The position numbers and the translations under genes are program-made. Below, piece by piece: positions 1 to 64,000 of a DNA stretch of 64,000 nucleotides. The stretch covers positions 62,001 to 126,000 of the forward strand of contig NZ_JALJZV010000001.1 of the NCBI RefSeq assembly GCF_024171535.1. Reading direction: 5' to 3'. This DNA comes from Flavobacterium sp. HSC-61S13. Its GTDB lineage: Bacteria > Bacteroidota > Bacteroidia > Flavobacteriales > Flavobacteriaceae. The notes under the pieces were generated by a model. The model saw only the letters and a program-made list of their open reading frames with translations. It did no database searches and had not been told where the DNA came from. Positions within the stretch are counted from its first letter, which is position 1; each line of letters opens with the position of its first letter.

Positions 1-2
1 AA

Positions 3-254
3 GACCATATCCAGGCCGCTAATTCGATTTACAACAAGTATGGTCCCGCAACAGATCTGCGATTTGTTGGAACGACCAATGCCCGACAATTAAAATTTCA
101 TACCAAAGACAGAACCTACTTGATAGATGTTACAAAATTTAAAAGGAGAACAGCCCTGGTTTTGTTTGATGGGCAACGCAAGCCAATCATTGTTTATGAT
201 GTTGAGAAATACAATAAGATCGTTGACAAACACTTGAGCTCTCGGTATAAATAA
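3..254 (+). CDS. C-terminal part of an unknown protein (5' end off window)
   Basis: An open frame enters from the left edge and ends at TAA 252-254, giving the last 83 residues of a protein. The visible part is soluble and basic, without membrane segments; it ends in ...KHLSSRYK. Motifs such as VGTTNARQLKFHTKDR do not match a family I recognise. The codon pattern looks like real coding sequence and no start codon of its own is needed because it is truncated by the window. About 280 bases without a gene separate it from the next cluster. Confidence 0.6.
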   Translation, partial: DHIQAANSIYNKYGPATDLRFVGTTNARQLKFHTKDRTYLIDVTKFKRRTALVLFDGQRKPIIVYDVEKYNKIVDKHLSSRYK

Positions 255-533
255 GGTGCTTAACAATTACCGACACCATTCAATCTTGGAGTTTTACAAT
301 TTTAATGGTGCGATAAAAATGGTGAAGTCCAATTGAAAAGCATAAAGCAAAGCGATTTTATAAAATTATGATAAAGGATTTGTGCGTCTGTATGATCAAT
401 ATATTGTTTAATGGTTGTTAATTTGGAGTATATAGTGATTATCTATTAATTAGTTGTGATTATTAGTAAAAGTTATCTAAAAAAGATTACTTTCGCTGGC
501 TATTATAGTGTTAATAATTAAACAAAAAATTAA

Positions 534-989
534 ATGAAAAAAAGACTCTTTTTAATCACAGCTGCTGCTTTATTTGCTACATCAATGGTAACTGCAAAGG
601 CTAAAATTCCAGTTTGTTTCCCTTGTGAAACCATAGAAACCGTTCAAGAATTACCTACAGATTCTGAAATTCAGAAACTCATGGGACAAAAAGTCAACCT
701 ATCTTATCTCAATACGGAATATGGAGTTTTGGGGATGTCTGTTTGGAATAGCAATGGGAGGTTTGTGTTAAGTGATATTTCAAATAATACTTATTTTGAA
801 ATAGATGCTCCAACCGCTACTATATTGAAAGAAAAGCACGGTTTTGACATCGAAACGGCAGCAGATCCCTTAACTTTTTGGAAAAAAACCGGAGGGAAAT
901 TGGTGTTAGGACTAATAGTGGTCTTAATAATTTGGGGAAGTATTCCTTCAAAAAAGAAGGATGACTCTATTAAACCAACCAATATATAA
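534..989 (+). CDS. Hypothetical exported protein with a C-terminal membrane segment
   Basis: 151 residues. The N-terminus (MKKRLFLITAAALFATSMVTAKA) is a good Sec signal peptide. A CxxC pair (CFPC, about 29-32) follows closely, and one membrane helix lies near residues 121-136, with a lysine-rich end. This predicts a protein anchored in the inner membrane with a periplasmic domain of about 95 residues. It is the first gene of a three-gene cluster; the next gene starts 13 bases after its stop. Family not recognised. The longer downstream frame overlaps it, but that overlap disappears if the next gene starts at 1003. Confidence 0.75.
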   Translation: MKKRLFLITAAALFATSMVTAKAKIPVCFPCETIETVQELPTDSEIQKLMGQKVNLSYLNTEYGVLGMSVWNSNGRFVLSDISNNTYFEIDAPTATILKEKHGFDIETAADPLTFWKKTGGKLVLGLIVVLIIWGSIPSKKKDDSIKPTNI

Positions 990-1002
990 GCGATTAGTCC
1001 TT

Positions 1003-1701
1003 ATGAATCCATTATTTTTAATTCCAGTTGCGCTGTTAATTGCAGGTGTTTGTTTTATGATTTACATGAATAAAAAACACAAAGCGGTTAAGACAGAAAT
1101 TGATTTAGACGCAGAAAGAACCCGATACGATGTTTATAAAAAAGAATTGTTAGCTGACGATTTCTCACAATTAAAAACATGGATGAAGGATAAACCTATC
1201 GAGGCATTTACAACGGGCTCGATTCCTCAATCACTTGCCAATAAAATTCAGGAAATGGCAACGGAAGGCTTGAAAAACGTTGCGCTCTCTACGGTGGGGC
1301 TAAAGCTAAAAAACCTTGAAACCGACTGTTTTTGGGTATTAAGTGGAAACGATTTACATTTTTTTATTACCAATGCGCTTGGAGCGTTGGAAGAACATAT
1401 CGTATTTGATCATTTTCGAATTGAAGAAGCTAAAATGCAGTATGCAGGTGTTTTAAAACAACATTTAGGTGTGTATTTAAAGACATCAGAAGAATATTTA
1501 CCCCAAATTCATAGGCTTACGTTCCAAATTGACGGTGATACCTTATCGCTTGAGGTTCACGATAGACTAAGCTATGTACCAGATCCTACGGATATTTTAA
1601 ATTTAAAAAAACAATTTCTGACTCGTGCAAAATATCAAGTAGTGGGTGAGAAGTTCGTTGAAATAGTACAAGATAAGTTTCCTAATTTAAAAATAGTCTA
1701 A
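1003..1701 (+). CDS. Hypothetical membrane-anchored protein
   Basis: The frame is open from 961, but the ATG at 1003 is preferred: it lies just after the stop of the upstream gene, and the protein then begins directly with a membrane helix (MNPLFLIPVALLIAGVCFMI). That gives 232 residues. The rest is soluble and charged (about residues 25-232) and probably cytoplasmic, because the helix is followed by a Lys/His-rich stretch. No enzyme motif was found. The tight spacing (13 bases upstream, 8 downstream) suggests one operon with the exported protein before it and the DUF1266 protein after it. Confidence 0.75.
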   Translation: MNPLFLIPVALLIAGVCFMIYMNKKHKAVKTEIDLDAERTRYDVYKKELLADDFSQLKTWMKDKPIEAFTTGSIPQSLANKIQEMATEGLKNVALSTVGLKLKNLETDCFWVLSGNDLHFFITNALGALEEHIVFDHFRIEEAKMQYAGVLKQHLGVYLKTSEEYLPQIHRLTFQIDGDTLSLEVHDRLSYVPDPTDILNLKKQFLTRAKYQVVGEKFVEIVQDKFPNLKIV

Positions 1702-1709
1702 GCTTATTT

Positions 1710-2423
1710 ATGAGTGTTTTTTTTAAAATTATAAACGCCTTCAGAAGTATTAGGTTAAATACTAAAAAGGGTTTACAGGGAATGCCCTTAAATTATGTTT
1801 TAGTTAGTTCTATGTATGCTGAACAACAATCAGCCTATATTAATTCTTTTGAAACGGGACTTCGTAAATCTATTCTAAAGAAACTATTGGAGGATTATTG
1901 GCACATAGGGGATAAAAATGCAGCTGTGGAGACCCTCCTAGATTTACAAAATAGAAATGATGACACGTATATCAACGTAGTCTACGGTGCATGGGCAGTT
2001 AAAGACGACTATGTCGATTTTTTAAAGTCTAATTTGCCTGAAGAGGAAGACGCTTTTAAATATTATATAGGGATCTATCGGAAATTAAAAAATGTTGTAC
2101 CAGAATTAATAGAATTGGGTGTGATTAAAGAGTTTTCAGATCTGAAAACAATAAAGGATTCAGGCTGGAATTATGGTAGAGCTGCCTTTTTAGCGCGTTG
2201 TTGTTTTGAAATGGGGTATATATCAGAAGTAGAAATGCAGCAATATTTAGAAAATGGCTATTTAGGTTTAAAAAAATATTGTAAAACCTGGGAGGAATAT
2301 ACTATTAGTTATATTTTGGGCAGGGCAATTTGGAGCGGTGCTAACATTAGTGGAATGGTTCAAATTGCAGAGCATCTACTTCAGAATGAAAAAAGTCCAT
2401 TAAAAAGGAGGGCTTATATATAA
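1710..2423 (+). CDS. DUF1266 domain-containing protein
   Basis: 237 residues, soluble. The C-terminal half (about 85-230) has the pattern of the DUF1266 family (YbeR/YbeU type): a conserved region around SGWNYGRAAFLARCCFEMGYIS, a later WEEY and a GRAIW segment. The molecular role of DUF1266 is unknown; members often occur in accessory clusters next to small secreted or toxin-like genes. The N-terminus (about 1-25) is basic and amphipathic. It is the last gene of the cluster and is followed by a strong hairpin terminator. Family assignment is from memory of the pattern, not from a search. Confidence 0.65.
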   Translation: MSVFFKIINAFRSIRLNTKKGLQGMPLNYVLVSSMYAEQQSAYINSFETGLRKSILKKLLEDYWHIGDKNAAVETLLDLQNRNDDTYINVVYGAWAVKDDYVDFLKSNLPEEEDAFKYYIGIYRKLKNVVPELIELGVIKEFSDLKTIKDSGWNYGRAAFLARCCFEMGYISEVEMQQYLENGYLGLKKYCKTWEEYTISYILGRAIWSGANISGMVQIAEHLLQNEKSPLKRRAYI

Positions 2424-2481
2424 ATATTTTTGATTTATCGATAGTATATTCTAGACCCTTTTTTTAAAGGGTTTAAACAGT

Positions 2482-2520
2482 AAAAATGGCTTGGCTAGTA
2501 AAATACCAAGCCATTTTTTA
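2482..2520 (+). terminator. Rho-independent terminator after the DUF1266 cluster
   Basis: Perfect 8-bp arms TGGCTTGG (2487-2494) and CCAAGCCA (2506-2513) are flanked by AAAAA on the left and TTTTTTA on the right, so the stem extends to 13 bp and could work in both directions. Confidence 0.85.
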
Positions 2521-3410
2521 ATTTGTGCTTATGCGGTTTTTATAACCAATGATCTTGTTCTCGAAGCATTAAAATACCTTTCCCAATAGTGCAAGAATAT
2601 CAAGTCTATTCGGTGACGTTCCGGCGCGAGTCGTCTTGCATGGTCTGGATTAAATAAAAAAAACTCACATAGTACTTCCCTAAATTAGGTTGACCCTATT
2701 TTGAAAATTCAACCGAAAGTTACTAAATTGGAATTGATAACGGTCCTATTTCTAGGGACACTTACAACTGTTGGATAATAACAATATATTCTTTTGTCTT
2801 AATAAAAAGTAAATCCTTTTTAATAAATTTTTTTTTTATAAATGCGTCGTCTTGGTCTTCTCATATTAAATAGGACACCTCTTGAATAGTCAAGTAAAAT
2901 TATGAGACCTAGAATAATAATAATTTGAATTATAGCCATTTCTAAGTGCGGGTAATTGAAATGTACACAAATTGTAATTGAAATGTACATTTTGTATAAG
3001 TTTTGAAAGTGAAATTGGATAGGGACTAATTTCTTATTTATCAGTGTATTTGGTTAATAATACAAGATGTTAATGATTTCGTTTCTAGGTGCTTTGGGGC
3101 AACCCATGAGGTAATCTCATTAAAAATATTAAATGGTTTTGGGGTGTTTTGTAAGGAATATTTAAGTGGATAGGTAGGTGAGTTTTATATTGGAAAAGCT
3201 GTTATTTTTTCATCTATATTCTTTAAAATTAAGTTGTTATGTTTTGGCTGTGATGTAAGGTTTTTAAATAGTAGTAAACGATACAAAGCTGTGATGAATG
3301 TACATTTGATTTTTTATATAGTTTTTGACTTTTAATTCAGAAAAACCATATACTTCGGGGGGTTCAGACCTTTTAGTGTTTTTTGTGCATTTGATTTATC
3401 GTCTTATAAT
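2521..3410. other. Gene-free stretch with worn mobile-element traces
   Basis: About 890 bases with no convincing coding frame. It contains a GC-richer patch near 2610-2650, unlike its surroundings, and the pair of direct repeats described separately at 2952-2989. It ends where the degenerate acetyltransferase copy begins. It reads as decayed accessory DNA; nothing else can be supported. Confidence 0.5.
2952..2989. repeat. Tandem 16-bp direct repeats, possible IS21-type end remnant
   Basis: GTAATTGAAATGTACA occurs twice exactly, at 2952-2967 and 2974-2989, separated by 6 bases. IS21-family elements have terminal regions with multiple short direct repeats, and Bacteroidota members often have TGTACATTTCAATTAC-like units. 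No istA/istB genes are present here, so at most one end survives. The repeat is seen directly; the IS21 link is inferred. Confidence 0.45.
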
Positions 3411-3544
3411 TCTGACAATTGTATAAGAAATTCTTACATGTATATTCGTGCAATTTTTTAAATAAATAAAAATGGTGGCCAATAAATTAGATAATTCTAT
3501 CTAGTATTCTTTGAGTGAAACCCACAAAGATTTTGCGTTTGAAT
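3411..3544 (+). pseudogene. Truncated, stop-containing copy of the 5' end of the acetyltransferase gene at 55270
   Basis: This stretch aligns without large gaps to 55209-55342: the same leader (TCTGA.AATTGTATAAGAAAT) and the same start region. The ATG at 3472 opens M-V-A-N-K-L-D-N, matching M-E-S-N-K-L-D-N of the intact gene. The Trp codon of the intact copy has become TAG, and the frame continues YSLSETHKDFAFE before homology stops. Only about 25 codons remain, so it cannot make the enzyme. It marks the left edge of a duplicated segment whose right edge is at 6143-6422. Confidence 0.85.
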
Positions 3545-3673
3545 TTTCTCCCTTTTAAGATAAATTTTTCTTTCAGTCATGAAGAGAAGATAATCCTCAT
3601 CAGGCATGGTGACAAGTTTTACTAATAAAACCCATAACGTATATTCTTACAACAAATGGCAGCTATATTTTGC

Positions 3674-4630
3674 TCAATTATTTTGTTTTCCTAAAAACGT
3701 CTCAAGCTCTGCTACAATTCGTTTCGATTGAGTATGATGTAAATAATGAGAGCCGGGCAATAAAATTAGTTTACCCTTATCCACGCTGTTGGCTTGCTCT
3801 TGGTGCAGTTCCGTCCAGCCTTTGACAGCTGAGTTTTCGTCGGCAAATAATAATACCGGCAAATCCTGCGGGAAAGCTAGTTTTTGAGCATCTTTAAAAC
3901 TATTACTCAATGATGTTGCTTCTCTGTGCAAAGTATTGTTTCCAGTTACTTTCATCGTAATTAGGTGTTTTTGTTCAAAAAGGTGTACTTCTGATTCGTC
4001 TTTAGGTTTTTCGTCTCCAAAAAACTTTAAAAATGCACGCATTACACCTGTTTTGGCTAAAAAATCCAAAGGTGCCGAATTATAACCCGGCCAAGGTTGT
4101 TTTGGCACACTGGTATCAATACCTACAAAAGCGGTTGCTTTACCTGGATATTTGTTGATGTATGCTAAGCTGTAAAGCCCAGCAATGGAATGCCCCATTA
4201 ATATAAAACGATTTAGATTTAATTGCTCCACCACTTCGTGGATTTCTTCCGCCATATTATTCAAACTGCGTTCGCGATTTGTTTCACTGCTCAATCCATA
4301 ACCAAAAGGTTCAATCGTGATCACTGTATATTTTTTGTCTAATTCTTTGATTAATGGTTCAAAATCCAATCTTGGACTTGCCGTTCCAAATCCGGTAAGT
4401 AATACAATCGTGTCTGCACCGTGTCCATCTATTGTCGTATTTATTGTACCGTCAAAAACTTTTATTTTTTGACCATAATCTTCAATTTTATTGACTTCAC
4501 TGTTTAAATTGATTTGATGAATCACGAATGTCGTGATGAGTAGGATAGCGATTATCACTACAATTCCGATGATTGTTTTAAAGAATATTTTTGATATTCT
4601 CTTTATGAGCGAAGGACGGTTTTTATTCAT
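3674..4630 (-). CDS. Membrane-anchored alpha/beta-fold hydrolase
   Basis: 318 residues. One N-terminal membrane helix (about 18-38) is followed by an alpha/beta hydrolase domain (about 60-315). The oxyanion-hole region is LLTGFG (77-82), the nucleophile elbow is GHSIAG (146-151, Ser148) and the likely catalytic His is His295 in GSHYLHH near the end. The overall layout resembles esterases and lipases that act on unknown small substrates at the membrane. It stands alone on the minus strand, 111 bases after the MarR gene that is also on the minus strand, and may share its transcript. The substrate cannot be read from sequence. Confidence 0.85.
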   Translation of the reverse strand: MNKNRPSLIKRISKIFFKTIIGIVVIIAILLITTFVIHQINLNSEVNKIEDYGQKIKVFDGTINTTIDGHGADTIVLLTGFGTASPRLDFEPLIKELDKKYTVITIEPFGYGLSSETNRERSLNNMAEEIHEVVEQLNLNRFILMGHSIAGLYSLAYINKYPGKATAFVGIDTSVPKQPWPGYNSAPLDFLAKTGVMRAFLKFFGDEKPKDESEVHLFEQKHLITMKVTGNNTLHREATSLSNSFKDAQKLAFPQDLPVLLFADENSAVKGWTELHQEQANSVDKGKLILLPGSHYLHHTQSKRIVAELETFLGKQNN

Positions 4631-4741
4631 AACTAATAGTTTTTGTGACGTACTTAAAAATAAGCTATATTAAGCAATGAATTTTATTAATTAAGTATTC
4701 GATTTAATAATGCCATAATTTGAATCTTACTGTCAAATTTC

Positions 4742-5221
4742 TTAATTTGAGTGTTTTATCTGCAATACTCTTTGATAAAATGACTGCTCAGATAATTTGA
4801 TTTCTGCTTCATTGATTGCTTTTAGAAGGTTATTTTGAGTATTTGAAATTTCTGCTAAGACTTCAGCCATAATCTCCCAGATAGGTTTCATTTTTGTGAT
4901 TAAATTGTGTCCTTCTTTTGTTATATGGTACTTCCTTTTTCTTTGATCTTTACTATCTTTTTTCCAATCAATTAATTTCAGGCTTTCAATTTCTCTTAGT
5001 AAAGCTATTACAGATGGGTGTGAATAACCAATTTCATTTGCGATTTCAACTACGTTTACATTTTCCATTTTATAAATAGTGTAAATTACAGGAAACCATT
5101 TAAGTTCAAAATCGATTCCAAATTCTTTATAAATGAGAGCACCATCTTTTCTAATTTGTTCGCTAAGACGATGTAATCTAGAGGATAGCGCTAAGATTCC
5201 TGCTTGATTTAGTACATTCAT
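4742..5221 (-). CDS. MarR-family transcriptional regulator
   Basis: 159 residues. A winged-helix domain spans about residues 40-115, with the recognition helix region VEIANEIGYSHPSVIALLREIE and a basic wing (DSKDQRKRKYHIT). The flanking helices are those expected for MarR dimerisation. It starts only 2 bases after the stop of the upstream acetyltransferase, so the two are surely co-transcribed. MarR proteins usually repress their own operon; a perfect palindrome overlaps the promoter in front of the operon. The combination of an acetyltransferase and a MarR regulator is common, sometimes fused, in Bacteroidota. The inducer is unknown. Confidence 0.9.
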   Translation of the reverse strand: MNVLNQAGILALSSRLHRLSEQIRKDGALIYKEFGIDFELKWFPVIYTIYKMENVNVVEIANEIGYSHPSVIALLREIESLKLIDWKKDSKDQRKRKYHITKEGHNLITKMKPIWEIMAEVLAEISNTQNNLLKAINEAEIKLSEQSFYQRVLQIKHSN

Positions 5222-5223
5222 AT

Positions 5224-5715
5224 TTATTGGATGTTTAGATGATAAAAAACATTATCAGCATTCATTAAAGGAAATAAACGAGGAAGTTCTTCTTTGCCTA
5301 TTTGAGTAAAGTTGTTTCTTTCATAAAAATGCTGAGCTGCTTTAAATACAGTAATTGTACCTAAATATAAATTTGTTATATCATTTAAAATAGAATATGA
5401 TATTAGTTCATTTAGCAAGCACTGTGCAATTCCTAGTTCTTTACCGCGAAATTGTTCCTTCACAAACATTTTTCTAACAGCACCGGAGCTATTTTCAAAT
5501 TTAGCTAAGGCAATTGTTCCTACTAGTTCATCGTTGATAAAAGCTCCCCAGAAGTTGCCGCCCTTTTTTAAATAGTAATTTTCAATTTCAAAAAGATCTG
5601 GTTGATCTTCTATAGTTATGGCCGTATTAAATTCTTCTTTTTGTATTTTCAATATCAAATCAATTGCACGTTTCGAATAAGAATTGTCAATAGGTTTAAT
5701 GTTTATTGATACCAT
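5224..5715 (-). CDS. GNAT family N-acetyltransferase
   Basis: 163 residues from the ATG at 5715 (M-V-S-I-N-I-K-P). The frame stays open upstream to 5937, but that part is a hydrophobic AT-rich translation carrying the promoter and operator, so the shorter start is chosen. The GNAT core runs from about residue 50 to 160: beta strands around GAFINDELVGTIAL, the acetyl-CoA loop FRGKELGIAQ (pattern Q/R-x-x-G-x-G/A) and the final YERNNFTQIG segment. It transfers an acetyl group from acetyl-CoA to an unknown amine. It is first in an operon with the MarR gene. Confidence 0.87.
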   Translation of the reverse strand: MVSINIKPIDNSYSKRAIDLILKIQKEEFNTAITIEDQPDLFEIENYYLKKGGNFWGAFINDELVGTIALAKFENSSGAVRKMFVKEQFRGKELGIAQCLLNELISYSILNDITNLYLGTITVFKAAQHFYERNNFTQIGKEELPRLFPLMNADNVFYHLNIQ

Positions 5716-5739
5716 AAAAATATAGATTATAATTTCTAA

Positions 5740-5775
5740 TACAAATGTATTAAAAACTACGTAGCTAACTACGTA
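5740..5775 (-). promoter_or_regulatory. Promoter with overlapping palindromic operator for the acetyltransferase-marR operon
   Basis: On the minus strand TACATTTG (5742-5749) matches the Bacteroidota -7 box TAnnTTTG, 26 bases upstream of the ATG. Just upstream lies a perfect inverted repeat, TACGTAG-CTAA-CTACGTA (5758-5775), where the region between the -7 and -33 boxes would be. Such a site fits MarR autorepression by blocking RNA polymerase. The sequence features are seen; the binding is inferred. Confidence 0.65.
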
Positions 5776-6142
5776 TTTAAAATATGATTGTTTAAATAAA
5801 TAGAATATCAAGAATTGCGTTATTAAGCAATTAATTAAATCTATCAAAAATATGAAAATGCGAAGGATTGTATAAGGAATCTCTATTAAAAGTAATTGGA
5901 AATTGAAAAAAATTATAGAAGTTGATTTTCTGAACAAAATGAGTATTTTATGAAAAATGCAGCAGCTTTTTGTAATTCTACTTTTCAGAATTTAATTCCA
6001 AAAGTTATGAAATATATTTAGCTTTATCCATCTAAAAGGTATGGCTTATAAGCTGTATTTTAATGCATAAGGTCATCTGTCAAAAACATCTAAAAAGTTT
6101 CTTGAAATATCTATTATTTAGAATATAATATTTTTGTACTGA
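5776..6142. other. Gene-free stretch upstream of the acetyltransferase-marR operon
   Basis: The only open frame is the hydrophobic extension of the acetyltransferase frame, judged non-coding. Nothing else recognisable was seen up to the start of the repeat at 6143. Confidence 0.4.
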
Positions 6143-6422
6143 CAAATTCAGGACAAACAATTAAATATTTTTCATGTGTAATTTGGCAATAAAATTCTCG
6201 AGTAATTAGAACATATAGCTCTTTTTCGGATGAAATACTTACAAATCAAATGTTTTGAAGTACTGTCAAATTATGTTAGTTTTCTAGTAATGTATTAGTT
6301 TAAGGTATTGAGAGAATATTTATTATTTTACGATAAGACCTGCAAAGAAATGACAGTATAATTATTAAAATAAAGCAGTGTAAAGCGCCTACAAGATGCC
6401 TTGATCTGCAAATGAATAATAA
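6143..6422. repeat. Degenerate copy of the radC 3' region found at 57411-57689
   Basis: Nearly the same length as the second copy (280 versus 279 bases), with dispersed substitutions. The most conserved part is the last 40 bases: on the minus strand 6422-6389 reads YYSFADQGIL-stop, against YYSFADQGAL-stop of the intact RadC. Only these last codons of radC remain here. Together with 3411-3544 it brackets cargo that differs from that of the second copy. Confidence 0.8.
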
Positions 6423-7065
6423 TGTGGATTACATGATGTAGGTGAATATACAAATAAATACTATATACGTAGCGACTCCTTCGTACCTTTATGGCGTTGA
6501 GTTTGTGCTCTGATTCGGGACAAAATTTTTCAAGAAGTGATTTTGGCATGAAAGTGCAAGTAATATGATCAGGACTTTTGAAAGATTGGGATAGGTTGTA
6601 AAAAATAAAAAACCTATAACTCATAGAGAGTTATAGGTTTTGTGTGGTTATGTGCTTTTTGGATTAACACGGTATTTCTTAAAATGTGGAGGAGATGGGA
6701 AACACACCTATTCTCTCAATACCCTATAAACACTGGGAATATACCTACTTAATAATACCTTTGCCACGAACTTTCCACGGCTAAATACCTATGATTTTTC
6801 GAGATTAAATTCTTAAATTTTTATATGATAAAACAATTTAATTCATCTATACCAAAAGTAGTTAATTTTTTAATAGATGTGCAATTTTAATTTGGAGAAT
6901 TTTTCTTTATAAAGCAGGATTACATTTAAATTATGTCGAGACTAGTATAAGATTATTGATCAAATTCAGGAAAATTATTTGTTTATATAAGAGAAATACT
7001 ACACTACACACTATATTTTAAATAAACTATTTATTGGATTTAGAGGTGTCCTAAAAAGGGAAAGC
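6423..7065. other. Gene-free stretch next to the radC remnant
   Basis: About 640 bases. Apart from the hairpin at 6609-6641 no feature or convincing coding frame was found. A frame on the minus strand (to 6624) crosses the radC remnant and is a chance opening. The sequence after 6660 is AT-rich and featureless. Confidence 0.45.
6609..6641. terminator. Long hairpin, orphan bidirectional terminator
   Basis: 14-bp arms AAAACCTATAACTC (6609-6622) and GAGTTATAGGTTTT (6628-6641) with a 5-base loop and A/T flanks. No intact gene ends here, so it probably outlived the gene it served. Confidence 0.6.
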
Positions 7066-7173
7066 CTAGATAAGTGAAGATGTATTACCAGGAGTACTTT
7101 TATTGTCTCTTTGACGTTTATGTGGTTCACCTGTTGATTTAGCAATTCTTTTTGGATCATGTTTGATTGCCAT
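7066..7173 (-). CDS. Possible 35-residue small protein
   Basis: An ATG at 7173 opens a short, very basic, hydrophilic frame (MAIKHDPKRIAKSTGEPHKR...) that ends at TAG 7068-7066. It lies 16 bases after the stop of the WG-repeat gene, on the same strand, so it could be co-transcribed. Composition is not random for this AT-rich DNA, but there is no family match. It could also be the start of a gene cut short. Confidence 0.35.
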   Translation of the reverse strand: MAIKHDPKRIAKSTGEPHKRQRDNKSTPGNTSSLI

Positions 7174-7189
7174 GGCATAATAAGTTTTT

Positions 7190-8065
7190 TTAATGTTTTG
7201 GAATAATTTTTTGTCCATTTTTATTTAAATAATGAATGCCTCCTCCAAAATGGAACGAACCATAAAAAACTATCAATTCTCCTTGAAATCCCATATAGCA
7301 ATGCATTGGTATTTCAATTAATATTTTTCCATCTTCATCTATAATTGCATCTAAAAAATAATCATTAGCAATTTCAAATTCACGTTTATTAATTCTTACT
7401 GCGCAAACACCATTCTCAAATTGATCTACCAAATAATATTTAGGTTCAATAATAATATTATTTAAGCTGTCTTTAAAACCAAAAAGTTCGTTTTCTTTAA
7501 ATGCTACATATTTATCAGATTTAAATTCGATCTTACTTTTTATTATGGAACTATCCTCTTTTCTAGAATTGTATACCTCAACACGCGAAAATAAACTTGT
7601 AGAAACTCTTTCTCCCTTTGTATTTATTGGATAAAAATTCCCATATTTTATATCAGTCACATATGCTATTCCTTTTTTGAACTCACCTTGGGCGTCTTTC
7701 CACGATTTACGGAATTCATTATGTCCTTTTTTATTTACAAACCAATGTTTTTTGAAGTTTGTGATTATAGCAAACCCTTCACTAAATTCTGTTTGCGGAG
7801 AATTATTTTTAATTCCGAATACTTTGTTTCCTAGGGTATCTATAAAAATCCATTTGTAGTCTTTTTTAGTGACTTTTTTAGAAACATAGCAAAGTCCCTC
7901 GCTAAACTCGCCGACAATTAGATATTTAGCTTTTATTATAATTTTTCCTTTTTTATCCATAAATCCAAATTTACCATTATCAGATTGGAATTTATAAAGT
8001 CCATTTCCTTGTCCAAAGCAAAGACTAGAAACTAAAGTTAAAACTAAAATTATTGTTGTTCTCAT
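7190..8065 (-). CDS. WG-repeat-containing exported protein
   Basis: 291 residues. The signal peptide is MRTTIILVLTLVSSLCFGQ, with likely cleavage near residue 19. The mature part is built of WG-type repeats, for example GKFGFMDKKGKIIIKAKY...FSEGLCYVS (about 30-65), then copies around IFIDTLGNKVFG, FVNKKGH, FGFKDSLNNIIIEPKY...FENGVCAV and a last one ending YLNKNGQKIIPKH. These repeats are thought to form beta-rich, probably propeller- or solenoid-like structures at the cell surface or in the periplasm; no enzymatic function is known. It stands alone apart from the tiny frame after it. Confidence 0.85.
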   Translation of the reverse strand: MRTTIILVLTLVSSLCFGQGNGLYKFQSDNGKFGFMDKKGKIIIKAKYLIVGEFSEGLCYVSKKVTKKDYKWIFIDTLGNKVFGIKNNSPQTEFSEGFAIITNFKKHWFVNKKGHNEFRKSWKDAQGEFKKGIAYVTDIKYGNFYPINTKGERVSTSLFSRVEVYNSRKEDSSIIKSKIEFKSDKYVAFKENELFGFKDSLNNIIIEPKYYLVDQFENGVCAVRINKREFEIANDYFLDAIIDEDGKILIEIPMHCYMGFQGELIVFYGSFHFGGGIHYLNKNGQKIIPKH

Positions 8066-8190
8066 AGAATTTAGTATAATAATAGGTTATATTTGAGTAT
8101 TATCAAACCTACGTCGAGCAAAACCTCTGATAGCTTTTATCAAATTAAGGAAAGTTGCTATATAACCTTGGTCAACAAACTCTAATATAA

Positions 8191-8611
8191 TGTTTTGTTT
8201 TTAGGGAAGCCTACAATTTTACTTCGACAAAAACAGAGTTTATGCAAAGTAAGATTAAAAAGCTTGAGTCAGAAGTCAAATATTTTAAAAATCTTTCAGA
8301 TAGTTTGAGGATATCAAATAATCCGAAAAAAGGCCAATGATAATATTAAATTATCAGATTTAGAAAACAAATTGGAAAATCTAAATAAGATAATTTTAGA
8401 TAATCCAGAAAAAGTACTTTCGATACCTTTACTCAAAAATGAAATCCAACATTTGAAAGATCAAAATGAAAAAGATGGTAAGGTGCTAAAAGTAGAAATT
8501 GCTAGAGCTTATGATACAAATAAATGGATAATTGGATTAGTGTGTACTATGTTAGTAAGTATTATTGCTTTAAATATAAGTAATTTATTAGCGAAGAGTA
8601 AAAAGGATTAG
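8191..8611 (+). pseudogene. Broken gene for a coiled-coil protein with a C-terminal membrane anchor
   Basis: Two frames join into one plausible protein. The first is open from 8191 without a proper start and carries coding-like sequence (EAYNFTSTKTEF, ATG at 8242, then KIKKLESEVKYFKNLSDSL) until TGA 8338-8340. The second takes over at the AAAAAA run near 8326-8331 (ANDNIKLSDLENKLENLNK...) and ends at 8611. Together they give a heptad-rich coil of about 90 residues and a C-terminal membrane helix (WIIGLVCTMLVSIIALNI). The join needs a one-base shift, and the 5' part seems to be missing. Function unknown. Confidence 0.55.
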
Positions 8612-8683
8612 AGATAGATAAAAATTGTAGTATTAATTGATTATTGGCAAGATTCAAATTGCTATAACTCACAGTAAAATAAA

Positions 8684-9175
8684 ATGAGAGAAATTGATAA
8701 AAATTTATTCGTTGGTAATTTGATTGATTATGAAAATATGCAATTTGATGAAGATTATTATTTTGTTCAAGCTTGTAAAGAACCTTGTCATAGAAAAGCA
8801 TTAGGATATACTGGAAGGTCAGCTGACGAAAGCCATCCAGAATATTTAATAGCACGTCGAGAGAGAAAAATTATTTTGAACATGATAGATCCGCCGACTG
8901 GAAAATATTTTGAAAACTTAATGTTTGAACATTCGTTAATTTTCATTGATGAAAATTTGAAAAATGGCAAAAAAGTTTTAATCCATTGTAATCAAGGAAT
9001 TTCTCGTTCTCCAAGTATTGGTCTGCTTTATCTAGCTACAAAGGGCAAAATAAGGAACGAAAATTTTTCATTGGCAGAGGAAGATTTTATAAAGTTGTAT
9101 CCGAATTACGCACCAAGTGGCATCAAATTTTTTTTGACATTAAATTGGAAGCATTATTTTAACAATGGAGTTTAA
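8684..9175 (+). CDS. Dual-specificity/tyrosine phosphatase-like protein
   Basis: 163 residues. The cysteine-phosphatase signature HCxxGxxR is intact as HCNQGISR (101-108: Cys102 nucleophile, Arg108 phosphate binding), followed by Ser109, as in dual-specificity phosphatases. Asp69 in NMIDPP could be the general acid. The helical region after the signature (SPSIGLLYLATKG) fits the fold. The substrate could be a phosphoprotein or a small phosphorylated molecule. It is a single gene between a broken gene and an unknown protein, without an evident operon partner. The start has only a weak purine stretch upstream, as is normal in this phylum. Confidence 0.8.
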   Translation: MREIDKNLFVGNLIDYENMQFDEDYYFVQACKEPCHRKALGYTGRSADESHPEYLIARRERKIILNMIDPPTGKYFENLMFEHSLIFIDENLKNGKKVLIHCNQGISRSPSIGLLYLATKGKIRNENFSLAEEDFIKLYPNYAPSGIKFFLTLNWKHYFNNGV

Positions 9176-9436
9176 AAGCATATCAGTTCAAGTATTATAT
9201 GTTTTAAAATTAAGAATTCACAATTTTCTATTTTTCAATATTTTAGTTAGTAACATTATCGGTTAGAGTATCCCTTGATAATTATCTAATCATATTTTTT
9301 AACCAAATTTAAATGCGATGGTTCTGGTTTAAACGTAATGTTAGGGATTATAGCTAAGTGTTAATGGTAAATAGTTGTAAATAAGTATGTGTTTTGTAAT
9401 ATATTTTTATATTTTTGATGAAAAACTAACTAAATT

Positions 9437-10306
9437 ATGACTAAATTAAAATTAGAAGCTTGGGCTTTACCTGTTAAGAATCCAGTACTAAAATTTGTAG
9501 CAGATCATACATATGTAACTACTGAGGATAAAAAATTAGTCTGGGGCTGTTGGGGAGGACATACAGGAGGTCAGAAGGTTGCACAAGGTGAAGCAAATAA
9601 AGAAATAACAGTTTGTATTGCGGGTTCAGATGGTAGTAGTGGTGAGGGCACTGCAGGTGTATTAGTATATGCAGTAAATGGAGTTTGTCATCAAACCGCA
9701 AATAGAATCTTACGCGACACACGTCAAACAGTTTATAAAGCAAAGGGATATGCAGCATCTTGGGCGCTTTATGGACCTTATGGAACTATTTCACCGGGAG
9801 GTATGAAAGACCCTCTATGGATTATCAGGGAAACAAAGTGTGGTATTAAATGGTGGTCTAAAGATCCTCTATGGTTAAACAATTCTACTACATCTGACAT
9901 CTACTATGAAGAATTATCTAATTTCTACTCAGATTTGAATGATAATTTGCAACAAAATAAATTAGGCTCTGCTAAAGAAGTAGAGATTTTGTTATATACA
10001 GGTGAATTAAAAGCATTAGCAAAAAGTCGTCTTTCTGAAGAACTATCTTTAGAGAAGATAAATTCTATAGTTAAGTATCAAATACAGATGAAAGATGAAT
10101 TATCTGTATTTTCACTAAAAAATATAAATAATAATACTTTAGGTAGAGAAAATGCGGATAATATTAATAAAATATTAAATATTTTTTTACAAAAAGTAGC
10201 TACTACTATCACTGAAAGTGAGTATGAAGCAATTTTTGATTGCAAACCTGGTATTGAAATTAGTGTTGTTAATCCAGAATTTACCCTAAATGATGATATT
10301 AAATAA
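9437..10306 (+). CDS. Unknown protein with a possible papain-like His/Cys core
   Basis: 289 residues, soluble, no signal peptide. The N-terminal 165 residues are rich in Gly, Trp and Cys. A His in DHTYVTTE (about 24) precedes a Cys in NGVCHQTANRIL (about 81). That His-before-Cys order and the C-H-x-x-A-N-R context resemble circularly permuted papain-like enzymes (LRAT/NlpC-like), which act on acyl or peptide bonds. This is my inference from pattern only. The C-terminal part (about 165-289) is helical and charged. It is followed by a terminator and has 260 gene-free bases upstream, so it is probably a single-gene unit. Confidence 0.55.
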   Translation: MTKLKLEAWALPVKNPVLKFVADHTYVTTEDKKLVWGCWGGHTGGQKVAQGEANKEITVCIAGSDGSSGEGTAGVLVYAVNGVCHQTANRILRDTRQTVYKAKGYAASWALYGPYGTISPGGMKDPLWIIRETKCGIKWWSKDPLWLNNSTTSDIYYEELSNFYSDLNDNLQQNKLGSAKEVEILLYTGELKALAKSRLSEELSLEKINSIVKYQIQMKDELSVFSLKNINNNTLGRENADNINKILNIFLQKVATTITESEYEAIFDCKPGIEISVVNPEFTLNDDIK

Positions 10307-10371
10307 CTCGTATTTAATATTTTTTTCATTTTTAACCGACAAACAAAAATAACAGAGTACAAAATGTCATT

Positions 10372-10396
10372 AACCCGAGTTGTAGCTCGGGTTTTT
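10372..10396 (+). terminator. Rho-independent terminator after the papain-like gene
   Basis: Arms AACCCGAG (10372-10379) and CTCGGGTT (10386-10393) with a 6-base loop and a run of five T (10392-10396). Confidence 0.85.
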
Positions 10397-10727
10397 AATT
10401 AATCAGAAAAACCAATTGCTCTACTTACACGGTAGATTGTATGAAAGTTTTTTGGAGCAAGAAGAGTTGGATAGTATTCAGGAAAAACTTTATAAAATAG
10501 TGAAGTTAGAATGGGATTCTATTGACGATAATTTTGAGGATGGTACACGATATATTATGATTTTACAGAATAAAAACAATGAAAAAAGAATATTTGTTAA
10601 TAATTCTTGCAAAGGATACCAAGAATTAGATTCGTTAGTTTTTACTATTATCAAAAAAATTAAAATGAAAAAAAGTAGGGAATTCTATGAAAGTTTAGAA
10701 AAAGCCTCTGTACCAACTTTTCCATGA
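10386..10727 (+). pseudogene. 5'-truncated small gene of unknown function
   Basis: The frame is open from just after a stop at 10383-10385, inside the preceding terminator, to TGA 10725-10727. The protein-like part (LLYLHGRLYESFLEQEELDSIQ..., about 105 residues) has good coding character, but no ATG exists in frame before it, only TTG at 10416. Because the first recognisable codons sit directly on the terminator, the true N-terminus was probably lost in a junction. Charged and helical, no family recognised. If TTG is used it would be a 103-residue protein. Confidence 0.45.
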
Positions 10728-10881
10728 AATTGATAATCAGAAAAGCGAATAAAACTATTATGATTTAAAACATTTAGTTCAATTTCATGATTGTAAGGAC
10801 TGAAAGAATATTGGAATGGGGGACAAGGCAAAATAAAAAGCACGCTATTAGATGTGAAGTTATACGCGGTCTTTATTATTA

Positions 10882-12177
10882 CTATAGATTAAGATTTGGT
10901 GGTGAAATTTCTTTTACAAAGATTAGCCCGTCATAGGCCTGGTAATATATCTTATTAATTAAAATTCTATGCAAAGGTTTAGGTTGATACCCACCTCCAC
11001 CAATCATTAAATGGCTTGATTTTTTGGAGAAAAAATGAGTTGGTTCATTTAAATAAGAATCTTCCATATCTATAAAAAATATATTTTTATTTATAGACAT
11101 TAACATATTGGCGTATGTCTTTGGAAAAGGTTTTGTTATATGGTAAGTTTTCCAATAATTTCCTTTTTTCTTATCAATTACATAACCGTTTATTTTACCT
11201 GTACCGAAGTCGAATCCTATACTATAATAATCATCTTTATAGTAATCCTTTAGATGTCTTCCTAAAGTAAGTATTCCGCTACCAGTATAGTACATTTCCT
11301 TCTTGTTTATATGCTCATTATGCGCCCAAATAAAAACTTTTTCGCCTTTCGCTTGTTGATCCACAATGTACTTTACATTTTCAAACATTTTTAAATCTCG
11401 GAATTCAACGCTAGTAGGATATTTCTCTTTAATTGAAGTCGCATATTCAGCATAACTGATTAAATAATTTAAAGATCTTTCAATGGTTTGATATTTTTGC
11501 TTATCTAAATTGGAATGCAATATTTGTTGCTTAAGCTGATTTAATTTAGGAACTTGAAGTTGCCACCAATCAGAAGGTTTTTCATAATCAATCTTTTTAT
11601 TTGAACAACTATCCGCGACAATTAATAGACTTTCGTCAATTTTAATTTTGTGCAACAAAACAAAATCTCGTATTTCAAGATTAATTTTATGACCTAACTG
11701 AGTGTCCATGCCATAAAACTTTATTTGTTCCTCTTCTGCTTTTCCAATATTATAATTACGCATCCATTCCAAAAGATCTGTAATTTCTTTGGTTTTCCAA
11801 AATCCAATATTAAAGTTATTTGCTATTGTTTTTTTATCACCTTGGCCTCCTTTTATCCATTCGTTTATTCCTTCTTCGGCTTGATAACTTTCTTCCATTA
11901 TAAAAACTTTAAGGCCTTTATTTTTGACTAAATACTTAAAAAACTTTGCTTTTAGATCAAAAAATTCTTTTGTATTATGCGAAGCCTCTCCAAATCCATA
12001 TATTTTAGCATTTTCGAATTTAATAGGGGTGTTGCTATTAAAGATATTAAGTTCAGAATCTGGATTTGCATCTTCAATGGTGATGGAGTTATCACTTATC
12101 CAATTTATAGTTTCTTTATTTTGTGAATAGAAAAGAACTGGAATAATGAGTGCTATAATTGAAATTATCTTTTGCAT
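10882..12177 (-). CDS. Erythromycin esterase family protein, exported
   Basis: 431 residues from the ATG at 12177; the frame extends 17 codons further, but this start gives a clean signal peptide (MQKIISIIALIIPVLFYSQ). The Ere family signature is present: GEASHNTKEF (Glu64, His67), a Glu pair in IMEESYQ (95-96), YGMDTQ, and WAHNEH (His286, His289). Family members hydrolyse macrolide lactones or act as succinoglycan-biosynthesis-like esterases; many chromosomal members have no proven drug substrate, so resistance cannot be claimed. Export to the periplasm is predicted. It is a lone minus-strand gene, followed on its 5' side by a cassette-like junction. Confidence 0.85.
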   Translation of the reverse strand: MQKIISIIALIIPVLFYSQNKETINWISDNSITIEDANPDSELNIFNSNTPIKFENAKIYGFGEASHNTKEFFDLKAKFFKYLVKNKGLKVFIMEESYQAEEGINEWIKGGQGDKKTIANNFNIGFWKTKEITDLLEWMRNYNIGKAEEEQIKFYGMDTQLGHKINLEIRDFVLLHKIKIDESLLIVADSCSNKKIDYEKPSDWWQLQVPKLNQLKQQILHSNLDKQKYQTIERSLNYLISYAEYATSIKEKYPTSVEFRDLKMFENVKYIVDQQAKGEKVFIWAHNEHINKKEMYYTGSGILTLGRHLKDYYKDDYYSIGFDFGTGKINGYVIDKKKGNYWKTYHITKPFPKTYANMLMSINKNIFFIDMEDSYLNEPTHFFSKKSSHLMIGGGGYQPKPLHRILINKIYYQAYDGLIFVKEISPPNLNL

Positions 12178-12389
12178 ATTATTTAAAAGTACGGGTAAAA
12201 TTGTTTTTTGTACAAAATAAAAACACATCTTAGTTTTGTTTAATCTTTTCTAGATCTGCATTTCGTGTAGTACATTGCTAATATAGTTAATTATTTATTT
12301 AGATGATTTTGTGAATTGTAAAGTAAATTTTTATCTAAATGATATTTGAAAAACTTATACAACGTATCTAATTTAGTTTTTATGACAAA

Positions 12390-12556
12390 ATAGGAGTTGT
12401 GCAACGGTTATTGCTGTTGTATGCAGGCTTTATTATAGTCCCTGCTAACCCAAGTATTTTTGACTTACACACTTTATGAGACAGTCCCTAAAAAAGGGAG
12501 AAACTTTCTATATTTCCCTTAACCTGCCATTTTGCAAAACTGATGTTGTGCGATCG
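12390..12556. repeat. Cassette-junction-like imperfect inverted repeat (copy 1)
   Basis: The left side carries GTTGTGCAACGGTTATTGC then TGTTGTATGCAGG (12395-12426). The right side carries CCTGCCATTTTGCAAAAC followed by TGATGTTGTGCG (12526-12552), which pairs imperfectly with the left side. The right arm is almost the same as that of copy 2 at 15929-15946. It lies between the esterase gene and the large nuclease-like gene, both on the minus strand. Confidence 0.5.
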
Positions 12557-12559
12557 TAC

Positions 12560-15500
12560 TTATTCATTCCAGGGTTTTTGTTGTAGGACTTTAAGAATAG
12601 GTGCGTCACTAATATTGTCAGGTATTATTGGGTTATCATCTTCAGTAATTACAACCTTCTCAAAGTCATGTATTCCAATTTCCCAAGCATTTTTTATAGT
12701 TAGTTCACTTTTCAATATTCCAAATTCAATTATAGGAGTCATTTGGGAATTAGAATCTATATGTACAGGGATAAGTACGTACTTTCTGTAAGCGTTATAT
12801 CCGTTTTCTAGATTATTCAAGTTTGTATTATTTATAGGTTCCATTCTATGAAAACGAGATGATAAGTAAATAAATTGACCATCTGACATTGTACTTTTGT
12901 TTATTTTTTTACTAATAAATACCTTATACCAATAGGGATTATTTTTGTCAATTCCCTTGATAATTGTTATGGAAATTTCTTCATTACTATCCACTTTCCC
13001 ATATTTATCAATCCACTCATTGAATATTTTTTTTCCATAATCAATATTCTCAAATGATAAAATTAATCCAAAAGGTATGCTATGCGATGAAAAAAAACCA
13101 AAAGCTTTCCATTTCGCATTATCCCATAATTCAGTATTAATAATTGTTTCAGCTTTAATTCTTTTATGGGTAACATTCTCAAAATTTGGTTTTTCTCCCT
13201 TTTCATCATTTTTAGGTAATTTTTGCAATTCCTTATTTATTGTTATAGGGGATTCAGTTCTTAGTAAATTATATTCTGAGATATTACTGTTTATCCAATT
13301 TTGTAAAAAGAATTTAGGTTTGTTGGTCAATATATTTGTTAAAAAATTGTGATGTTCTATGATGATAGATAATCTTTCATGAACCTCATCTTTTTCAAAT
13401 AGATTATTTAAGAATTTTTTAATGTCTTGAAACAGATAATTTCCTTCAAGTATAAGAGGAAGTAATTCATCTACAAGATTTTTAAAGATTTCTCCATTAT
13501 ATATTATTGAATTTTTTAAATGTATTTTGAAATAGTTTTTGTTGATAACTTCTAATTTGAAGTTATCATTCATTTCTTGGTAATCAATTGATATGTTTAT
13601 ATTTTCAGATATTGGAAAAGCTTCTTTAAACGAAGTAGCTAAGAAGGACTCAAAATAGGCAAGCATACTTTCTGCTATAATTAGTAATTCTGTATTTTGA
13701 TTAAATAAAACTTTAAGTTGTATTCCAATAATCTGACTTTCAATATATACTTCTTTAGTATTTAAGAAATTTGTCTTATAAGCTATTTGCTCAACAAATG
13801 GCTGATTGGCAAATTTATTATAGTATTCTAGAAAGTTTTCTTTTCTTAGGGATGTTTTTGTTTCATCTAATTCAATCAAATCTTCATTTCCTAATAGATA
13901 CAAAGAAGCGTCTTCACTTAACCAAAGTTCATTCGTTTTAAATATATTAGGTAAATTCTTTAAATTATCAAATTCCTCGAAATTCAAATTTAATAGTCGA
14001 ATAGACAAACATGCATCTGTCATATGCTCGGTTGGTATGTTTTCAAGATTATTTTCGTTAATTTCCTGTTGGAAATATCTTTGTAAAACCAAATATAGTT
14101 CGTACCAACATAATAACACTGGTATTCTACCTATTATAACTTCATTCTTCAAAATATCTTCAACACTTCTAAGAAACTTAGGATTTAAATTCCCTGTTGT
14201 AAACCAATTATTTGCAAAAATATTAGTAGCAGAAACTAAAGCATTGTATGATGCCCAATAAAGGTTTAATTTAGAGTAGGCATCACTTAAAAGCATCAAA
14301 CAATAATAAAATTCTGTTTGAGTTTCATCTTTTGCAAGCTTTCTTGACGCTTTACCAAAATAAATAAGACTTTCTCTAATTAAATTGTTTTTTAATTTGG
14401 TAACTCCTCTATTTAAATATGTTTTCCCTGAAGTTAAGTCAGATATTCTTACGGATTCGATTTCGGCTATTACATCAATCAAATTATCGTAATCCTTACT
14501 ATCAGGAAGAACTTTATCATATACGCTTATAGTTCCTTTGAGCTGTTCAAATGGAATATCTAAATGATTTTTGCTTAATTCAAAATAGACTTTAAGATTT
14601 ATTAATTCTTCTGAGACAGAAATACCATTTTCTAATTTTACCCTAATATGAAAAAATGCTATATAAAACTTAGCAAGTAGAGAAGTTGATGGTTTATTTT
14701 TATTTTGACTGCAATTCGTTAAAAATGACAATAGATCTTGATCTTCTTTTTCATAATCGACTAAAAGTAAATCTTTAGCTTCTTCAACATTTGAAATTGT
14801 TTTAAGAATATTATATAGATTTAAATAAAATTCAATATTGTTAATGTTTGGTTCTTGGTTTACTAGTTCTTTTACACTTAAGAATTCATTGTAAAACAAT
14901 TGGTATCCGTCATACCAGTTGATTAGTGTCCATCCAAGTTGATAATGAACTCTTATTCTTAATTGAATATTATTAAGTTTATTTGCGAATTTTAAAGCAC
15001 GTTCAAATTTACCAATTACTTCTGTTTTAGAAAGTTCTAACATCCTAGAAGTTATTGCACTTTCAAGGCAATCTTCAATTAATTGAAAGTCTATTTCAAG
15101 AAAACGATTTGATGAATTAATTTGACTTTCTAATTCCTCTAGTTTATTGATTCTTTCAGCATCTTTTGAACCAACAATTTTTTCTTCTAAAAATGTTCTT
15201 GAGAGATTTAAGGATTCGATGACTACGTTTAATAATTGATTGCTGTAAACATTTTCTAAAATCCATTCAGCATCCAAAATAATCAATTCTACTTCATAAT
15301 CATGTTTAGTTTGGTCTTGAACATCCTTTTTGTGCTTACTAGAAATTTTTTGATTTGAGAAGAAGAATATTTTAGTATAACTTCTATTAGTTTCTATTAT
15401 TTTTTTAACATCAGATTTTACTTTTGGCTTCCAGTCTTTTTTTGCACTTATTGCAAAAGCCCAATTTTCACATTCATTCCATTTGTTATCACTAATGTAC

Positions 15501-15793
15501 CATCTATCAGAAATAAAGTTAGAAACAGGATATGTTTCAGAATCAGTTTTGCCATCTCCGCCACCAGTTGGACCTACTTGCGGTATTAAATTTGGAGAGA
15601 TGAGTTTTTCAGCAAGCTTTCTACATAAAGTTTCAAAACTATCATGTTTTTGATTTGTAGAAATTTGACTTATTTCATAATCAAGTTGTTCCCTTGGTAA
15701 AACAACTTTTGCAACAATTTTTGAATCAGAAAAATATTCTGGTCTTCTGTGCCTATAAAATTGTGATGGTGTTGGAAATTTTTGTTCTTTCAT
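12560..15793 (-). CDS. Large protein: N-terminal PD-(D/E)XK-like nuclease domain fused to an alpha-helical repeat region
   Basis: 1077 residues. The N-terminus holds a nuclease-like core: Glu54 in DSFETLCRKLAEKL, GPTGGGDGKTDSE (74-86; Asp80, Asp84), then AISAKKDWKPK with S116-A117-K118, followed by a predicted strand (KIFFFSNQ). This order fits Mrr/DUF4297-like restriction nucleases. The middle (about 200-700) is all-helical, TPR-like; the C-terminus (about 880-1077) is a mixed alpha/beta domain that I do not recognise. The fusion of a nuclease with a helical sensor-like body is typical of single-gene antiphage proteins. Defence is an inference; the gene stands alone between cassette-like repeats. 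Confidence 0.6.
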   Translation of the reverse strand: MKEQKFPTPSQFYRHRRPEYFSDSKIVAKVVLPREQLDYEISQISTNQKHDSFETLCRKLAEKLISPNLIPQVGPTGGGDGKTDSETYPVSNFISDRWYISDNKWNECENWAFAISAKKDWKPKVKSDVKKIIETNRSYTKIFFFSNQKISSKHKKDVQDQTKHDYEVELIILDAEWILENVYSNQLLNVVIESLNLSRTFLEEKIVGSKDAERINKLEELESQINSSNRFLEIDFQLIEDCLESAITSRMLELSKTEVIGKFERALKFANKLNNIQLRIRVHYQLGWTLINWYDGYQLFYNEFLSVKELVNQEPNINNIEFYLNLYNILKTISNVEEAKDLLLVDYEKEDQDLLSFLTNCSQNKNKPSTSLLAKFYIAFFHIRVKLENGISVSEELINLKVYFELSKNHLDIPFEQLKGTISVYDKVLPDSKDYDNLIDVIAEIESVRISDLTSGKTYLNRGVTKLKNNLIRESLIYFGKASRKLAKDETQTEFYYCLMLLSDAYSKLNLYWASYNALVSATNIFANNWFTTGNLNPKFLRSVEDILKNEVIIGRIPVLLCWYELYLVLQRYFQQEINENNLENIPTEHMTDACLSIRLLNLNFEEFDNLKNLPNIFKTNELWLSEDASLYLLGNEDLIELDETKTSLRKENFLEYYNKFANQPFVEQIAYKTNFLNTKEVYIESQIIGIQLKVLFNQNTELLIIAESMLAYFESFLATSFKEAFPISENINISIDYQEMNDNFKLEVINKNYFKIHLKNSIIYNGEIFKNLVDELLPLILEGNYLFQDIKKFLNNLFEKDEVHERLSIIIEHHNFLTNILTNKPKFFLQNWINSNISEYNLLRTESPITINKELQKLPKNDEKGEKPNFENVTHKRIKAETIINTELWDNAKWKAFGFFSSHSIPFGLILSFENIDYGKKIFNEWIDKYGKVDSNEEISITIIKGIDKNNPYWYKVFISKKINKSTMSDGQFIYLSSRFHRMEPINNTNLNNLENGYNAYRKYVLIPVHIDSNSQMTPIIEFGILKSELTIKNAWEIGIHDFEKVVITEDDNPIIPDNISDAPILKVLQQKPWNE

Positions 15794-15807
15794 TCTGATA
15801 AGATAGT

Positions 15808-15961
15808 TAAATTAGCATGTCGCACAATGGAATACGGCTTGGCGATAGTGGCGGAATAAAAAGCTGAAACTTTCGATTAAATACTAATTTTTCAAGTACA
15901 AAACCAACTTCAAAATAAGCCAAAACCTGCCATATTGCCAAACTGTGGTTATGTTAAGTGC
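15808..15961. repeat. Cassette-junction-like imperfect inverted repeat (copy 2)
   Basis: The clearest copy. TTGGCGATAGTGGCGG (15840-15855) pairs imperfectly with CCTGCCATATTGCCAA (15929-15944), and the ends have GTCGCACAATGG (left) and TGTGGTTATGTTAAGTGC (right). About 70 bases lie between the arms. This matches the attC-like layout of mobile gene cassettes: outer RYYYAAC/GTTRRRY-like ends and an imperfect stem. It lies exactly between two same-strand genes. Confidence 0.55.
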
Positions 15962-15968
15962 TTTTAAT

Positions 15969-17147
15969 CTATTCAATGTTTTCTAGATTTTCAGAAATCT
16001 CTTTTAGATCTTTTAGCAATTTTTGATTTTTATCTGTGTCAATATTCGCATTAATCAAAACTATTCGGCCAATGTTGGTTTTAAGGTCAATAGAAATAAC
16101 GGCAAAAACTCCAGGGTCACTTCCTGTATGGGTTAATCTCCCTTTTTTATTATAACTCCAAAACATTGCTTGATTAGTTATGTTTTTGTTTGAATTACTT
16201 GGAAGATTATTTTCCTCAAACCTTTTCTTGAAAATAGTTTCGTATGATTCTTTGTTTAGTATCTGTGATTTATTATTATATCCGTTAATGATTTCTTTTA
16301 CATATTTTGTTAAGTCGTTTAAAGAAGTTTTTAAACTCCCATCGGGATAAATTATTGAGCTATATGTCTTCACGCTCTTATCATCATTCATTAAGTTTTT
16401 ATAAAAAGGTAAATCAGAAATGTTTATTTCATACAATTTCGCGTAATCTTTTGATCTTGTTTCGTCGTACAGCCAGTGTGTACTTTCGAGTTCAAGAGGT
16501 TCAAATATATATTTTTGAGTAAACTCATCAAACGACATTTTAGATTTCACCTCAATGAGATATGCAGCCAAGGCGGATGCTATATTAGAATAATTGTATT
16601 TACTTCCTGTTTCGGAAATATCAAAATTATCTTGACTATACGATTGTCCTTTTTCACTTAAACAACGTTCTAAAAAAACACCCAAAGTAATTTCAGGTCT
16701 TTTTGTAAGTTGGTAACTATTTATAAAAGTTACTTCATTATCAATTATTCCTGATGTATGTGTAAACAGATGTTTTATTTTAATTATATCATTAGAGTGA
16801 TGTGGATTTAGAACCTTAAAAGGTAGAATTTCATTAATTGGTGTTTCAGTATCAAAGTATCCCAATTCCATTGCTTTGGCTAATGAAAGTGCAATCACAG
16901 TTTTACTCACAGATGCAATAGGCATAATTGTATTTTCTGTAAAAGGAATATTTTCTTTTACATTGGCAAAGCCGTAAGCTTTGGAAAAAAGGATAGAATC
17001 ATTTTTTACAATTCCGATAGCAAACCCTGGGAAGTCTGAATTTTTATATATTTTTTGAAAATTTTCCTCAAGTTCTATAGTGTTTATTTGAGCACATAAT
17101 GTCCCCGAAATAAAGAGCAATGAGTAAATGAAATTTTTAAAGGTCAT
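15969..17147 (-). CDS. Serine hydrolase of the class C beta-lactamase/DD-peptidase fold
   Basis: 392 residues from the ATG at 17147, which opens a signal peptide (MTFKNFIYSLLFISGTLCAQ); the frame extends 7 codons further without one. The active-site SxxK is SVSK (Ser79, Lys82), the YxN motif is YSN in SKYNYSNIASALAAY, and HTG in RLTHTGSDPG replaces KTG. This is the Pfam Beta-lactamase family; members are esterases, D-aminopeptidases or peptidoglycan-related enzymes more often than true lactamases. Periplasmic. Single gene between cassette-like repeats, same strand as both neighbours. Confidence 0.87.
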   Translation of the reverse strand: MTFKNFIYSLLFISGTLCAQINTIELEENFQKIYKNSDFPGFAIGIVKNDSILFSKAYGFANVKENIPFTENTIMPIASVSKTVIALSLAKAMELGYFDTETPINEILPFKVLNPHHSNDIIKIKHLFTHTSGIIDNEVTFINSYQLTKRPEITLGVFLERCLSEKGQSYSQDNFDISETGSKYNYSNIASALAAYLIEVKSKMSFDEFTQKYIFEPLELESTHWLYDETRSKDYAKLYEINISDLPFYKNLMNDDKSVKTYSSIIYPDGSLKTSLNDLTKYVKEIINGYNNKSQILNKESYETIFKKRFEENNLPSNSNKNITNQAMFWSYNKKGRLTHTGSDPGVFAVISIDLKTNIGRIVLINANIDTDKNQKLLKDLKEISENLENIE

Positions 17148-17161
17148 TATTAGCTGTGTTT

Positions 17162-17310
17162 TTAGCATTTCACATAAAGTTTCGGCGCTTGGCGAGGTTG
17201 CGAACTTCGGAACTGCTTATTTTCTGTTAAAGATAAAATTTCATGCGAAATGTAAACGTGAATTTACCACAAAATTCGCAATCTTGCGAAACTCCTGTTA
17301 ACTCCCTTTT
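17162..17310. repeat. Cassette-junction-like imperfect inverted repeat (copy 3)
   Basis: GTTTCGGCGCTTGGCGAGG followed by TTGCG (17179-17202) pairs in part with CGCAATCTTGCGAAAC (17277-17292); the right end reads TCCTGTTAAC. The GGCGCTTGGCGA segment recalls copy 2 (CGGCTTGGCGATA). It lies between the two serine hydrolase genes. Confidence 0.5.
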
Positions 17311-17315
17311 TTTTG

Positions 17316-18962
17316 TTATTTCGATATTGCTGGTATTAAATATTCCTGCATAATTTTTTCAACTTGTTTTTCTCCGTATGGCGTATTATATGCTGTGGAA
17401 GTAATGACAATTACAATTGGTTGGTCTTTGAAAATAAAAATTCTATTTCCACCATTTCCTCTAGAATAGTAAACTTCATAATCCAAGCCATTTATTTTGT
17501 AAGTTTTGTTCCAAAACAAATAACCATAAAACTCGTCGTCTGATATTGTCATTTGATGTGACAAACTTTTTGCTATCCATTCTTGTGTTAAAATTTGTTT
17601 TCCATCCCAAGTTCCTAGATTTTTGTATAATTGCCCAAATTTAGCATAGTCCAATGAGCTTAATTGCAAACTTCCTGCCGTATTTGCAACTTTTTGAGGT
17701 GTGAATTGCCATTTATATTTTGTGATTCCAAGAGGTCGAAACAAACTTTTGGTTGCATATTTTTCTAAACCATTTGGTACAGATTTATGAATGATGTCGC
17801 CTATAACTATACAGCCAGCAGTAAAATAATCCCACTGCTTGTCTGGCTGTTTTGTTTTGTCAATAGGAAGATTTAATGCAAACTCAACCCAATTTTTAGT
17901 AGGATACATATTTTCTTCGTTTCCGGGTGATTCGGAATTCATATCGGAACCTTCTAAAGTTGAACTCATAGTCAGTAAACTTTTTAAAGTAATACTGTCT
18001 TTTGGTGTAGAATAGTTTTGAAAAGATTTTAGGTTGTAAAATTCTTTTAAGGTTTGAGTTTCACTTTTTATGAATTTATCTTTTATTGCAATACCTAAAA
18101 GAGTTGATGCAAATGATTTTCCCACAGAACGTGTGTCGTGAAGTGTATTTCTATTTGCGCCATTGAAATACTCTTCAATTAGAATTTTTCCGTCTTTTAT
18201 TGCAACAATACTGGTTATATTTTTATAGGTTTTCTTTGCGATTTTTCGGTTTAGTTCTTCAATTTTAGCAATATCAATTTTCTCTGTTGAAATCTGCCAA
18301 TCTTTAATTGGTTTTATCGATTGAACTTTGGCCAGTTTTTCATCGATTTTTATTTCTGGAACGATAATTTTTATTTGTCCTTCAGCAATTATATTACCTG
18401 TCAAGACTTCGGTCAGTTTTAAATAAGGTCTGATTTCAATTTTAAGTAGATGTTCGCCATGTGAAAGTGCTTCTTGTCCGCCATTGCCAAAAAATCTATT
18501 CCAAAGAAATTTACCCCAAGAATCTTCGTTAGTTGAACTTATTAATGGAACTCTGAAAATTGTTTTCTGATTTTTGCTTTCTGTAGTTCCTGCTCCAATA
18601 TTTAGATTTTCAACATAAATTTTTTTGTTGTCAACAAAAAATGTAAATTGATAGTTCCCATTTTTAGTCAATTCGTTAGCAGTTGATTGAGGTGATAGCA
18701 AATGAATATAATTTGTCAATGAAGTGCCTAAAAAAACTCTAATGTTTAATTCGGTTTTCTCTTTTAATTCAACTGATTTTAGAAAATCGGTTTCTTTGAA
18801 ATTTTCAATTGCGATTGCTTGTCCCATAAAAGCAATTTTACCAATGTTTGATTTATGAATTGGATAAATTATGCTATCACTTTTTACAAATTCGGTTTTT
18901 TGTCCAGAAACATTCAAGTATGTCAGTAAACTTAATGCTAAATAGGTTATTTTTGATTTCAT
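17316..18962 (-). CDS. Serine hydrolase, beta-lactamase fold, with an N-terminal extension
   Basis: 548 residues. Signal peptide MKSKITYLALSLLTYLNVSGQ. Residues 25-235 form a beta-rich extension of unknown type; the class C beta-lactamase-like domain covers about 240-545. SxxK is SVGK (Ser279, Lys282); YFTAGC (about 381-386) replaces the YxN motif; RGNGGNRIF (about 501-509) stands where KTG is expected. A SMSS-type loop is visible around LLTMSSTLEGSD. It is probably a periplasmic esterase or peptidase. The different motif variants show that it is not a recent duplicate of the neighbouring hydrolase. The last gene of the cassette-like series. Confidence 0.83.
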   Translation of the reverse strand: MKSKITYLALSLLTYLNVSGQKTEFVKSDSIIYPIHKSNIGKIAFMGQAIAIENFKETDFLKSVELKEKTELNIRVFLGTSLTNYIHLLSPQSTANELTKNGNYQFTFFVDNKKIYVENLNIGAGTTESKNQKTIFRVPLISSTNEDSWGKFLWNRFFGNGGQEALSHGEHLLKIEIRPYLKLTEVLTGNIIAEGQIKIIVPEIKIDEKLAKVQSIKPIKDWQISTEKIDIAKIEELNRKIAKKTYKNITSIVAIKDGKILIEEYFNGANRNTLHDTRSVGKSFASTLLGIAIKDKFIKSETQTLKEFYNLKSFQNYSTPKDSITLKSLLTMSSTLEGSDMNSESPGNEENMYPTKNWVEFALNLPIDKTKQPDKQWDYFTAGCIVIGDIIHKSVPNGLEKYATKSLFRPLGITKYKWQFTPQKVANTAGSLQLSSLDYAKFGQLYKNLGTWDGKQILTQEWIAKSLSHQMTISDDEFYGYLFWNKTYKINGLDYEVYYSRGNGGNRIFIFKDQPIVIVITSTAYNTPYGEKQVEKIMQEYLIPAISK

Positions 18963-19715
18963 TGATTTTGATTGAGGATTATGTTTTTAGCAGTTTCGTG
19001 AGCGAAAAAGGCAGTTAACATTGTTATTTCACGAAACAAAACACAATATAGTTTCGTAAAACAACACCTATATATGTATTTCGTTTAATTTGCTACTAAT
19101 TTAATTGGTTTTTTGTAAATTAGATACTTAGTAAGTTATTTGTTGTGGATAGCGGAATAAAACAAGTTAAAATAATTTTATTTAAGTACGGATTACGTAG
19201 CAATTCTAAAAGCCTTACATAACCGATTGCAAGTACAACGATATACTAATAATACCATAAAGGCGTATTGTGGTTATGTATAAATATCCAGTTTGTGCTA
19301 TTTATGGGAACTTATATTTTTGTGAGAGAATTGTTTTTTTAATATCACAATCTTCAAACTAAAAAGTATATACACTTTACAAAATATTTTAAAAACGTTT
19401 GTTTTAGTTTCGTTTGTTTTTAAAGTAAGTAATTCAAAATAGTTTTACCAAGCATTCTGATGTTAAAATAGTATTAATGAATATTTTATGCTTTACGAAA
19501 AAGATTACTTTTATCAAATATTAAATATATCATTAAATATTTAAACCGATGTGCTTCTTTTAAGGAATATATGTTTTTCACTGCTGCATCTTGCAAAATT
19601 AAGTATTTAAAAATATTCACTAACAGTATTTATATTTCTTTTTAAAAGTGAAAATATAAAGAATACAATTTTGTTATATTTATGACTAATTATTTAAAAT
19701 CCGTATAAACCAAAA
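18963..19715. other. Gene-free stretch with inverted repeats and cassette-like sequences
   Basis: About 750 bases without a gene. Near its left end GTTTCGTGA (about 18992-19000) and TCACGAAAC (about 19030-19039) are perfect complements with GTTAAC between; a further GTTTCGT follows near 19052. TGTTGTGGATAGCGG (about 19142) and GGCGTATTGTGGTTATGT (about 19262) recall the ends of cassette copy 2. The rest, from 19300, is AT-rich upstream sequence of the CNNM-family gene, without a clear promoter. No integron integrase is present. Confidence 0.45.
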
Positions 19716-20774
19716 ATGACACTACTTTTAATTTATCTATTTATTGCTCTTTTTATTTCGTTTATCTGCTCTATCGTTGAAGCCGTTTTACTCTCAATTC
19801 CAATTTCTTTCCTAAAATCAAAGGTAGAATTTGGTGATCGAAATATTGGTGCTATGATTAAATTGAAAGAAGATGTAGATAAACCTTTATCTGCTATACT
19901 TTCACTAAATACAATCGCTCACACTGTTGGAGCAGCAGGTGTAGGGGCGCAAGCCACAATTGTTTTTGGACAGGCTTCTTTTGGTATCGTTTCAGCGGTT
20001 TTAACGATCTTAATCTTGGTCTTGACAGAAATTATTCCAAAAACGTTAGGAGCTAATTATTCAAAAGAACTTGTTGGTATTTCATCGAAAATTATAAAGG
20101 TTATGATTTTTATTACTTACCCATTAGTGCTGATATCTTCAGTTTTAACTAAATTATTATCACGAGATAAAAAGCAATTAACTACAAGTAGAGAAGAAAT
20201 TTCAGTATTAGCTAGTATTGGTACTCAAGAAGGTATATTTTTAGACAATGAGAACAAAATAATACAAAATTTGATCAAACTTAAAAGTATCAATATATCT
20301 GAAATTATGACCCCAAGGATTGTTGTAGTTCTTGCAAATGAAGAAATGACTTTACAAGAGTTTCTTAAAAATAAAGATTTTTTACATTTCTCAAGAATTC
20401 CTATCTATCACGAAAATCGCGATAGTATTACAGGTTATGTTTTTAGAGAACTCGTTTTTGAAAAGTTGGCAGAAGATCAATTTGATTTAAAATTAAAAGA
20501 TATAAAAAGAGAAATCTTGACATTTACTGAATTCACAACTTTATTTGATGCATGGGATGTAATGTTAAATAAAAAGGAACATATTTCACTTGTAACAGAT
20601 GGGTATGGTGGAGTAGACGGAATTGTAACTTTAGAAGATATAATAGAATCGTTACTTGGCTTTGAAATTGTAGATGAAAAAGATCGTGTTGAGGATATGC
20701 AGCAATACGCTATGGAGAGATGGAAGGGCAAACAAAAAAAATATGATTTGCTTCGTAAGAATGACCTAGAATAA
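19716..20774 (+). CDS. CNNM/DUF21-CBS membrane protein (ion transport)
   Basis: 352 residues. The DUF21 transmembrane domain (about 1-155, four helices) includes the family signature IVEAVLLS and LSLNTIAHTVGAAGVGAQA, which is involved in divalent cation (Mg2+/Co2+) transport. A pair of CBS domains follows (about 190-320: SEIMTPRIVVV..., VTLEDIIESLLGFEIVDEKD). The C-terminal CorC/HlyC domain of full-length members is absent: the protein ends about 25 residues after the CBS pair. It begins a run of ion-transport genes on the plus strand. Whether it transports Mg2+ or Na+ cannot be read from sequence. Confidence 0.88.
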   Translation: MTLLLIYLFIALFISFICSIVEAVLLSIPISFLKSKVEFGDRNIGAMIKLKEDVDKPLSAILSLNTIAHTVGAAGVGAQATIVFGQASFGIVSAVLTILILVLTEIIPKTLGANYSKELVGISSKIIKVMIFITYPLVLISSVLTKLLSRDKKQLTTSREEISVLASIGTQEGIFLDNENKIIQNLIKLKSINISEIMTPRIVVVLANEEMTLQEFLKNKDFLHFSRIPIYHENRDSITGYVFRELVFEKLAEDQFDLKLKDIKREILTFTEFTTLFDAWDVMLNKKEHISLVTDGYGGVDGIVTLEDIIESLLGFEIVDEKDRVEDMQQYAMERWKGKQKKYDLLRKNDLE

Positions 20775-21393
20775 AGGTGCAATTCATTGTTTTTTCACTA
20801 CTGTATTTTCTGTTTTATATAATTATGCGGTAAATTTAAATATTATTTAAAACTCAATCTGAATTTTAGATGTTAACAGATCTTTTGAAATAATAATATG
20901 TTTTGCATCCCTATAAACAAGTATTGTTTCAGGGTTTTTAGTATAGCTAAAAACTTTTTTTGACTATACGGTAATAATTCATATTATTCTCTTTAGTGGT
21001 GAGTATTATGTAAATGTTCAAAATTGAGATTTATTCTTAGAATCTCCCTATGGATGATTGTTTTTGAGGTTGTTTTTAAATATAATAAAGATTCATTTGT
21101 AATTATTTGAATTTCTAGCGGTAGTACTTATACTTTTTGTACTATTACTTTTTGTCGCATATTATTATATAGTAGAGTCCAATATAGATTTTCTATTAAA
21201 AGCGAAGAAAATAAAAAATTGCGGAAAGCAGCAATCTTTGCGAGCCTGTTTTTGAGTGTAAATCTCTTGATTTGTAAAACCTTGAATATTTGGAATCCCA
21301 AAAAAATGTACTGATTTCTCATATCTTTGAAGCAAATGTAATTGTGTAATGGTATATTTGTATTTCTAATAAGTATATAAACAGATTAATACA
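20775..21393. other. Gene-free stretch between the CNNM gene and nhaA
   Basis: About 620 AT-rich bases. A minus-strand frame (21128-21322) shows no coding pattern and is taken as chance. No clear terminator or promoter was found. Confidence 0.4.
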
Positions 21394-22560
21394 ATGACTG
21401 CCAAAATAAACTTGAATGTGTTTAAAGATTTTGTGAAATCAAATAATTTTGGAGGGATACTTCTTTTTATTTGTGTAGTATTATCTCTTATTATTGCTAA
21501 TTCACCATTTTCAATAGGGTTACAGAGCATATTAGATACCAAATTGGGATTTGAGAATAGTGCTATACATCTCAATTATTCAGTAGCAATGTGGATTAAC
21601 GACGGATTGATGGCTGTGTTTTTTTTACTGGTTGGTTTAGAAATTAAAAGAGAAATTGTCGAAGGAGAATTGTCATCGCCTAAAAAAGCTCTATTACCAA
21701 TATTATGTGCGATCGGTGGAGCAATTGTTCCGGCAGTTGTTTTTTTGATGTTTAATCAAGGAACTCCGACCCTAGATGGTTGGGCAATCCCAATGGCGAC
21801 CGATATAGCATTTGCATTAGCTGTTATTTCACTATTAGATAAAAGAGTACCCACGAGCCTAAAGATTTTTTTGGCCGCACTTGCAATTGTTGATGATTTG
21901 ATTGCAATTTTAGTTATAGCGTTTTTTTACTCTTCAGGAATTGAACTTACATACCTTGCATATGCTGCAATTGGAATGGTAGTATTAATTGGAATGAATC
22001 GAATGAATGTTAAAAACCCATGGCTGTATATGATTCCAGGTGTATTTGTTTGGTACTTTATTCATCATTCAGGGATTCACGCAACTATAGCGGGAGTAAT
22101 GGTAGCTATGACTTTACCTACTAACGATACAGAAAAAGAGTCTCCATTGGAACGATTGGAACATGCATTAGTAAAACCAGTTAATTTTTTAATAATACCA
22201 CTTTTTGCTTTTACAAATACTAATATTACATTAGAAACCGGAATGTTTCGTGGACTTATTGAACCTTTAGGACTCGGTATTGCATTAGGTTTACTCTTTG
22301 GAAAACCTATCGGAATCTTATTAGTATCTTGGATCTGTACTAAAACTGGAATCGCGACACTACCTGAAGGTAGTGGATGGTTTCATATTTTAGGTGTGGC
22401 CCTTCTTGCTGGAATAGGATTCACGATGTCTATCTTTATCTCAATATTATCTTTTGATAATCCTTATTTTGTAGCTGAAGCAAAGCTTTCGGTCTTAGTA
22501 GCGTCTATTATAGCAGGAGCAGTGGGCTTTCTTATTCTTAAAGCTACAAGTAAGAAGTAA
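21394..22560 (+). CDS. nhaA: Na+/H+ antiporter NhaA
   Basis: 388 residues, the usual NhaA length, about 12 membrane helices. The key residues are present: Asp137 in MATDIAFALA (helix IV) and the Asp pair 167-168 in LAIVDDLIAIL (helix V), which bind Na+ and H+; GLEIKREIVEGEL is the conserved cytoplasmic loop and HSGIHATIAGV the helix VIII region. It exports Na+ in exchange for protons across the inner membrane. It lies upstream of the K+ uptake genes, so a combined salt or pH homeostasis role is likely. 72 bases to the next gene; co-transcription is possible. Confidence 0.95.
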   Translation: MTAKINLNVFKDFVKSNNFGGILLFICVVLSLIIANSPFSIGLQSILDTKLGFENSAIHLNYSVAMWINDGLMAVFFLLVGLEIKREIVEGELSSPKKALLPILCAIGGAIVPAVVFLMFNQGTPTLDGWAIPMATDIAFALAVISLLDKRVPTSLKIFLAALAIVDDLIAILVIAFFYSSGIELTYLAYAAIGMVVLIGMNRMNVKNPWLYMIPGVFVWYFIHHSGIHATIAGVMVAMTLPTNDTEKESPLERLEHALVKPVNFLIIPLFAFTNTNITLETGMFRGLIEPLGLGIALGLLFGKPIGILLVSWICTKTGIATLPEGSGWFHILGVALLAGIGFTMSIFISILSFDNPYFVAEAKLSVLVASIIAGAVGFLILKATSKK

Positions 22561-22632
22561 AGGAGATTTTAAAAAGATTGAATTGTTAAGTGTCTAATTT
22601 GTTTTTATAAAAATCGAAGTATATTATCTATA

Positions 22633-24357
22633 ATGAGAATTAAAAATTTTAGTTACCTATTAAGCTCTTTTTATGTTATTGGGATAATAATACTTTTGGT
22701 AACTTTAGGTTTTGTTATCCCACGGGAATATAATGTTTATATCAATTTTTTCTTTATTGGATTACTTTTAATTGGAGTTGTAAAAACAATCTTAAAGTAT
22801 TTTCTTGGAAATGAAAAGGTTATTGTTCGTGTAATTATATTTGATATAGTAAGTATTTTATTTATACTTTACTGTATTTTAATTCAGATCATAGATTATG
22901 ATATCCATTATGTAAGTAAGTATTTACAGTTTGCTGTCATCTTAAAAATAATAAGAGAGGTTGCTACACCTAATTTTAGTTTAAAACGCTCATTTATAAA
23001 TCCTCCGCAGCTTTTCATAATAAGCTTTTTTACTTTGATTTTTATTGGTGCCTTTATGTTAATGCTCCCTACTGCTTCAAAAGTACCTTTAAGCTTTTTA
23101 GATGCTTTATTTACGGCAACTAGTGCCGTATGTGTTACCGGTTTGACAGTGGTTGATACCTTCGAGCAATTTACAGCATTTGGTCATTTTCTAATTATGT
23201 TGTTGATTCAAATGGGGGGGCTGGGGATTCTAACATTTGCAGGATATATTGCCTATTTTTTTAAAGGCAATAGCTCATATGAAAATCAAATAGCATTAGG
23301 AAGTATCGCTAATAATGATGCTTTAAGTGAAGTTTTTGTTTTTGTAAAAAGGATCATCTATTTTACTTTTGCAATTGAAGCAATTGGAGCTTTTTTGATT
23401 TATTTTTCCTTAGAATCTCATAGCATGGCATTCTTGGATAAAGTTTTTTTTAGCGTCTTTCATTCTATTTCCGCTTTTTGTAATGCGGGTTTTTCGACTT
23501 TGCCCAAAGGTGTTATGAACATAGACTTTATATATAATTATAATTTTCAGTCCGTTTTAATATTACTGATATTTTTGGGAGGGATAGGGTTTCCGATTTT
23601 GATAAATCTGTTAAAGTACCTAGAGTATCTAATTCGTAAAGTCTTTTATAACCTTACAAGCAAGCGGCACAATAAGAGAAACTGGGTTTTTAGTCTTAGT
23701 TCCAAGGTTAATCTTGTGACTTCTCTTTCAATTCTAGGTATTGCTACAATTATTCTTTTCTTTGAGGAATTTTACAATACATTACAACCACACCAAGGAT
23801 TTGGCAAATTTATATCGGCAGTATTTTTAGCGATAACACCCCGAACAGCAGGCTTTAATGCAATTGATTTTTCTCAATTGCATTTTTCATCGATTATGTT
23901 CGTAATTCTATTAATGTGGATTGGTGCTTCACCAGCTTCTACTGGGGGAGGAATTAAAACAAGTACATTTGCAATTGCAATTTTGAATTTTATCAATATT
24001 GCTAGAGGTAAGTCTAAAATCGAAGTTTTTAAGCGTGAATTGAATCCAATTAATGTTCAAAAGGCCTTTGCTACGATGACTTTGTCTTTTTTAGTAGTAG
24101 GAATCGGAGTCTTTTTAATTACAAAATTCGACAGCCATTTAAATCTCATTGATGTAGCTTTTGAAGCTTTCTCTGCTTATTCAACTGTTGGACTGTCTTT
24201 AAATGTAACACCAACATTATCCGATTCGAGTAAAGTAGTCATTATTATAATTATGTTTATCGGTAGAGTATCGATGATTACGATTTTAATGGCATTTTTT
24301 AAAAGAAGTACAGGTATGTCTAATTATGGTTATCCGTCGGATGATATTTTAATTTAA
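22633..24357 (+). CDS. TrkH/KtrB-type K+ uptake membrane protein
   Basis: 574 residues, longer than KtrB because of an N-terminal extension of about four helices (1-120). Four pore loops with the filter glycines follow: SAVCVTGLT (about 166-174), SAFCNAGFST, TPRTAGFNAI and SAYSTVGLS near the end, with the conserved GGIGFPIL segment between them. It conducts K+ across the inner membrane together with an RCK-domain regulator, which is encoded 8 bases downstream. TrkH and KtrB cannot be told apart with certainty here; the single RCK-domain partner favours the Ktr type. Confidence 0.93.
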   Translation: MRIKNFSYLLSSFYVIGIIILLVTLGFVIPREYNVYINFFFIGLLLIGVVKTILKYFLGNEKVIVRVIIFDIVSILFILYCILIQIIDYDIHYVSKYLQFAVILKIIREVATPNFSLKRSFINPPQLFIISFFTLIFIGAFMLMLPTASKVPLSFLDALFTATSAVCVTGLTVVDTFEQFTAFGHFLIMLLIQMGGLGILTFAGYIAYFFKGNSSYENQIALGSIANNDALSEVFVFVKRIIYFTFAIEAIGAFLIYFSLESHSMAFLDKVFFSVFHSISAFCNAGFSTLPKGVMNIDFIYNYNFQSVLILLIFLGGIGFPILINLLKYLEYLIRKVFYNLTSKRHNKRNWVFSLSSKVNLVTSLSILGIATIILFFEEFYNTLQPHQGFGKFISAVFLAITPRTAGFNAIDFSQLHFSSIMFVILLMWIGASPASTGGGIKTSTFAIAILNFINIARGKSKIEVFKRELNPINVQKAFATMTLSFLVVGIGVFLITKFDSHLNLIDVAFEAFSAYSTVGLSLNVTPTLSDSSKVVIIIIMFIGRVSMITILMAFFKRSTGMSNYGYPSDDILI

Positions 24358-24365
24358 ATGATTTT

Positions 24366-25070
24366 ATGAAAGTAATTATTATCGGTTTAGGAAATTTTGG
24401 AGCTGCTCTTGGGAAGAAAATGTCCAAATTGGGACATGAAATTATCGGGGTGGATATTGATATGCAAAAAGTAGAAGCTCTTAAAGAGAAGTTATCATAT
24501 ACAATTTGTCTTGATGCTACCGATGAATTGTCCATCAGTAAACTACCCTTGAACAATACAGATGTTGTTATTGTAAGTATTGGGGAAAATGAGGGAGCAA
24601 ATATTATGGCGACAGCTATTTTCAAAAACATGAATGTGAAACGGCTTATTAGTCGTTCTATTAATTCATTGCACGAAAATGTTTTACAAGCCATTGGAGT
24701 TTCAGAGATCATTCGTCCGGAATCTGAATCGGCAGAGCGGTGGACAAAAAAATTAAATGTAAAAGGAGTTGTTGACTCGTTTGAGCTTAATAAAGATTAT
24801 AGCATTATAGAGGTGATAACCCCAGAGGAACTCGTAGGTAAGACATTTGATGAAATTGAATTTAAAAGAAAACATAATATTTTGGTAATGACTATTATTC
24901 AAAATAAAGAAGAGGCTAGTTTTTTAGGACAGTATAAAATTGTACCCGAAGTTCAAGGTTTTCCGTCTTCACAAACTATAATAAAAAGTAATGACGTTTT
25001 AGTAATTTATGGAGCAAATCAGGATATTTATAGGTTCTTAAGAAAGTTTAATTTAGGGACGCTCTCATGA
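24366..25070 (+). CDS. KtrA/TrkA-type RCK regulator of K+ uptake
   Basis: 234 residues: one RCK_N Rossmann domain (about 1-130) with the nucleotide loop GLGNFGAALGKKM and the acidic end of strand two (GVDID), then one RCK_C domain (about 150-230). Full TrkA has two such units (about 450 residues), so this is the single-unit KtrA form. It forms a cytoplasmic ring that gates the channel protein in response to ATP/ADP or NAD(H). The start is 8 bases after the channel gene stop, so the two are one operon. Confidence 0.92.
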   Translation: MKVIIIGLGNFGAALGKKMSKLGHEIIGVDIDMQKVEALKEKLSYTICLDATDELSISKLPLNNTDVVIVSIGENEGANIMATAIFKNMNVKRLISRSINSLHENVLQAIGVSEIIRPESESAERWTKKLNVKGVVDSFELNKDYSIIEVITPEELVGKTFDEIEFKRKHNILVMTIIQNKEEASFLGQYKIVPEVQGFPSSQTIIKSNDVLVIYGANQDIYRFLRKFNLGTLS

Positions 25071-25096
25071 TTTTTCGATAAAGCCCCAAAATAAAG

Positions 25097-25171
25097 AACA
25101 GAAAAATTATAATGATGATTAGACTGTGATATGTTGAAACGCACACGCACAAATCATCATTATGACTGTTC
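25097..25171. terminator. Bidirectional terminator between convergent ktrA-like and DUF389 genes
   Basis: Perfect 12-bp arms ATAATGATGATT (25109-25120) and AATCATCATTAT (25152-25163), extended by GAACAG (25097-25102) and CTGTTC (25166-25171). The right arm overlaps the last codons of the DUF389 gene. Confidence 0.75.
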
Positions 25172-26461
25172 TTTTACGATTTTTAAAGAAGTGTTTTTTA
25201 TTTTAGCTTGAAGCCAGGTTTCAAACTTTAATTCATCTATTTTGGTGTGTGATTTATAGAGAACTAATGTGGACTGTATTATAGAATCATTTGCGTGATA
25301 GGTATTAATCTTTCCCATTGAAATTTCTTCAATTTCAGGGAACAATATTTCTATTTCTTTTTTTATTTCATCATTATCGAATTTGTATTTTTTCAACTCA
25401 TTGCTTAATAAATTAATCTGTAAATCTTTCTCAGAAATATTAGTACTACGCTTGTTTATTTCTGACAGGATTTCTGATTTTAAATCAGAGGTGTTTTGTT
25501 TGATGACCAAATGAGTGTTATCAAGCCCAAAATCATTAAGTTTGCTATTTAATTGACTAATCTCAATACTATCGAATTGACGTGATAGAAAAGCCAATTC
25601 TATTGTTTTGTCATTTCTTTTATAATTGATCTTTTTATAAATAATAGTATATCCACGATTATAGAATTCAGTATTTAAAAATTTATCTACATTTTGAGTA
25701 AACTTTTTTTCATTAAGTAAATTGTACGCAAGATAGAAACTTGGAATAGTCATTATCAATATCATTAATGTAATTGAATAACGCAGCTTTTTATCAAATG
25801 CTTTATTATCAGTTACTACAGGCTTATATTTTAGATATTTGATTATTAGAAATGTAGCAATTCCAATGAAGAAGCAATTAATACTGTATAAGTATAATGC
25901 ACCAACAAAAAACTTCATATTAAAGGTTGCAAGCCCAAATCCTGCTGTACATAATGGTGGCATCAAAGCAGTAGCAATGGCAACTCCTGGAATAGGATTT
26001 CCTTTTTCTTTTCGTGTCATAGAAATAGCACCGACAATACCTCCAAAAAATGCAATCAGTACATCATATATTGTAGGAGAGGTACGGGCAAGAAGTTCAG
26101 ATTGTGCGTCTTTAAATGGGCTTAAATAAAAGTATAATGTTGCTACAGACAAGCTTACGATTGTGGCAATAAGTAAATTTTTTGCAGATTTTTTCAGCAG
26201 TTTAAAATCATAAGTAGCTAATGAATATCCCGCACCAACAATAGGACCCATTAGTGGAGATATTAACATGGCTCCAATAATTACAGCTGTTGAATTAACA
26301 TTTAATCCTATTGATGCTATTAGAATAGCACAAGCTAGAATCCAAATATTGGCTCCCTTAAATGAAATGTTCTTTGAAACATTCTCTATTACTTTAGCTC
26401 TTTCTTCTTCATCACTACGAAGATTCAATAAATTTTTTAGATAACTCATAATTGTTGTCAA
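25160..26461 (-). CDS. DUF389 domain-containing membrane protein
   Basis: 433 residues. The DUF389 core (about 30-215) has the family pattern: GANIWILACAILIASIGLNVNS, IIGAMLISPLMGPIVGAGYSLA, and a later PGVAIATALMPPLCTAGFGLA. About six membrane helices are predicted, then another near 228-248. The long C-terminal part (about 250-433) is soluble and repeats an alpha/beta pattern. The function of the family is unknown; it resembles small-molecule or ion transporters. It converges on the K+ uptake operon and ends in the shared terminator. The start (M-T-T-I-M-S) could also be the second Met, four codons later. Confidence 0.88.
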   Translation of the reverse strand: MTTIMSYLKNLLNLRSDEEERAKVIENVSKNISFKGANIWILACAILIASIGLNVNSTAVIIGAMLISPLMGPIVGAGYSLATYDFKLLKKSAKNLLIATIVSLSVATLYFYLSPFKDAQSELLARTSPTIYDVLIAFFGGIVGAISMTRKEKGNPIPGVAIATALMPPLCTAGFGLATFNMKFFVGALYLYSINCFFIGIATFLIIKYLKYKPVVTDNKAFDKKLRYSITLMILIMTIPSFYLAYNLLNEKKFTQNVDKFLNTEFYNRGYTIIYKKINYKRNDKTIELAFLSRQFDSIEISQLNSKLNDFGLDNTHLVIKQNTSDLKSEILSEINKRSTNISEKDLQINLLSNELKKYKFDNDEIKKEIEILFPEIEEISMGKINTYHANDSIIQSTLVLYKSHTKIDELKFETWLQAKIKNTSLKIVKEQS

Positions 26462-27235
26462 TAGAAATTTCCAAGTGTTAAAATAATAAAAAAAACGGAA
26501 CTAATGTTTTTTATTAGTTGACATTGTGATTATTTTTAATATTGTATTTTAAAGCTTTTAAACCTGTTTTGATAATTAGTAATATATAAAATATCTTAGA
26601 AATAGTGACATTTTTAAAAGCAGGAGGATTAATTTTGTTCATACAAAAAAATTAAAAGTCAAAACATCGTACATATATGAAAAATATTTTTCGTAATTCT
26701 TTTGGGTTAATAAATTTGATATTAAACGAATGAAGTTTTTTTTTACTTTTCTTGTAGTAGCAATCGGTGTGGCACTTACAGTTGCGTTATGAGCAATTTC
26801 TGTAAATAATATATTTCATTTTGCAGTTTATATTAATAAAATACAAAGAATACTATATTTATATAGTTTATGCCTGTGATTAAAATCTTATTTTCTTTAA
26901 TAGTTCTCAAAATAAAACTAAATATTTCTATCGAAAAGGTAACTTCTCAAATTATGATTGCCGTTATGAAAAGATCTGGAATGATAATTATAAAGCAGAA
27001 ATTAACTTTTTAAACATAAAAATATAAGTAGGTAGTTATTATATATCTTAGTTTTTATTCAAGAAACGAATGCACGTACTTTTGAGAATTTACCCAAATG
27101 ACCATGCAGATAGCAAGTTTATTTCAAGTCTCATAACAGTAAATTATGGACTTGAAAGTTTATAAGTATGGATTAAATAAGACTGTAATATTGTGTCGAT
27201 AAAAGTATAAAAAATACTTTGTTAGTTATTTTATT
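26462..27235. other. Gene-free stretch before the ars genes, with one tiny frame
   Basis: About 770 bases with no real gene. At 26730-26792 a 20-residue frame (MKFFFTFLVVAIGVALTVAL) encodes a single hydrophobic helix; it could be a microprotein or the start of a lost signal-peptide gene, but the evidence is weak. The region must hold the DUF389 promoter (left) and that of arsR (right). Confidence 0.4.
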
Positions 27236-27259
27236 ATCGTAATATTGCAATATATTATA
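27236..27259 (+). promoter_or_regulatory. Operator-like site upstream of arsR (site 1)
   Basis: ATCGTAATATTGCAATATAT plus TATA, 7 bases before the arsR ATG. Its core ATATTGCAATAT (27242-27253) is a perfect 12-bp palindrome. The same pattern recurs at 27615-27638. It is a likely binding site for the ArsR repressor encoded just downstream. Confidence 0.55.
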
Positions 27260-27266
27260 ATTACAT

Positions 27267-27596
27267 ATGGGAATTACTAGGACAGATATATATTCGGATA
27301 AGCAAAACAAATTGGCATTGCTTTTTAAAGTTTTAGGTCATCCTGCTAGAATTGCAATTCTACAGTTTATAATCAATGAAAAAACATGTATTTGCAATGA
27401 TCTTGTCGAAGAGTTGGGTTTAGCACAGGCAACAATTTCTCAACATTTGAAAGAATTGAAAAATTTTGGTATTATTAAAGGTACTATTGAGGGAAAATCA
27501 GTTTGTTATTGTATCGATGAAAAAAAATGGACGCAATTTCAAGAGGAATTTAATACCTTCTTCAATCAAGATATAAATATAAAACAATGCTGCTAA
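27267..27596 (+). CDS. arsR: ArsR-family arsenic-responsive repressor
   Basis: 109 residues, typical for the family. The winged helix-turn-helix covers about 15-95, with the recognition region LGLAQATISQHLKELKNFGII. The metalloid site Cys-x-Cys is present as KTCICNDLV (Cys41, Cys43), and a Cys pair closes the protein (108-109), which may supply the third ligand. As(III) binding releases the DNA. It is the first gene of an arsenic group (DUF6428, ArsC-like, ACR3). Operator-like repeats precede both this gene and the next. Confidence 0.92.
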   Translation: MGITRTDIYSDKQNKLALLFKVLGHPARIAILQFIINEKTCICNDLVEELGLAQATISQHLKELKNFGIIKGTIEGKSVCYCIDEKKWTQFQEEFNTFFNQDINIKQCC

Positions 27597-27614
27597 GCTT
27601 TTTTATAAACTATC

Positions 27615-27638
27615 ATCGTAACATCGCAATATAGTATA
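27615..27638 (+). promoter_or_regulatory. Operator-like site between arsR and the DUF6428 gene (site 2)
   Basis: ATCGTAACATCGCAATATAG plus TATA repeats site 1 with few changes (19 or more of 24 bases). It suggests a second, separately controlled ArsR promoter for the gene that follows. Confidence 0.55.
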
Positions 27639-27659
27639 ACTAAATGTTTATATATAATT

Positions 27660-28130
27660 ATGAAACTATCAGAAATTAAAGAAATCTTATCAACATTAGA
27701 AAATGTTGAATTTCAATTAGAGAATGGAACGTATGTGCCAGAGTATTTTCATGTGACGGAAATTGGTCAAATAACTAAAAAATTTATTGATTGTGGAGGA
27801 GTAATACGTATTGAAAAGGTAGTTAATTTTCAATTATGGAATGCAGATGATTTTGAACACAGACTCAAACCAGAGAAGTTATTGAGGATCATTAAACTTT
27901 CAGAAGAAAAATTAGGAATTGAGGATTATGAAATAGAAGTTGAATTTCAAAGTGAGACAATTGGTAAATATGATTTGGAATTCAAAGATAAAACCTTTGT
28001 TCTGAAAAATAAAACAACCGCTTGTTTGGCTCAAGATGCCTGTGGTATTTCTTCTGAAAACGAAAATTTAATAAATATTTCTGTAGGCGACAGTGCTAAT
28101 AGCTGTACGCCTGGCGGTGGATGCTGTTAA
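27660..28130 (+). CDS. DUF6428 family protein of the ars locus
   Basis: 156 residues, soluble, cytoplasmic. The main part (about 1-125) matches the small DUF6428 family often found after arsR in Bacteroidota (KLSEIKEILSTLENVEFQLENGTYVPEYFHVTEIG in outline: a domain with VPxHFHVTEVG-like core). The tail carries Cys residues in CLAQDACG, then NSCTPGGGCC, which could bind As(III). Its role is unknown; the context suggests metalloid sensing, chaperoning or delivery. It is preceded by its own operator-like repeat. Confidence 0.82.
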   Translation: MKLSEIKEILSTLENVEFQLENGTYVPEYFHVTEIGQITKKFIDCGGVIRIEKVVNFQLWNADDFEHRLKPEKLLRIIKLSEEKLGIEDYEIEVEFQSETIGKYDLEFKDKTFVLKNKTTACLAQDACGISSENENLINISVGDSANSCTPGGGCC

Positions 28131-28424
28131 AATTTTATTTATATGTTATATAAAATAATTAGAACAAGTATTTAAAGGCTATTAGTCTTATATATTTAAT
28201 TGTGGAATCCGTTTTATGCTTTATCTGGAATTACAGAGTTTAGAGAAATTTTTCTGCTAAACTTTCTTAAGACAATAACACGTATTCTAATAATCATGTT
28301 TTAAAAATTTACAGTATTTTGGAAACAGTATGTCACAGTTGTACTGATTGGATATTATTTTTATCAAGTATGTTTTTATTAATCAAATATGGAGGTAAAT
28401 CCCTATTGATAGATTCTGGTTTTA

Positions 28425-29558
28425 ATGGAACAAAATAATATTCCAATAAAAGAAATAGCCAAACTTTTTATCAAGCTAGGTTGTATTGGTTTTGGTGGCC
28501 CCGCAGCTCATATTGCTATGATGCAACAGGAGGTTGTAGTAAAAAGAAAGTGGATGAATGAACAGCATTTTCTAGATTTGTTGGGAGCTACTAATCTCAT
28601 TCCTGGACCCAATAGCACTGAAATGGCGATACACATCGGTTATGACAAAGGGGGATGGAAAGGGTTGATTGTTGCAGGGATATGTTTTATTTTACCAGCG
28701 GTTTTTATTACAATAATACTTGCCTGGTTGTATGGGAAATACGGACAACTTCCCGAAATGGAACCCTTTATATATGGAATTAAACCAGCAATTATTGCCG
28801 TTATTATTGGAGCGGTCTACCCATTAGCAAAAAAATCTATAAAATCGACCTACTTAGCAAGTATTGGTATTGCTGTTTTAGTTTTATCATTATTTAATAT
28901 AAATGAAATATATTTAATGTTTGGGGCAGGTTTTTTGACATTAGGTTTATATTACATAAAACATAGAAAAATAAATACTATACAAAGTATTACTCCACTA
29001 TTGTTCTTACAGATCACACATAGTTCTATATTATGGGAAACAAATATCAGATTATTCTGGATCTTCCTAAAGATTGGCGCAATCCTTTATGGAAGTGGTT
29101 ACGTTTTGTTCGCTTTTTTAGACACTGAATTAGTAACAGCTGGCTTGCTAACTCGGCAGCAACTAGTTGATTCTATAGCTGTCGGTCAGTTTACACCAGG
29201 TCCCGTTTTCTCATCAGTTACATTCATTGGCTATCAAATAAACGGATTTAGCGGAGCCATCATTTCGACGATTGCTATTTTCCTTCCATCATTTTTTTTG
29301 GTAGCATTACTAAATCCATTGATTAAAATATTGCGTAAATCAAAAGGATTTTCGGTCTTTTTAGATGCAGTAAATGTCGCTTCTGTAGCTATTATCATAG
29401 CAATTTGTTTCAATATGAGTAAAGAAGTCATTACGAATTGGCGGGGAATATCAATTGCAATAGTCAGTGCATTTGTAGTTATCAAATTTAGACAAGTCAA
29501 TAGTGCATTTATCGTAATCGGGGCGGTAATCATGGGGTATATATTATCTATAACTTAA
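28425..29558 (+). CDS. chrA: Chromate transporter ChrA
   Basis: 377 residues with two homologous CHR halves. The first (about 8-180) starts with KLGCIGFGGPAAHIAMMQQEVV and contains LGATNLIPGPNSTEMAIHIG; the second (about 200-375) has LKIGAILYGSGYVLFAFLD and VGQFTPGPVFSSVTFIGY. These are the family's FGGP and PGP signatures. About 10-12 membrane helices. It exports chromate, driven by the proton gradient, and in some cases sulfate-like anions. It lies inside the ars group, 294 bases after the DUF6428 gene; only about 10 bases separate its end from the arsC-like gene. Confidence 0.93.
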   Translation: MEQNNIPIKEIAKLFIKLGCIGFGGPAAHIAMMQQEVVVKRKWMNEQHFLDLLGATNLIPGPNSTEMAIHIGYDKGGWKGLIVAGICFILPAVFITIILAWLYGKYGQLPEMEPFIYGIKPAIIAVIIGAVYPLAKKSIKSTYLASIGIAVLVLSLFNINEIYLMFGAGFLTLGLYYIKHRKINTIQSITPLLFLQITHSSILWETNIRLFWIFLKIGAILYGSGYVLFAFLDTELVTAGLLTRQQLVDSIAVGQFTPGPVFSSVTFIGYQINGFSGAIISTIAIFLPSFFLVALLNPLIKILRKSKGFSVFLDAVNVASVAIIIAICFNMSKEVITNWRGISIAIVSAFVVIKFRQVNSAFIVIGAVIMGYILSIT

Positions 29559-29567
29559 TTTAATAAA

Positions 29568-30180
29568 ATGTATAAAAGAATTATCTCAAACTATCGAAAA
29601 TTTTAAAAATCAGGCGATCAGTGCTGAACGTAAGAATGTATTAAAACTTTTAATCGATTTTATCCAAGAAAAGATTGATGAAAATAAAGAAATAAGCATC
29701 AATTTTATTTGTACACATAATTCGCGAAGAAGTCATTTGACACAAATATGGGCACAGATGGCTGCAACACACTTTAGAATTCCAAATGTATATTGCTTTT
29801 CAGGTGGTACCCAGGAAACTACATTATTCTCAAAAGTGGCAGAAACATTAACCAACCAAGGGTTTAAAGTTGTTAAAATAGCAGAGTGTGAAAACCCTAT
29901 ATATGCCATAAAGTATCATGAAAATGCTTTGCCAATAATTGGTTTTTCAAAGAAGTATGATCATCCGTTTAATCCCAATACATCATTTGCAGCTGTAATG
30001 ACTTGTTCTCAGGCAGATGGAGGATGTCCCTTTATTGCAGGCGCTCAAGCAAGAATTCCAATTACCTATGAAGATCCTAAAATATCAGACAGTACAGATA
30101 AACAGACTTCTATTTACTTTGAGAGAAGTTTACAGATAGCTTCTGAAATGTTTTATGTTTTTTCTGAAATAATTAAATAA
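29568..30180 (+). pseudogene. ArsC-like low-molecular-weight phosphatase with a disturbed start
   Basis: The conserved coding frame is open from 29554 to TAA 30178-30180. The catalytic CX5R loop CTHNSRR (codons 29710-29730) and the family segments IWAQMAATHF, FSGGTQETTLF and ICNP-like regions are intact. An in-frame ATG is missing: the only good start, ATG 29568, is one base out of frame (ATG-T-ATA-AAA-GAA-TTA). The frame would be restored by removing T29571. The first in-frame accepted start, TTG 29737, would lose the active site. So this is either a recent 1-base insertion, a sequencing error or use of an unusual start codon. It would otherwise be the arsenate reductase of the locus, directly before ACR3. 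Confidence 0.75.
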
Positions 30181-30183
30181 GTG

Positions 30184-31221
30184 ATGCAACCAAAATTAAA
30201 ATTTCTTGATCAGTATCTTACTTTGTGGATATTTCTAGCCATGGTACTTGGCATTGTCATAGGAAATCTCTTTCCTAGTGTTTCTAATATCACAAATGCC
30301 TTAAATGTTGGTACAACCAATATTCCTTTGGCTATAGGTTTGATATTAATGATGTACCCACCACTGGCAAAGGTTAATTATTCGTTATTACCTATGGCTT
30401 TTAAGGATAAAAAAGTAATAGGTATTTCTTTATTGTTAAATTGGATTATTGGTCCTGCTTTGATGTTTGGATTGGCATTCTTGTTTCTAAGAAATGAACC
30501 AGATTACATGATAGGCCTAATTCTTATTGGTCTGGCAAGATGTATTGCAATGGTCATTGTATGGAATGACTTAGCAAAAGGGAATCGAGAATATGCTGCT
30601 TTATTAATTGCATTAAACAGTATTTTTCAATTGTTCACTTACAGTTTTATGGTTTGGTTATTTATTAATGTATTGCCAGGTAAATTAGGTTTACCTCATT
30701 TCAATGTAAATGTGCCTATGAAAGATGTGAGTGAAAGTGTATTGATTTATTTAGGAATACCATTTTTAGCCGGATTTCTAAGTCGTTATTTTCTAATAAA
30801 ATCTAAAGGAATAGAGTGGTACAATAGAAAGTATATTCCACTAATATCTCCAATTACATTATATGCACTACTATTTACAATTGTTTTAATGTTTAGTCTT
30901 AAAGGTGATAAAATAATTGAATTGCCTTTTGATGTAGTAAAAGTAGCCATACCTTTAGTAATCTATTTTATTCTCATGTTCTTTGTTAGTTTTTTTATTA
31001 ATAAATCTTTTAAAGTGCCTTATGATAAAAATGCTTCTATTTCTTTTACAGCTACAGGAAACAATTTTGAACTAGCCATTGCAGTAGCCATTGCTGTGTT
31101 TGGCATACATTCCCCTCAGGCTTTTGTAGGCGTAATTGGACCACTTGTAGAAGTTCCTGTATTGATATTGTTAGTAAAAACAAGCTTGTGGTTAAAGACA
31201 AGATATTATGGAAAAAGTTAA
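30184..31221 (+). CDS. acr3: ACR3 family arsenite efflux transporter
   Basis: 345 residues from ATG 30184 (GTG directly before it is also possible), about 10 membrane helices. The family signature is intact: [16 protein letters not shown] (Cys120, essential for As(III) transport in studied members) and [19 protein letters not shown] with the conserved Glu. It exports arsenite across the inner membrane using the proton gradient. It starts 3 bases after the arsC-like gene, so the two are one operon. It completes an arsR-DUF6428-chrA-arsC-acr3 set. Confidence 0.95.
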
Positions 31222-31795
31222 TATTCGATGAGCATTATATTATTCTAAATTCTAAATTGGATTAAAATTGGAAGCATACTGGAAAACTAAATAATTATTA
31301 TCAGAGTAAAGTAGAACCTAACAAAAGTTGTTTGCTCGAATTACGAAGCTAAATACTAAATCAAGATATAAATATTATGGAAGCGAAGAAATATGGAAAG
31401 CTTTGTTTTTGTTATAAGAAAAAGACGTTCTGTTATTTGTGGATTGATAAGAAAAGTAATGACCTTACGTATTAATTGTTGAAGTGAATAACCTTTATCA
31501 TCCTTCATTAGAGCCATGCGAGCGTAGCGGGATGAAGATACTTAGAATTAACTCAAATCAATATTTGCCCGTAAAATCATTAGTGATGTTTTTACAGCGA
31601 CGCTAAACGTATGAAATAATCATACAGTTAGTATTGAAAACTAAATATTAATTTCTTTAATTGTAGTTTTCCCCTTTAGAACAGCAGCTAATTTTACAAA
31701 TAATTGCTTCAGATCTAGAATATCTACAGAGATATAAAAGAATTGTATTAGGCGTTAACTGTAATTTTATCTAAGAATACAGAAGAATGAATCGC
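31222..31795. other. Gene-free stretch after acr3
   Basis: About 570 bases without a coding frame. A short GC-rich patch near 31510-31535 (GCGAGCGTAGCGGGATGAAG) differs from its surroundings and may be a scar of an element. Nothing else recognised. Confidence 0.4.
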
Positions 31796-32098
31796 ATGAA
31801 GAAATACATATTTAATTCCGAAGACTTGTATCTAGAAATTGGAATTTAAACGACATCGACAAAATATACAAAATAGATTCTGACCAAAAAGGGAATGGGT
31901 TTTTTCAACTTTTCCATCAAAAGAATAAACTATTGAATTTGTCGAACGAATGAAAAAGCAATTTAAAGACAAAGGATTTCGCTATTTCGCGGTAGATAAA
32001 CCTGATGACAATGAATTGATCGCTTTTATCGGTCTTTTGATGATGATTTTACACCTTACGTAGTTATTGGTTGGCAAATAAAAAGTTGTGAGTAGAAT
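31796..32098 (+). pseudogene. Decayed GNAT acetyltransferase gene
   Basis: The ATG at 31796 opens MKKYIFNSEDLYLE, then a frameshift continues RNWNLNDIDKIYKIDSDQK, then another leads to EFVERMKKQFKDKGFRYFAV-DKPDDNELIAFIGL, and a last shift to FTPYVVIGWQIKS. Joined, these make the first half of a RimJ/RimL-type N-acetyltransferase (R-x-W-x-x-x-D-x-x motif, then FxxVDK, then IGW). Three or more frameshifts and loss of the C-terminal half show that it is dead. Confidence 0.75.
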
Positions 32099-32231
32099 AA
32101 TGGTTTAGCAATATAATGAGCAAAAAAGTATATTTATTATGCTTTGAACAACTGAAAACATGCGTACTATGTAAAATCGGATTAAAAAATGAAAATACTT
32201 AAAACATAGATATGTAGTAATGGAGTATTGA

Positions 32232-32456
32232 ATGAAAGTACAAAAAAACAAAACCTTATTAGGTATTTTAATAAGAGATTTAAAAGAATGCGAATATTTA
32301 CTGACTACGACTGTTTTAATTAATCGAATTTTGTGTACTTCTTATTTGGTTACTTATGTAGAAAGAAAAAAGGCGGTTGCAAAAAAACAGATGATAGACA
32401 AGCCGATCCTATATATTGTCTATATGTGTAATGTTCGTAATAAAGAAGTAAAGTAA
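32232..32456 (+). CDS. Possible small protein of unknown function
   Basis: 74 residues, basic, Cys-containing (MKVQKNKTLLGILIRDLKEC...). It ends 28 bases before a strong terminator on the same strand, which supports transcription. No signal peptide and no family match. The codon pattern is only moderately convincing, and it follows a pseudogene, so it may itself be a remnant. Confidence 0.35.
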   Translation: MKVQKNKTLLGILIRDLKECEYLLTTTVLINRILCTSYLVTYVERKKAVAKKQMIDKPILYIVYMCNVRNKEVK

Positions 32457-32483
32457 TAGCGAAATTTTATTTAGCAATTAAAA

Positions 32484-32517
32484 CAAAAATCCAGATAACT
32501 CTGGATTTTTGTTTTTA
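32484..32517. terminator. Bidirectional terminator
   Basis: Perfect 12-bp arms CAAAAATCCAGA (32484-32495) and TCTGGATTTTTG (32500-32511), a 4-base loop and a T-run after. It serves the small frame on the left and the convergent outer-membrane-like gene on the right. Confidence 0.85.
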
Positions 32518-32535
32518 ATAAGAATGCTTGAAATT

Positions 32536-33081
32536 TTAATTTATGACTCGCGTTAATGCAAGACCTATAGCCCAAGAATTATAGGCATTGATTTTTATAT
32601 CATTGGTAATATTTGCATTTAATTCCCATTTATTGGATAAATGGTAGCCATACTCTAAACCAACCCTTGCAAGAAAAAGATTTCCAGTATGTGCAAATTC
32701 GCCACCGGCACCACCCATTAGACTAAAATGCTTTCCTAGCTTGTATGATAGCATTACTGCTGATGCGATTGGATAGCTTCTCTGTAAGGCTTGACCTCCA
32801 CCACTTTTAAGGTGTTCTTCAACTGTGAAATCTTCAACAACAATATCAGTATGCAACCCAATTGCCCATTTCGAACTAAACTTATAATTGTAATTTATTG
32901 CCCAAGATGGTAATGAAAGCCATTTTTTATTCCCGTTGGACTGAATTCCCTGACTCACTTGTGTATGGCTGATCATAAATCCTAAAGTATGGTGCGGATG
33001 AAACTGTGTATGTTCGGTTTGAGCGAAAACACTAGTAACAAATAGGAAAAACGCAACAATGGCTGTAAGAACAAATTTCAT
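32536..33081 (-). CDS. Small outer-membrane beta-barrel-like protein
   Basis: 181 residues. Signal peptide MKFVLTAIVAFFLFVTSVFAQ. The mature part shows alternating hydrophobic/polar strands with aromatic girdles (WAINYNYKF, WAIGLHTDIVV, VMLSYKLG, VGLEYGYHL, WELNANITNDIK) and ends with an amphipathic strand, consistent with an eight-stranded barrel. A His-rich N-terminal stretch (HTQFHPHHTLG) follows the signal and could bind metal. Its start overlaps the stop of the upstream amidohydrolase gene by 1 base (TAATG), so the two are translationally coupled; a joint role in a surface or periplasmic process is likely. Ligand unknown. Confidence 0.75.
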   Translation of the reverse strand: MKFVLTAIVAFFLFVTSVFAQTEHTQFHPHHTLGFMISHTQVSQGIQSNGNKKWLSLPSWAINYNYKFSSKWAIGLHTDIVVEDFTVEEHLKSGGGQALQRSYPIASAVMLSYKLGKHFSLMGGAGGEFAHTGNLFLARVGLEYGYHLSNKWELNANITNDIKINAYNSWAIGLALTRVIN

Positions 33082-34781
33082 TATTTCTTTTTATAAATTG
33101 TTTTACCTTCTTTAATGGTTTCAAAAACTTTAATATCTTTAATTACCATCACGTCCACTTTTATGGGGTTTTTATCGAGAATAACTAAATCAGCCAGTTT
33201 CCCCTCTTTTAATGAACCTTTGCTATTCTCCTCAAAATACTGATAAGCTGCATTAGTTGTAATTGCCTGTAAAGCCTCATAAGGTGAAATTCTTTCATCA
33301 GCTCCAATTACAATACCATTTCTAGAAATACGATTAACGGCAGACCATATTACAAACATTTGGTCAATGGGTACTACGTTAAAATCTGTATGATTGGTAG
33401 GGCGTAAACCTTTGGTAATTGCCATTTTCATCGGACTAATAAATGAGGCTTGTTCTAAACCCCGATTTTTGATGTGTGTATCTGCAAAGAAATAAGTATG
33501 TTCTGTATAAAATGATGGAATTATTTTATACTCCAAAAATTTATCCAATTGGTCTTCTCTGGAAAATTGACCGTGAATGATTGTAGTTCTCCTATCCTTT
33601 GTAGGATTTTCTGCTGAAGCAAATTCATGTGCTTTAATGCACATATCTATGGCCGCATCTCCATTGGCGTGAAAGGTAGATTGTAAACCAGCATCATAAA
33701 TACGTTTAAGCAGTTGATTGGCTTCATCCTGACTAAATGATGGTTCTCCATACCAATTCTTTTCTCCTCCTGGACCTCCTGTTAAGTAAGGTGTTGTAAA
33801 AAAAGCTGTTCTGCCTTGTGGTGATCCGTCAATGGTAATTTTTATTCCACCTAATTTGAAGTGGTTGTTGTATTTACCAAAGTCTTTAGGTGGATATACC
33901 TTGAATAACGTGTCCATTTCTGTAAACATCGGGTATGAAATAACATCAATAAATAGTTTGTTTTCTTTAGCTCCTCGTTCCAATAAAGAAACTTCTCCCA
34001 TATGGGTTGCACCTTCCTGTGCTGTAGTTACTCCCGCCTCGGCATATAACATTTGACCTTCTTTTAATTGAGAAAGTTGTGTTTCAACTGACGGCTTTGG
34101 CATAGCTGCAAAAATGGGTAAATAAGACATCTCCATAATCAAGCCATAAGGCTCATTAGTGCCTGGTTTTCTGACAATTATTCCACCTGGTACTGTTGGC
34201 GTTTTATCATTGATATTATATAAAGCCATTGCTTTGGAATTCATCACAACGCCATGCATGGAAACATGTATTACCATTACGGGATTATTGGGAAAAGCTT
34301 TGTCTAAATCGTCTCGATTTAATAAGACACCGTTAGGCATTGCATTATCATCATATCCATAACCCATTATCATTTCTCCATCAGGAATCTTTTTATCGGC
34401 TTGTAGTTTTTGTAGTGAATTGACAATTCCTTCTACGCTATTGCCTTGACCTGCGGGAGCCGGCTGGCAATTAGCTTGAGAGTTCATCGCTAAAGAGCTC
34501 ATAAAATGACTGTGTGGATCTATAAATCCGGGCAATAATGTTTTTCCTTCCAGATTTTTCATTTCTGTTTCATCCCCTTGAAATTTTTCAGCTTCTACTT
34601 TTGATCCAACAAAAAGGATTTTTCCATCTTTTACTGCCAATGCTTCTGCATATTTTGCTTCATTTCCCTCCATTGTTATAATGTCTCCACCAAAATAAAT
34701 GGCATCAGCAGGGTTAGTAATTTTGTCTTTACAACTCACAAGAGCTATAAATAGGAGTAATAAAGATAATTTAGATCTCAT
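33081..34781 (-). CDS. YtcJ-like amidohydrolase, lipoprotein
   Basis: 566 residues from the ATG at 34781 (the frame runs 9 codons further). The N-terminus is a lipoprotein signal with lipobox LVSC (MRSKLSLLLLFIALVSCKD). The amidohydrolase_3 fold is clear: GFIDPHSHF (metal-binding HxH), KITIDGSPQGRTAFFT, FHANGDAAID, IHGQFSRED, TNHTDFNVVP (metal Asp) and a C-terminal KLADLVILDKNPI of the composite beta sandwich. Enzymes of this type hydrolyse exocyclic N-acyl or amide bonds, but the substrate is unknown. Anchored in the membrane, facing the periplasm. First gene of a two-gene operon. Confidence 0.9.
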   Translation of the reverse strand: MRSKLSLLLLFIALVSCKDKITNPADAIYFGGDIITMEGNEAKYAEALAVKDGKILFVGSKVEAEKFQGDETEMKNLEGKTLLPGFIDPHSHFMSSLAMNSQANCQPAPAGQGNSVEGIVNSLQKLQADKKIPDGEMIMGYGYDDNAMPNGVLLNRDDLDKAFPNNPVMVIHVSMHGVVMNSKAMALYNINDKTPTVPGGIIVRKPGTNEPYGLIMEMSYLPIFAAMPKPSVETQLSQLKEGQMLYAEAGVTTAQEGATHMGEVSLLERGAKENKLFIDVISYPMFTEMDTLFKVYPPKDFGKYNNHFKLGGIKITIDGSPQGRTAFFTTPYLTGGPGGEKNWYGEPSFSQDEANQLLKRIYDAGLQSTFHANGDAAIDMCIKAHEFASAENPTKDRRTTIIHGQFSREDQLDKFLEYKIIPSFYTEHTYFFADTHIKNRGLEQASFISPMKMAITKGLRPTNHTDFNVVPIDQMFVIWSAVNRISRNGIVIGADERISPYEALQAITTNAAYQYFEENSKGSLKEGKLADLVILDKNPIKVDVMVIKDIKVFETIKEGKTIYKKK

Positions 34782-35002
34782 TTTATTATATTTGAAGTTT
34801 ATAAGCAAGTTGTTTTATTTACTTATAAAAATAATAAATTTAGTTATTAAGTCGTAATTATATTTTATTTTTTTAACTTTTTATTTAAGACTTTAATCGT
34901 TTTGGATGAATTTTTCAAGTCATCTATTTGTAAATGGGGATTATGTTGGGATTAATAGTGATTTGTAGATAATGACGATTCGTGTTTATATTTCTACATA
35001 AA

Positions 35003-35368
35003 CTAATATTTAAGAATGGTTAACTCTATAATTTCATCAGGAACCCAACCTTCATCACTATCACTTATTTTCCTTACCCAGCTCCAAGCATTTAAGGACT
35101 TTATTTTTACAACTATTTCGTTTATATCGATGTTTAATTCTTTAGCACTATAATCTTCTAAGATAAGTCCTTCTGCATTATGTCCTAAATTTCTAATTAT
35201 TTGAATGGGAACCCAGCCACCCTGTTGTCTATTATTCTCGACCCAAATCCAATCTTTCCAATTTTCCTCTGGTGCAAGGTCACCTAGTTTTACGATTTCT
35301 CCTTTAGATAAACTAATAGGTACTTCATATTCTGTTTTGTGTGTGCTAATACTTTTCCAGAGTTCCAT
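35003..35368 (-). CDS. Tandem SH3-like domain protein
   Basis: 121 residues, no signal peptide. Two related SH3-like units: residues about 15-60 (KGEIVKLGD...WIWVENNRQQGGWVPIQII) and about 75-117 (INEIVVKIKS...WSWVRKISDSDEGWVPDEIIE). Each has the strand-WxWV-GWVP-x-x-I pattern of bacterial SH3 domains. Such proteins bind peptides or cell-wall fragments, but this one is predicted to be cytoplasmic. It stands alone on the minus strand. Confidence 0.75.
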   Translation of the reverse strand: MELWKSISTHKTEYEVPISLSKGEIVKLGDLAPEENWKDWIWVENNRQQGGWVPIQIIRNLGHNAEGLILEDYSAKELNIDINEIVVKIKSLNAWSWVRKISDSDEGWVPDEIIELTILKY

Positions 35369-36098
35369 TTTTATTATTTTTTAGAGTTATTTTAATCAAA
35401 CAAATTATACCTATAAAGGTGTACCCTAATAAAAGTAAAACTTTTTGTTTCATTTGAAGTCAGGATTAAGAACCCAAACTTAGTAAACTTATCTCAAGAA
35501 CCCGGCTAATCTTTGGGAATATTTTGAATCAAAAGTTGTTTTATTATCTCTAAAGTAAAAAAAGTCTAGAAGTTTTTAGTCGAGAATATATAAACTTTTA
35601 AAAACACAGATTTCAAGAAGCAAAGCAAGGGTATTAGGAATAGGGCATTGGATTTGTGAAAATGAAATAACCTGTTTTTATTGATTTTTCCTTAAGCCCC
35701 GCTATTTATCCGTCTTTTAACTCTTATGACAAGTATCGGTTTTCTTGTTTTTCCACATGATAAGTTATTTGGAAATATTTTAATACGCTTTATACTAATT
35801 TTGTGCCAGATAAAGTATTGAAAGACTTTTGAATGCTACTAATTATATTATTGCGTTTAAGAAATTTATTTATTGACTCCTTTAGATTACTTTCTGTACA
35901 TTTTTATTGTCTTTACTTATATGTAAATAATTGCCTTACTTAGAATAGTGGCCACCTATTTTTATTAACTAAATAGTGAATTTATAAGGTTTTGGAATTG
36001 TTGTTGACTAGATAGATCCTGTTTTATATCTAAATAGTTGATTAATAAAAGAAAATTTGCTTAATGACTAAATATTTTTAAATTCGAAAAGTAAAAAC
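35369..36098. other. Gene-free stretch before the rteC terminator
   Basis: About 730 AT-rich bases with no convincing frame, promoter or repeat. It may be the junction zone between the left-hand genes and the conjugative-element block that starts with rteC. Confidence 0.4.
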
Positions 36099-36131
36099 AA
36101 ACAAGCCATTGCTGTTCACAATGACTTGTTT
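36099..36131 (-). terminator. Terminator after rteC
   Basis: Arms AAACAAGCCATTG (36099-36111) and CAATGACTTGTTT (36119-36131) with one mismatch; on the minus strand the stem is followed by a T-rich run. It lies 14 bases after the rteC stop. Confidence 0.75.
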
Positions 36132-36144
36132 AAAATTAGCTTTG

Positions 36145-36993
36145 CTAATCTAAAGATGAACGATCCATGTAAACTTCCAGCGTTTCTTTTAATTTATCTA
36201 AATAACTTGTCCTTGATTTGGCTCTTGTTTTCATTCTGTGAAAAGCATGATGTATATCTATAAGTGAGATTCCAAATAAGCCTTGAAACAAGCCAGCTAT
36301 TTTTCTAATTTCTCCTTTGCCATGATTAATAGAGCCAGTGACATGAAGGGCATATATAAGCTCTATTAAAGCATTTTGTGACTCTGACCAAATTAATGTT
36401 TCAGATAATTGCATATACGTATAATCACTGTTTTCTTGCCTTCGTATCTTTTCTTGTAAATAGTTTTGTAATAGTTCATGTCCAATAATTCTAGAAACTT
36501 TGTAATCGTAGTAGGTTGAGAATAAGGGATCAATTTCAAAGGCAAAGCTGTTTATACCGAAGAGCAAGTTTAATTTTCCTAGGGTAAAATACTCTACATC
36601 TTTATCTATGCGTTTGGCATTGTAGTATTTGTAAAAGTCATTATGGCAAAAAAACTTTTTGTATTCATTATTTAGCTCTGCTATTTTTTTAATGTAGTAC
36701 TTGTTTTTAGATGAAGAATCCAATGGACAATTAGTCTCTATTCTATATATTTTGTTGTAAAAAATGAGCTTACTTAAAATTGTAGGTTTGATTACTTTAA
36801 AAAATTCAATTTCTTCATATTGATTTTTAAACCCACTATTTAGTACATTCTTTTTAAGTTGGTTTAGTATCAATTGTAAGAACTGCATCATTTCAAATGC
36901 TTTTTTAATAGTAATAGAATCACATAAATACAACTCTTTTTCTTTTGTCTGGATTTTCTCTAAAGTCTCTTTGTAAATAACATGTTGTGTCAT
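36145..36993 (-). CDS. rteC: RteC family regulator of a conjugative element
   Basis: 282 residues from the ATG at 36993 (M-T-Q-H-V-I-Y-K); the frame runs 12 codons further with poor coding character. The C-terminal 150 residues have the RteC family pattern: ESQNALIELIYALHVTGSIN, KGEIRKIAGLFQGLFGI, then FHRMKTRAKSRTSYLDKLKE and L-x-x-x-M-D-R. In CTnDOT, RteC activates transcription of the excision genes after induction through the RteA/RteB two-component system. Here a different (NarL-type) two-component operon diverges from it. It marks the start of the conjugative-element block. Confidence 0.88.
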   Translation of the reverse strand: MTQHVIYKETLEKIQTKEKELYLCDSITIKKAFEMMQFLQLILNQLKKNVLNSGFKNQYEEIEFFKVIKPTILSKLIFYNKIYRIETNCPLDSSSKNKYYIKKIAELNNEYKKFFCHNDFYKYYNAKRIDKDVEYFTLGKLNLLFGINSFAFEIDPLFSTYYDYKVSRIIGHELLQNYLQEKIRRQENSDYTYMQLSETLIWSESQNALIELIYALHVTGSINHGKGEIRKIAGLFQGLFGISLIDIHHAFHRMKTRAKSRTSYLDKLKETLEVYMDRSSLD

Positions 36994-37090
36994 AATTACT
37001 TCTTTTTGGTTGGTTAATTTTTGACACATTGATTCAAGTAAAATTGTTGATTTATCCCCTTATAAAATAACGCAAATCCACCTTGGAAAT

Positions 37091-37135
37091 CAATACGTTA
37101 AAACACGGTAAAATTGCGGAAATCACGTATTGTTT
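37091..37135. promoter_or_regulatory. Divergent promoter region with inverted ACGTATTG boxes
   Basis: CAATACGT (37091-37098) and ACGTATTG (37126-37133) are perfect inverted copies. On the plus strand TCACGTATTGTTT (37123-37135) is identical to the sequence upstream of the MauE gene at 39668-39680. On the minus strand TTG of the first box is followed after 21 bases by TATTTTAT, a weak -7 box for rteC. The TTG inside each box would be the -33 element. A regulator, perhaps the response regulator encoded here, may bind these boxes. Confidence 0.5.
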
Positions 37136-37187
37136 ATTAAATTAAAAATGTAAATCTTTATAAGTTAACTTTTAAATCATTAGTTTT

Positions 37188-37508
37188 ATGGATATTAACA
37201 AAAAAAATGGTTCCGTAATTGACCTTACTAAGGCGATTGAGCTAACACATTCCTATCAAGAAATGAACCCTCTAAAGGCAAATAGCTATTTCGTGGGTTT
37301 TGATAGATTAGACGATTTGTTACAACAAAATCAATGTGTTGGTATGCGCATTTATCCTGGTTTAGATAGCAATACAAATCAAATGAATATAGTTTTGGTT
37401 GGTGTTGACAAAAGCGGGGAGGATATGACTAGCGGCCTAATGTTGGATGAACTTGTCACTTGTCCACCTATGTGTCCAAAAGAGAGCCAGCTTGTAAAAA
37501 TTAATTAA
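37188..37508 (+). CDS. Small conserved-looking protein with a CPPMCP motif
   Basis: 106 residues, soluble, no signal peptide. The middle part (about 35-85) alternates strands and helices (KANSYFVGFDRLDDLL, GMRIYPGLDS, MNIVLVGVDKSG), and the tail has CPPMCPKES (about 94-102), possibly a metal or redox site. No family recognised. It is the first gene of a tight operon: its stop overlaps the start of the 7-TM gene by 1 base (TAATG), and kinase and regulator genes follow. It could be a ligand, a cytoplasmic sensor partner or an adaptor of that pathway. Confidence 0.7.
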   Translation: MDINKKNGSVIDLTKAIELTHSYQEMNPLKANSYFVGFDRLDDLLQQNQCVGMRIYPGLDSNTNQMNIVLVGVDKSGEDMTSGLMLDELVTCPPMCPKESQLVKIN

Positions 37509-38143
37509 TGATTTATAATATACTCTTATATGTAACTTTATTAGCAGGATTTATTCCCTTGATTTTATTTATTGGAAAGGGACTTTATAAAAAGAAGAAT
37601 TACGGTTCTATATTTCCGTTAATTCTGTTAATTGCTTGTTCATCAATTTATGAGTATTTAGGAAGCGTGGTATTACATCTAAATGTGATACCGTGGTTTC
37701 AAATTCATTCGTTATTAGAATTTTTAGCTCTCTTTTATCTTTTTAAAAATTTAATAGAAAATAGGCCTAGGTGGTTTTTTGCAACTTATTTAGGTCTTTT
37801 TCTATTATTCTATATTGATTCATTTTTTCTATTAGAGACTGAATCAGCACTTGTTTCTAAAAGTTTAAATAAACTATTTATGACCCTATTTGTTATAAGT
37901 TGTAGCTTTCTATGGGTTAAGCAAATATTAGATCAAAAGGTAATTCTAAAATTACATCAAAATGGTAGCTTTTACATAGTTATAGGGCTGTTTTTTTATT
38001 ACAGTACTACAATCTCGTTGTTTATCCTTTCTAATTATCTATATAAAAACGAGCTTTTCTTTAATGATTACTGGTTAGTGAATATTATATCGAGTTTAAT
38101 TCTACGAATCTTATTATCAATAGGTGTATGGAAAATGAATTAA
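37508..38143 (+). CDS. Seven-helix membrane protein of a signalling operon
   Basis: 211 residues that are nearly all membrane: helices at about 4-24, 34-57, 65-82, 88-108, 120-140, 152-175 and 187-207. There is no enzymatic motif. It is translationally coupled to the small CPPMCP protein before it (1-base overlap) and overlaps the histidine kinase start by 16 bases. Because the kinase itself has only one membrane helix and no sensor domain, this protein probably supplies the sensing part. That is inference from context. Confidence 0.75.
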   Translation: MIYNILLYVTLLAGFIPLILFIGKGLYKKKNYGSIFPLILLIACSSIYEYLGSVVLHLNVIPWFQIHSLLEFLALFYLFKNLIENRPRWFFATYLGLFLLFYIDSFFLLETESALVSKSLNKLFMTLFVISCSFLWVKQILDQKVILKLHQNGSFYIVIGLFFYYSTTISLFILSNYLYKNELFFNDYWLVNIISSLILRILLSIGVWKMN

Positions 38144-38898
38144 AATTGCTTTTTTGGTTAAGTACTTCTATTATGATTTATCTTGTTGTTATGGTGATTA
38201 TCCTATTGATAGTATATCAGAAAAACCTTATCAAATACCGCAATGAGCAGCTAAAGGAACAACTAAGGACTAATTTAATTGTAGAACATAAAGAAAGAGC
38301 GAGAATTGCAAAAGAATTACATGATGGCTTATGTGGAGATTTGGCCACTTTAAAAAACTTTGCCTCCGTAATTCAGGTAAGCAACGATAAGGATTTGGTT
38401 ACAGCTACTATTTCGGATATTCAGGATAGTATTTCACAGTGTTACGACCAAGCTTTAAGAATCAGCTATAATTTATCTCCACCTTTAATTAAAAACAATT
38501 CAATTGGTTTGCTAATTAAAAGTTACTTAGTAAGAGTATCAAGAGTAACTTCAATTGAGTTAAATTTTAGTTCCGAAAAGCAAACATTTATACTGGATGA
38601 ATTAACAAGATTGGAACTCTATAGAATTGTACAAGAAATGATTCAAAATATCATTAAACATAGCGAGTCAACCTTTGCAGATGTGACCCTACATTGGCAT
38701 ACAAATCATTTGATTTTAAAAGTAGTAGATGATGGTGTTAAATATGATTTTAATGCTGATTTAAAACAACAAGACGTGGGATTGGGCCTAAGTAATATTA
38801 AGGCAAGAATCAAGCAAATCAAAGCAGAGTTTATTCATGAATCAAAACATAACAGCAACTTGGTTCAATTAAAAATTAAACGAATAGATGGAAATTAA
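38128..38898 (+). CDS. Sensor histidine kinase (HisKA_3 / NarL-associated type)
   Basis: 256 residues. One membrane helix (about 8-30), then a dimerisation domain with the phospho-acceptor His65 in ERARIAKELHDGLCG, and an HATPase_c domain (about 160-254) with the N box EMIQNIIKHSES, DDGV and GLGLSNIKARIK. It autophosphorylates His65 and passes the phosphate to the response regulator encoded next (11-base overlap). It lacks an own sensor domain, so signal input must come from a partner, most likely the 7-TM protein upstream. Confidence 0.92.
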   Translation: MENELKLLFWLSTSIMIYLVVMVIILLIVYQKNLIKYRNEQLKEQLRTNLIVEHKERARIAKELHDGLCGDLATLKNFASVIQVSNDKDLVTATISDIQDSISQCYDQALRISYNLSPPLIKNNSIGLLIKSYLVRVSRVTSIELNFSSEKQTFILDELTRLELYRIVQEMIQNIIKHSESTFADVTLHWHTNHLILKVVDDGVKYDFNADLKQQDVGLGLSNIKARIKQIKAEFIHESKHNSNLVQLKIKRIDGN

Positions 38899-39571
38899 AG
38901 TAGGAATTATAGATGATCATAAGCTATTTAGGAAAAGCTTTGCTTTACTGCTTTCTCAATTGGAAGGGATAGAGGTAGTGTTTCAATGTTCTAATGCAAT
39001 AGAACTTTTAGAATTATTAAAAAGAACAAAGATCGATGTTTTATTTTTAGATATACAAATGCCTGTAATGGATGGATTTGAAGTAGCTCATAAATTAAAT
39101 GTAAAATACCCCAATTTAAACATTCTTGTTCTTAGTAGTTTTAATGATTCATATAGCATTGAGCGTATGTTACAGTACAATATATCGGGTTATTTGACTA
39201 AGAACAGTACCGTTAGTCAGTTAAAAAAAGCTATAATCTGCGTACATAATAAAGGTATTTATTACGACACTCAAATTAGCGAAATAATCACAGATTTAGA
39301 AGGTCATAAGCGCAGAAAAGACGTTAAACTGACTGATATTGAAGTTGAAATTATAAAGCTTTTTGCAAAACAACATAGTGGAAGAGAAATCGCAAAGATT
39401 CTTAGTATTAGTATGCGGACTGTAGAAAAGCACAAAGAGATTCTGATGCAAAAGACCCAAGCCAGAAATTTTATTGGTGTCATTAATTTTGCAATTTTGC
39501 GCCATTATCTCAACGACGATGATTTGAAACAGCAAGATATTAGTTCAACTATTTTAAAAAGAAATGTTTAG
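38888..39571 (+). CDS. NarL/LuxR-type response regulator
   Basis: 227 residues. Receiver domain 1-120: acidic pair Asp9-Asp10, phospho-acceptor Asp55 in VLFLDIQMPVMDGFE, and the conserved Lys in YLTKNS. DNA-binding LuxR-type HTH about 145-205: LTDIEVEIIKLFAKQHSGREIAKILSISMRTVEKHKE. It is the cognate partner of the kinase encoded just before. Targets are not known; the repeated ACGTATTG boxes at 37091-37133 and 39671-39677 are the best candidates in view. Confidence 0.93.
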   Translation: MEIKVGIIDDHKLFRKSFALLLSQLEGIEVVFQCSNAIELLELLKRTKIDVLFLDIQMPVMDGFEVAHKLNVKYPNLNILVLSSFNDSYSIERMLQYNISGYLTKNSTVSQLKKAIICVHNKGIYYDTQISEIITDLEGHKRRKDVKLTDIEVEIIKLFAKQHSGREIAKILSISMRTVEKHKEILMQKTQARNFIGVINFAILRHYLNDDDLKQQDISSTILKRNV

Positions 39572-39667
39572 ATTAAAAATCATTTAGCTTTAAATTTCAC
39601 AATTTTTTTTAATCAAATTACCTTCTTTAATCAAATCACCTTAAAATTCATTGAAAATTAGGTGAAT

Positions 39668-39705
39668 TCACGTATTGTTTTGGGATTTAACTGTTTGTAG
39701 CTTTG
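39668..39705 (+). promoter_or_regulatory. Promoter of the MauE-DUF6520 operon
   Basis: TTG (39675-39677) as -33 element, 20-base spacer, then TAGCTTTG (39698-39705), a full match to the -7 consensus TAnnTTTG; the ATG is 22 bases further on. The -33 element lies in TCACGTATTGTTT, identical over 13 bases to the sequence before the two-component operon. Confidence 0.7.
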
Positions 39706-39727
39706 AATATCCCAAAATGCAAATACT

Positions 39728-41200
39728 ATGAAAGCCAAATTCATCCTATTTATCCGATACTTTTTAGTATTACTATTTGTTTATGCAGCAGTAAGTAAGA
39801 TAATCACTTTTGAAGCATTTCAGATTCAATTAACCCAATCACCGCTTCTAAGCGTTTATGCTAATTTGATTGCATATTTAGTAATCATCGTAGAACTTAT
39901 TATTGCCTTATTACTTACTATACGAGAATCAAAACTTCTAGGACTTTATCTGAGTTATGGGCTGTTGGTTGCATTTACCCTATACATTTACCTAATCTTA
40001 AACTATAGTGATTTTATCCCGTGTTCTTGTGGCGGTATACTTGAGAAAATGGGATGGCATGAGCATTTATGGTTTAATATAATGGTAACAATATTCACAC
40101 TTTTAGCCATTTACTTTCACGATAGTAAAATAAAGCATTTTTATATTATTTCTCCTGCAATAACTCTAGTTAGTTGTCTTACTATTATTTTACTTTTTCT
40201 TTCTTCAGAACACATTATAAAAAAAGAAAATCCATTTATAAGACGATTTTTACCTCATGGAGTAGTTCAGGATAAAATTCTCGACCTAACTGTAAATTCT
40301 TTTTATTTTTCAGGACATAAAAACGACATCGTTTATCTTGGAAATTTTACAGCGCCTCTTCGTTTTATTTCCATAGATGAAAAACTCCAAAGAACAGATT
40401 TTCAAATACAGATTGATTCTTTAAAACTTCCTTATACGAATCTTAGGTTAAAAACTGTTTATCCCAATTTTTATCTGGCCGATGGAACGATTCCAATCAT
40501 TTTCATAGGAAGCTTAAACAACAAAGAACAAAAGAAAGTTGCAAAAGTCCTAAGTTACAAAGAGGCTTATTTTTCCGATTTCATTCCAATAGATTCAACT
40601 GCCATTGCTATTAAGGGACAGAGCAATAAAAACTATCACAACATTATTGGAATCTTAAAGCCTAATTCAGAACCAAAAGTTCGCATAAATAAAGACCTAT
40701 TAGAAACTAAATCAGATGGTGTTTTTGATACCGATGGCATGCTTACCTATAGTAGGGAAGATAATAATTTCCTTTATACTTTTTATTATAAAAATCAATT
40801 TATCCAAACCGATCACAATCTTTCGCTTATCAAAAGACATACTACAATAGATACAACCAAAACAACCAATATCACAACAGCCAAGTTAACAACAGGAGAG
40901 AATAAAATGACTACTCCTGTAAAAGCTATTAATTCAAAAGTTATAGCGCATCGCAATCTCTTGTTTATAATTTCAAATTCTATGGGGCAGAATGAGTCCA
41001 AAAAGATGTGGAAGCAAGCCAGTATTGTAGATGTTTATGACTTTACCAGTAGCAGTTATATCGCGAGTTTTCAAATCAACCACCTAGGGGAAGATAAACT
41101 TTCTGATATACTTGTTACAGACCATTTTATCTATGGTCTATTTGACAAGAACCTTGTTCGTTACAAAATGGCCAAATCGCTAATAAGCAAGTTTCATTAA
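39728..41200 (+). CDS. MauE/DoxX-domain membrane protein with a large periplasmic domain
   Basis: 490 residues. The first 135 form a four-helix MauE-type domain with the redox-like motif FIPCSCGG (Cys99, Cys101); MauE is needed for disulfide formation and export of methylamine dehydrogenase. A fifth helix lies at about 140-162. The remaining 325 residues are beta-rich and probably periplasmic, with propeller-like blades (KNDIVYLGNFTAPLRFISID, FYLADGTIPIIFIGS, FLYTFYYKNQFIQT, HRNLLFIISNS). It is followed after 50 bases by the small DUF6520 gene, whose exported product has four Cys. A role in folding or handling that product is a reasonable inference. Confidence 0.8.
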   Translation: MKAKFILFIRYFLVLLFVYAAVSKIITFEAFQIQLTQSPLLSVYANLIAYLVIIVELIIALLLTIRESKLLGLYLSYGLLVAFTLYIYLILNYSDFIPCSCGGILEKMGWHEHLWFNIMVTIFTLLAIYFHDSKIKHFYIISPAITLVSCLTIILLFLSSEHIIKKENPFIRRFLPHGVVQDKILDLTVNSFYFSGHKNDIVYLGNFTAPLRFISIDEKLQRTDFQIQIDSLKLPYTNLRLKTVYPNFYLADGTIPIIFIGSLNNKEQKKVAKVLSYKEAYFSDFIPIDSTAIAIKGQSNKNYHNIIGILKPNSEPKVRINKDLLETKSDGVFDTDGMLTYSREDNNFLYTFYYKNQFIQTDHNLSLIKRHTTIDTTKTTNITTAKLTTGENKMTTPVKAINSKVIAHRNLLFIISNSMGQNESKKMWKQASIVDVYDFTSSSYIASFQINHLGEDKLSDILVTDHFIYGLFDKNLVRYKMAKSLISKFH

Positions 41201-41250
41201 GGTTTAGCAACACCTTAAAAAAGTGCTATTAACCATTAAATTTAAATAAA

Positions 41251-41541
41251 ATGAGAAAATTTCTAAAATCTGCAGGATTACCAATCGGAGTGATTGTTCT
41301 TGCTATGGGTAGTGCATTTGCAACAAATGCTATTAAAAATGCCAATCTTCTAAGTGAACCGGGTTATCAGCAATTAGATTCCGAAGGATTTACATGTGTT
41401 GAAAGAACGGAATGCTCGGAGTTCGGTTCGAAAGTTTGTACCTGGAATGATCCAGCAACAAACATAGATCATAACTTATATCGTATGGAGACCAAAGATG
41501 GTCAAACGGCATGCGTTAAACAGTTATATCGCATAGATTAA
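41251..41541 (+). CDS. DUF6520 family exported four-cysteine protein
   Basis: 96 residues. Signal peptide about 1-25 (MRKFLKSAGLPIGVIVLAMG...SAFA) with a signal-peptidase I site after AFA. The mature 70 residues have four Cys in CVERTEC, VCTW and ACVKQ, enough for two disulfides. DUF6520 members are small, occur in many Bacteroidota and have no known function. The gene is directly after the MauE-domain gene under the same promoter and ends in a terminator shared with the S9 peptidase gene. It could be a secreted peptide, a pheromone-like precursor or a cell-surface component; this is open. Confidence 0.82.
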   Translation: MRKFLKSAGLPIGVIVLAMGSAFATNAIKNANLLSEPGYQQLDSEGFTCVERTECSEFGSKVCTWNDPATNIDHNLYRMETKDGQTACVKQLYRID

Positions 41542-41550
41542 CTAAAAAAG

Positions 41551-41572
41551 TGACGCCCTTAATAGGGCGTCA
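41551..41572. terminator. Bidirectional terminator overlapping the S9 peptidase stop codon
   Basis: Perfect arms TGACGCCC (41551-41558) and GGGCGTCA (41565-41572) with a 6-base loop; AAAAA on the left and TT-rich on the right. The stop codon of the minus-strand peptidase gene (41559-41561) lies in the loop, so the last codons (M-T-P-Y) form one arm. Confidence 0.85.
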
Positions 41573-44114
41573 TTCTTTCTTTATCAAAAGTAACGCCATC
41601 GGTAATCCATTGCGAGGTCTTTTCATCTTTTAAAAAGTAATCAAACCAGTTAATTATTCTACTGGTAAGATCCTCACTGTTTTTACTATCTAAAAGAGTG
41701 TGTCCTTCATTTTTATAAAATAGCGCTATATGTGGGATTTTGTTTCTTTGTAACCCCATAAAAAACTCTTTTGTTTGGTCGGACTCTATATTTTGGTCAT
41801 GCATACCCGACCAAGATAGAAGAGGTGTTTTTACTTGATCTACATATAATATAGGAGAATTGTTTAAGTACATCTGCTTGTAATCTTTGAATGAACCGGG
41901 CATATTATATTGGCCCGTTTCAAATTGAAAATAAAAAGGTTTGCTAAAGTTGTTATTGTATGAAAAGTAAGACCGTACCAAATCACTATTTCCTGCGCCA
42001 CTTACTGCAGCTTTAAAAATATTTGTCTGTGTGATTATAAAATTTGTTTTGTACCCTCCATGAGAATGCCCCATGAGTCCAAGCTTATTCTTGTCTATAG
42101 ATTTCTCTTGTTCTACTACTTTTTGAATTGCTTGTTCAACACAATATAAAGCTGATTTTCCTGTACCTAGATCATTATCTTTAATATCAGCATAAAATAC
42201 AAAATACCCTTTTTCGAGTAAAACTTGAATATTCATTCCATCAGAGTTATTCATGGAAGGGAAGAAGAAACTGTTTGAATGTTTGTTTAGAATCTGATAG
42301 ATTCTGGTAATCATTGGATATTTTTTAAAACTGTCAAACTCTTTTGGATAAAATAAAACTCCTTTGAGTTTATCATTATTTAAATCTTTGTATTCAACAA
42401 CTTTCTGCTTTCTCCAACTATACAACTCTTGAGGCATATCGCTTTCAAGCAGTACTTTATTTTGGTTATTAGCTACAAGATTAATAGCATGTGGCTTATT
42501 ATAGTTTTCAGTCCTATATGCGATAACTTTAAAGCTATCATTAGATTTAATAGATGTGATTTTATCTTTTGTAAAAGGTACTATCAATTTGTTTTTTCCA
42601 CTTTCAATTAGCTCCAACGCATGAGTATTGTTAGAGTTGTCTCTACGATGTATTAAAATATTTTCATCATTTACTAAGCTATTTGAACTTATATTTAATA
42701 GGTTAAACTCATCTTTATATGGGTTTAAAATACTTAGTTCCTCGGTTCGGTTTTTGTTATTTATTAAAAACTGTATTGCCTTTTTAGGATAAGAATATAC
42801 CGCTAAACCCTTGTTGGTATTTAGGTATAAAAGCTTGCTGTCCTTGGACCAGTATAATTTATTTTGTCCATAATCAGACTCACAAATAGCAAGTATTGAT
42901 TTTGTTTTTGTATTGTATGAATACCAGGTTTCATCTTTTTTGAATATTATAAAATTTCTATTAGGTGACACACTTACACTACTTCTAATGTTCGGTATTT
43001 GTTTTCCTACTGTTGTAATTGAATGAGTTTCTAAATTGTAAAGTTTTAAATCTGTAGGTCTTTGAGTATACTTGTAATCATAGTACTGATTTAAATCAAA
43101 ATATATGATTTGATTTGAATCTAAAGCAGCAGCAGTTTGATTCTCTAGTTCATTTAAATTCTCAATTTCGTTAGTGTTGACATTTACAATTATGTACCGA
43201 CTTACCTTAGTTAATGGACTATTCTTGTTTGTTTTTTTCTCTAGATTTAAATCATTTGTGCTCCATATTTCAAGATTACTAGTATCATATGATTTTGTGC
43301 CAGTTGTAGCAGAATAATTTATTAACACTTTTTCATTATCTAAAGATTCAATGCTTATAATGTTTTCCATAGAATCTTTCATTGCTGCGGCCTCAATAGT
43401 GTAAATATGATTTTTGTTATAGTCATACACATAAATGGAATGTCCGTTTTTACTTTGATTAATACAGTAGACAATTGGCCGAGTATTATCCCAAATAATT
43501 TTAGATACGTCTATTTTAAGATTCGTAGTTACGGTCTTTTTAAGAGTACTTAGATTAATTACGATTAATTCTCGAGTTAAAGTATCATTACTTTTTCTGG
43601 TTTGAACAAGTAAGGTTTTTCGATCTACATTGAGATCATATAAATCAACGTTTTCCTTATTTTCAATCCAAATAGTTTCCAATTTATCGTCCTTAATAAT
43701 AGATAATTTGTAATCATTTGTCTTTTTATCAAGATAAAACAAGAGGTTTGATTCTTTTACTATTTTTAAGTTATCGACCTCAGAAAGCAGTATTTTTTTA
43801 TTTGTATTAAGGTTTAAAAATTCAACATCTCCATTTATGGATTGGATACAAAGCAAAGAATTATCGAATAGTGAAATTCTGCTCTGTGATTGCTTTTTTA
43901 TAATAGCATTACTTTGAGTATTGATAACATAAACGGAGTCACTATTTATACTTTTATAGCTTTTACGCACCAAAGCCCATTTTCCATCTTTTGAAATCTC
44001 GTAGTTTTGCAATTCACTATAGAGATTATTTGTCCGTATTTCTTGTGCTTTTATTTGATAAAAGCTTCCAAAGAGTAATAAAATTACAAGGTAAATTATA
44101 TATTTAGTATCCAT
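41559..44114 (-). CDS. S9 family (prolyl oligopeptidase-type) peptidase, exported
   Basis: 851 residues. Signal peptide MDTKYIIYLVILLLFGSFYQIKAQ. Residues about 25-570 form a beta-propeller-like region; the catalytic alpha/beta hydrolase domain follows, with nucleophile motif LMGHSHGGY (Ser684), Asp in SGMHDQNIESDQ and His in EGHTLLDSK. It should cleave short peptides, often after Pro, in the periplasm or at the outer membrane. The start overlaps the susD-like gene by 11 bases, so it is the third gene of a susC-susD-peptidase operon; it probably processes peptides taken up by that pair. Confidence 0.9.
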   Translation of the reverse strand: MDTKYIIYLVILLLFGSFYQIKAQEIRTNNLYSELQNYEISKDGKWALVRKSYKSINSDSVYVINTQSNAIIKKQSQSRISLFDNSLLCIQSINGDVEFLNLNTNKKILLSEVDNLKIVKESNLLFYLDKKTNDYKLSIIKDDKLETIWIENKENVDLYDLNVDRKTLLVQTRKSNDTLTRELIVINLSTLKKTVTTNLKIDVSKIIWDNTRPIVYCINQSKNGHSIYVYDYNKNHIYTIEAAAMKDSMENIISIESLDNEKVLINYSATTGTKSYDTSNLEIWSTNDLNLEKKTNKNSPLTKVSRYIIVNVNTNEIENLNELENQTAAALDSNQIIYFDLNQYYDYKYTQRPTDLKLYNLETHSITTVGKQIPNIRSSVSVSPNRNFIIFKKDETWYSYNTKTKSILAICESDYGQNKLYWSKDSKLLYLNTNKGLAVYSYPKKAIQFLINNKNRTEELSILNPYKDEFNLLNISSNSLVNDENILIHRRDNSNNTHALELIESGKNKLIVPFTKDKITSIKSNDSFKVIAYRTENYNKPHAINLVANNQNKVLLESDMPQELYSWRKQKVVEYKDLNNDKLKGVLFYPKEFDSFKKYPMITRIYQILNKHSNSFFFPSMNNSDGMNIQVLLEKGYFVFYADIKDNDLGTGKSALYCVEQAIQKVVEQEKSIDKNKLGLMGHSHGGYKTNFIITQTNIFKAAVSGAGNSDLVRSYFSYNNNFSKPFYFQFETGQYNMPGSFKDYKQMYLNNSPILYVDQVKTPLLSWSGMHDQNIESDQTKEFFMGLQRNKIPHIALFYKNEGHTLLDSKNSEDLTSRIINWFDYFLKDEKTSQWITDGVTFDKERMTPY

Positions 44115-45474
44115 TATTCTGCGGTAGAAGGTTAGGGTTTAGTATCGTCTCTTTTTCAGGGTAGGGAAACAAAATGTGTTTTGGTAGCCAATTTGGTTTT
44201 GATAGGGATAATATAGATAGTTTATTATTTCTTTTTAAATCAAAAAAACGTCTACCGTGTTCTGTAAAAAACTCTCGTTGACTTTCCTTAAGCATTTCAT
44301 TGATCGATTCATCTTCATTTAAATTATTGGATAAATCGGGAAGCCCAGCTCTGTTTCTTATAGTGTTAAGTAAGGAGATAGCTTGACTAGATTTTTGCTG
44401 ATAAATTAATGCTTCAATCATTATAAAGTGAGCCTCCTCTAATCTGAAAATAACAGAACATTCATCTGTATTTGCTGTTCTATTTTTGTATTTATACGCA
44501 TAGAAGAACTCTATACCATTTAAAGTAATTGAACTGATCCAATTTTTCTTTCGCTGATCATTGGTGTCAAAAGCATTTAATAAGCTATTGCTTATTTGGT
44601 AGTTCGGGGCAGTTAGAATAATAAAATTATATGCCTCAGTTGTAGAAGCCTCATTACTACCATTACTTAATTGCCAAAGCGTACTTTTTGCTGTTTTTTT
44701 AAAAACCGTATTTAGATTATCCTCCATGGAGTAGAGCGAGTTCGACATTACTTTTTGAGCGTATGTTTCTGCCTTATTGTATTGCTTTTGCAATAAGTAA
44801 TTTTTAGCCAGCACTAGTTCCACAACCGCTTTATTGGGATAGTATTTATCACTAGATCGATATTGATAAGTGAGTTTTTGTTCTATTTGCTGTAAATCAT
44901 CTCCAATTAGTTTCAATACTTCCATGGAATTACTTTTACCAATCTTGGAATTCAAAACGTAGTTAGTAGTTGTAACATAGGGAATGTCTCCAAACAATTG
45001 TGCGAGCCCTTGATAATATAGCGCTCTAAGTAATATCGCTTCAGATAAAGGCACTTCTTTGTCTTTTGCCTGTATGGTGTTGGAAGCTATTAGTCCTTCA
45101 ATAAAAGCATTAATTGCATAGATATGGGTATACGAACTAGACCAAATATTTGAAATTGGACTTGAAGTCGGATTAATTTGATTATCGTATAGGGTAAAAT
45201 AACCTAAAGAAGAAGATGAAGGGGTTAAATTTTCTAATTCGTCGGTATATAATCCTAAGCATGTTCCTAATCCTACAGAACTACCTGAATATAGAGATCC
45301 GTCTCTAAAATTAGTATATAAGTTTATGAGCGCTGAATTTGCAGTCTGGATATCAGTATAGACATCAGGGGTATTTATTTGATCATTGGGCAATTCGATG
45401 TCAATTAGCTCTTCACAGGATTGAAATGTTAGCATTGATACTAACATACAAAAGGTATATAATAGATTTTTCAT
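44104..45474 (-). CDS. SusD/RagB family nutrient-binding lipoprotein
   Basis: 456 residues. Lipoprotein signal with a Cys in LTFQSCEELIDIELPND (Cys20). The alpha-helical TPR-like SusD fold shows in NIWSSSYTHIYAINAFIEGL, LSEAILLRALYYQGLAQLFGDIPYV, KNYLLQKQYNKAETYAQKVM and the C-terminal FRLEEAHFIMIEALIY...LLNTIRNRAGLPD and REFFTEHGRRFFDLKRN. It caps the SusC-type channel at the cell surface and binds the substrate. It starts 10 bases after the susC-like gene. In this operon a peptide or protein ligand is more likely than a glycan, because the third gene is a peptidase and no glycosidase is present. Confidence 0.93.
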   Translation of the reverse strand: MKNLLYTFCMLVSMLTFQSCEELIDIELPNDQINTPDVYTDIQTANSALINLYTNFRDGSLYSGSSVGLGTCLGLYTDELENLTPSSSSLGYFTLYDNQINPTSSPISNIWSSSYTHIYAINAFIEGLIASNTIQAKDKEVPLSEAILLRALYYQGLAQLFGDIPYVTTTNYVLNSKIGKSNSMEVLKLIGDDLQQIEQKLTYQYRSSDKYYPNKAVVELVLAKNYLLQKQYNKAETYAQKVMSNSLYSMEDNLNTVFKKTAKSTLWQLSNGSNEASTTEAYNFIILTAPNYQISNSLLNAFDTNDQRKKNWISSITLNGIEFFYAYKYKNRTANTDECSVIFRLEEAHFIMIEALIYQQKSSQAISLLNTIRNRAGLPDLSNNLNEDESINEMLKESQREFFTEHGRRFFDLKRNNKLSILSLSKPNWLPKHILFPYPEKETILNPNLLPQNNGY

Positions 45475-45484
45475 AATAATAGTT

Positions 45485-48400
45485 TTAAAAAGTTAGTTCC
45501 ACACCAAAAGCGTAGGTTTTAAGTGGTGGTAGATAACCTTGGACTGTAAACTCTGGATCCATTCCAAAATAGTTTGTTATTGTCCATAGATTTTGTCCTT
45601 GAAAATAAATACGTACAGATTCAATGTGTGATTTAGGAAGTTTAAGTGAATAAGAGAATGAAACATTCTTTAGTCTAATGTATGAACCGTCACTTATAAT
45701 TTTATCACTTTCTGTAAATCGTTCCTTAGAATCATTTAATTCACTATTTACCCCAGTAGAATAGAAACCGTAGTCACTATTTATATTCTCAGCCGACCAC
45801 GCATTAAGCATTTCAATAGGCTGATTTCTGATTGATCCGGGAGTACTTAAACTATAGTTGTAATTGTAGCTATTTTGCTTGACGTATTGAAATAAAAAAT
45901 CAAAGCTAAAGTCTTTGTATGTTAATGTATTTTGTAATCCTCCATGGTATTTGGTTCCCAGTTCTTTTATACTTTTTTTGTCTTGAGAATTAATTTTATC
46001 ATCCTGATTATAATCTGTAAAAACATATAGACCGGTTACGGGGTCAATTCCTTCAAAATGATATAGTTTTTTAATATTTACAGATTCACCTACCTCAAAT
46101 TGATTTGCATATGTAGAGCCTTCTAAATCCGGAAATTCAAGAAGTTTGCTTTTAGGAAAAGAGATATTAAAGTTGGTTCTCCAAGAAAAATCTTTTGATA
46201 TCAGATTAGTTGTGCTTAGGGTAAACTCCCAACCTTTATTCTCAATTGTAGCATTTAAATTATCTTGTACAGTTGCAAATCCCGTTGTTGAAGGTAAAGG
46301 TATTCCTACTAATTGATTGGAAGATTTGTTTTTATACCATGATATGGTCGTGTTTAAACGATCTTGAAAAAAGCTAAGTTCAATAGCTGTTTCCAATTTG
46401 GTTGTTTTCTCCCAACTAAAGTTTGGATTGTATAAGCGAGAAGGTTTGAGCCCTGTAGTATTGTCGTAAATAGCGGTGTTTAGTGTGTAAGTATCTAAAT
46501 ACTGGTAATTACCAATGTTATCACTCCCTGAGCTTCCAAAGCTTGCTCTTATTTTTCCATGATCTAGCCACGTTATCGACTTTATGAGGTTTTCCTCAGA
46601 AAAAATCCAAGCTGTACCAATGGCTGCGAAGTTCCCAAATCTATTGTTATCTCCAAATCTAGAAGAACCATCTCTTCTTCCTGTTAGATTAATAATGTAT
46701 TTGTGATTATAGGTAAAGTTTAAACGCCCAAAAAATGCTAAGTATTTATATTGTAGATTGGCCGTTTGTTTTATTGTTTTAGTCTTGGCCGAAGCAATAT
46801 TAGACATTAAAGCATTTGATGGGAAGTTGCTCCCACTAATGGCCAAAGAATTTGAGGTATTCTCTTGAAAGGTAGCACCAATAAGAGCATCTATTTTTAG
46901 ATTATCCTTGATACTTGTAAACCAGTTTAATTGCGGTTCTACAATATATGACGTCCCATTTCTTATAGAGTTTTCTGCCCTTGACTGTTCTGATGTATAG
47001 TTTTTAGCAGGGTCATGTATGGTATAAGGTGTTAAGAGATTTTCCTTAAAATTACTATTGGTAAGCCCTGTATTTAATTTAAAAAAGGTATTTGTAAACA
47101 AGTTGTAACTCAAATCTAAGTTTAAAACCAGATTATTACTGTTATATTGATAAGTAGCTTGATTAGCAGCAATGGGATTACCGTATATACCAAAATCCCA
47201 GTTCAAAGTGCCATCCTCATTGTATAGAGAAGGAGCGTTAGGAGCTGTAATTAAAGCTTGGGTGGTTAAATCCGAGGCAATTAAATTATTAGATTGAGTC
47301 GAATAATTTGTTGAAGAATTTACTTGAAGCCTGTTGTCTTTACTTTTATGGTTTAAGTTAATAAAGAAGGTATTTCTCTTATAACCACTATCGGTAGGAA
47401 ATACGGTGGTATCCTCATTGTGATTTGCATTAATTAAAAAATGAGTATTTTCACTTCCTCCAGATACTCCAAAAGATACATTTTTACTTACAGCCGTACC
47501 TCCAATTAGTTCTTTTTGCCAATTGGTGTAACGTTCTCTATCCCATGTACCATTCATATCATAGGCATAGACAGGAAAAGTAGTTACTTTATCATTTTTA
47601 AAAGCTTGATCACGCATCTGATTAAATTCAGATGTATTCATCAGTTTAGCAAAATTGTCAACTTGACTTAAAGCTGTTGATGAAGAAACAGTAAAACTGG
47701 TTTTATTTGTTCTATTCTTTTTTGTCGTAACCAGAATGACTCCATTAGCACCACGGGATCCATAAATAGCGGTTGCATCAGCATCTTTTAGTATTTCAAT
47801 ACTTTCTATATCATTGGGATTAATAGAATTTAAGGGATTTATGCTTCGGGCAGGTAATATGTTTACGGATAAATCAGAGTCTGACATATTTGAATCTGCA
47901 AAAGGAACTCCATCAATCACATAAAGTGGCGCATTACCATCGATTGCACTATTGTTGAGGTTTCGAAGACTATTTCTACCTCTTATTTGGATATCAAAAC
48001 CTCCTCCAGGAACTCCCGAGTTTTGAGTAATACTAACTCCAGCCATTCGTCCTTGTATGGCTTGCAACGGATTAGTTACTGGCTGAAACTCGATATCCTT
48101 AGCGGTTACCCGAGCAATACTTCCAGTACGTTCGCGGTCTTTAACGGTATAATATCCTGCATTAACTACAATTTCATCAAGGGTTTTGCTATCTTCAATA
48201 AGAGTAATGTTTAATACAGTGCCACCGGAGTAAACAGTGGTATGCTTTTTATATCCAAGCATAGAAAAAGTAATTGTTTGACCAATAGCTACATCAATGG
48301 AATATTTCCCATCGACATCTGTTGAAACAGATTTATTGGACCCCTTAATAGACACGACAACTCCACCAAGAGCTCCTTGGCTGTCTTTTACAGTTCCTGT

Positions 48401-48559
48401 TAGTTTAGTAGTTTGTTTTTGTTTATTTAATTGAACTAAATCAACTAAAAAAGAAAAGGTGTTCTTTTCATTTGTTACGGCATACGTAGGACAAGCGATT
48501 AAAAAACTTAAAAGTAAAGCAATCCTATAACCAATATTGGTTGAGTTTTGAATTTTCAT
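45485..48559 (-). CDS. SusC/RagA family TonB-linked outer membrane transporter
   Basis: 1024 residues from the ATG at 48559 (8 codons inside the open frame), which starts the signal peptide (MKIQNSTNIGYRIALLLSFL...). A CarboxypepD_reg-like domain covers about 50-130 (GTVKDSQGALGGVVVSIKGS), then the plug with VNAGYYTVKDRERTGS, LQAIQGRMAGVSITQNSG and DADATAIYGSRGANGVILVTTKK, then a 22-strand barrel ending in YAFGVELTF. It imports its ligand through the outer membrane with TonB energy. First gene of the susC-susD-S9 operon, on the strand opposite to the MauE-DUF6520 operon. Confidence 0.95.
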   Translation of the reverse strand: MKIQNSTNIGYRIALLLSFLIACPTYAVTNEKNTFSFLVDLVQLNKQKQTTKLTGTVKDSQGALGGVVVSIKGSNKSVSTDVDGKYSIDVAIGQTITFSMLGYKKHTTVYSGGTVLNITLIEDSKTLDEIVVNAGYYTVKDRERTGSIARVTAKDIEFQPVTNPLQAIQGRMAGVSITQNSGVPGGGFDIQIRGRNSLRNLNNSAIDGNAPLYVIDGVPFADSNMSDSDLSVNILPARSINPLNSINPNDIESIEILKDADATAIYGSRGANGVILVTTKKNRTNKTSFTVSSSTALSQVDNFAKLMNTSEFNQMRDQAFKNDKVTTFPVYAYDMNGTWDRERYTNWQKELIGGTAVSKNVSFGVSGGSENTHFLINANHNEDTTVFPTDSGYKRNTFFINLNHKSKDNRLQVNSSTNYSTQSNNLIASDLTTQALITAPNAPSLYNEDGTLNWDFGIYGNPIAANQATYQYNSNNLVLNLDLSYNLFTNTFFKLNTGLTNSNFKENLLTPYTIHDPAKNYTSEQSRAENSIRNGTSYIVEPQLNWFTSIKDNLKIDALIGATFQENTSNSLAISGSNFPSNALMSNIASAKTKTIKQTANLQYKYLAFFGRLNFTYNHKYIINLTGRRDGSSRFGDNNRFGNFAAIGTAWIFSEENLIKSITWLDHGKIRASFGSSGSDNIGNYQYLDTYTLNTAIYDNTTGLKPSRLYNPNFSWEKTTKLETAIELSFFQDRLNTTISWYKNKSSNQLVGIPLPSTTGFATVQDNLNATIENKGWEFTLSTTNLISKDFSWRTNFNISFPKSKLLEFPDLEGSTYANQFEVGESVNIKKLYHFEGIDPVTGLYVFTDYNQDDKINSQDKKSIKELGTKYHGGLQNTLTYKDFSFDFLFQYVKQNSYNYNYSLSTPGSIRNQPIEMLNAWSAENINSDYGFYSTGVNSELNDSKERFTESDKIISDGSYIRLKNVSFSYSLKLPKSHIESVRIYFQGQNLWTITNYFGMDPEFTVQGYLPPLKTYAFGVELTF

Positions 48560-49384
48560 AATGTTATAATTGTTTTGACACAAAAGGCTTTAAATCATTA
48601 AGATTATTATTGCCGTAGTACTTAAATAAGCCAACTGCACCAAAGGTTAGTTAATGGTAATAGATGATATTAAAAAAAGATAAAAACTATCTCCTCAGCT
48701 CTAAAGCACGTCTCCCAAAATGCAAAAAAGAGTAAGGAGATAGCCATGGACTATTAGTAGTCTTAAAATCCCTTTAAGAGCTACTTTGTGTTGTTTGTTT
48801 AGTGCTTACTAAAAGGTTTAACCTTAATTAACCAACTCAGATTAAACCAGTAGCAAACGTTTTTCCATAATTAAATAGTTTTAAAGATTGATTAATAAAT
48901 AGTACAGTTAGAAAATCTTTCATAGCTTTTTTACTGACTAACTAAGCTCTACTACCTTTAAATGAAATCGATAATCAAAAAAAAAAGGCAATAGTTATCC
49001 TGTGCGCATCTAAAAACTCTTTTTTAGACCTAGCGCAAAATGTGTAACAACTCTAACTAAATAGGTAATAGGGTAGCTGTCTGACTAAAAAAGTCAAAGT
49101 AAACTACAGCGATAAGATTTAGTTAAACTAAAATTTAATCATAGGCTAAATGCGTATTTAGTTACTAATTGTAAAAACTAAAAAATGTAATAATTGAAAA
49201 AAGTCTCGAATAGAATCATTCGATAAGTCCATTAAGGATAAGGTATTGCTCGCATTCCATAAAGAAACACAAAGCAAATCCACCTTGCTTTTTAAACCTT
49301 TATATGCCTAAATGGGAGACGGCATGAACTAAAGGTTTGTAGTATCATTAAATATTGCTTTTGTGAGTTTGCTTTATAAAAAAA

Positions 49385-49465
49385 GCGTGAGTACTCACTA
49401 TTACTGCTCTGGGGTACTGGTATACCGTGCAACAGACAAGTGAGCTCACGCCTAGGTCGTGAGCT
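49385..49465. ncRNA. Structured element: nested inverted repeats, possible small RNA or transfer-related site
   Basis: GCGTGAG (49385-49391) pairs with CTCACGC (49445-49451), closing a 67-base element with GC-richer content than its surroundings. An alternative hairpin uses AGCTCACG (49443-49450) and CGTGAGCT (49458-49465) with loop CCTAGGT, so the two structures exclude each other. Such mutually exclusive stems are seen in attenuators and regulatory RNAs. The pairing is seen; a role is inference. Confidence 0.4.
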
Positions 49466-49610
49466 AATTAACTTATCCTCTCGTTGCTTGTAAATTACCA
49501 GTTTTCAGAGCGAGATTCTAAGCAATAGCTTCTAATATTTTAAAAGAATATTGCAAATATCGCCTTTAAAGGCGAACAATAATAAACAAATATAGGCTTT
49601 TTTTTGCTAA

Positions 49611-49628
49611 TGGAGTCGTTCGACTCCA
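49611..49628. promoter_or_regulatory. Perfect hairpin/palindrome before the HTH regulator gene
   Basis: TGGAGTCG-TT-CGACTCCA, 8-bp perfect arms, 43 bases before the ATG of the HTH protein. It could be the operator of that regulator or a terminator of a transcript from the left (T-poor tail argues against the latter). Confidence 0.5.
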
Positions 49629-49671
49629 ATAATATTTAAAAAAAAGTGCTCTTTTGAAAAAATATATTACC

Positions 49672-50010
49672 ATGAATGAAAAGCAACATCCAATAAAAAA
49701 CAAGATTGACAATAAAGACCTATTTGTACTTGCTAATAAGCTAGTGTGTAATTTTATAACTCAGAAATATATTTATAAGTTCAGTACTGATGAGGAAAAC
49801 AATAAGGTTTCACTAAGAAAATATCAGGCTAAGTGTGGTATATCTCATACAACATTACAAAAACTTGTATGCGAAGACGGATATAATATTCCTTTAGCTG
49901 TACTATATGTGATTTTACATTATGAAAATATTAGCCTATCTAATTTTTTTACAGAATTAGAAATCTATTCAAATACCGAATTTCCATTGAATAAGATATT
50001 AGGTGCATAA
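49672..50010 (+). CDS. Small HTH-type regulator of the conjugative element
   Basis: 112 residues from the ATG at 49672 (a TTG start 6 codons earlier is possible). The second half has a Cro/C1-like helix-turn-helix: KVSLRKYQAKCGISHTTLQKLVCEDGYNIPLAVLYVIL, about residues 45-85. Such proteins commonly sit at the edge of Bacteroidota conjugative elements. It is preceded by a perfect palindrome that may be its own operator. Confidence 0.7.
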   Translation: MNEKQHPIKNKIDNKDLFVLANKLVCNFITQKYIYKFSTDEENNKVSLRKYQAKCGISHTTLQKLVCEDGYNIPLAVLYVILHYENISLSNFFTELEIYSNTEFPLNKILGA

Positions 50011-50047
50011 TGATTCTATGTTTAAGTATTATAGATTAATAATTTCA

Positions 50048-50341
50048 TTAGTTATTTTCTGAAATACTATTTTCTGTTTCTATAATTTGTTGTTTCCTCT
50101 CAATCCTTTTCTTTTCATTAAAATAAATACTAAAAAAGAGGAGACTAAAAAGAATTAAGGCATAGGCAAACCATTTACCAATTCGTTCTATAAGACGAAC
50201 AAATACAGAAGCTTCATAACTTGAGAAGCCTTCTAAGCCCGCTACATTTCGGCGGTAAAACTTTCTTCTATTTATCCAATAAATTAGTCCAGTTCCAGAG
50301 AGTAGGGTTAGAATACCTATTGTGAGCATAAAACTTGCCAT
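50048..50341 (-). CDS. Small two-helix membrane protein
   Basis: 97 residues. Helices at about 3-21 and 57-74, separated by a basic loop (NRRKFYRRNVAGLEGFSSYE) and followed by a charged tail. Similar proteins recur in Bacteroidota conjugative elements, at times misnamed as molybdenum ABC transporter permease; the length and two helices do not support a permease. It is on the opposite strand to the neighbouring element genes. Function unknown. Confidence 0.65.
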   Translation of the reverse strand: MASFMLTIGILTLLSGTGLIYWINRRKFYRRNVAGLEGFSSYEASVFVRLIERIGKWFAYALILFSLLFFSIYFNEKKRIERKQQIIETENSISENN

Positions 50342-50565
50342 AAAACACTTTTATAAATATCAATTGATACTATGTTCAACTGCTAATTTATAAAATATAT
50401 ATTATAATATTCTCATTATGAGTATAATGTTTGTTTTGTAAAATCTCAATATGCAATAATCAATGAAGCCTCTTTTTTAGTTTACAATTAAGGTGAATAG
50501 TGTCATGTACCTGAAATGACAGAATTTTTAAACAAATACAATATAAATAAGGAGCAAGTTTTAGA

Positions 50566-50832
50566 GTGGAGAGGAACTTAAAAAAGCCACTTTTCGATGA
50601 TTTGATTTTGAAATCTAATTTTACAGATATAACTCATTTATTATTTAAAGATGAATCTGATATACTAAATTTAAAAACTAAAATAAATCAATTAGATACT
50701 CAGATTTTAAATGATAGAGAAAAAGAGAGGTTAAAATCTTTAATAAATATATTTTTAAAAAAAACACCTACCCATTGGCAAAGCTTGGCAGATTTATTCT
50801 TCCAAGCTTTTCACTTTTGTAATGTTAGCTAA
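50566..50832 (+). CDS. Small protein of the conjugative element, GTG start
   Basis: 88 residues, soluble and helical (MERNLKKPLFDDLILKSNF...), no family recognised. The start is a GTG at 50566. A 21-codon frame (ATG 50518 to TAA 50581-50583) overlaps this start in another frame and has a sensible sequence (MTEFLNKYNINKEQVLEWRG), so it may be a leader peptide that couples translation. It is followed after 31 bases by the excisionase-like gene. Confidence 0.55.
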   Translation: MERNLKKPLFDDLILKSNFTDITHLLFKDESDILNLKTKINQLDTQILNDREKERLKSLINIFLKKTPTHWQSLADLFFQAFHFCNVS

Positions 50833-50863
50833 CAAAATTTATTAACCAATTAATTCTAACATT

Positions 50864-51163
50864 ATGAATATCACTCGTACAGAATTCCTATCCTGGATGG
50901 AACGTATAATGACACGTTTTGACCATTTATCTGAAAGTGTTAAACAGCTTCCTCTAAAAACTCAAAATATAGATGGAGAAGAACTTTTAGACAACCAAGA
51001 TGTACTGCAACTTTTAAAAGTGAGCTCTCGCTCACTACAACGTTACCGTTCAGATGGTAAAATCCCTTATTATACTATTAGCGGTAAACTATACTATAAG
51101 CTCTCCGATGTGCATCAGTTTGTCAGAGATTGTTTTTCTAATCCTGTTAGAAAGGATAAATAG
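50864..51163 (+). CDS. Excisionase-like helix-turn-helix protein
   Basis: 99 residues. A coil-forming N-terminal part (about 1-40) is followed by an HTH_17/MerR-like domain (about 42-90): ELLDNQDVLQLLKVSSRSLQRYRSDGKIPYYTISGKLYYKLSDVHQFV. This is the usual form of the small DNA-binding proteins of Bacteroidota conjugative elements that act in excision or regulation. It lies between the small GTG-start gene and a large attenuator-like hairpin that precedes the DUF3945 gene. Confidence 0.85.
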   Translation: MNITRTEFLSWMERIMTRFDHLSESVKQLPLKTQNIDGEELLDNQDVLQLLKVSSRSLQRYRSDGKIPYYTISGKLYYKLSDVHQFVRDCFSNPVRKDK

Positions 51164-51169
51164 CAACTA

Positions 51170-51224
51170 AAAGCCAAGATAAGCCTTGTATCTCATAATT
51201 AATGAGTCAAGGAATCTTGGCTTT
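51170..51224 (+). terminator. Long hairpin terminator or attenuator before the DUF3945 gene
   Basis: AAAGCCAAGAT (51170-51180) pairs with ATCTTGGCTTT (51214-51224); inside, CCTTG...CTCAT pairs with ATGAG...CAAGG, so the whole 55 bases fold into one long stem. A T-rich stretch follows. It may limit read-through into the DUF3945-topB operon. Confidence 0.8.
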
Positions 51225-51259
51225 AGTTTTAAGTTTTTAACCAATTAAAACAATCTATT

Positions 51260-52582
51260 ATGGATACTCAAAGTACAGAGCGGCAAGTTGAACACGATGT
51301 ATTACTTGTTAATGACAAAAAAACAAACAAAATTCAAGCAGTTAAAGGATTAGATGAAAATGGCAAACTTGAAACAGTACCTGCTACTAAAAAAAATCAA
51401 CCCCAATTCATGCGAGTTGACAAGCACGGAGATTTCTTTTCGAACTTCTTTTCTAATTTCTTTAGTCAGCTAAAAAATCCAACCCAGTTTTCTTTTTTCA
51501 GAGTTCCGGAACTATTAACCATTAAAATGGCTAATCAAATGCAAAAAGAACTCAATCAAAAAGACACGCCCAATTATGAGCTTTTTCTAAAGCATCAAAT
51601 TGAACCAAAGGATTTTAAACAGACAAAAGAAAACAAGGTAGCAGAATCTACAACTAATCAATCACAAGAACACAATCCTTACAAATACGATATAAAAGAC
51701 ATCGATTGGGATTCGTTATCTCGACTAGGACTCTCAAAAAAAGCGCTTGAAGAAATGGATTTGCTTGATCCATTACTTAGGGGCTATAAAACAAAAGACT
51801 TAGTAGCGGTTAATCTGGATTTAGGTTCTGCAGTTTTTTCTTTAGATGCCCGGTTGTCCCTTCAAAAGAATAATCAGGGTAAGGTAGTTATGGCCTTAGA
51901 AGGTGTTAGAAAATACCCCAACCTAAATGCTCCTTTACATGGCCACGAGTTCTCCAAACAAGACAAACACAACCTTTTAAAAACAGGTAATATGGGTAGG
52001 GTAGTAGATTTAATTGACCCTAGTACTAAGGAGAAAATTTCATCGGTGGTAAGTGTCGATCGGCTAACCAATAATCTAATAGTTACAAGAGTAGAGAAGA
52101 TGCAAATACCTACTGAGGTAAAAGGAATTGTACTTGATAAAGAACAGCTTCAAACCCTCAAGCAGGGTAAACCGTTACTTGTAGAGGGAATGACCTCAGC
52201 TAAAGGAACACTCTTTAACGCAGAGATACAATTTAATGCTGCCAAAGGACATATTGAGTTTTTGTTTGATAATACCAATAAGCAAAATCAATCTCAAAAC
52301 CAAAACCAGCCTCAGATGGCACAGGATTTAAAGACTTTTCGAGGTAAAGAGCTCAGCGATAAACAGCATACTGATTTATTGGAAGGTAAACCGGTTTATA
52401 TCGAGGGGCTTACAGATAAAAGAGGTAAGGCATACCAAGGATATATCACTTATAATAAAGATAGTAAGCAGGCGGATTTCTCGTTTAAAAATCCAAACCA
52501 ACCAGAAGAAAAATCAAAGGTTCAAAATCAGTCTAAAGCGTCAATTGACGAGCCTAAAAAATCAAAAGGACGTAAAATTTAA
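51260..52582 (+). CDS. DUF4099/DUF3945 domain protein of a conjugative element
   Basis: 440 residues. After a variable N-terminus (1-140) comes a DUF4099-like segment (IDWDSLSRLGLSKKALEEMDLLDPLLRGYKT, about 150-182), then DUF3945-type units: LHGHEFSKQDKHNLLKTGNMGRVVDL, LDKEQLQTLKQGKPLLVEGMTSAKGTLFNAEIQ and LSDKQHTDLLEGKPVYIEGLTDKRGKAYQGYIT. The tail is Gln/Lys rich. The domains are of unknown function but are hallmarks of Bacteroidota conjugative transposons, always close to topB. Its stop is 11 bases before topB, so the two are one operon. Confidence 0.88.
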   Translation: MDTQSTERQVEHDVLLVNDKKTNKIQAVKGLDENGKLETVPATKKNQPQFMRVDKHGDFFSNFFSNFFSQLKNPTQFSFFRVPELLTIKMANQMQKELNQKDTPNYELFLKHQIEPKDFKQTKENKVAESTTNQSQEHNPYKYDIKDIDWDSLSRLGLSKKALEEMDLLDPLLRGYKTKDLVAVNLDLGSAVFSLDARLSLQKNNQGKVVMALEGVRKYPNLNAPLHGHEFSKQDKHNLLKTGNMGRVVDLIDPSTKEKISSVVSVDRLTNNLIVTRVEKMQIPTEVKGIVLDKEQLQTLKQGKPLLVEGMTSAKGTLFNAEIQFNAAKGHIEFLFDNTNKQNQSQNQNQPQMAQDLKTFRGKELSDKQHTDLLEGKPVYIEGLTDKRGKAYQGYITYNKDSKQADFSFKNPNQPEEKSKVQNQSKASIDEPKKSKGRKI

Positions 52583-52593
52583 AAAATATTGTT

Positions 52594-54651
52594 ATGATAG
52601 TAATACTTGCAGAAAAACCAAGTGTAGCTAGACAAATAGCTACTGTAATTGGTGCAAACAAAATAAAGGATGGCTTTATAGAGGGTAATGGTTATTGTGT
52701 CACTTGGGCCATAGGTCATTTAGTATCTTTGGCAATGCCTGATGATTATGGATTTCAGAGTTTTAAAAAAGAAGCTCTTCCGATACTTCCTCGGTCTTAT
52801 TTGTTACTTCCAAGAAGAATTAAAAAAGACAAAAAGTTTGCAAGTGATCCTGGAGTTTTAAAACAATTAAAGGTAATAGACAGTCTTTTTAAATCCTGTA
52901 CTCAGATTATTGTAGCTACAGATGCCGGTAGGGAAGGAGAACTGATTTTTCGCTATATCTACCAATATTTAAACTGTCAAAAATCATTTAAAAGACTTTG
53001 GATAAGTTCACTAACAGATACAGCTATTGGACAAGGTATGAAAAACCTTAGAGAAGGAAGTGAGTTTGATGGACTTTTTAGAGCCGGTCACAGTCGAAGT
53101 AGAGCAGACTGGCTCGTAGGTATCAATGCCTCACAAGCATTAACAGTAGCCCTTAACGATTCGGTTTATTCTTTAGGTAGAGTACAAACTCCAACACTTG
53201 GCCTTATATGTAAAAGACACATGGAACACTCCAGCTTCAAAAAGAAATTATATTATCAAATAGACCTTTTACATACAAAAGACGATGTAGAGTTTAAGTC
53301 AACTTCCACTGAAAAATGGTCAGATATAAAGAGTGCAGAACAAGCTTTAAAACTACTTGATAAACAAGAACAGGCAACAATTGAAAAAGTAGAAACAAAA
53401 ATGATCAAAGAAGAGCCTCCTCTGCTTTTTGATTTGACTTCACTTCAGAAAAGAGCTAATGAGATTTTCGGGTTTTCAGCAGAGGAAACACTAAATATTG
53501 CTCAAAGCCTTTATGAGAAAAAGTTTATTACTTATCCCAGGACATCTAGTAAATACATCCCTAAGGATCTATGGACTGAGGTCCCGAATCTTTTAAAAGT
53601 TTTATCTGATAGCAGCAAATACAGAAACTATCTTTTAAAACTTAAACTAACAAGGCTAAAAAACACAATAGTTAATGATGTTAGAGTTACAGATCACCAT
53701 GGATTATTAACTACAGACCGGTTACCATCAGCTTTACAGGTAAAAGAAGAAAGCATCTATCATCTTATTGCCCAAAGAGTAATTGAGTCAGTTTCTGAAT
53801 CGTGTTTCAAAAAACAAACAGAAATTGAATTGACTATTTCAAATCTTGAGTTTACTTTCAAATCAAGTTCAATTATTGAACTTGGATGGAGAGAAGTACG
53901 AGCGGAACTATCCAATTTTGATCAAGAGATAATTATGGATTTGCCAGAGCTTAAAGAATCGGATACTATTACAATTTCAAAATCCAAAACTGTAGAAAAA
54001 TCAACCAAACCAAAACCTCTTTACACAGAAAGTACACTTTTATCTGCGATGGAAAACTCATCTAGAGAACTTGATGATAAATCGCTTCAAAATGTATTAA
54101 AAGATATTGGAATAGGAACAGCAGCTACAAGAGCTTCTATAATTGAGACCCTACTTAAAAGAGGTTATATTGTAAGAAAACAGAAGTCTTTATGTCCCAC
54201 AGAAAAAGGATTAAAAGTTTATGAAATAGTTAAAGACAAATTAATTTCAGATGTACTTCTAACAGCCAAGTGGGAATCTGCATTTAAGGATATTGAGGAT
54301 GGACGCGTAGATATGGAGATTTTTCATAGGATGATAGAAGATTATACCACAGAGATTACCAGTGAACTCCTATCTATTAAAAGCAGTGATGAATCAAATG
54401 ATTTATCGTGTCCAAAATGTAAAAGAAATACACTTCAAATAAGAGACAAAGTAGTGAAATGCCTAAACTCAGAATGCAATTGGCTTGTCTTTAGAAATGT
54501 TTGCGAGGTGACACTACAAATTAGAGATATTAATAATCTAATTGAAAACGGAAGAACTGAGCTTCTACAAGGACTCCAAAGTAAAACGGGGAAGAAGTTT
54601 GATGCTTACATCGTTCTAAAAGAAGATTTTACAACGCAATTTGAGTTTTAA
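52594..54651 (+). CDS. topB: DNA topoisomerase III (type IA) of a conjugative element
   Basis: 685 residues. Toprim domain at the N-terminus with Glu7 in AEKPSVARQIA and the acidic triad region DAGREGE (110-116); the catalytic Tyr is Tyr314 in FITYPRTSSKYI. SLGRVQTPTLG (193-203) is the conserved core motif. A C-terminal zinc-finger-like unit is CPKCKRN...KCLNSECNW (about 607-632). It relaxes or decatenates single-stranded crossings during element transfer or replication. Operon with the DUF3945 gene; a terminator follows after about 70 bases. Confidence 0.95.
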   Translation: MIVILAEKPSVARQIATVIGANKIKDGFIEGNGYCVTWAIGHLVSLAMPDDYGFQSFKKEALPILPRSYLLLPRRIKKDKKFASDPGVLKQLKVIDSLFKSCTQIIVATDAGREGELIFRYIYQYLNCQKSFKRLWISSLTDTAIGQGMKNLREGSEFDGLFRAGHSRSRADWLVGINASQALTVALNDSVYSLGRVQTPTLGLICKRHMEHSSFKKKLYYQIDLLHTKDDVEFKSTSTEKWSDIKSAEQALKLLDKQEQATIEKVETKMIKEEPPLLFDLTSLQKRANEIFGFSAEETLNIAQSLYEKKFITYPRTSSKYIPKDLWTEVPNLLKVLSDSSKYRNYLLKLKLTRLKNTIVNDVRVTDHHGLLTTDRLPSALQVKEESIYHLIAQRVIESVSESCFKKQTEIELTISNLEFTFKSSSIIELGWREVRAELSNFDQEIIMDLPELKESDTITISKSKTVEKSTKPKPLYTESTLLSAMENSSRELDDKSLQNVLKDIGIGTAATRASIIETLLKRGYIVRKQKSLCPTEKGLKVYEIVKDKLISDVLLTAKWESAFKDIEDGRVDMEIFHRMIEDYTTEITSELLSIKSSDESNDLSCPKCKRNTLQIRDKVVKCLNSECNWLVFRNVCEVTLQIRDINNLIENGRTELLQGLQSKTGKKFDAYIVLKEDFTTQFEF

Positions 54652-54718
54652 AATATTAGCGATTAACAACTTAAGTAATCGCACAGCCTTTCTTTATATT
54701 TCAATTTCTGTTAATTAT

Positions 54719-54767
54719 AAGAGCTTATTTACGTATCTATTAAAGAATATGTAAGTAAGCTCTTTTT
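54719..54767 (+). terminator. Terminator after topB
   Basis: 14-bp arms AAGAGCTTATTTAC (54719-54732) and GTAAGTAAGCTCTT (54751-54764), one mismatch, followed by a T-run. The next 440 bases up to 55208 contain no gene. Confidence 0.8.
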
Positions 54768-55208
54768 CAGTAAAAGACTAAATTTGTATTGTTAGACAAT
54801 TTAAACAATAATTGTGGACATATAAAAGTATTTTTATAAGTGTAAATGTTCTTTAATATGGGAGAACGAAACTAAATTTGTAATAGGAGGAAAATATTTT
54901 CCGATCATTATTTTGTTAAACTCAGCACATTGGAAAATTTCCTCACAGTAACTTCACATTGACAGATGGATCGCTTAATTGGACTATTATGACTTAGAAT
55001 TAATATAAAATCTGGATAGGATTCTTTAATAGTAATTACTTATTCAAAATATTGAATATAATGTTTCAAGAAATAAACGGGGTAAAAAATTTATAGGTTT
55101 TTCTTAATTGTATTTATTCGTATAAATTTCCCAAATAATTTTAATAGTTGTTTATTTGGCTCTTGATTCAGTTGCCTTAAATAAAACTATTTTATTTAAG
55201 GCAACTGT

Positions 55209-55342
55209 TCTGAAAATTGTATAAGAAATTATTACATTTATATTCGTGCAATCTTTTAAATTAATAAAAATGGAGAGCAATAAATTAGATAATCCAACCT
55301 GGTATTCTTTGAATGAAACCCACAAAGATTTTGTGGTGGAAT
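55209..55342. repeat. Duplicated leader and gene start (copy 2), intact
   Basis: Matches 3411-3544 over the whole length, covering about 60 bases of leader and the first 25 codons of the acetyltransferase gene. Here the gene is intact; in copy 1 a stop codon and a loss of homology cut it. Confidence 0.85.
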
Positions 55343-55953
55343 ATGAGGGCATCAAGTTTTATCATCCCGATTATTGTCCTTTTGGAGGTTATCTATATTC
55401 AGACAAAATCGCAAAGGGTATTGAAACTTATGCTTCATTGACGAACAACTTTTTTGTAGTAGCCAACAAACCAAATAGTAACGATATAGTTCAGCTGAAC
55501 AACGAATTGGTATGCAATCAGATGATACTTGATAAACAAATTAATTTGGAAATTAATGAGCACATCGTTGAACTTCAGACTGAAATTCACAAGGTTGAAT
55601 TATTTAACTTGGTGAATTTGGTTCAACCCGGTTACTTCAAAAATAAAACGTCAGACTTGGGTAATTATTATGGTGTTTATAAAGATGGAAAGTTAGTTGC
55701 AGTAACTGGCGAACGAATGAAAATGAATGCATACACTGAGCTTAGTGCTATCGTTACACACCCAGATTTTACAGGTAAAGGCTACGCAAAACAGTTGATA
55801 AAGTTTGCAAGCGATAAAATTTTCAATGAACAAAAAATCCCCTATTTACATGTGGCTAACACTAATATTGGAGCCATAAAACTATATGAAAAACTAGGTT
55901 TTCAAACCAGAAGGGAAATCAGTTTTTGGAATTTAAGCATAAATGAGAAATGA
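55270..55953 (+). CDS. GNAT family N-acetyltransferase
   Basis: 227 residues from the ATG at 55270. The N-terminal half (1-115) is a separate region of unknown type; the C-terminal GNAT domain (about 118-225) has the strands YYGVYKDGKLVAVTGERM, the acetyl-CoA loop TGKGYAKQLI (pattern x-G-x-G-x-A) and the end NIGAIKLYEKLGFQTRREI. It resembles the FR47-like acetyltransferase group. The substrate is unknown. The gene is cargo between topB and radC of the conjugative element; a broken copy of its start lies at 3472. Confidence 0.87.
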   Translation: MESNKLDNPTWYSLNETHKDFVVEYEGIKFYHPDYCPFGGYLYSDKIAKGIETYASLTNNFFVVANKPNSNDIVQLNNELVCNQMILDKQINLEINEHIVELQTEIHKVELFNLVNLVQPGYFKNKTSDLGNYYGVYKDGKLVAVTGERMKMNAYTELSAIVTHPDFTGKGYAKQLIKFASDKIFNEQKIPYLHVANTNIGAIKLYEKLGFQTRREISFWNLSINEK

Positions 55954-55982
55954 CACATCAAAACAATCATAACAATTAATAC

Positions 55983-56216
55983 CAGGGTCTTAACCATTCA
56001 AAAGGCAACGCATTATCTATCGCCTTTTGTCCCAATCTGGCATTTTCCATCGTTGAGGAGGTTTTTTTTGGTGGTTTAACGAATTCAACAGCCATGATTG
56101 TTGACGCTTTGCAAGATTTAATGAATGCCGTATCGATCGGTCTTGCCTTACTCTTAGAAAAAGTGTCGGGTAAAAAGCGAAGTGCGAAATTTTCTAATGT
56201 CTATAAAAGATTTTAA
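55983..56216 (+). pseudogene. Fragment of a cation diffusion facilitator (CzcD-type) gene
   Basis: The frame reads HSKGNALSIAFCPNLAFS-IVE, then FFGGLTNSTAMIVDALQD-LMNAVSIGLALLLEKVSGKKRSAKF and YKRF before TAA at 56214-56216. This is the first 75 residues of a CDF cation efflux protein (GGxxTNSxAxxxDAxHDxxD region, with Gln and Met in place of the expected His and Asp metal ligands; YGYKRF motif). The rest of the transporter is absent and there is no start codon, so it is a remnant. Confidence 0.8.
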
Positions 56217-56457
56217 TTGTTATTCACATTGGGTCTGTACATTTTTTTGTTGGCAGATTAGTTAACAATGACTATTGCAGGTTATGTTTTTTTAAATATA
56301 AATCCCTGAAATTTGTAACACTTACTCTTTATTAAAGTAATGAAATTAGTTATTAGAAAAGTGCATAATAAAACATTAAAATTCCCTATGTTATTAGCCC
56401 TTTTTTTAGTTCGAGAATAAATGCAAAATATTATAGACTTCGTTATCCGTTGAGCAA

Positions 56458-57315
56458 ATGAAAGTAATTTTCAAAGAAATTATAGCGTTTTATAAAAATC
56501 CAAAAGATCTACGCGCAGATGATTTATCGCTAAAAAATAATGTTCGTTATATTCTAGGAGTTATTCTAATTGACCTCATTTTTTTTGCTCTGATAGCTCC
56601 TATGTTACACTATATATTCACTTTAGAACTAATTGCTGAGGATATAAGTAATATAGTCTATAAGCAGAACACATTATTTTATAATATTATTATAAGTGCT
56701 GTTTTAGTTCCATTAATGGAAGAGCTAATATTTCGTTTTCCATTGAGATATAATAACTTTTATCGATACTTTGTATCTGAACAAAAATGGAATTATGTTT
56801 TTAAAATATTGGTTTATTTACTTCCACTAATTTTCGGGGTTGTTCATTTGTCTAATTATGAAAACATTAATATTTTTATATTAATTGCACTTTCGCCAGT
56901 GTTGATTGGCAGTCAATTAGTGGGTGGCTATCTATATACATTTCTTAGAGTGAAATTTAATTTCTTATCTGCAGTTTTTTGTCATATTTCGTGGAATTGT
57001 ATTTTAATACTGATTTTTATTCCAATAAATTACTTAGAAAGTCCATACGAAGTTCAAAAAGGCAGTTATCAGTTATATATAAAACAGAGCGAATATAGTA
57101 CGGGCGAAAAACAAGTATTTACAATTGATAGTAAAGATAATAAGATATATAATTTATCAATTAAAGAATATTCTATAAACCATGTTTTGGATTCTCTTTT
57201 TAATATTAAAAGAAATAAAGTGGATTATATTATCGATCTCAAATTCCAATGTAATGAGGGAATAAAAAAAGAAGAATTTATAAAAGTAATTGAAAGATAT
57301 GAAAATTCTAAATAG
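56458..57315 (+). CDS. CPBP family intramembrane metalloprotease
   Basis: 285 residues, about six membrane helices in the first 190. The three CPBP/Abi motifs are present: EELIFR (Glu88, Glu89, Arg93), GVVHLSNY (metal His) and FCHISWN (second metal His). A 90-residue soluble tail follows (about 195-285). The family includes CAAX-prenyl-type proteases and bacteriocin self-immunity proteins; no prenylated substrate or bacteriocin gene was found next to it. A single cargo gene between the CDF remnant and radC. Confidence 0.88.
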   Translation: MKVIFKEIIAFYKNPKDLRADDLSLKNNVRYILGVILIDLIFFALIAPMLHYIFTLELIAEDISNIVYKQNTLFYNIIISAVLVPLMEELIFRFPLRYNNFYRYFVSEQKWNYVFKILVYLLPLIFGVVHLSNYENINIFILIALSPVLIGSQLVGGYLYTFLRVKFNFLSAVFCHISWNCILILIFIPINYLESPYEVQKGSYQLYIKQSEYSTGEKQVFTIDSKDNKIYNLSIKEYSINHVLDSLFNIKRNKVDYIIDLKFQCNEGIKKEEFIKVIERYENSK

Positions 57316-57410
57316 GCAATTTTAAAATCTTTTTCATCAATATTTGAGTGGCTTTAGTCTATGAAATAACTAAGGAATAAAATATCAAAAAAATATAGTT
57401 TTTAAAACGC

Positions 57411-57689
57411 CAAATTCAGGAAAAACAATAAAATATTTTTCATGAGTAAATTGGGAAGCATATACTAACGTAGCAAGTAATTATAGCTTTTTTTGGAATG
57501 GAATATTTACAATTCGATTGGTTTTAATGATTATTATCTTATGTCAACTATTTTGTTAATGTATTATTTTAAGGTATTTAGAGAATATCTATTGTCTGCG
57601 ATAAACTCTTTAAAGTAGTAACAATATAATTATTTAAATAAAGTAATTTAAGACGCCTACAAGGCGCCTTGATCTGCAAATGAATAATA
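57411..57689. repeat. Duplicated segment (copy 2) covering the radC 3' end and its downstream region
   Basis: Matches 6143-6422 in order and orientation, with nearly equal length. It includes the last 10 codons of radC and about 245 bases of non-coding DNA beyond. The common flanks with different DNA between point to a cargo site in related elements. Confidence 0.8.
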
Positions 57690-58127
57690 TCCTTCTAAGG
57701 TTATTATCAAGTGATCTAAAAGAGCTATATCAAGTATCTGACTAGCTTGTTTAATCTTTTGAGTAATTTGTTTATCAGCTTGGCTTGGGATAAGTTTTCC
57801 CGAAGGATGATTGTGCACTAATATAAATGCTGTGGCTTTTGCTTTTAAAAGAGCTGCAAATATCAATCTAATATCTACTACTGTTCCTGTAATACCACCT
57901 GATGATATCCCAAGTACACCAAGTGCTCTATTACTATTTGATAATATAAGAACTTTAAATTGTTCTAAGAGTTCAATTTTTCCCTGGTCCCATGCTTTTA
58001 AAGCTACTTCAAAAGCGGAGTAAGAAGATTCGATTTTAGGTCTTTCTGATGTTTTAACTTTAGATTTGTAGATTAGTTCTATCTCTGATGCCACTAACCA
58101 ATTACTGTTTAAAATTACACTTTCCAT
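57657..58127 (-). CDS. radC: RadC-like JAB-domain protein
   Basis: 156 residues. The JAB/MPN metalloprotease-like core has Glu55 and the motif HNHPSGKLIPSQAD (His105, His107, Ser109, Asp118), the full zinc-site set. It lacks the N-terminal helix-hairpin-helix of chromosomal RadC, which is usual for the short versions on Bacteroidota conjugative elements, where it may help against host defence or in DNA processing. The function is not established. It is transcribed towards the CPBP gene. Confidence 0.93.
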   Translation of the reverse strand: MESVILNSNWLVASEIELIYKSKVKTSERPKIESSYSAFEVALKAWDQGKIELLEQFKVLILSNSNRALGVLGISSGGITGTVVDIRLIFAALLKAKATAFILVHNHPSGKLIPSQADKQITQKIKQASQILDIALLDHLIITLEGYYSFADQGAL

Positions 58128-58384
58128 AATATTATATTTTTAAATTAATTATGGAGCAGCGACTGGTAATGCTTAAGCAAGCGCAAAAAGCAACGCAATA
58201 AAGTGAAGACAAGGTCAAGCATTTATGGGGGAATTTTTTGAAAGCGAACCGCAGAGTGTTACCTAGCTTAGTGAGAAAATTAATAAAAAATAAACCCAAA
58301 TTTTTTCGTTGTATTGATTAAATCAACCCAACCAAGACAGATGTTTATTTTGTTGTACTTTTGTGTATATACAATGTGTTAATT

Positions 58385-59176
58385 ATGATTGCGTTAGAGA
58401 AAGGACAGTATTCAGGGAATAAGATACTAGAGATTATAGATGATCTATTTATGACTTCAGTGACTTCTTATTCTCCTACTGATTTTAATACTAAAAGACA
58501 CAGTCATCCTAATACACATCTAAGTTTCGTTCTTAAAGGAGGTTGCGAGGAACAAAAGAAAGATAAGTATGACCGAAAACCATTGAGTACCACCTTTTAT
58601 AATTCGTTCGAACCTCATCAAATTAATGCTTTGCCATGTAATGCATTACATTTAAATATTGATTTTAATCCTTTATTTTTAAAAGAGATAAATCAGGAAT
58701 CTAATTTAGAATTAATCGTTAGAAAAGATTCTTCTTTACCTTTCGAAATGATTAAATTGTATAAAGAATTAAGCCATAATGATGATTTGAATGTCAGGGG
58801 AATCGAAGAAATTGTATTGGCTATGTTTAGTCAAGAAAAAAATATTCTTTTGTATAGCAAGACACCTCTTTGGGTAGAGCAGGTAAAAGACTATATTCAA
58901 GAATATTGGAATCGATCAGTTACTTTGGATGAGTTATCTATAGTGACGGGATTACATAAAATTAGTATCTCAAAACACTTTAGTAGATATACTGGGGATA
59001 CAATTACCATCTATCAACGTAAGTTACGTCTATATAAAGCATTAGAGTTAATCAATTCAAAACAATATAATTTAACAGAAATAGCATTGAGTTGTGGATT
59101 TTCAGATCAAAGTCATTTTATTAGGTTGTTTAAGGAGTATACTGGTTTTTTACCTAAAAAGTTTCAGAAATTATAA
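58385..59176 (+). CDS. AraC-family transcriptional regulator
   Basis: 263 residues from the ATG at 58385 (the frame extends 8 codons to a TTG). The N-terminal cupin-like part includes RHSHPNTHLSFVLKGGCEEQ and SFEPHQINALPCNALHLNIDF, typical of ligand-sensing AraC proteins. The C-terminal domain (about 165-262) has both HTH motifs: VTLDELSIVTGLHKISISKHFSRYTGDTI and YNLTEIALSCGFSDQSHFIRLFKEYTG. It lies 79 bases before the RidA gene on the same strand and probably controls the RidA-dehydratase operon. Confidence 0.92.
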   Translation: MIALEKGQYSGNKILEIIDDLFMTSVTSYSPTDFNTKRHSHPNTHLSFVLKGGCEEQKKDKYDRKPLSTTFYNSFEPHQINALPCNALHLNIDFNPLFLKEINQESNLELIVRKDSSLPFEMIKLYKELSHNDDLNVRGIEEIVLAMFSQEKNILLYSKTPLWVEQVKDYIQEYWNRSVTLDELSIVTGLHKISISKHFSRYTGDTITIYQRKLRLYKALELINSKQYNLTEIALSCGFSDQSHFIRLFKEYTGFLPKKFQKL

Positions 59177-59255
59177 GGATTAGATTCCGAGGCAAATTTC
59201 ATTCTATTCCTTTACAAAGCCTTGTTTTAGTTTTGTCTATAAATCGTTAAGTTTT

Positions 59256-59633
59256 ATGGAAATTATTAAGAGTCAAGAATTACCCCAATCTAATGGGCAT
59301 TATAGTACTGCTATAATAAGTAATAATACCCTTTATTTATCAGGTCAATTGCCTATCGATAAAGAAGGTAATCACTATTATAAGCATTCATTCGAAGAAC
59401 AGTTCAACATCATTTTTGAAAATATAGATCATATCCTTACAGTATCGGGTAGTTCTTTACAACAGGTAGTAAAGGTTACAGCATATATAACAGATGTAGC
59501 GTTGTGGTCTTTGTTTAATGAATTTTTTAAAAACTATTTTGGTACACATAAACCAGTAAGGACAGTAGTGCCTGTTGCTGCATTGCATTATGGATATAAA
59601 TTAGAGGTAGAAGTAATCGCTGAAGTTAATTGA
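59256..59633 (+). CDS. RidA family enamine/imine deaminase
   Basis: 125 residues. Conserved features: NGHYSTAIISNNTLYLSGQLPID (12-36), FENIDHILTVSGSSLQQVVKVTAYI, and the active-site Arg in PVRTVVPVAALHYG with Glu in LEVEVIAE. RidA removes reactive 2-aminoacrylate and other enamines produced by PLP-dependent dehydratases. Its stop is 1 base before the start of the dehydratase gene, which makes the functional pair plain: the dehydratase produces what RidA clears. Confidence 0.93.
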   Translation: MEIIKSQELPQSNGHYSTAIISNNTLYLSGQLPIDKEGNHYYKHSFEEQFNIIFENIDHILTVSGSSLQQVVKVTAYITDVALWSLFNEFFKNYFGTHKPVRTVVPVAALHYGYKLEVEVIAEVN

Positions 59634-59634
59634 T

Positions 59635-60561
59635 ATGGATAAGTCAATTCAAAATGTGCAAAAACAAATAGCTCCGTTTATTCACCGTACACCAGTATTT
59701 ACTTCCTCTAGTTTAGATGAAATGATTGGTTGTGAGCTGTATTTTAAATGTGAGAATTTTCAGCGTATGGGAGCCTTTAAATTTAGAGGAGCTATGCATG
59801 CACTTTTAAACCTTTCAGAGAAAGAGAAGCTAAAAGGTGTAATTACACATTCATCAGGCAATTTTGCACAAGCACTTTCCTTAGCTGCGAAATTATTAGG
59901 AATTCCTGCCTATATTGTGATGCCTGAAAATGCACCTAAAGTAAAGATTGAAGCAGTTAAAGGGTATGGAGGGATTATTACCTTTTGCCCTGCATCTAAT
60001 AAAGCTAGAGAAGAATTTACCCTAGGTTTAGTTGCGGAAAAAGGACTGAGGTTTATTCATCCATCAAATGATTATAATGTAATTTTAGGGCAAGGAACTG
60101 TCGCATTTGAGTTAATCGAAGATGTTAAGGAATTGGATTATATCGTTGCACCAGTAGGGGGAGGTGGATTAATTGCAGGAACTATTTTAGCTAGTGAACC
60201 GGTAGATATAAAAGTAGTAGGAGCAGAGCCAATTGTGGTAAATGATGCTTATAGATCTTTACTATCAGGTCAAATAGAGTATCACACAAATGATTTTACC
60301 ATTGCCGATGGGTTAAGAACACATTTAGGAGATGTAAATTTTCCAATTATAAAAAAGGGGATAGACTGTATTATTTGTGTGGAGGAAAGTGAGATTGTTA
60401 GTGCAATGAAGCTTATTTGGGAGCGAATGAATATAATTGTAGAGCCATCCAGCGCAGTTGCTTTGGCTGCTGTTATTAAAGAAAAAGATAAATTTAAAAA
60501 CCATAGAGTAGGAATCATATTGTCAGGTGGAAATGTAGATTTAACAAAACTACCGTTTTAA
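59635..60561 (+). CDS. Threonine/serine dehydratase-type PLP enzyme
   Basis: 308 residues, the size of the catabolic, unregulated form without an ACT domain. The PLP-binding Lys is Lys49 in MGAFKFRGAMHAL; the substrate loop is THSSGNFAQAL; the phosphate cup is VGGGGLIAG; the C-terminal LSGGNVD binds the pyridine nitrogen. It deaminates Thr or Ser to keto acids, or acts as a serine racemase or hydroxyaspartate lyase; these cannot be separated by eye. Operon with RidA, controlled perhaps by the AraC regulator upstream. Confidence 0.92.
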   Translation: MDKSIQNVQKQIAPFIHRTPVFTSSSLDEMIGCELYFKCENFQRMGAFKFRGAMHALLNLSEKEKLKGVITHSSGNFAQALSLAAKLLGIPAYIVMPENAPKVKIEAVKGYGGIITFCPASNKAREEFTLGLVAEKGLRFIHPSNDYNVILGQGTVAFELIEDVKELDYIVAPVGGGGLIAGTILASEPVDIKVVGAEPIVVNDAYRSLLSGQIEYHTNDFTIADGLRTHLGDVNFPIIKKGIDCIICVEESEIVSAMKLIWERMNIIVEPSSAVALAAVIKEKDKFKNHRVGIILSGGNVDLTKLPF

Positions 60562-60565
60562 GATA

Positions 60566-60605
60566 ACACGCAAACTGGTTTTTCTAACCAGTTTGCGTGT
60601 CTTTT
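60566..60605 (+). terminator. Terminator after the RidA-dehydratase operon
   Basis: Perfect 15-bp arms ACACGCAAACTGGTT (60566-60580) and AACCAGTTTGCGTGT (60586-60600), 5-base loop, then CTTTT. Confidence 0.92.
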
Positions 60606-61226
60606 ATATTACAAAGATTACTGATTCAACCATAATTTAAATAAAAAACTAAACCAACGATGAAACGATTTTATACTTTTGATTTTTCTTACACTTAGTA
60701 TAATGATGGCAACTACTTTATTGCATGAAATTAAGTTTATTCAAGAGAGAATTATTAGACAAATAATAGTTCATCTCATCTCTATTTCTTCTTGTATCGT
60801 TTGAAACAATTCTTCCGGATCTAAAACAATCATCCCTCCTCCAAAAGTACCTGACTTCTTAGAATTATTAATTCTACTATCTAAATAAGTTATTATTAAA
60901 TCTTTTACTTAATAATTCTTCATGTTTCTTTTTACTCAAATTTAAACTTCGGAAACAAAACTTCCACACTGACCTAAAATCCCTCAATAAGTTTGTTGGA
61001 TAATCAAATAACAAGCAGATAAATATGTAAATCCTAGTTTAAATAAACTACTTTTAGAACGAATTAATTTAGGTGAAATACAAGTTCCGAACTTGCGGCT
61101 TTTCTCGTTTCATCAATTAGCTGGCGATATTATAACAGGCTAAATGTTAAAATTTTTGGACAATAAAGTTATTCGTCTATATTTGTAATTATGAATTACT
61201 TATTGTTTATTAAATAATACTAAGAA
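60606..61226. other. Stretch with gene scraps only
   Basis: About 620 bases without an intact gene. On the minus strand near 60870-60770 a fragment reads KKSGTFGGGMIVLDPEEL-FQTIQEEIEMR-stop. On the plus strand about 61013-61143 another reads ADKYVNPSLNKLLLERINLGE and on to FHQLAGDIITG-stop. Both look like the tails of lost genes; neither has a start or a recognised family. Confidence 0.4.
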
Positions 61227-61433
61227 ATGAATAAAATTAGAACTGCATTTTTAATATTTCCAATAATAACAACATTATTGATTTTCCTTAATTATGATGT
61301 CTTTAGTACTGATTCGCCTGCTCTTTTTGCTTTTGGACTGTTATCTATAATCATTAGTTTATACATCCTTTTTAGTTTGCTTAAAGAAGCTACTCTATTA
61401 AAGAAAAAGAAGCAATCTAAGAAGTTTTATTAA
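61227..61433 (+). CDS. Small two-helix membrane protein
   Basis: 68 residues. Helices at about 7-25 and 32-52, then a strongly basic tail (KKKKQSKKFY) that should face the cytoplasm. A proper terminator follows 5 bases after the stop, which supports a real transcript. No family recognised; such proteins may be immunity or stress proteins, but nothing shows it here. Confidence 0.6.
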   Translation: MNKIRTAFLIFPIITTLLIFLNYDVFSTDSPALFAFGLLSIIISLYILFSLLKEATLLKKKKQSKKFY

Positions 61434-61438
61434 GTATT

Positions 61439-61463
61439 AAAGCCCCTACTTTGGGGCTTTTTT
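61439..61463 (+). terminator. Terminator after the small membrane protein gene
   Basis: AAAGCCCC (61439-61446) and GGGGCTTT (61453-61460) with a 6-base loop and a T-run. Confidence 0.9.
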
Positions 61464-61727
61464 CGTTTCATAAATGTTAGTACACTAAGACAGAGTACCT
61501 ATCAAGAACGGTAATTTTCTTTAAATAAATCCGCAATAGCTTTAGAGATGGCTTTTCATTTAAAACTCTACCAACTTTAAAACCTATACATCATACATTT
61601 TTTTAACAAAACATTAGTTAAAAACGCATTTAAATTACTTTTTAAATAAAAATAAATACATTTTTTTGTATGATATCACTAAAAAAACCTATTATTATTA
61701 ACATAGTATTTATTATAAAATTAATTT

Positions 61728-62424
61728 ATGAAAAAACTGACCCTCCCTACTTGCATGTTCATTACTGTTTTTTTCTTGTTCTTCAGAGGATAAAAATATT
61801 AAAGAAAGTAATCAAAAACAATCGACCTCAAATAATGAAAATAATATTTTGTTTGAGCAATACTATTATTCAAATGAAGTCGAAAAGAATGATTTCATAG
61901 AGGAAATAAGTATAAAATTCTTAGATAAAACATATGAAAGCGAATTTGATTCAAGATATCAAGTAGCAGGATATGTTATAGAAAATCATTTAGACCAAAG
62001 CAAACTAGTTATAAAGTCGAGTATAGTTAATATTGGTGGACTAAGTAATAGTGAACTTCCATATTTTGGGATGTTTAGTTCTATTGAGTATACTGAAGAA
62101 GCATTAGCTCCAAATTCAGAAAGAGCAATTCAAACTGAAAGATTAAAGTACAACTGTAACGGAGGCTCTAAAGGAGATTCTACAATTACTTTAAATCGCC
62201 TTAAAGGAGCTGCAAGTACTGCTAGGTATGGTAAACAAATTGCTCAATTTGCACAAGCTTGTTTAGACGGTAGGGGATGTGTAACCATTTGTAAAGCATT
62301 TGTCAGCGTAGGCCCGAACGATAAGTATATTAAATTTTCATCATCACAAGACCAATTAGAATACTTACACGCAATTGATAAATCTTATGAAATTCTACAT
62401 GAACAGTTAAATAATTTAAATTAA
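61728..62424 (+). pseudogene. Lipoprotein gene interrupted by a frameshift in a T7 run
   Basis: ATG 61728 opens a signal sequence (MKKLTLPTCMFITVF...) that hits a stop 22 codons later. Removing one T from the T7 run at 61768-61774 joins it to the long downstream frame and creates an ideal lipobox: FITVFSCSSEDKN. The corrected protein has about 231 residues. The mature part has a middle beta-rich region (YQVAGYVIENHLDQSKLVI) and Cys in YNCNGG and LDGRGCVTICKAF; family unknown. The change may be a real mutation, phase variation in the homopolymer, or a sequencing error. As the sequence stands, only 61849-62424 remains open from an internal start without export signal. Confidence 0.75.
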
Positions 62425-62430
62425 TAAAAT

Positions 62431-62459
62431 TATCAACCTCTAAATTTTAGAGGTTGATA
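62431..62459. terminator. Bidirectional terminator between the lipoprotein gene and traG
   Basis: 14-bp perfect arms TATCAACCTCTAAA (62431-62444) and TTTAGAGGTTGATA (62446-62459) with a single central base. Confidence 0.8.
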
Positions 62460-62516
62460 TCATTTAATGAATTAACTATGGCTACTGTTAATATTCTAGC
62501 GAATTAAAAGTCATAA

Positions 62517-64000
62517 TTAATTCTTCTTATTAAGCAAATGAACCAATTCAGGGTCGTTTTCAATACGTTTTAGCTCACATTCTATAATCAGTTCTATATC
62601 TTTTTTAACCTGCCTATAATTCGCTTGAATGGTTTGATTTAAAATATCATTTCCATCTGCGTCAATAAAAGAGGCTATCTGAGGTATTTGTTTATATCTT
62701 TTCATTTCTTGATTTACTTTATCATTATCCACGACTATTTCCGAGTGAAATATTTTTTGTTCAATACGCTGTTCGAAATTATCTGAGACAGCTCCCACAA
62801 ACATTCCTTGTGTTAAAGTGGATATTTTAGATGCCGGAATCAAAGTATCGAGCTGGGTGGATATCGAGGTAGAACGATCATTTCTATTTATGGAGATACT
62901 TTGCCTTTTTTGCAGAATTTTGCCAAAACGCTCTGAGAGTGCTTTGGCTGTATCTCCGACTACTTGGCCTGAAAAGATATTGCCTACAGTGTTTTGAATT
63001 ACCTTACTTTCTTTATCTCCATAATCCCGGTTTAGCTGAGAGAAATCCTGAAACCCTAAACAAACGGCTACTTTGTTGCTACGCGCTGTGGCTATAAGAT
63101 TATCAAGGCCTCTAAAATAAATGGTAGGTAATTCATCAATGATTACCGAACTTTTAAGTTGTCCTTTTTTATTAATCAGTTTAACGATTCTAGAATTATA
63201 GAGACCCAGAGCAGCAGAGTAAATATTTTGCCTGTCCGGATTGTTTCCAACGCACAGTATTTTTGGCTCTTTTGGATTATTAATATCTAATGAAAAATCA
63301 TCGCCTGTCATTACCCAATATAAAGAAGGAGATATCATACGAGAGAGTGGTATTTTTGCTGAGGCAATCTGTCCTTGCAATTGGTCTTGAGCACCTCCTT
63401 CCCAAGCATCCATAAAAGGGGATAGGTAGTTTTCAAGTTCAGAATAGGAGGTAAGTATTGTAAAAACATCTGAATACTTTTTATTTAAAAGTTCGACGGC
63501 ATGAGGGAATGTGCAGTATTTACCATCTCGATAGATTTTTAAAAACCAGATAATTGCAGCTAGCAGTATAATAGGGGATTCGACAAAAAAATCTCCCTGC
63601 TTTTGGATCCAAGAGCGGTTTAAGTTGAGCATAATGGTGTAGGCCGATTCATAGGCATCGGATATATCAGTCATAAACATTGGATTAATGGGATTACAGC
63701 GATGACTGCGACGTGGGTCATCAAAGTTGATGACATAGAATTTAGGAGTTATTTGATACTTGTCACTATTTAAAAGTAAATGATTGTATGCGATAGTAGA
63801 TAAATCATCAAACTTAAAGTCATAGATGTACATCGAAAACCCTTTTTCTATTTGCTGTTTGATAAAGTTATTAATTACCGCATATGATTTTCCAGAGCCT
63901 GGAGTACCAAGTACAATTGTGGCCCGAAAAGGATTAACAATATTAATCCAGCCTTTATTCCATTTACCATTATAGTAAAACTTTGAAGGCAAATTAACTG
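62517..64000 (-). CDS. traG: TraG/VirD4-type conjugative coupling ATPase (N-terminal part off window)
   Basis: The frame continues through the right edge; 494 codons are visible, including the whole ATPase. Walker A is GTPGSGKSYAV, just after the Bacteroidota-typical lead-in KFYYNGKWNKGWINIVNPFRATIVL; Walker B is SSVIIDELPTIYF. The N-terminal membrane helices are missing because of the window end, so no start is given. It is a hexameric inner-membrane ATPase that links the relaxase-DNA complex to the transfer channel. Its presence with RteC, TopB, DUF3945 and RadC shows that the right part belongs to an integrative conjugative element. Confidence 0.95.
   Translation of the reverse strand, partial: VNLPSKFYYNGKWNKGWINIVNPFRATIVLGTPGSGKSYAVINNFIKQQIEKGFSMYIYDFKFDDLSTIAYNHLLLNSDKYQITPKFYVINFDDPRRSHRCNPINPMFMTDISDAYESAYTIMLNLNRSWIQKQGDFFVESPIILLAAIIWFLKIYRDGKYCTFPHAVELLNKKYSDVFTILTSYSELENYLSPFMDAWEGGAQDQLQGQIASAKIPLSRMISPSLYWVMTGDDFSLDINNPKEPKILCVGNNPDRQNIYSAALGLYNSRIVKLINKKGQLKSSVIIDELPTIYFRGLDNLIATARSNKVAVCLGFQDFSQLNRDYGDKESKVIQNTVGNIFSGQVVGDTAKALSERFGKILQKRQSISINRNDRSTSISTQLDTLIPASKISTLTQGMFVGAVSDNFEQRIEQKIFHSEIVVDNDKVNQEMKRYKQIPQIASFIDADGNDILNQTIQANYRQVKKDIELIIECELKRIENDPELVHLLNKKN

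Follow-up and report, generated by a model that had tools for sequence, protein, structure and literature searches.

In methylamine dehydrogenase operons, MauE and MauD serve in maturation, and in Gram-positive bacteria PhrI of ICEBs1 and the pheromone plasmids are examples of mobile elements with self-sensing peptides. The lasso isopeptidase clusters are among the systems closest to the locus studied here; in the available excerpts of their description, a cognate S9-type enzyme is paired with a TonB transporter and with sigma/anti-sigma, and the lasso peptides of these clusters lack antimicrobial activity, one excepted (PMC9266682). For ICEEa1, the accessible part of one paper names two RteC genes and makes no mention there of a MauE-DUF6520-SusCD unit (PMC5458099). 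In our search of the open-licence literature, no work joining MauE, SusD and conjugative elements was found; the search likewise gave nothing on peptide pheromones of Bacteroidetes ICEs, and the word DUF6520 does not occur there.

The window analysed in this study is a stretch of 64,000 nucleotides from Flavobacterium sp. HSC-61S13 (NZ_JALJZV010000001.1, positions 62,001 to 126,000), for which a sequence-only reading had proposed a peptide-signalling or peptide-exchange module of an ICE; all open reading frames that this reading describes are intact at the positions given there. Our analysis upholds one part of this module, namely the linkage of DUF6520, MauE, SusCD and a peptidase, and removes another, the kinase cassette as a conserved part. 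We propose tentatively, and as a little short of probable, that the conserved unit is a closed loop of DUF6520 export, disulfide maturation, SusCD uptake and enzyme cleavage, often residing on Bacteroidota conjugative elements. A widespread unit without described function is now open to testing; if the loop is real, DUF6520 and the MauE-propeller protein would gain a joint function, and Bacteroidota would own a SusCD-based peptide exchange spread by conjugative elements.

A conserved unit near conjugation genes

In a Pfam scan covering ten window proteins, a MauE membrane domain fused to a beta-propeller (39728..41200, + strand; Pfam MauE 99.3 bits, cut-off 27) was found followed by the small exported protein DUF6520 (41251..41541, +; PF20130, 31.8 bits, cut-off 25.4), which has exactly four cysteines in its mature part, as had been read from the sequence. 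The convergent susC-susD-S9 operon with a common terminator is confirmed too: it encodes a SusC-like TonB-dependent transporter (45485..48559, −, with an ATG start at 48559 in an ORF reaching 48583; Pfam, and TIGR04056 at 714 bits, cut-off 368), a SusD-like protein (44104..45474, −; Pfam) and an S9 peptidase with a GHSHGG motif (41559..44114, −; Pfam Peptidase_S9, E 1.7e-25), and the terminator-like stem common to both operons (41549..41574) has a T-run on either strand.

Among the 80 MauE-propeller loci compared, 72 have the identical arrangement, MauE-propeller and DUF6520 facing S9, SusD and SusC on strands ++---; the convergent operon pair is kept in these 72 loci across several classes, and at least 586 stretches encode MauE-propeller relatives. 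Starting from DUF6520, we sampled 40 regions containing 41 of the 47 matches outside the window, with six of the seven weakest matches left out; MauE occurs in 38 of the 40 and SusC together with SusD in 39, and hence the linkage of DUF6520 on which the proposed module depends extends beyond the window. The MauE-propeller protein has no match in 72,556 plasmid records, from which records very close to the source genome may be absent.

The claim that the window belongs to a conjugative element is supported by the same contig, which encodes coupling-protein domains at 62517-63992 (−) and, further along, TraN matches and a Phage_integrase match. Further tra and mob gene names on the element are provisional assignments made by reading the sequences, and a search for attachment sites gave no direct repeat of at least 15 bases between the two stretches compared. 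TraN lies within 60 kb of 49 of 76 modules (expected 3.4), in a count that drops 18 fragment or MauE-only rows together with weak or second-piece TraN rows; the underlying searches were given those of the 80 loci with the longest contigs, 50 in one case and 49 in the other, L115 being left out. Both the conserved order and the nearness to TraN exceed chance, and the modules are frequent cargo of conjugative elements. For the other 27 of the 76, no TraN falls inside the 60 kb limit, 22 having no TraN on the contig; 6 of 47 genomes are without any TraN match, and of the 48 DUF6520 places in the family sample, 26 are likewise beyond this distance.

Regarding the RteC-domain protein (36145..37029, −; PF09357, E 2.5e-64, 217 bits; no NCBIfam match), to which a role in linking a peptide signal to the element had been ascribed, it is a frequent neighbour, being present in 24 of 40 DUF6520 loci and 34 of 80 MauE-propeller loci, and nothing was found that ties it to the peptide.

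DUF6520, MauE and the enzyme slot

DUF6520 has a signal-like start and no fold match in the PDB. Four cysteines are present in 78 of 78 S9-type copies, and they are invariant across 67 aligned sequences. NVEALA proteins were considered as a sister kind and rejected, with weak matches in 2 of 198 genomes, none above the cut-off, and no occurrence of the word NVEALA in the literature searched. The MauE protein carries CxC at residues 99-101, with C99 and C101 unchanged throughout the 41 sequences compared; its predicted structure (model pLDDT 85) has a propeller part that matches PDB propellers. Moreover, the cysteine number of DUF6520 tracks the architecture of MauE: MauE with propeller goes with four cysteines in 19 of 20 cases (L053 is the exception) and MauE alone with two cysteines in 17 of 17, two DUF6520 copies lacking an adjoining MauE (2 and 5 cysteines) having been set aside. 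The events behind this match are few: on a SusC tree of 36 units, where the branch of L033 is very long, it reduces to three independent pairs, two in the same way, none opposite and one without difference (sign test p 0.5).

The nucleophile motif of S9 is strict in 49 of 80 copies, takes the looser form G-x-S-x-G in 30 more and reads GASAA in L155. In the 40 DUF6520 loci, the position of this gene is a slot occupied by unrelated enzymes, S9, M16, Met-zincin or redoxin, and on the SusC tree of 36 the slot enzyme has switched at least 8 times. A peptidase is linked to the unit as had been supposed; S9 itself is no fixed member, being found in 8 of 40 loci and exchangeable with the other enzymes. 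In 16 of 78 S9-type loci a sigma-like gene is separated from SusC by the gene of a 267-298 aa protein, and all three of the intervening proteins tested are FecR.

Such a locus might be explained by ordinary scavenging, in which SusCD and a periplasmic enzyme take up oligopeptides or glycans and MauE-DUF6520 is a separate periplasmic pair merely travelling along. SusC and SusD are related by sequence to solved SusCD members, and SusC matches other SusC homologues as well as RagA; since its closest solved relative is the SusC homologue 8aa4 (321 bits), with RagA behind (204 bits), the sequence does not single out peptides as the ligand. The varying enzyme slot also suits scavenging, as does the want of an extra DUF6520-SusD correlation (r 0.006, p 0.43 with MauE and SusC held; negative with all held). 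However, scavenging would not lead one to expect that 72 of 80 loci, drawn from several classes, keep the two convergent operons side by side, nor a redoxin in the slot in 8 of 40, nor a similarity correlation between DUF6520 and S9 that persists with SusC, SusD and MauE controlled (r 0.30, p 0.0005), and we consider it somewhat unlikely. The correlations were computed on the 67 units that were left of 73 complete ones once near-copies had been taken out; the one between DUF6520 and SusC, with the rest controlled, is r 0.14 (p 0.0005), and that between DUF6520 and S9 may stem from both being fast and saturated. The module SusC is distinct from other SusC of the source genome, the next best reaching 31% and 194 bits, and the SusC of relatives' modules score up to 1059 bits.

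Median identities over the 67 non-redundant units are 0.30 for mature DUF6520, 0.28 for S9, 0.42 for SusD, 0.50 for SusC and 0.59 for MauE, so DUF6520 and S9 are the most variable. Different units within one genome encode different DUF6520 proteins, with identities of 0.19-0.42 in 11 of 12 pairs (8 genomes, chosen by eye); the twelfth pair looks like a near-duplicate. A variable mature peptide, differing between units of one genome, would fit a bacteriocin-like toxin for which SusCD and the enzyme give immunity or entry into kin, and the DUF805b RNA leader type is found before bacteriocin-like genes as well. Yet the scan of ten window proteins brought up neither an exporter nor an immunity family, and the lasso peptides of isopeptidase clusters are, bar one, without antimicrobial activity in the excerpts available (PMC9266682); a toxin is in our judgement quite improbable.

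Regulator cassette and leader RNAs

Upstream of MauE lie genes for a small CPPMCP protein (37188..37508, +) and a membrane protein (37508..38143, +), neither of them assigned to a family by Pfam or NCBIfam at E 0.01, a histidine kinase (38128..38898, +; Pfam HisKA_3 and HATPase_c) and a response regulator (38888..39571, +; Pfam Response_reg and LuxR HTH). All were correctly recognised before, except that the supposed 7-TM protein has six hydropathy segments; the kinase, described as sensor-less, has one hydropathy segment and no recognised sensor domain. As a member of the conserved unit the cassette has to be given up: of 199 genomes, 4 have a match to the CPPMCP protein (a weak one in two cases), it occurs in 8 of 80 MauE-propeller loci, and neither it nor the membrane protein occurs in any of the 40 DUF6520 loci. 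The cassette is only the Myroides-type regulator of the unit. It does go with a conserved site: ACGTATTG, which lies 58 nt ahead of the MauE start as a candidate operator and has the promoter-like TAGCTTTG behind it (39670..39705, +), similar to the Bacteroidota promoter box, is found before MauE in 9 of 9 cassette loci versus 0 of 72 others. Before the cassette itself, the inverted pair CAATACGT-N26-ACGTATTG (37091..37132, +) is a further candidate operator; a pair of this type is present in all cassette loci except L083 (8 of 9), twice at another place relative to the called start.

At the RNA level, TCCCAAAATGCAAA before MauE (39710..39723, +) is complementary to the loop of an attenuator-like hairpin, followed by a T-run, in the susC leader (48682..48745, −). 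The complementarity, 9-14 nt long, has a common core that all 9 cassette loci possess and none of the 72 others; depending on the locus, 0 to 15 of 40 shuffled sequences attain the pairing length, and among 77 loci the unrelated AT-rich L091 also has a 14 nt pairing. Among the 7 distinct sequences of the hairpin there is a single double change, a number that shuffles also give; a hairpin with T-run precedes susC in 18 of 77 loci versus 9 of 231 shuffles, and is therefore not general among units.

A possible H-type pseudoknot precedes the DUF6520 gene (41198..41228, +), and its pairing is retained despite changed letters in L079, L080 and L083; the scan for it is weak, as 18 of 67 shuffles equal the observed score, and strong covariation is confined to a related element of other loci. 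DUF805b RNA (RF02914) gave no match before the window DUF6520 at E up to 1 and none is reported in the source genome; it reaches the Rfam gathering score in 4 of 6 relatives' loci, where it sits some 50-60 nt upstream of DUF6520. In the relatives, a pseudoknot stem that the displayed DUF805b consensus line lacks is paired in all 63 sequences aligned, which were taken from 65 distinct ones with the motif. Because this RNA leads many gene kinds, bacteriocin-like genes included, it says little on function.

The proposed loop among known systems

In the loop that we favour, DUF6520 would be exported via Sec and, judging from its signal-like start, cleaved. MauE, as an inner-membrane redox protein with its CxC placed in the periplasm, would form the disulfide bond or bonds, and the propeller, because cysteine number matches its presence, may serve the copies with two bonds. 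The disulfide-stapled peptide would then leave the cell by some route and be retrieved by the dedicated SusCD pair, from self or from unit-bearing neighbours, after which the slot enzyme (S9, M16, Met-zincin or redoxin) would cut or reduce it, ending or converting the signal. A local regulator, in the window the CPPMCP/TM/HK/RR cassette, would set MauE-DUF6520 expression through the putative operator.

The scan of ten window proteins showed no recognisable way out through the outer membrane, and therefore DUF6520 may remain periplasmic, acting on SusC or on the slot enzyme as partner, inhibitor or gate. The DUF6520-S9 correlation agrees with this; nevertheless, a single family would then have enzymes of four unrelated kinds to deal with, and we find a purely periplasmic role rather unlikely. 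A bolder reading, which we judge unlikely, is disulfide-peptide self-recognition on the conjugative elements of Bacteroidota: carriers would be marked by DUF6520, their cognate SusCD and enzyme would read and erase the mark, and local regulators would use it to tune element behaviour or to exclude like elements.

Compared with known systems, the unit would resemble Gram-positive self-sensing in joining an element-borne exported peptide to import, although its proteins are unrelated to those. Like the MauE/MauD system, it has a MauE with invariant CxC adjoining an exported client with cysteines; it differs in that no MauD is recognised, the client is DUF6520, and the propeller is fused to or beside MauE. 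Its SusC and SusD are kin by sequence to solved members of the RagAB and SusCD importers, whereas this pair adjoins a self-encoded cysteine protein and MauE. With the lasso isopeptidase clusters (astexin type, AtxE2), as far as the excerpts describe them, the unit would have in common a small constrained peptide, a dedicated prolyl-oligopeptidase-type enzyme, a TonB-dependent transporter and a near-constant gene architecture (PMC9266682, PMC11006600), and the 16 S9-type loci with a sigma-like gene may have a counterpart of the sigma/anti-sigma pair. In contrast to these clusters, it has cysteines instead of an isopeptide lasso, it includes SusD, its slot may hold M16, Met-zincin or redoxin, and it is often near conjugation genes; lasso maturation enzymes are absent among the ten window proteins scanned, and S9 scores 52.7 bits against the lasso isopeptidase (AtxE2) model, below the cut-off of 400. 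On the best reading, the loop would work like a lasso isopeptidase cluster without being one.

A conserved five-gene unit

All genes named by the sequence-only reading are intact in the window, and the Pfam names agree with it except for the CPPMCP protein and its neighbouring membrane protein, for which neither Pfam nor NCBIfam gave a family match. One terminator-like stem lies where the two convergent operons meet, as had been proposed for a shared terminator. The genes concerned are MauE-propeller (39728-41200, +), DUF6520 (41251-41541, +) and, convergent to them, the S9 peptidase (41559-44114, -), SusD and SusC. The expected linkage of these genes beyond the window is borne out. Pfam places DUF6520 in 28 of the 199 genomes scanned from the same family, and about 20 kb around 40 DUF6520 places, covering 41 of the 47 hits outside the window, contains MauE in 38, SusD and SusC in 39 each, RteC in 24 and S9 in 8. 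The cassette of CPPMCP protein, membrane protein, histidine kinase and response regulator (37188-39571, +), also claimed as a linked partner, does not follow: CPPMCP occurs in 0 of these 40 loci.

When ten aligned MauE-propeller proteins were used to search GTDB genomes, at least 586 relatives turned up; the best 80 loci were analysed. All five genes are present in 72, with order MauE-DUF6520-S9-SusD-SusC and strands ++--- identical in 72/72; of the other eight, two lie at a contig end and six have one gene uncalled by the script. The unit is widely spread, its hosts among the matches listed including Chryseobacterium, Flavobacterium, Sphingobacterium, Pedobacter, Chitinophaga and Draconibacterium. 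Among the matches listed for the window's MauE-propeller protein, the nearest named records come from Myroides species and from a MAG of the Flavobacteriaceae, the best six reaching 64-72%; the host therefore probably belongs in or close to Myroides. Some units carry a tandem DUF6520 pair (L065:9812-10584, and loci L147 and L150).

Nearness to conjugation genes

The unit frequently lies near conjugation genes. The marker TraN (DUF4138) occurs in 23 of 28 genomes with DUF6520 and in 36 of the 171 without it (Fisher p 6e-10). With uniform placement assumed, 22 of 48 DUF6520 places lie within 60 kb of TraN versus 2.0 expected, as do 49 of 76 modules versus 3.4 expected in the 47 genomes of named loci; the remaining 26 places and 27 modules do not lie within that distance, and 6 of the 47 genomes gave no TraN match. 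At least one element-type gene stands in the fetched flanks of 55/80 loci, or 27/80 with a narrower marker set (Mob, Tra, Top and ParA genes). These counts mean that the unit is a frequent, not constant, element cargo, and the differing element parts that adjoin it (TraN, relaxase, MobC or RteC) that it moves between backbones. On a bold and speculative reading, it may also influence how the element behaves.

In the 3.87 Mb genome, of which the window is C1:62001-126000, coupling-protein domains follow at window 62517-63992, TraN matches at C1:157435 and C1:181555 of the same contig and an integrase match at C1:160898; attachment repeats were sought and none found. By reading of the sequences, C1 at about 181-203 kb (L077, L078) holds a second, oppositely oriented set of transfer genes, together with an arsenic-type gene set resembling the one at window 27-31 kb. 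In another locus, AbiTii-like (L075:14037-14957, -) and PDC-M29A-like (L075:6434-7885, -) proteins, candidates for anti-phage defence, stand between unit and transfer genes.

Leaders, regulators and the enzyme slot

ACGTATTG, followed by TAnnTTTG, occurs 58 nt upstream of MauE in 9/9 CPPMCP-cassette loci, which are close kin, versus 0/72 others, and 8 of the nine carry CAATACGT with ACGTATTG in the cassette's own promoter. On the simplest reading, ACGTATTG is a candidate operator of the response regulator. In these loci the susC leader has an attenuator-like hairpin whose loop is complementary to the MauE leader. Window 39710-39723, before MauE, and 48713-48726, in the susC leader, share 14 identical plus-strand bases, of which 9-14 nt are kept in the nine loci.

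Outside the CPPMCP type, an Rfam DUF805b-type element precedes DUF6520, reaching the gathering score in 4/6 loci; by motif search it precedes 67/78 DUF6520 genes. Its pseudoknot stem is paired in 63/63 aligned sequences, 88% of cells pair over the whole structure versus 12-50% when it is slid, and 70 cells show a double change versus 24 in shuffles; pairs with a double change and pair types are not above shuffles (reached by 129 and 110 of 500). Because it also stands before bacteriocin-like and other genes, the element is a general leader. Small GG-leader-like genes follow it at the spacing seen for DUF6520 in five loci (L165, L166, L175, L183, L189), one of them named bacteriocin-like by NCBIfam.

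Regulators vary as well: Myroides-type loci have the CPPMCP cassette, many Chryseobacterium loci have at the same place a TPR protein of 570 aa with an AraC-type HTH (one checked), others have PAS-AraC with DUF7793 or LytTR with kinase and regulator, and some have a sigma/FecR pair adjoining SusC. The enzyme position holds S9 in 8 of 40 loci, M16 in 14, a DUF4953 Met-zincin in 8, one redoxin type in 5 and another in 3 (one example of each type, plus the window S9, named by Pfam). On a SusC tree built from 36 units, the occupant of this position changed at least 8 times. An 800-aa fusion of BioF-like PLP enzyme and GNAT domain lies divergently beside the unit in 21/40 loci (e.g. L042:5243-7714, -); the one checked matches a model for quorum-signal synthases below threshold.

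DUF6520, its partners and known systems

DUF6520 has a signal-like start and a short mature part, which in S9-type loci carries four Cys in 78/78, all invariant in 67 aligned. Its AlphaFold model shows five strands, with pLDDT averaging 89-94 per block from residue 41 onwards, and has no match in the PDB. The MauE-propeller model shows membrane helices together with a CxC loop and the propeller, the last two of which we read as periplasmic. Over all slot types, and leaving out two copies that have no MauE next to them, DUF6520 has four Cys in 19/20 cases beside MauE with propeller and two in 17/17 beside MauE alone, the p of 1e-9 being inflated by kinship: on the SusC tree each trait changes 4 times, and 3 independent pairs give 2 in the same direction and 0 opposite (sign test p 0.5). 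Even so, this pattern points to DUF6520 as a client of MauE and propeller, and a MauE-DUF6520 client relation is likely.

Median identities across 67 units are lowest for S9 (0.28; propeller part 0.22, catalytic part 0.41) and mature DUF6520 (0.30), followed by SusD (0.42), SusC (0.50) and MauE (0.59). With SusC, SusD and MauE controlled, DUF6520 correlates with S9 (r 0.30, p 0.0005), to which saturation could contribute; the value with SusC, the rest controlled, is r 0.14, and with SusD there is no correlation (r 0.006). Units sharing one genome differ in peptide in 11 of 12 pairs compared.

In a closed peptide loop, DUF6520 would be released from the cell, re-imported and cut. We hold this reading tentatively, at a little under even confidence. 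Two points weigh against it and lift two rival readings slightly: RagA is not the best SusC relative of solved structure, and many units are not close to TraN.

Lasso isopeptidase clusters are reported to have S9-type enzymes acting on cognate peptides only, with a TonB transporter and sigma/anti-sigma genes adjoining (PMC9266682; PMC11006600). The window S9 scores 52.7 bits against the lasso isopeptidase model, far below the cut-off of 400, so membership of the unit in such clusters is rejected. These clusters keep a constrained peptide of their own making together with a TonB-type importer and an enzyme that degrades the peptide; the unit has a like anatomy and may work in a similar way, with disulfides replacing the lasso.
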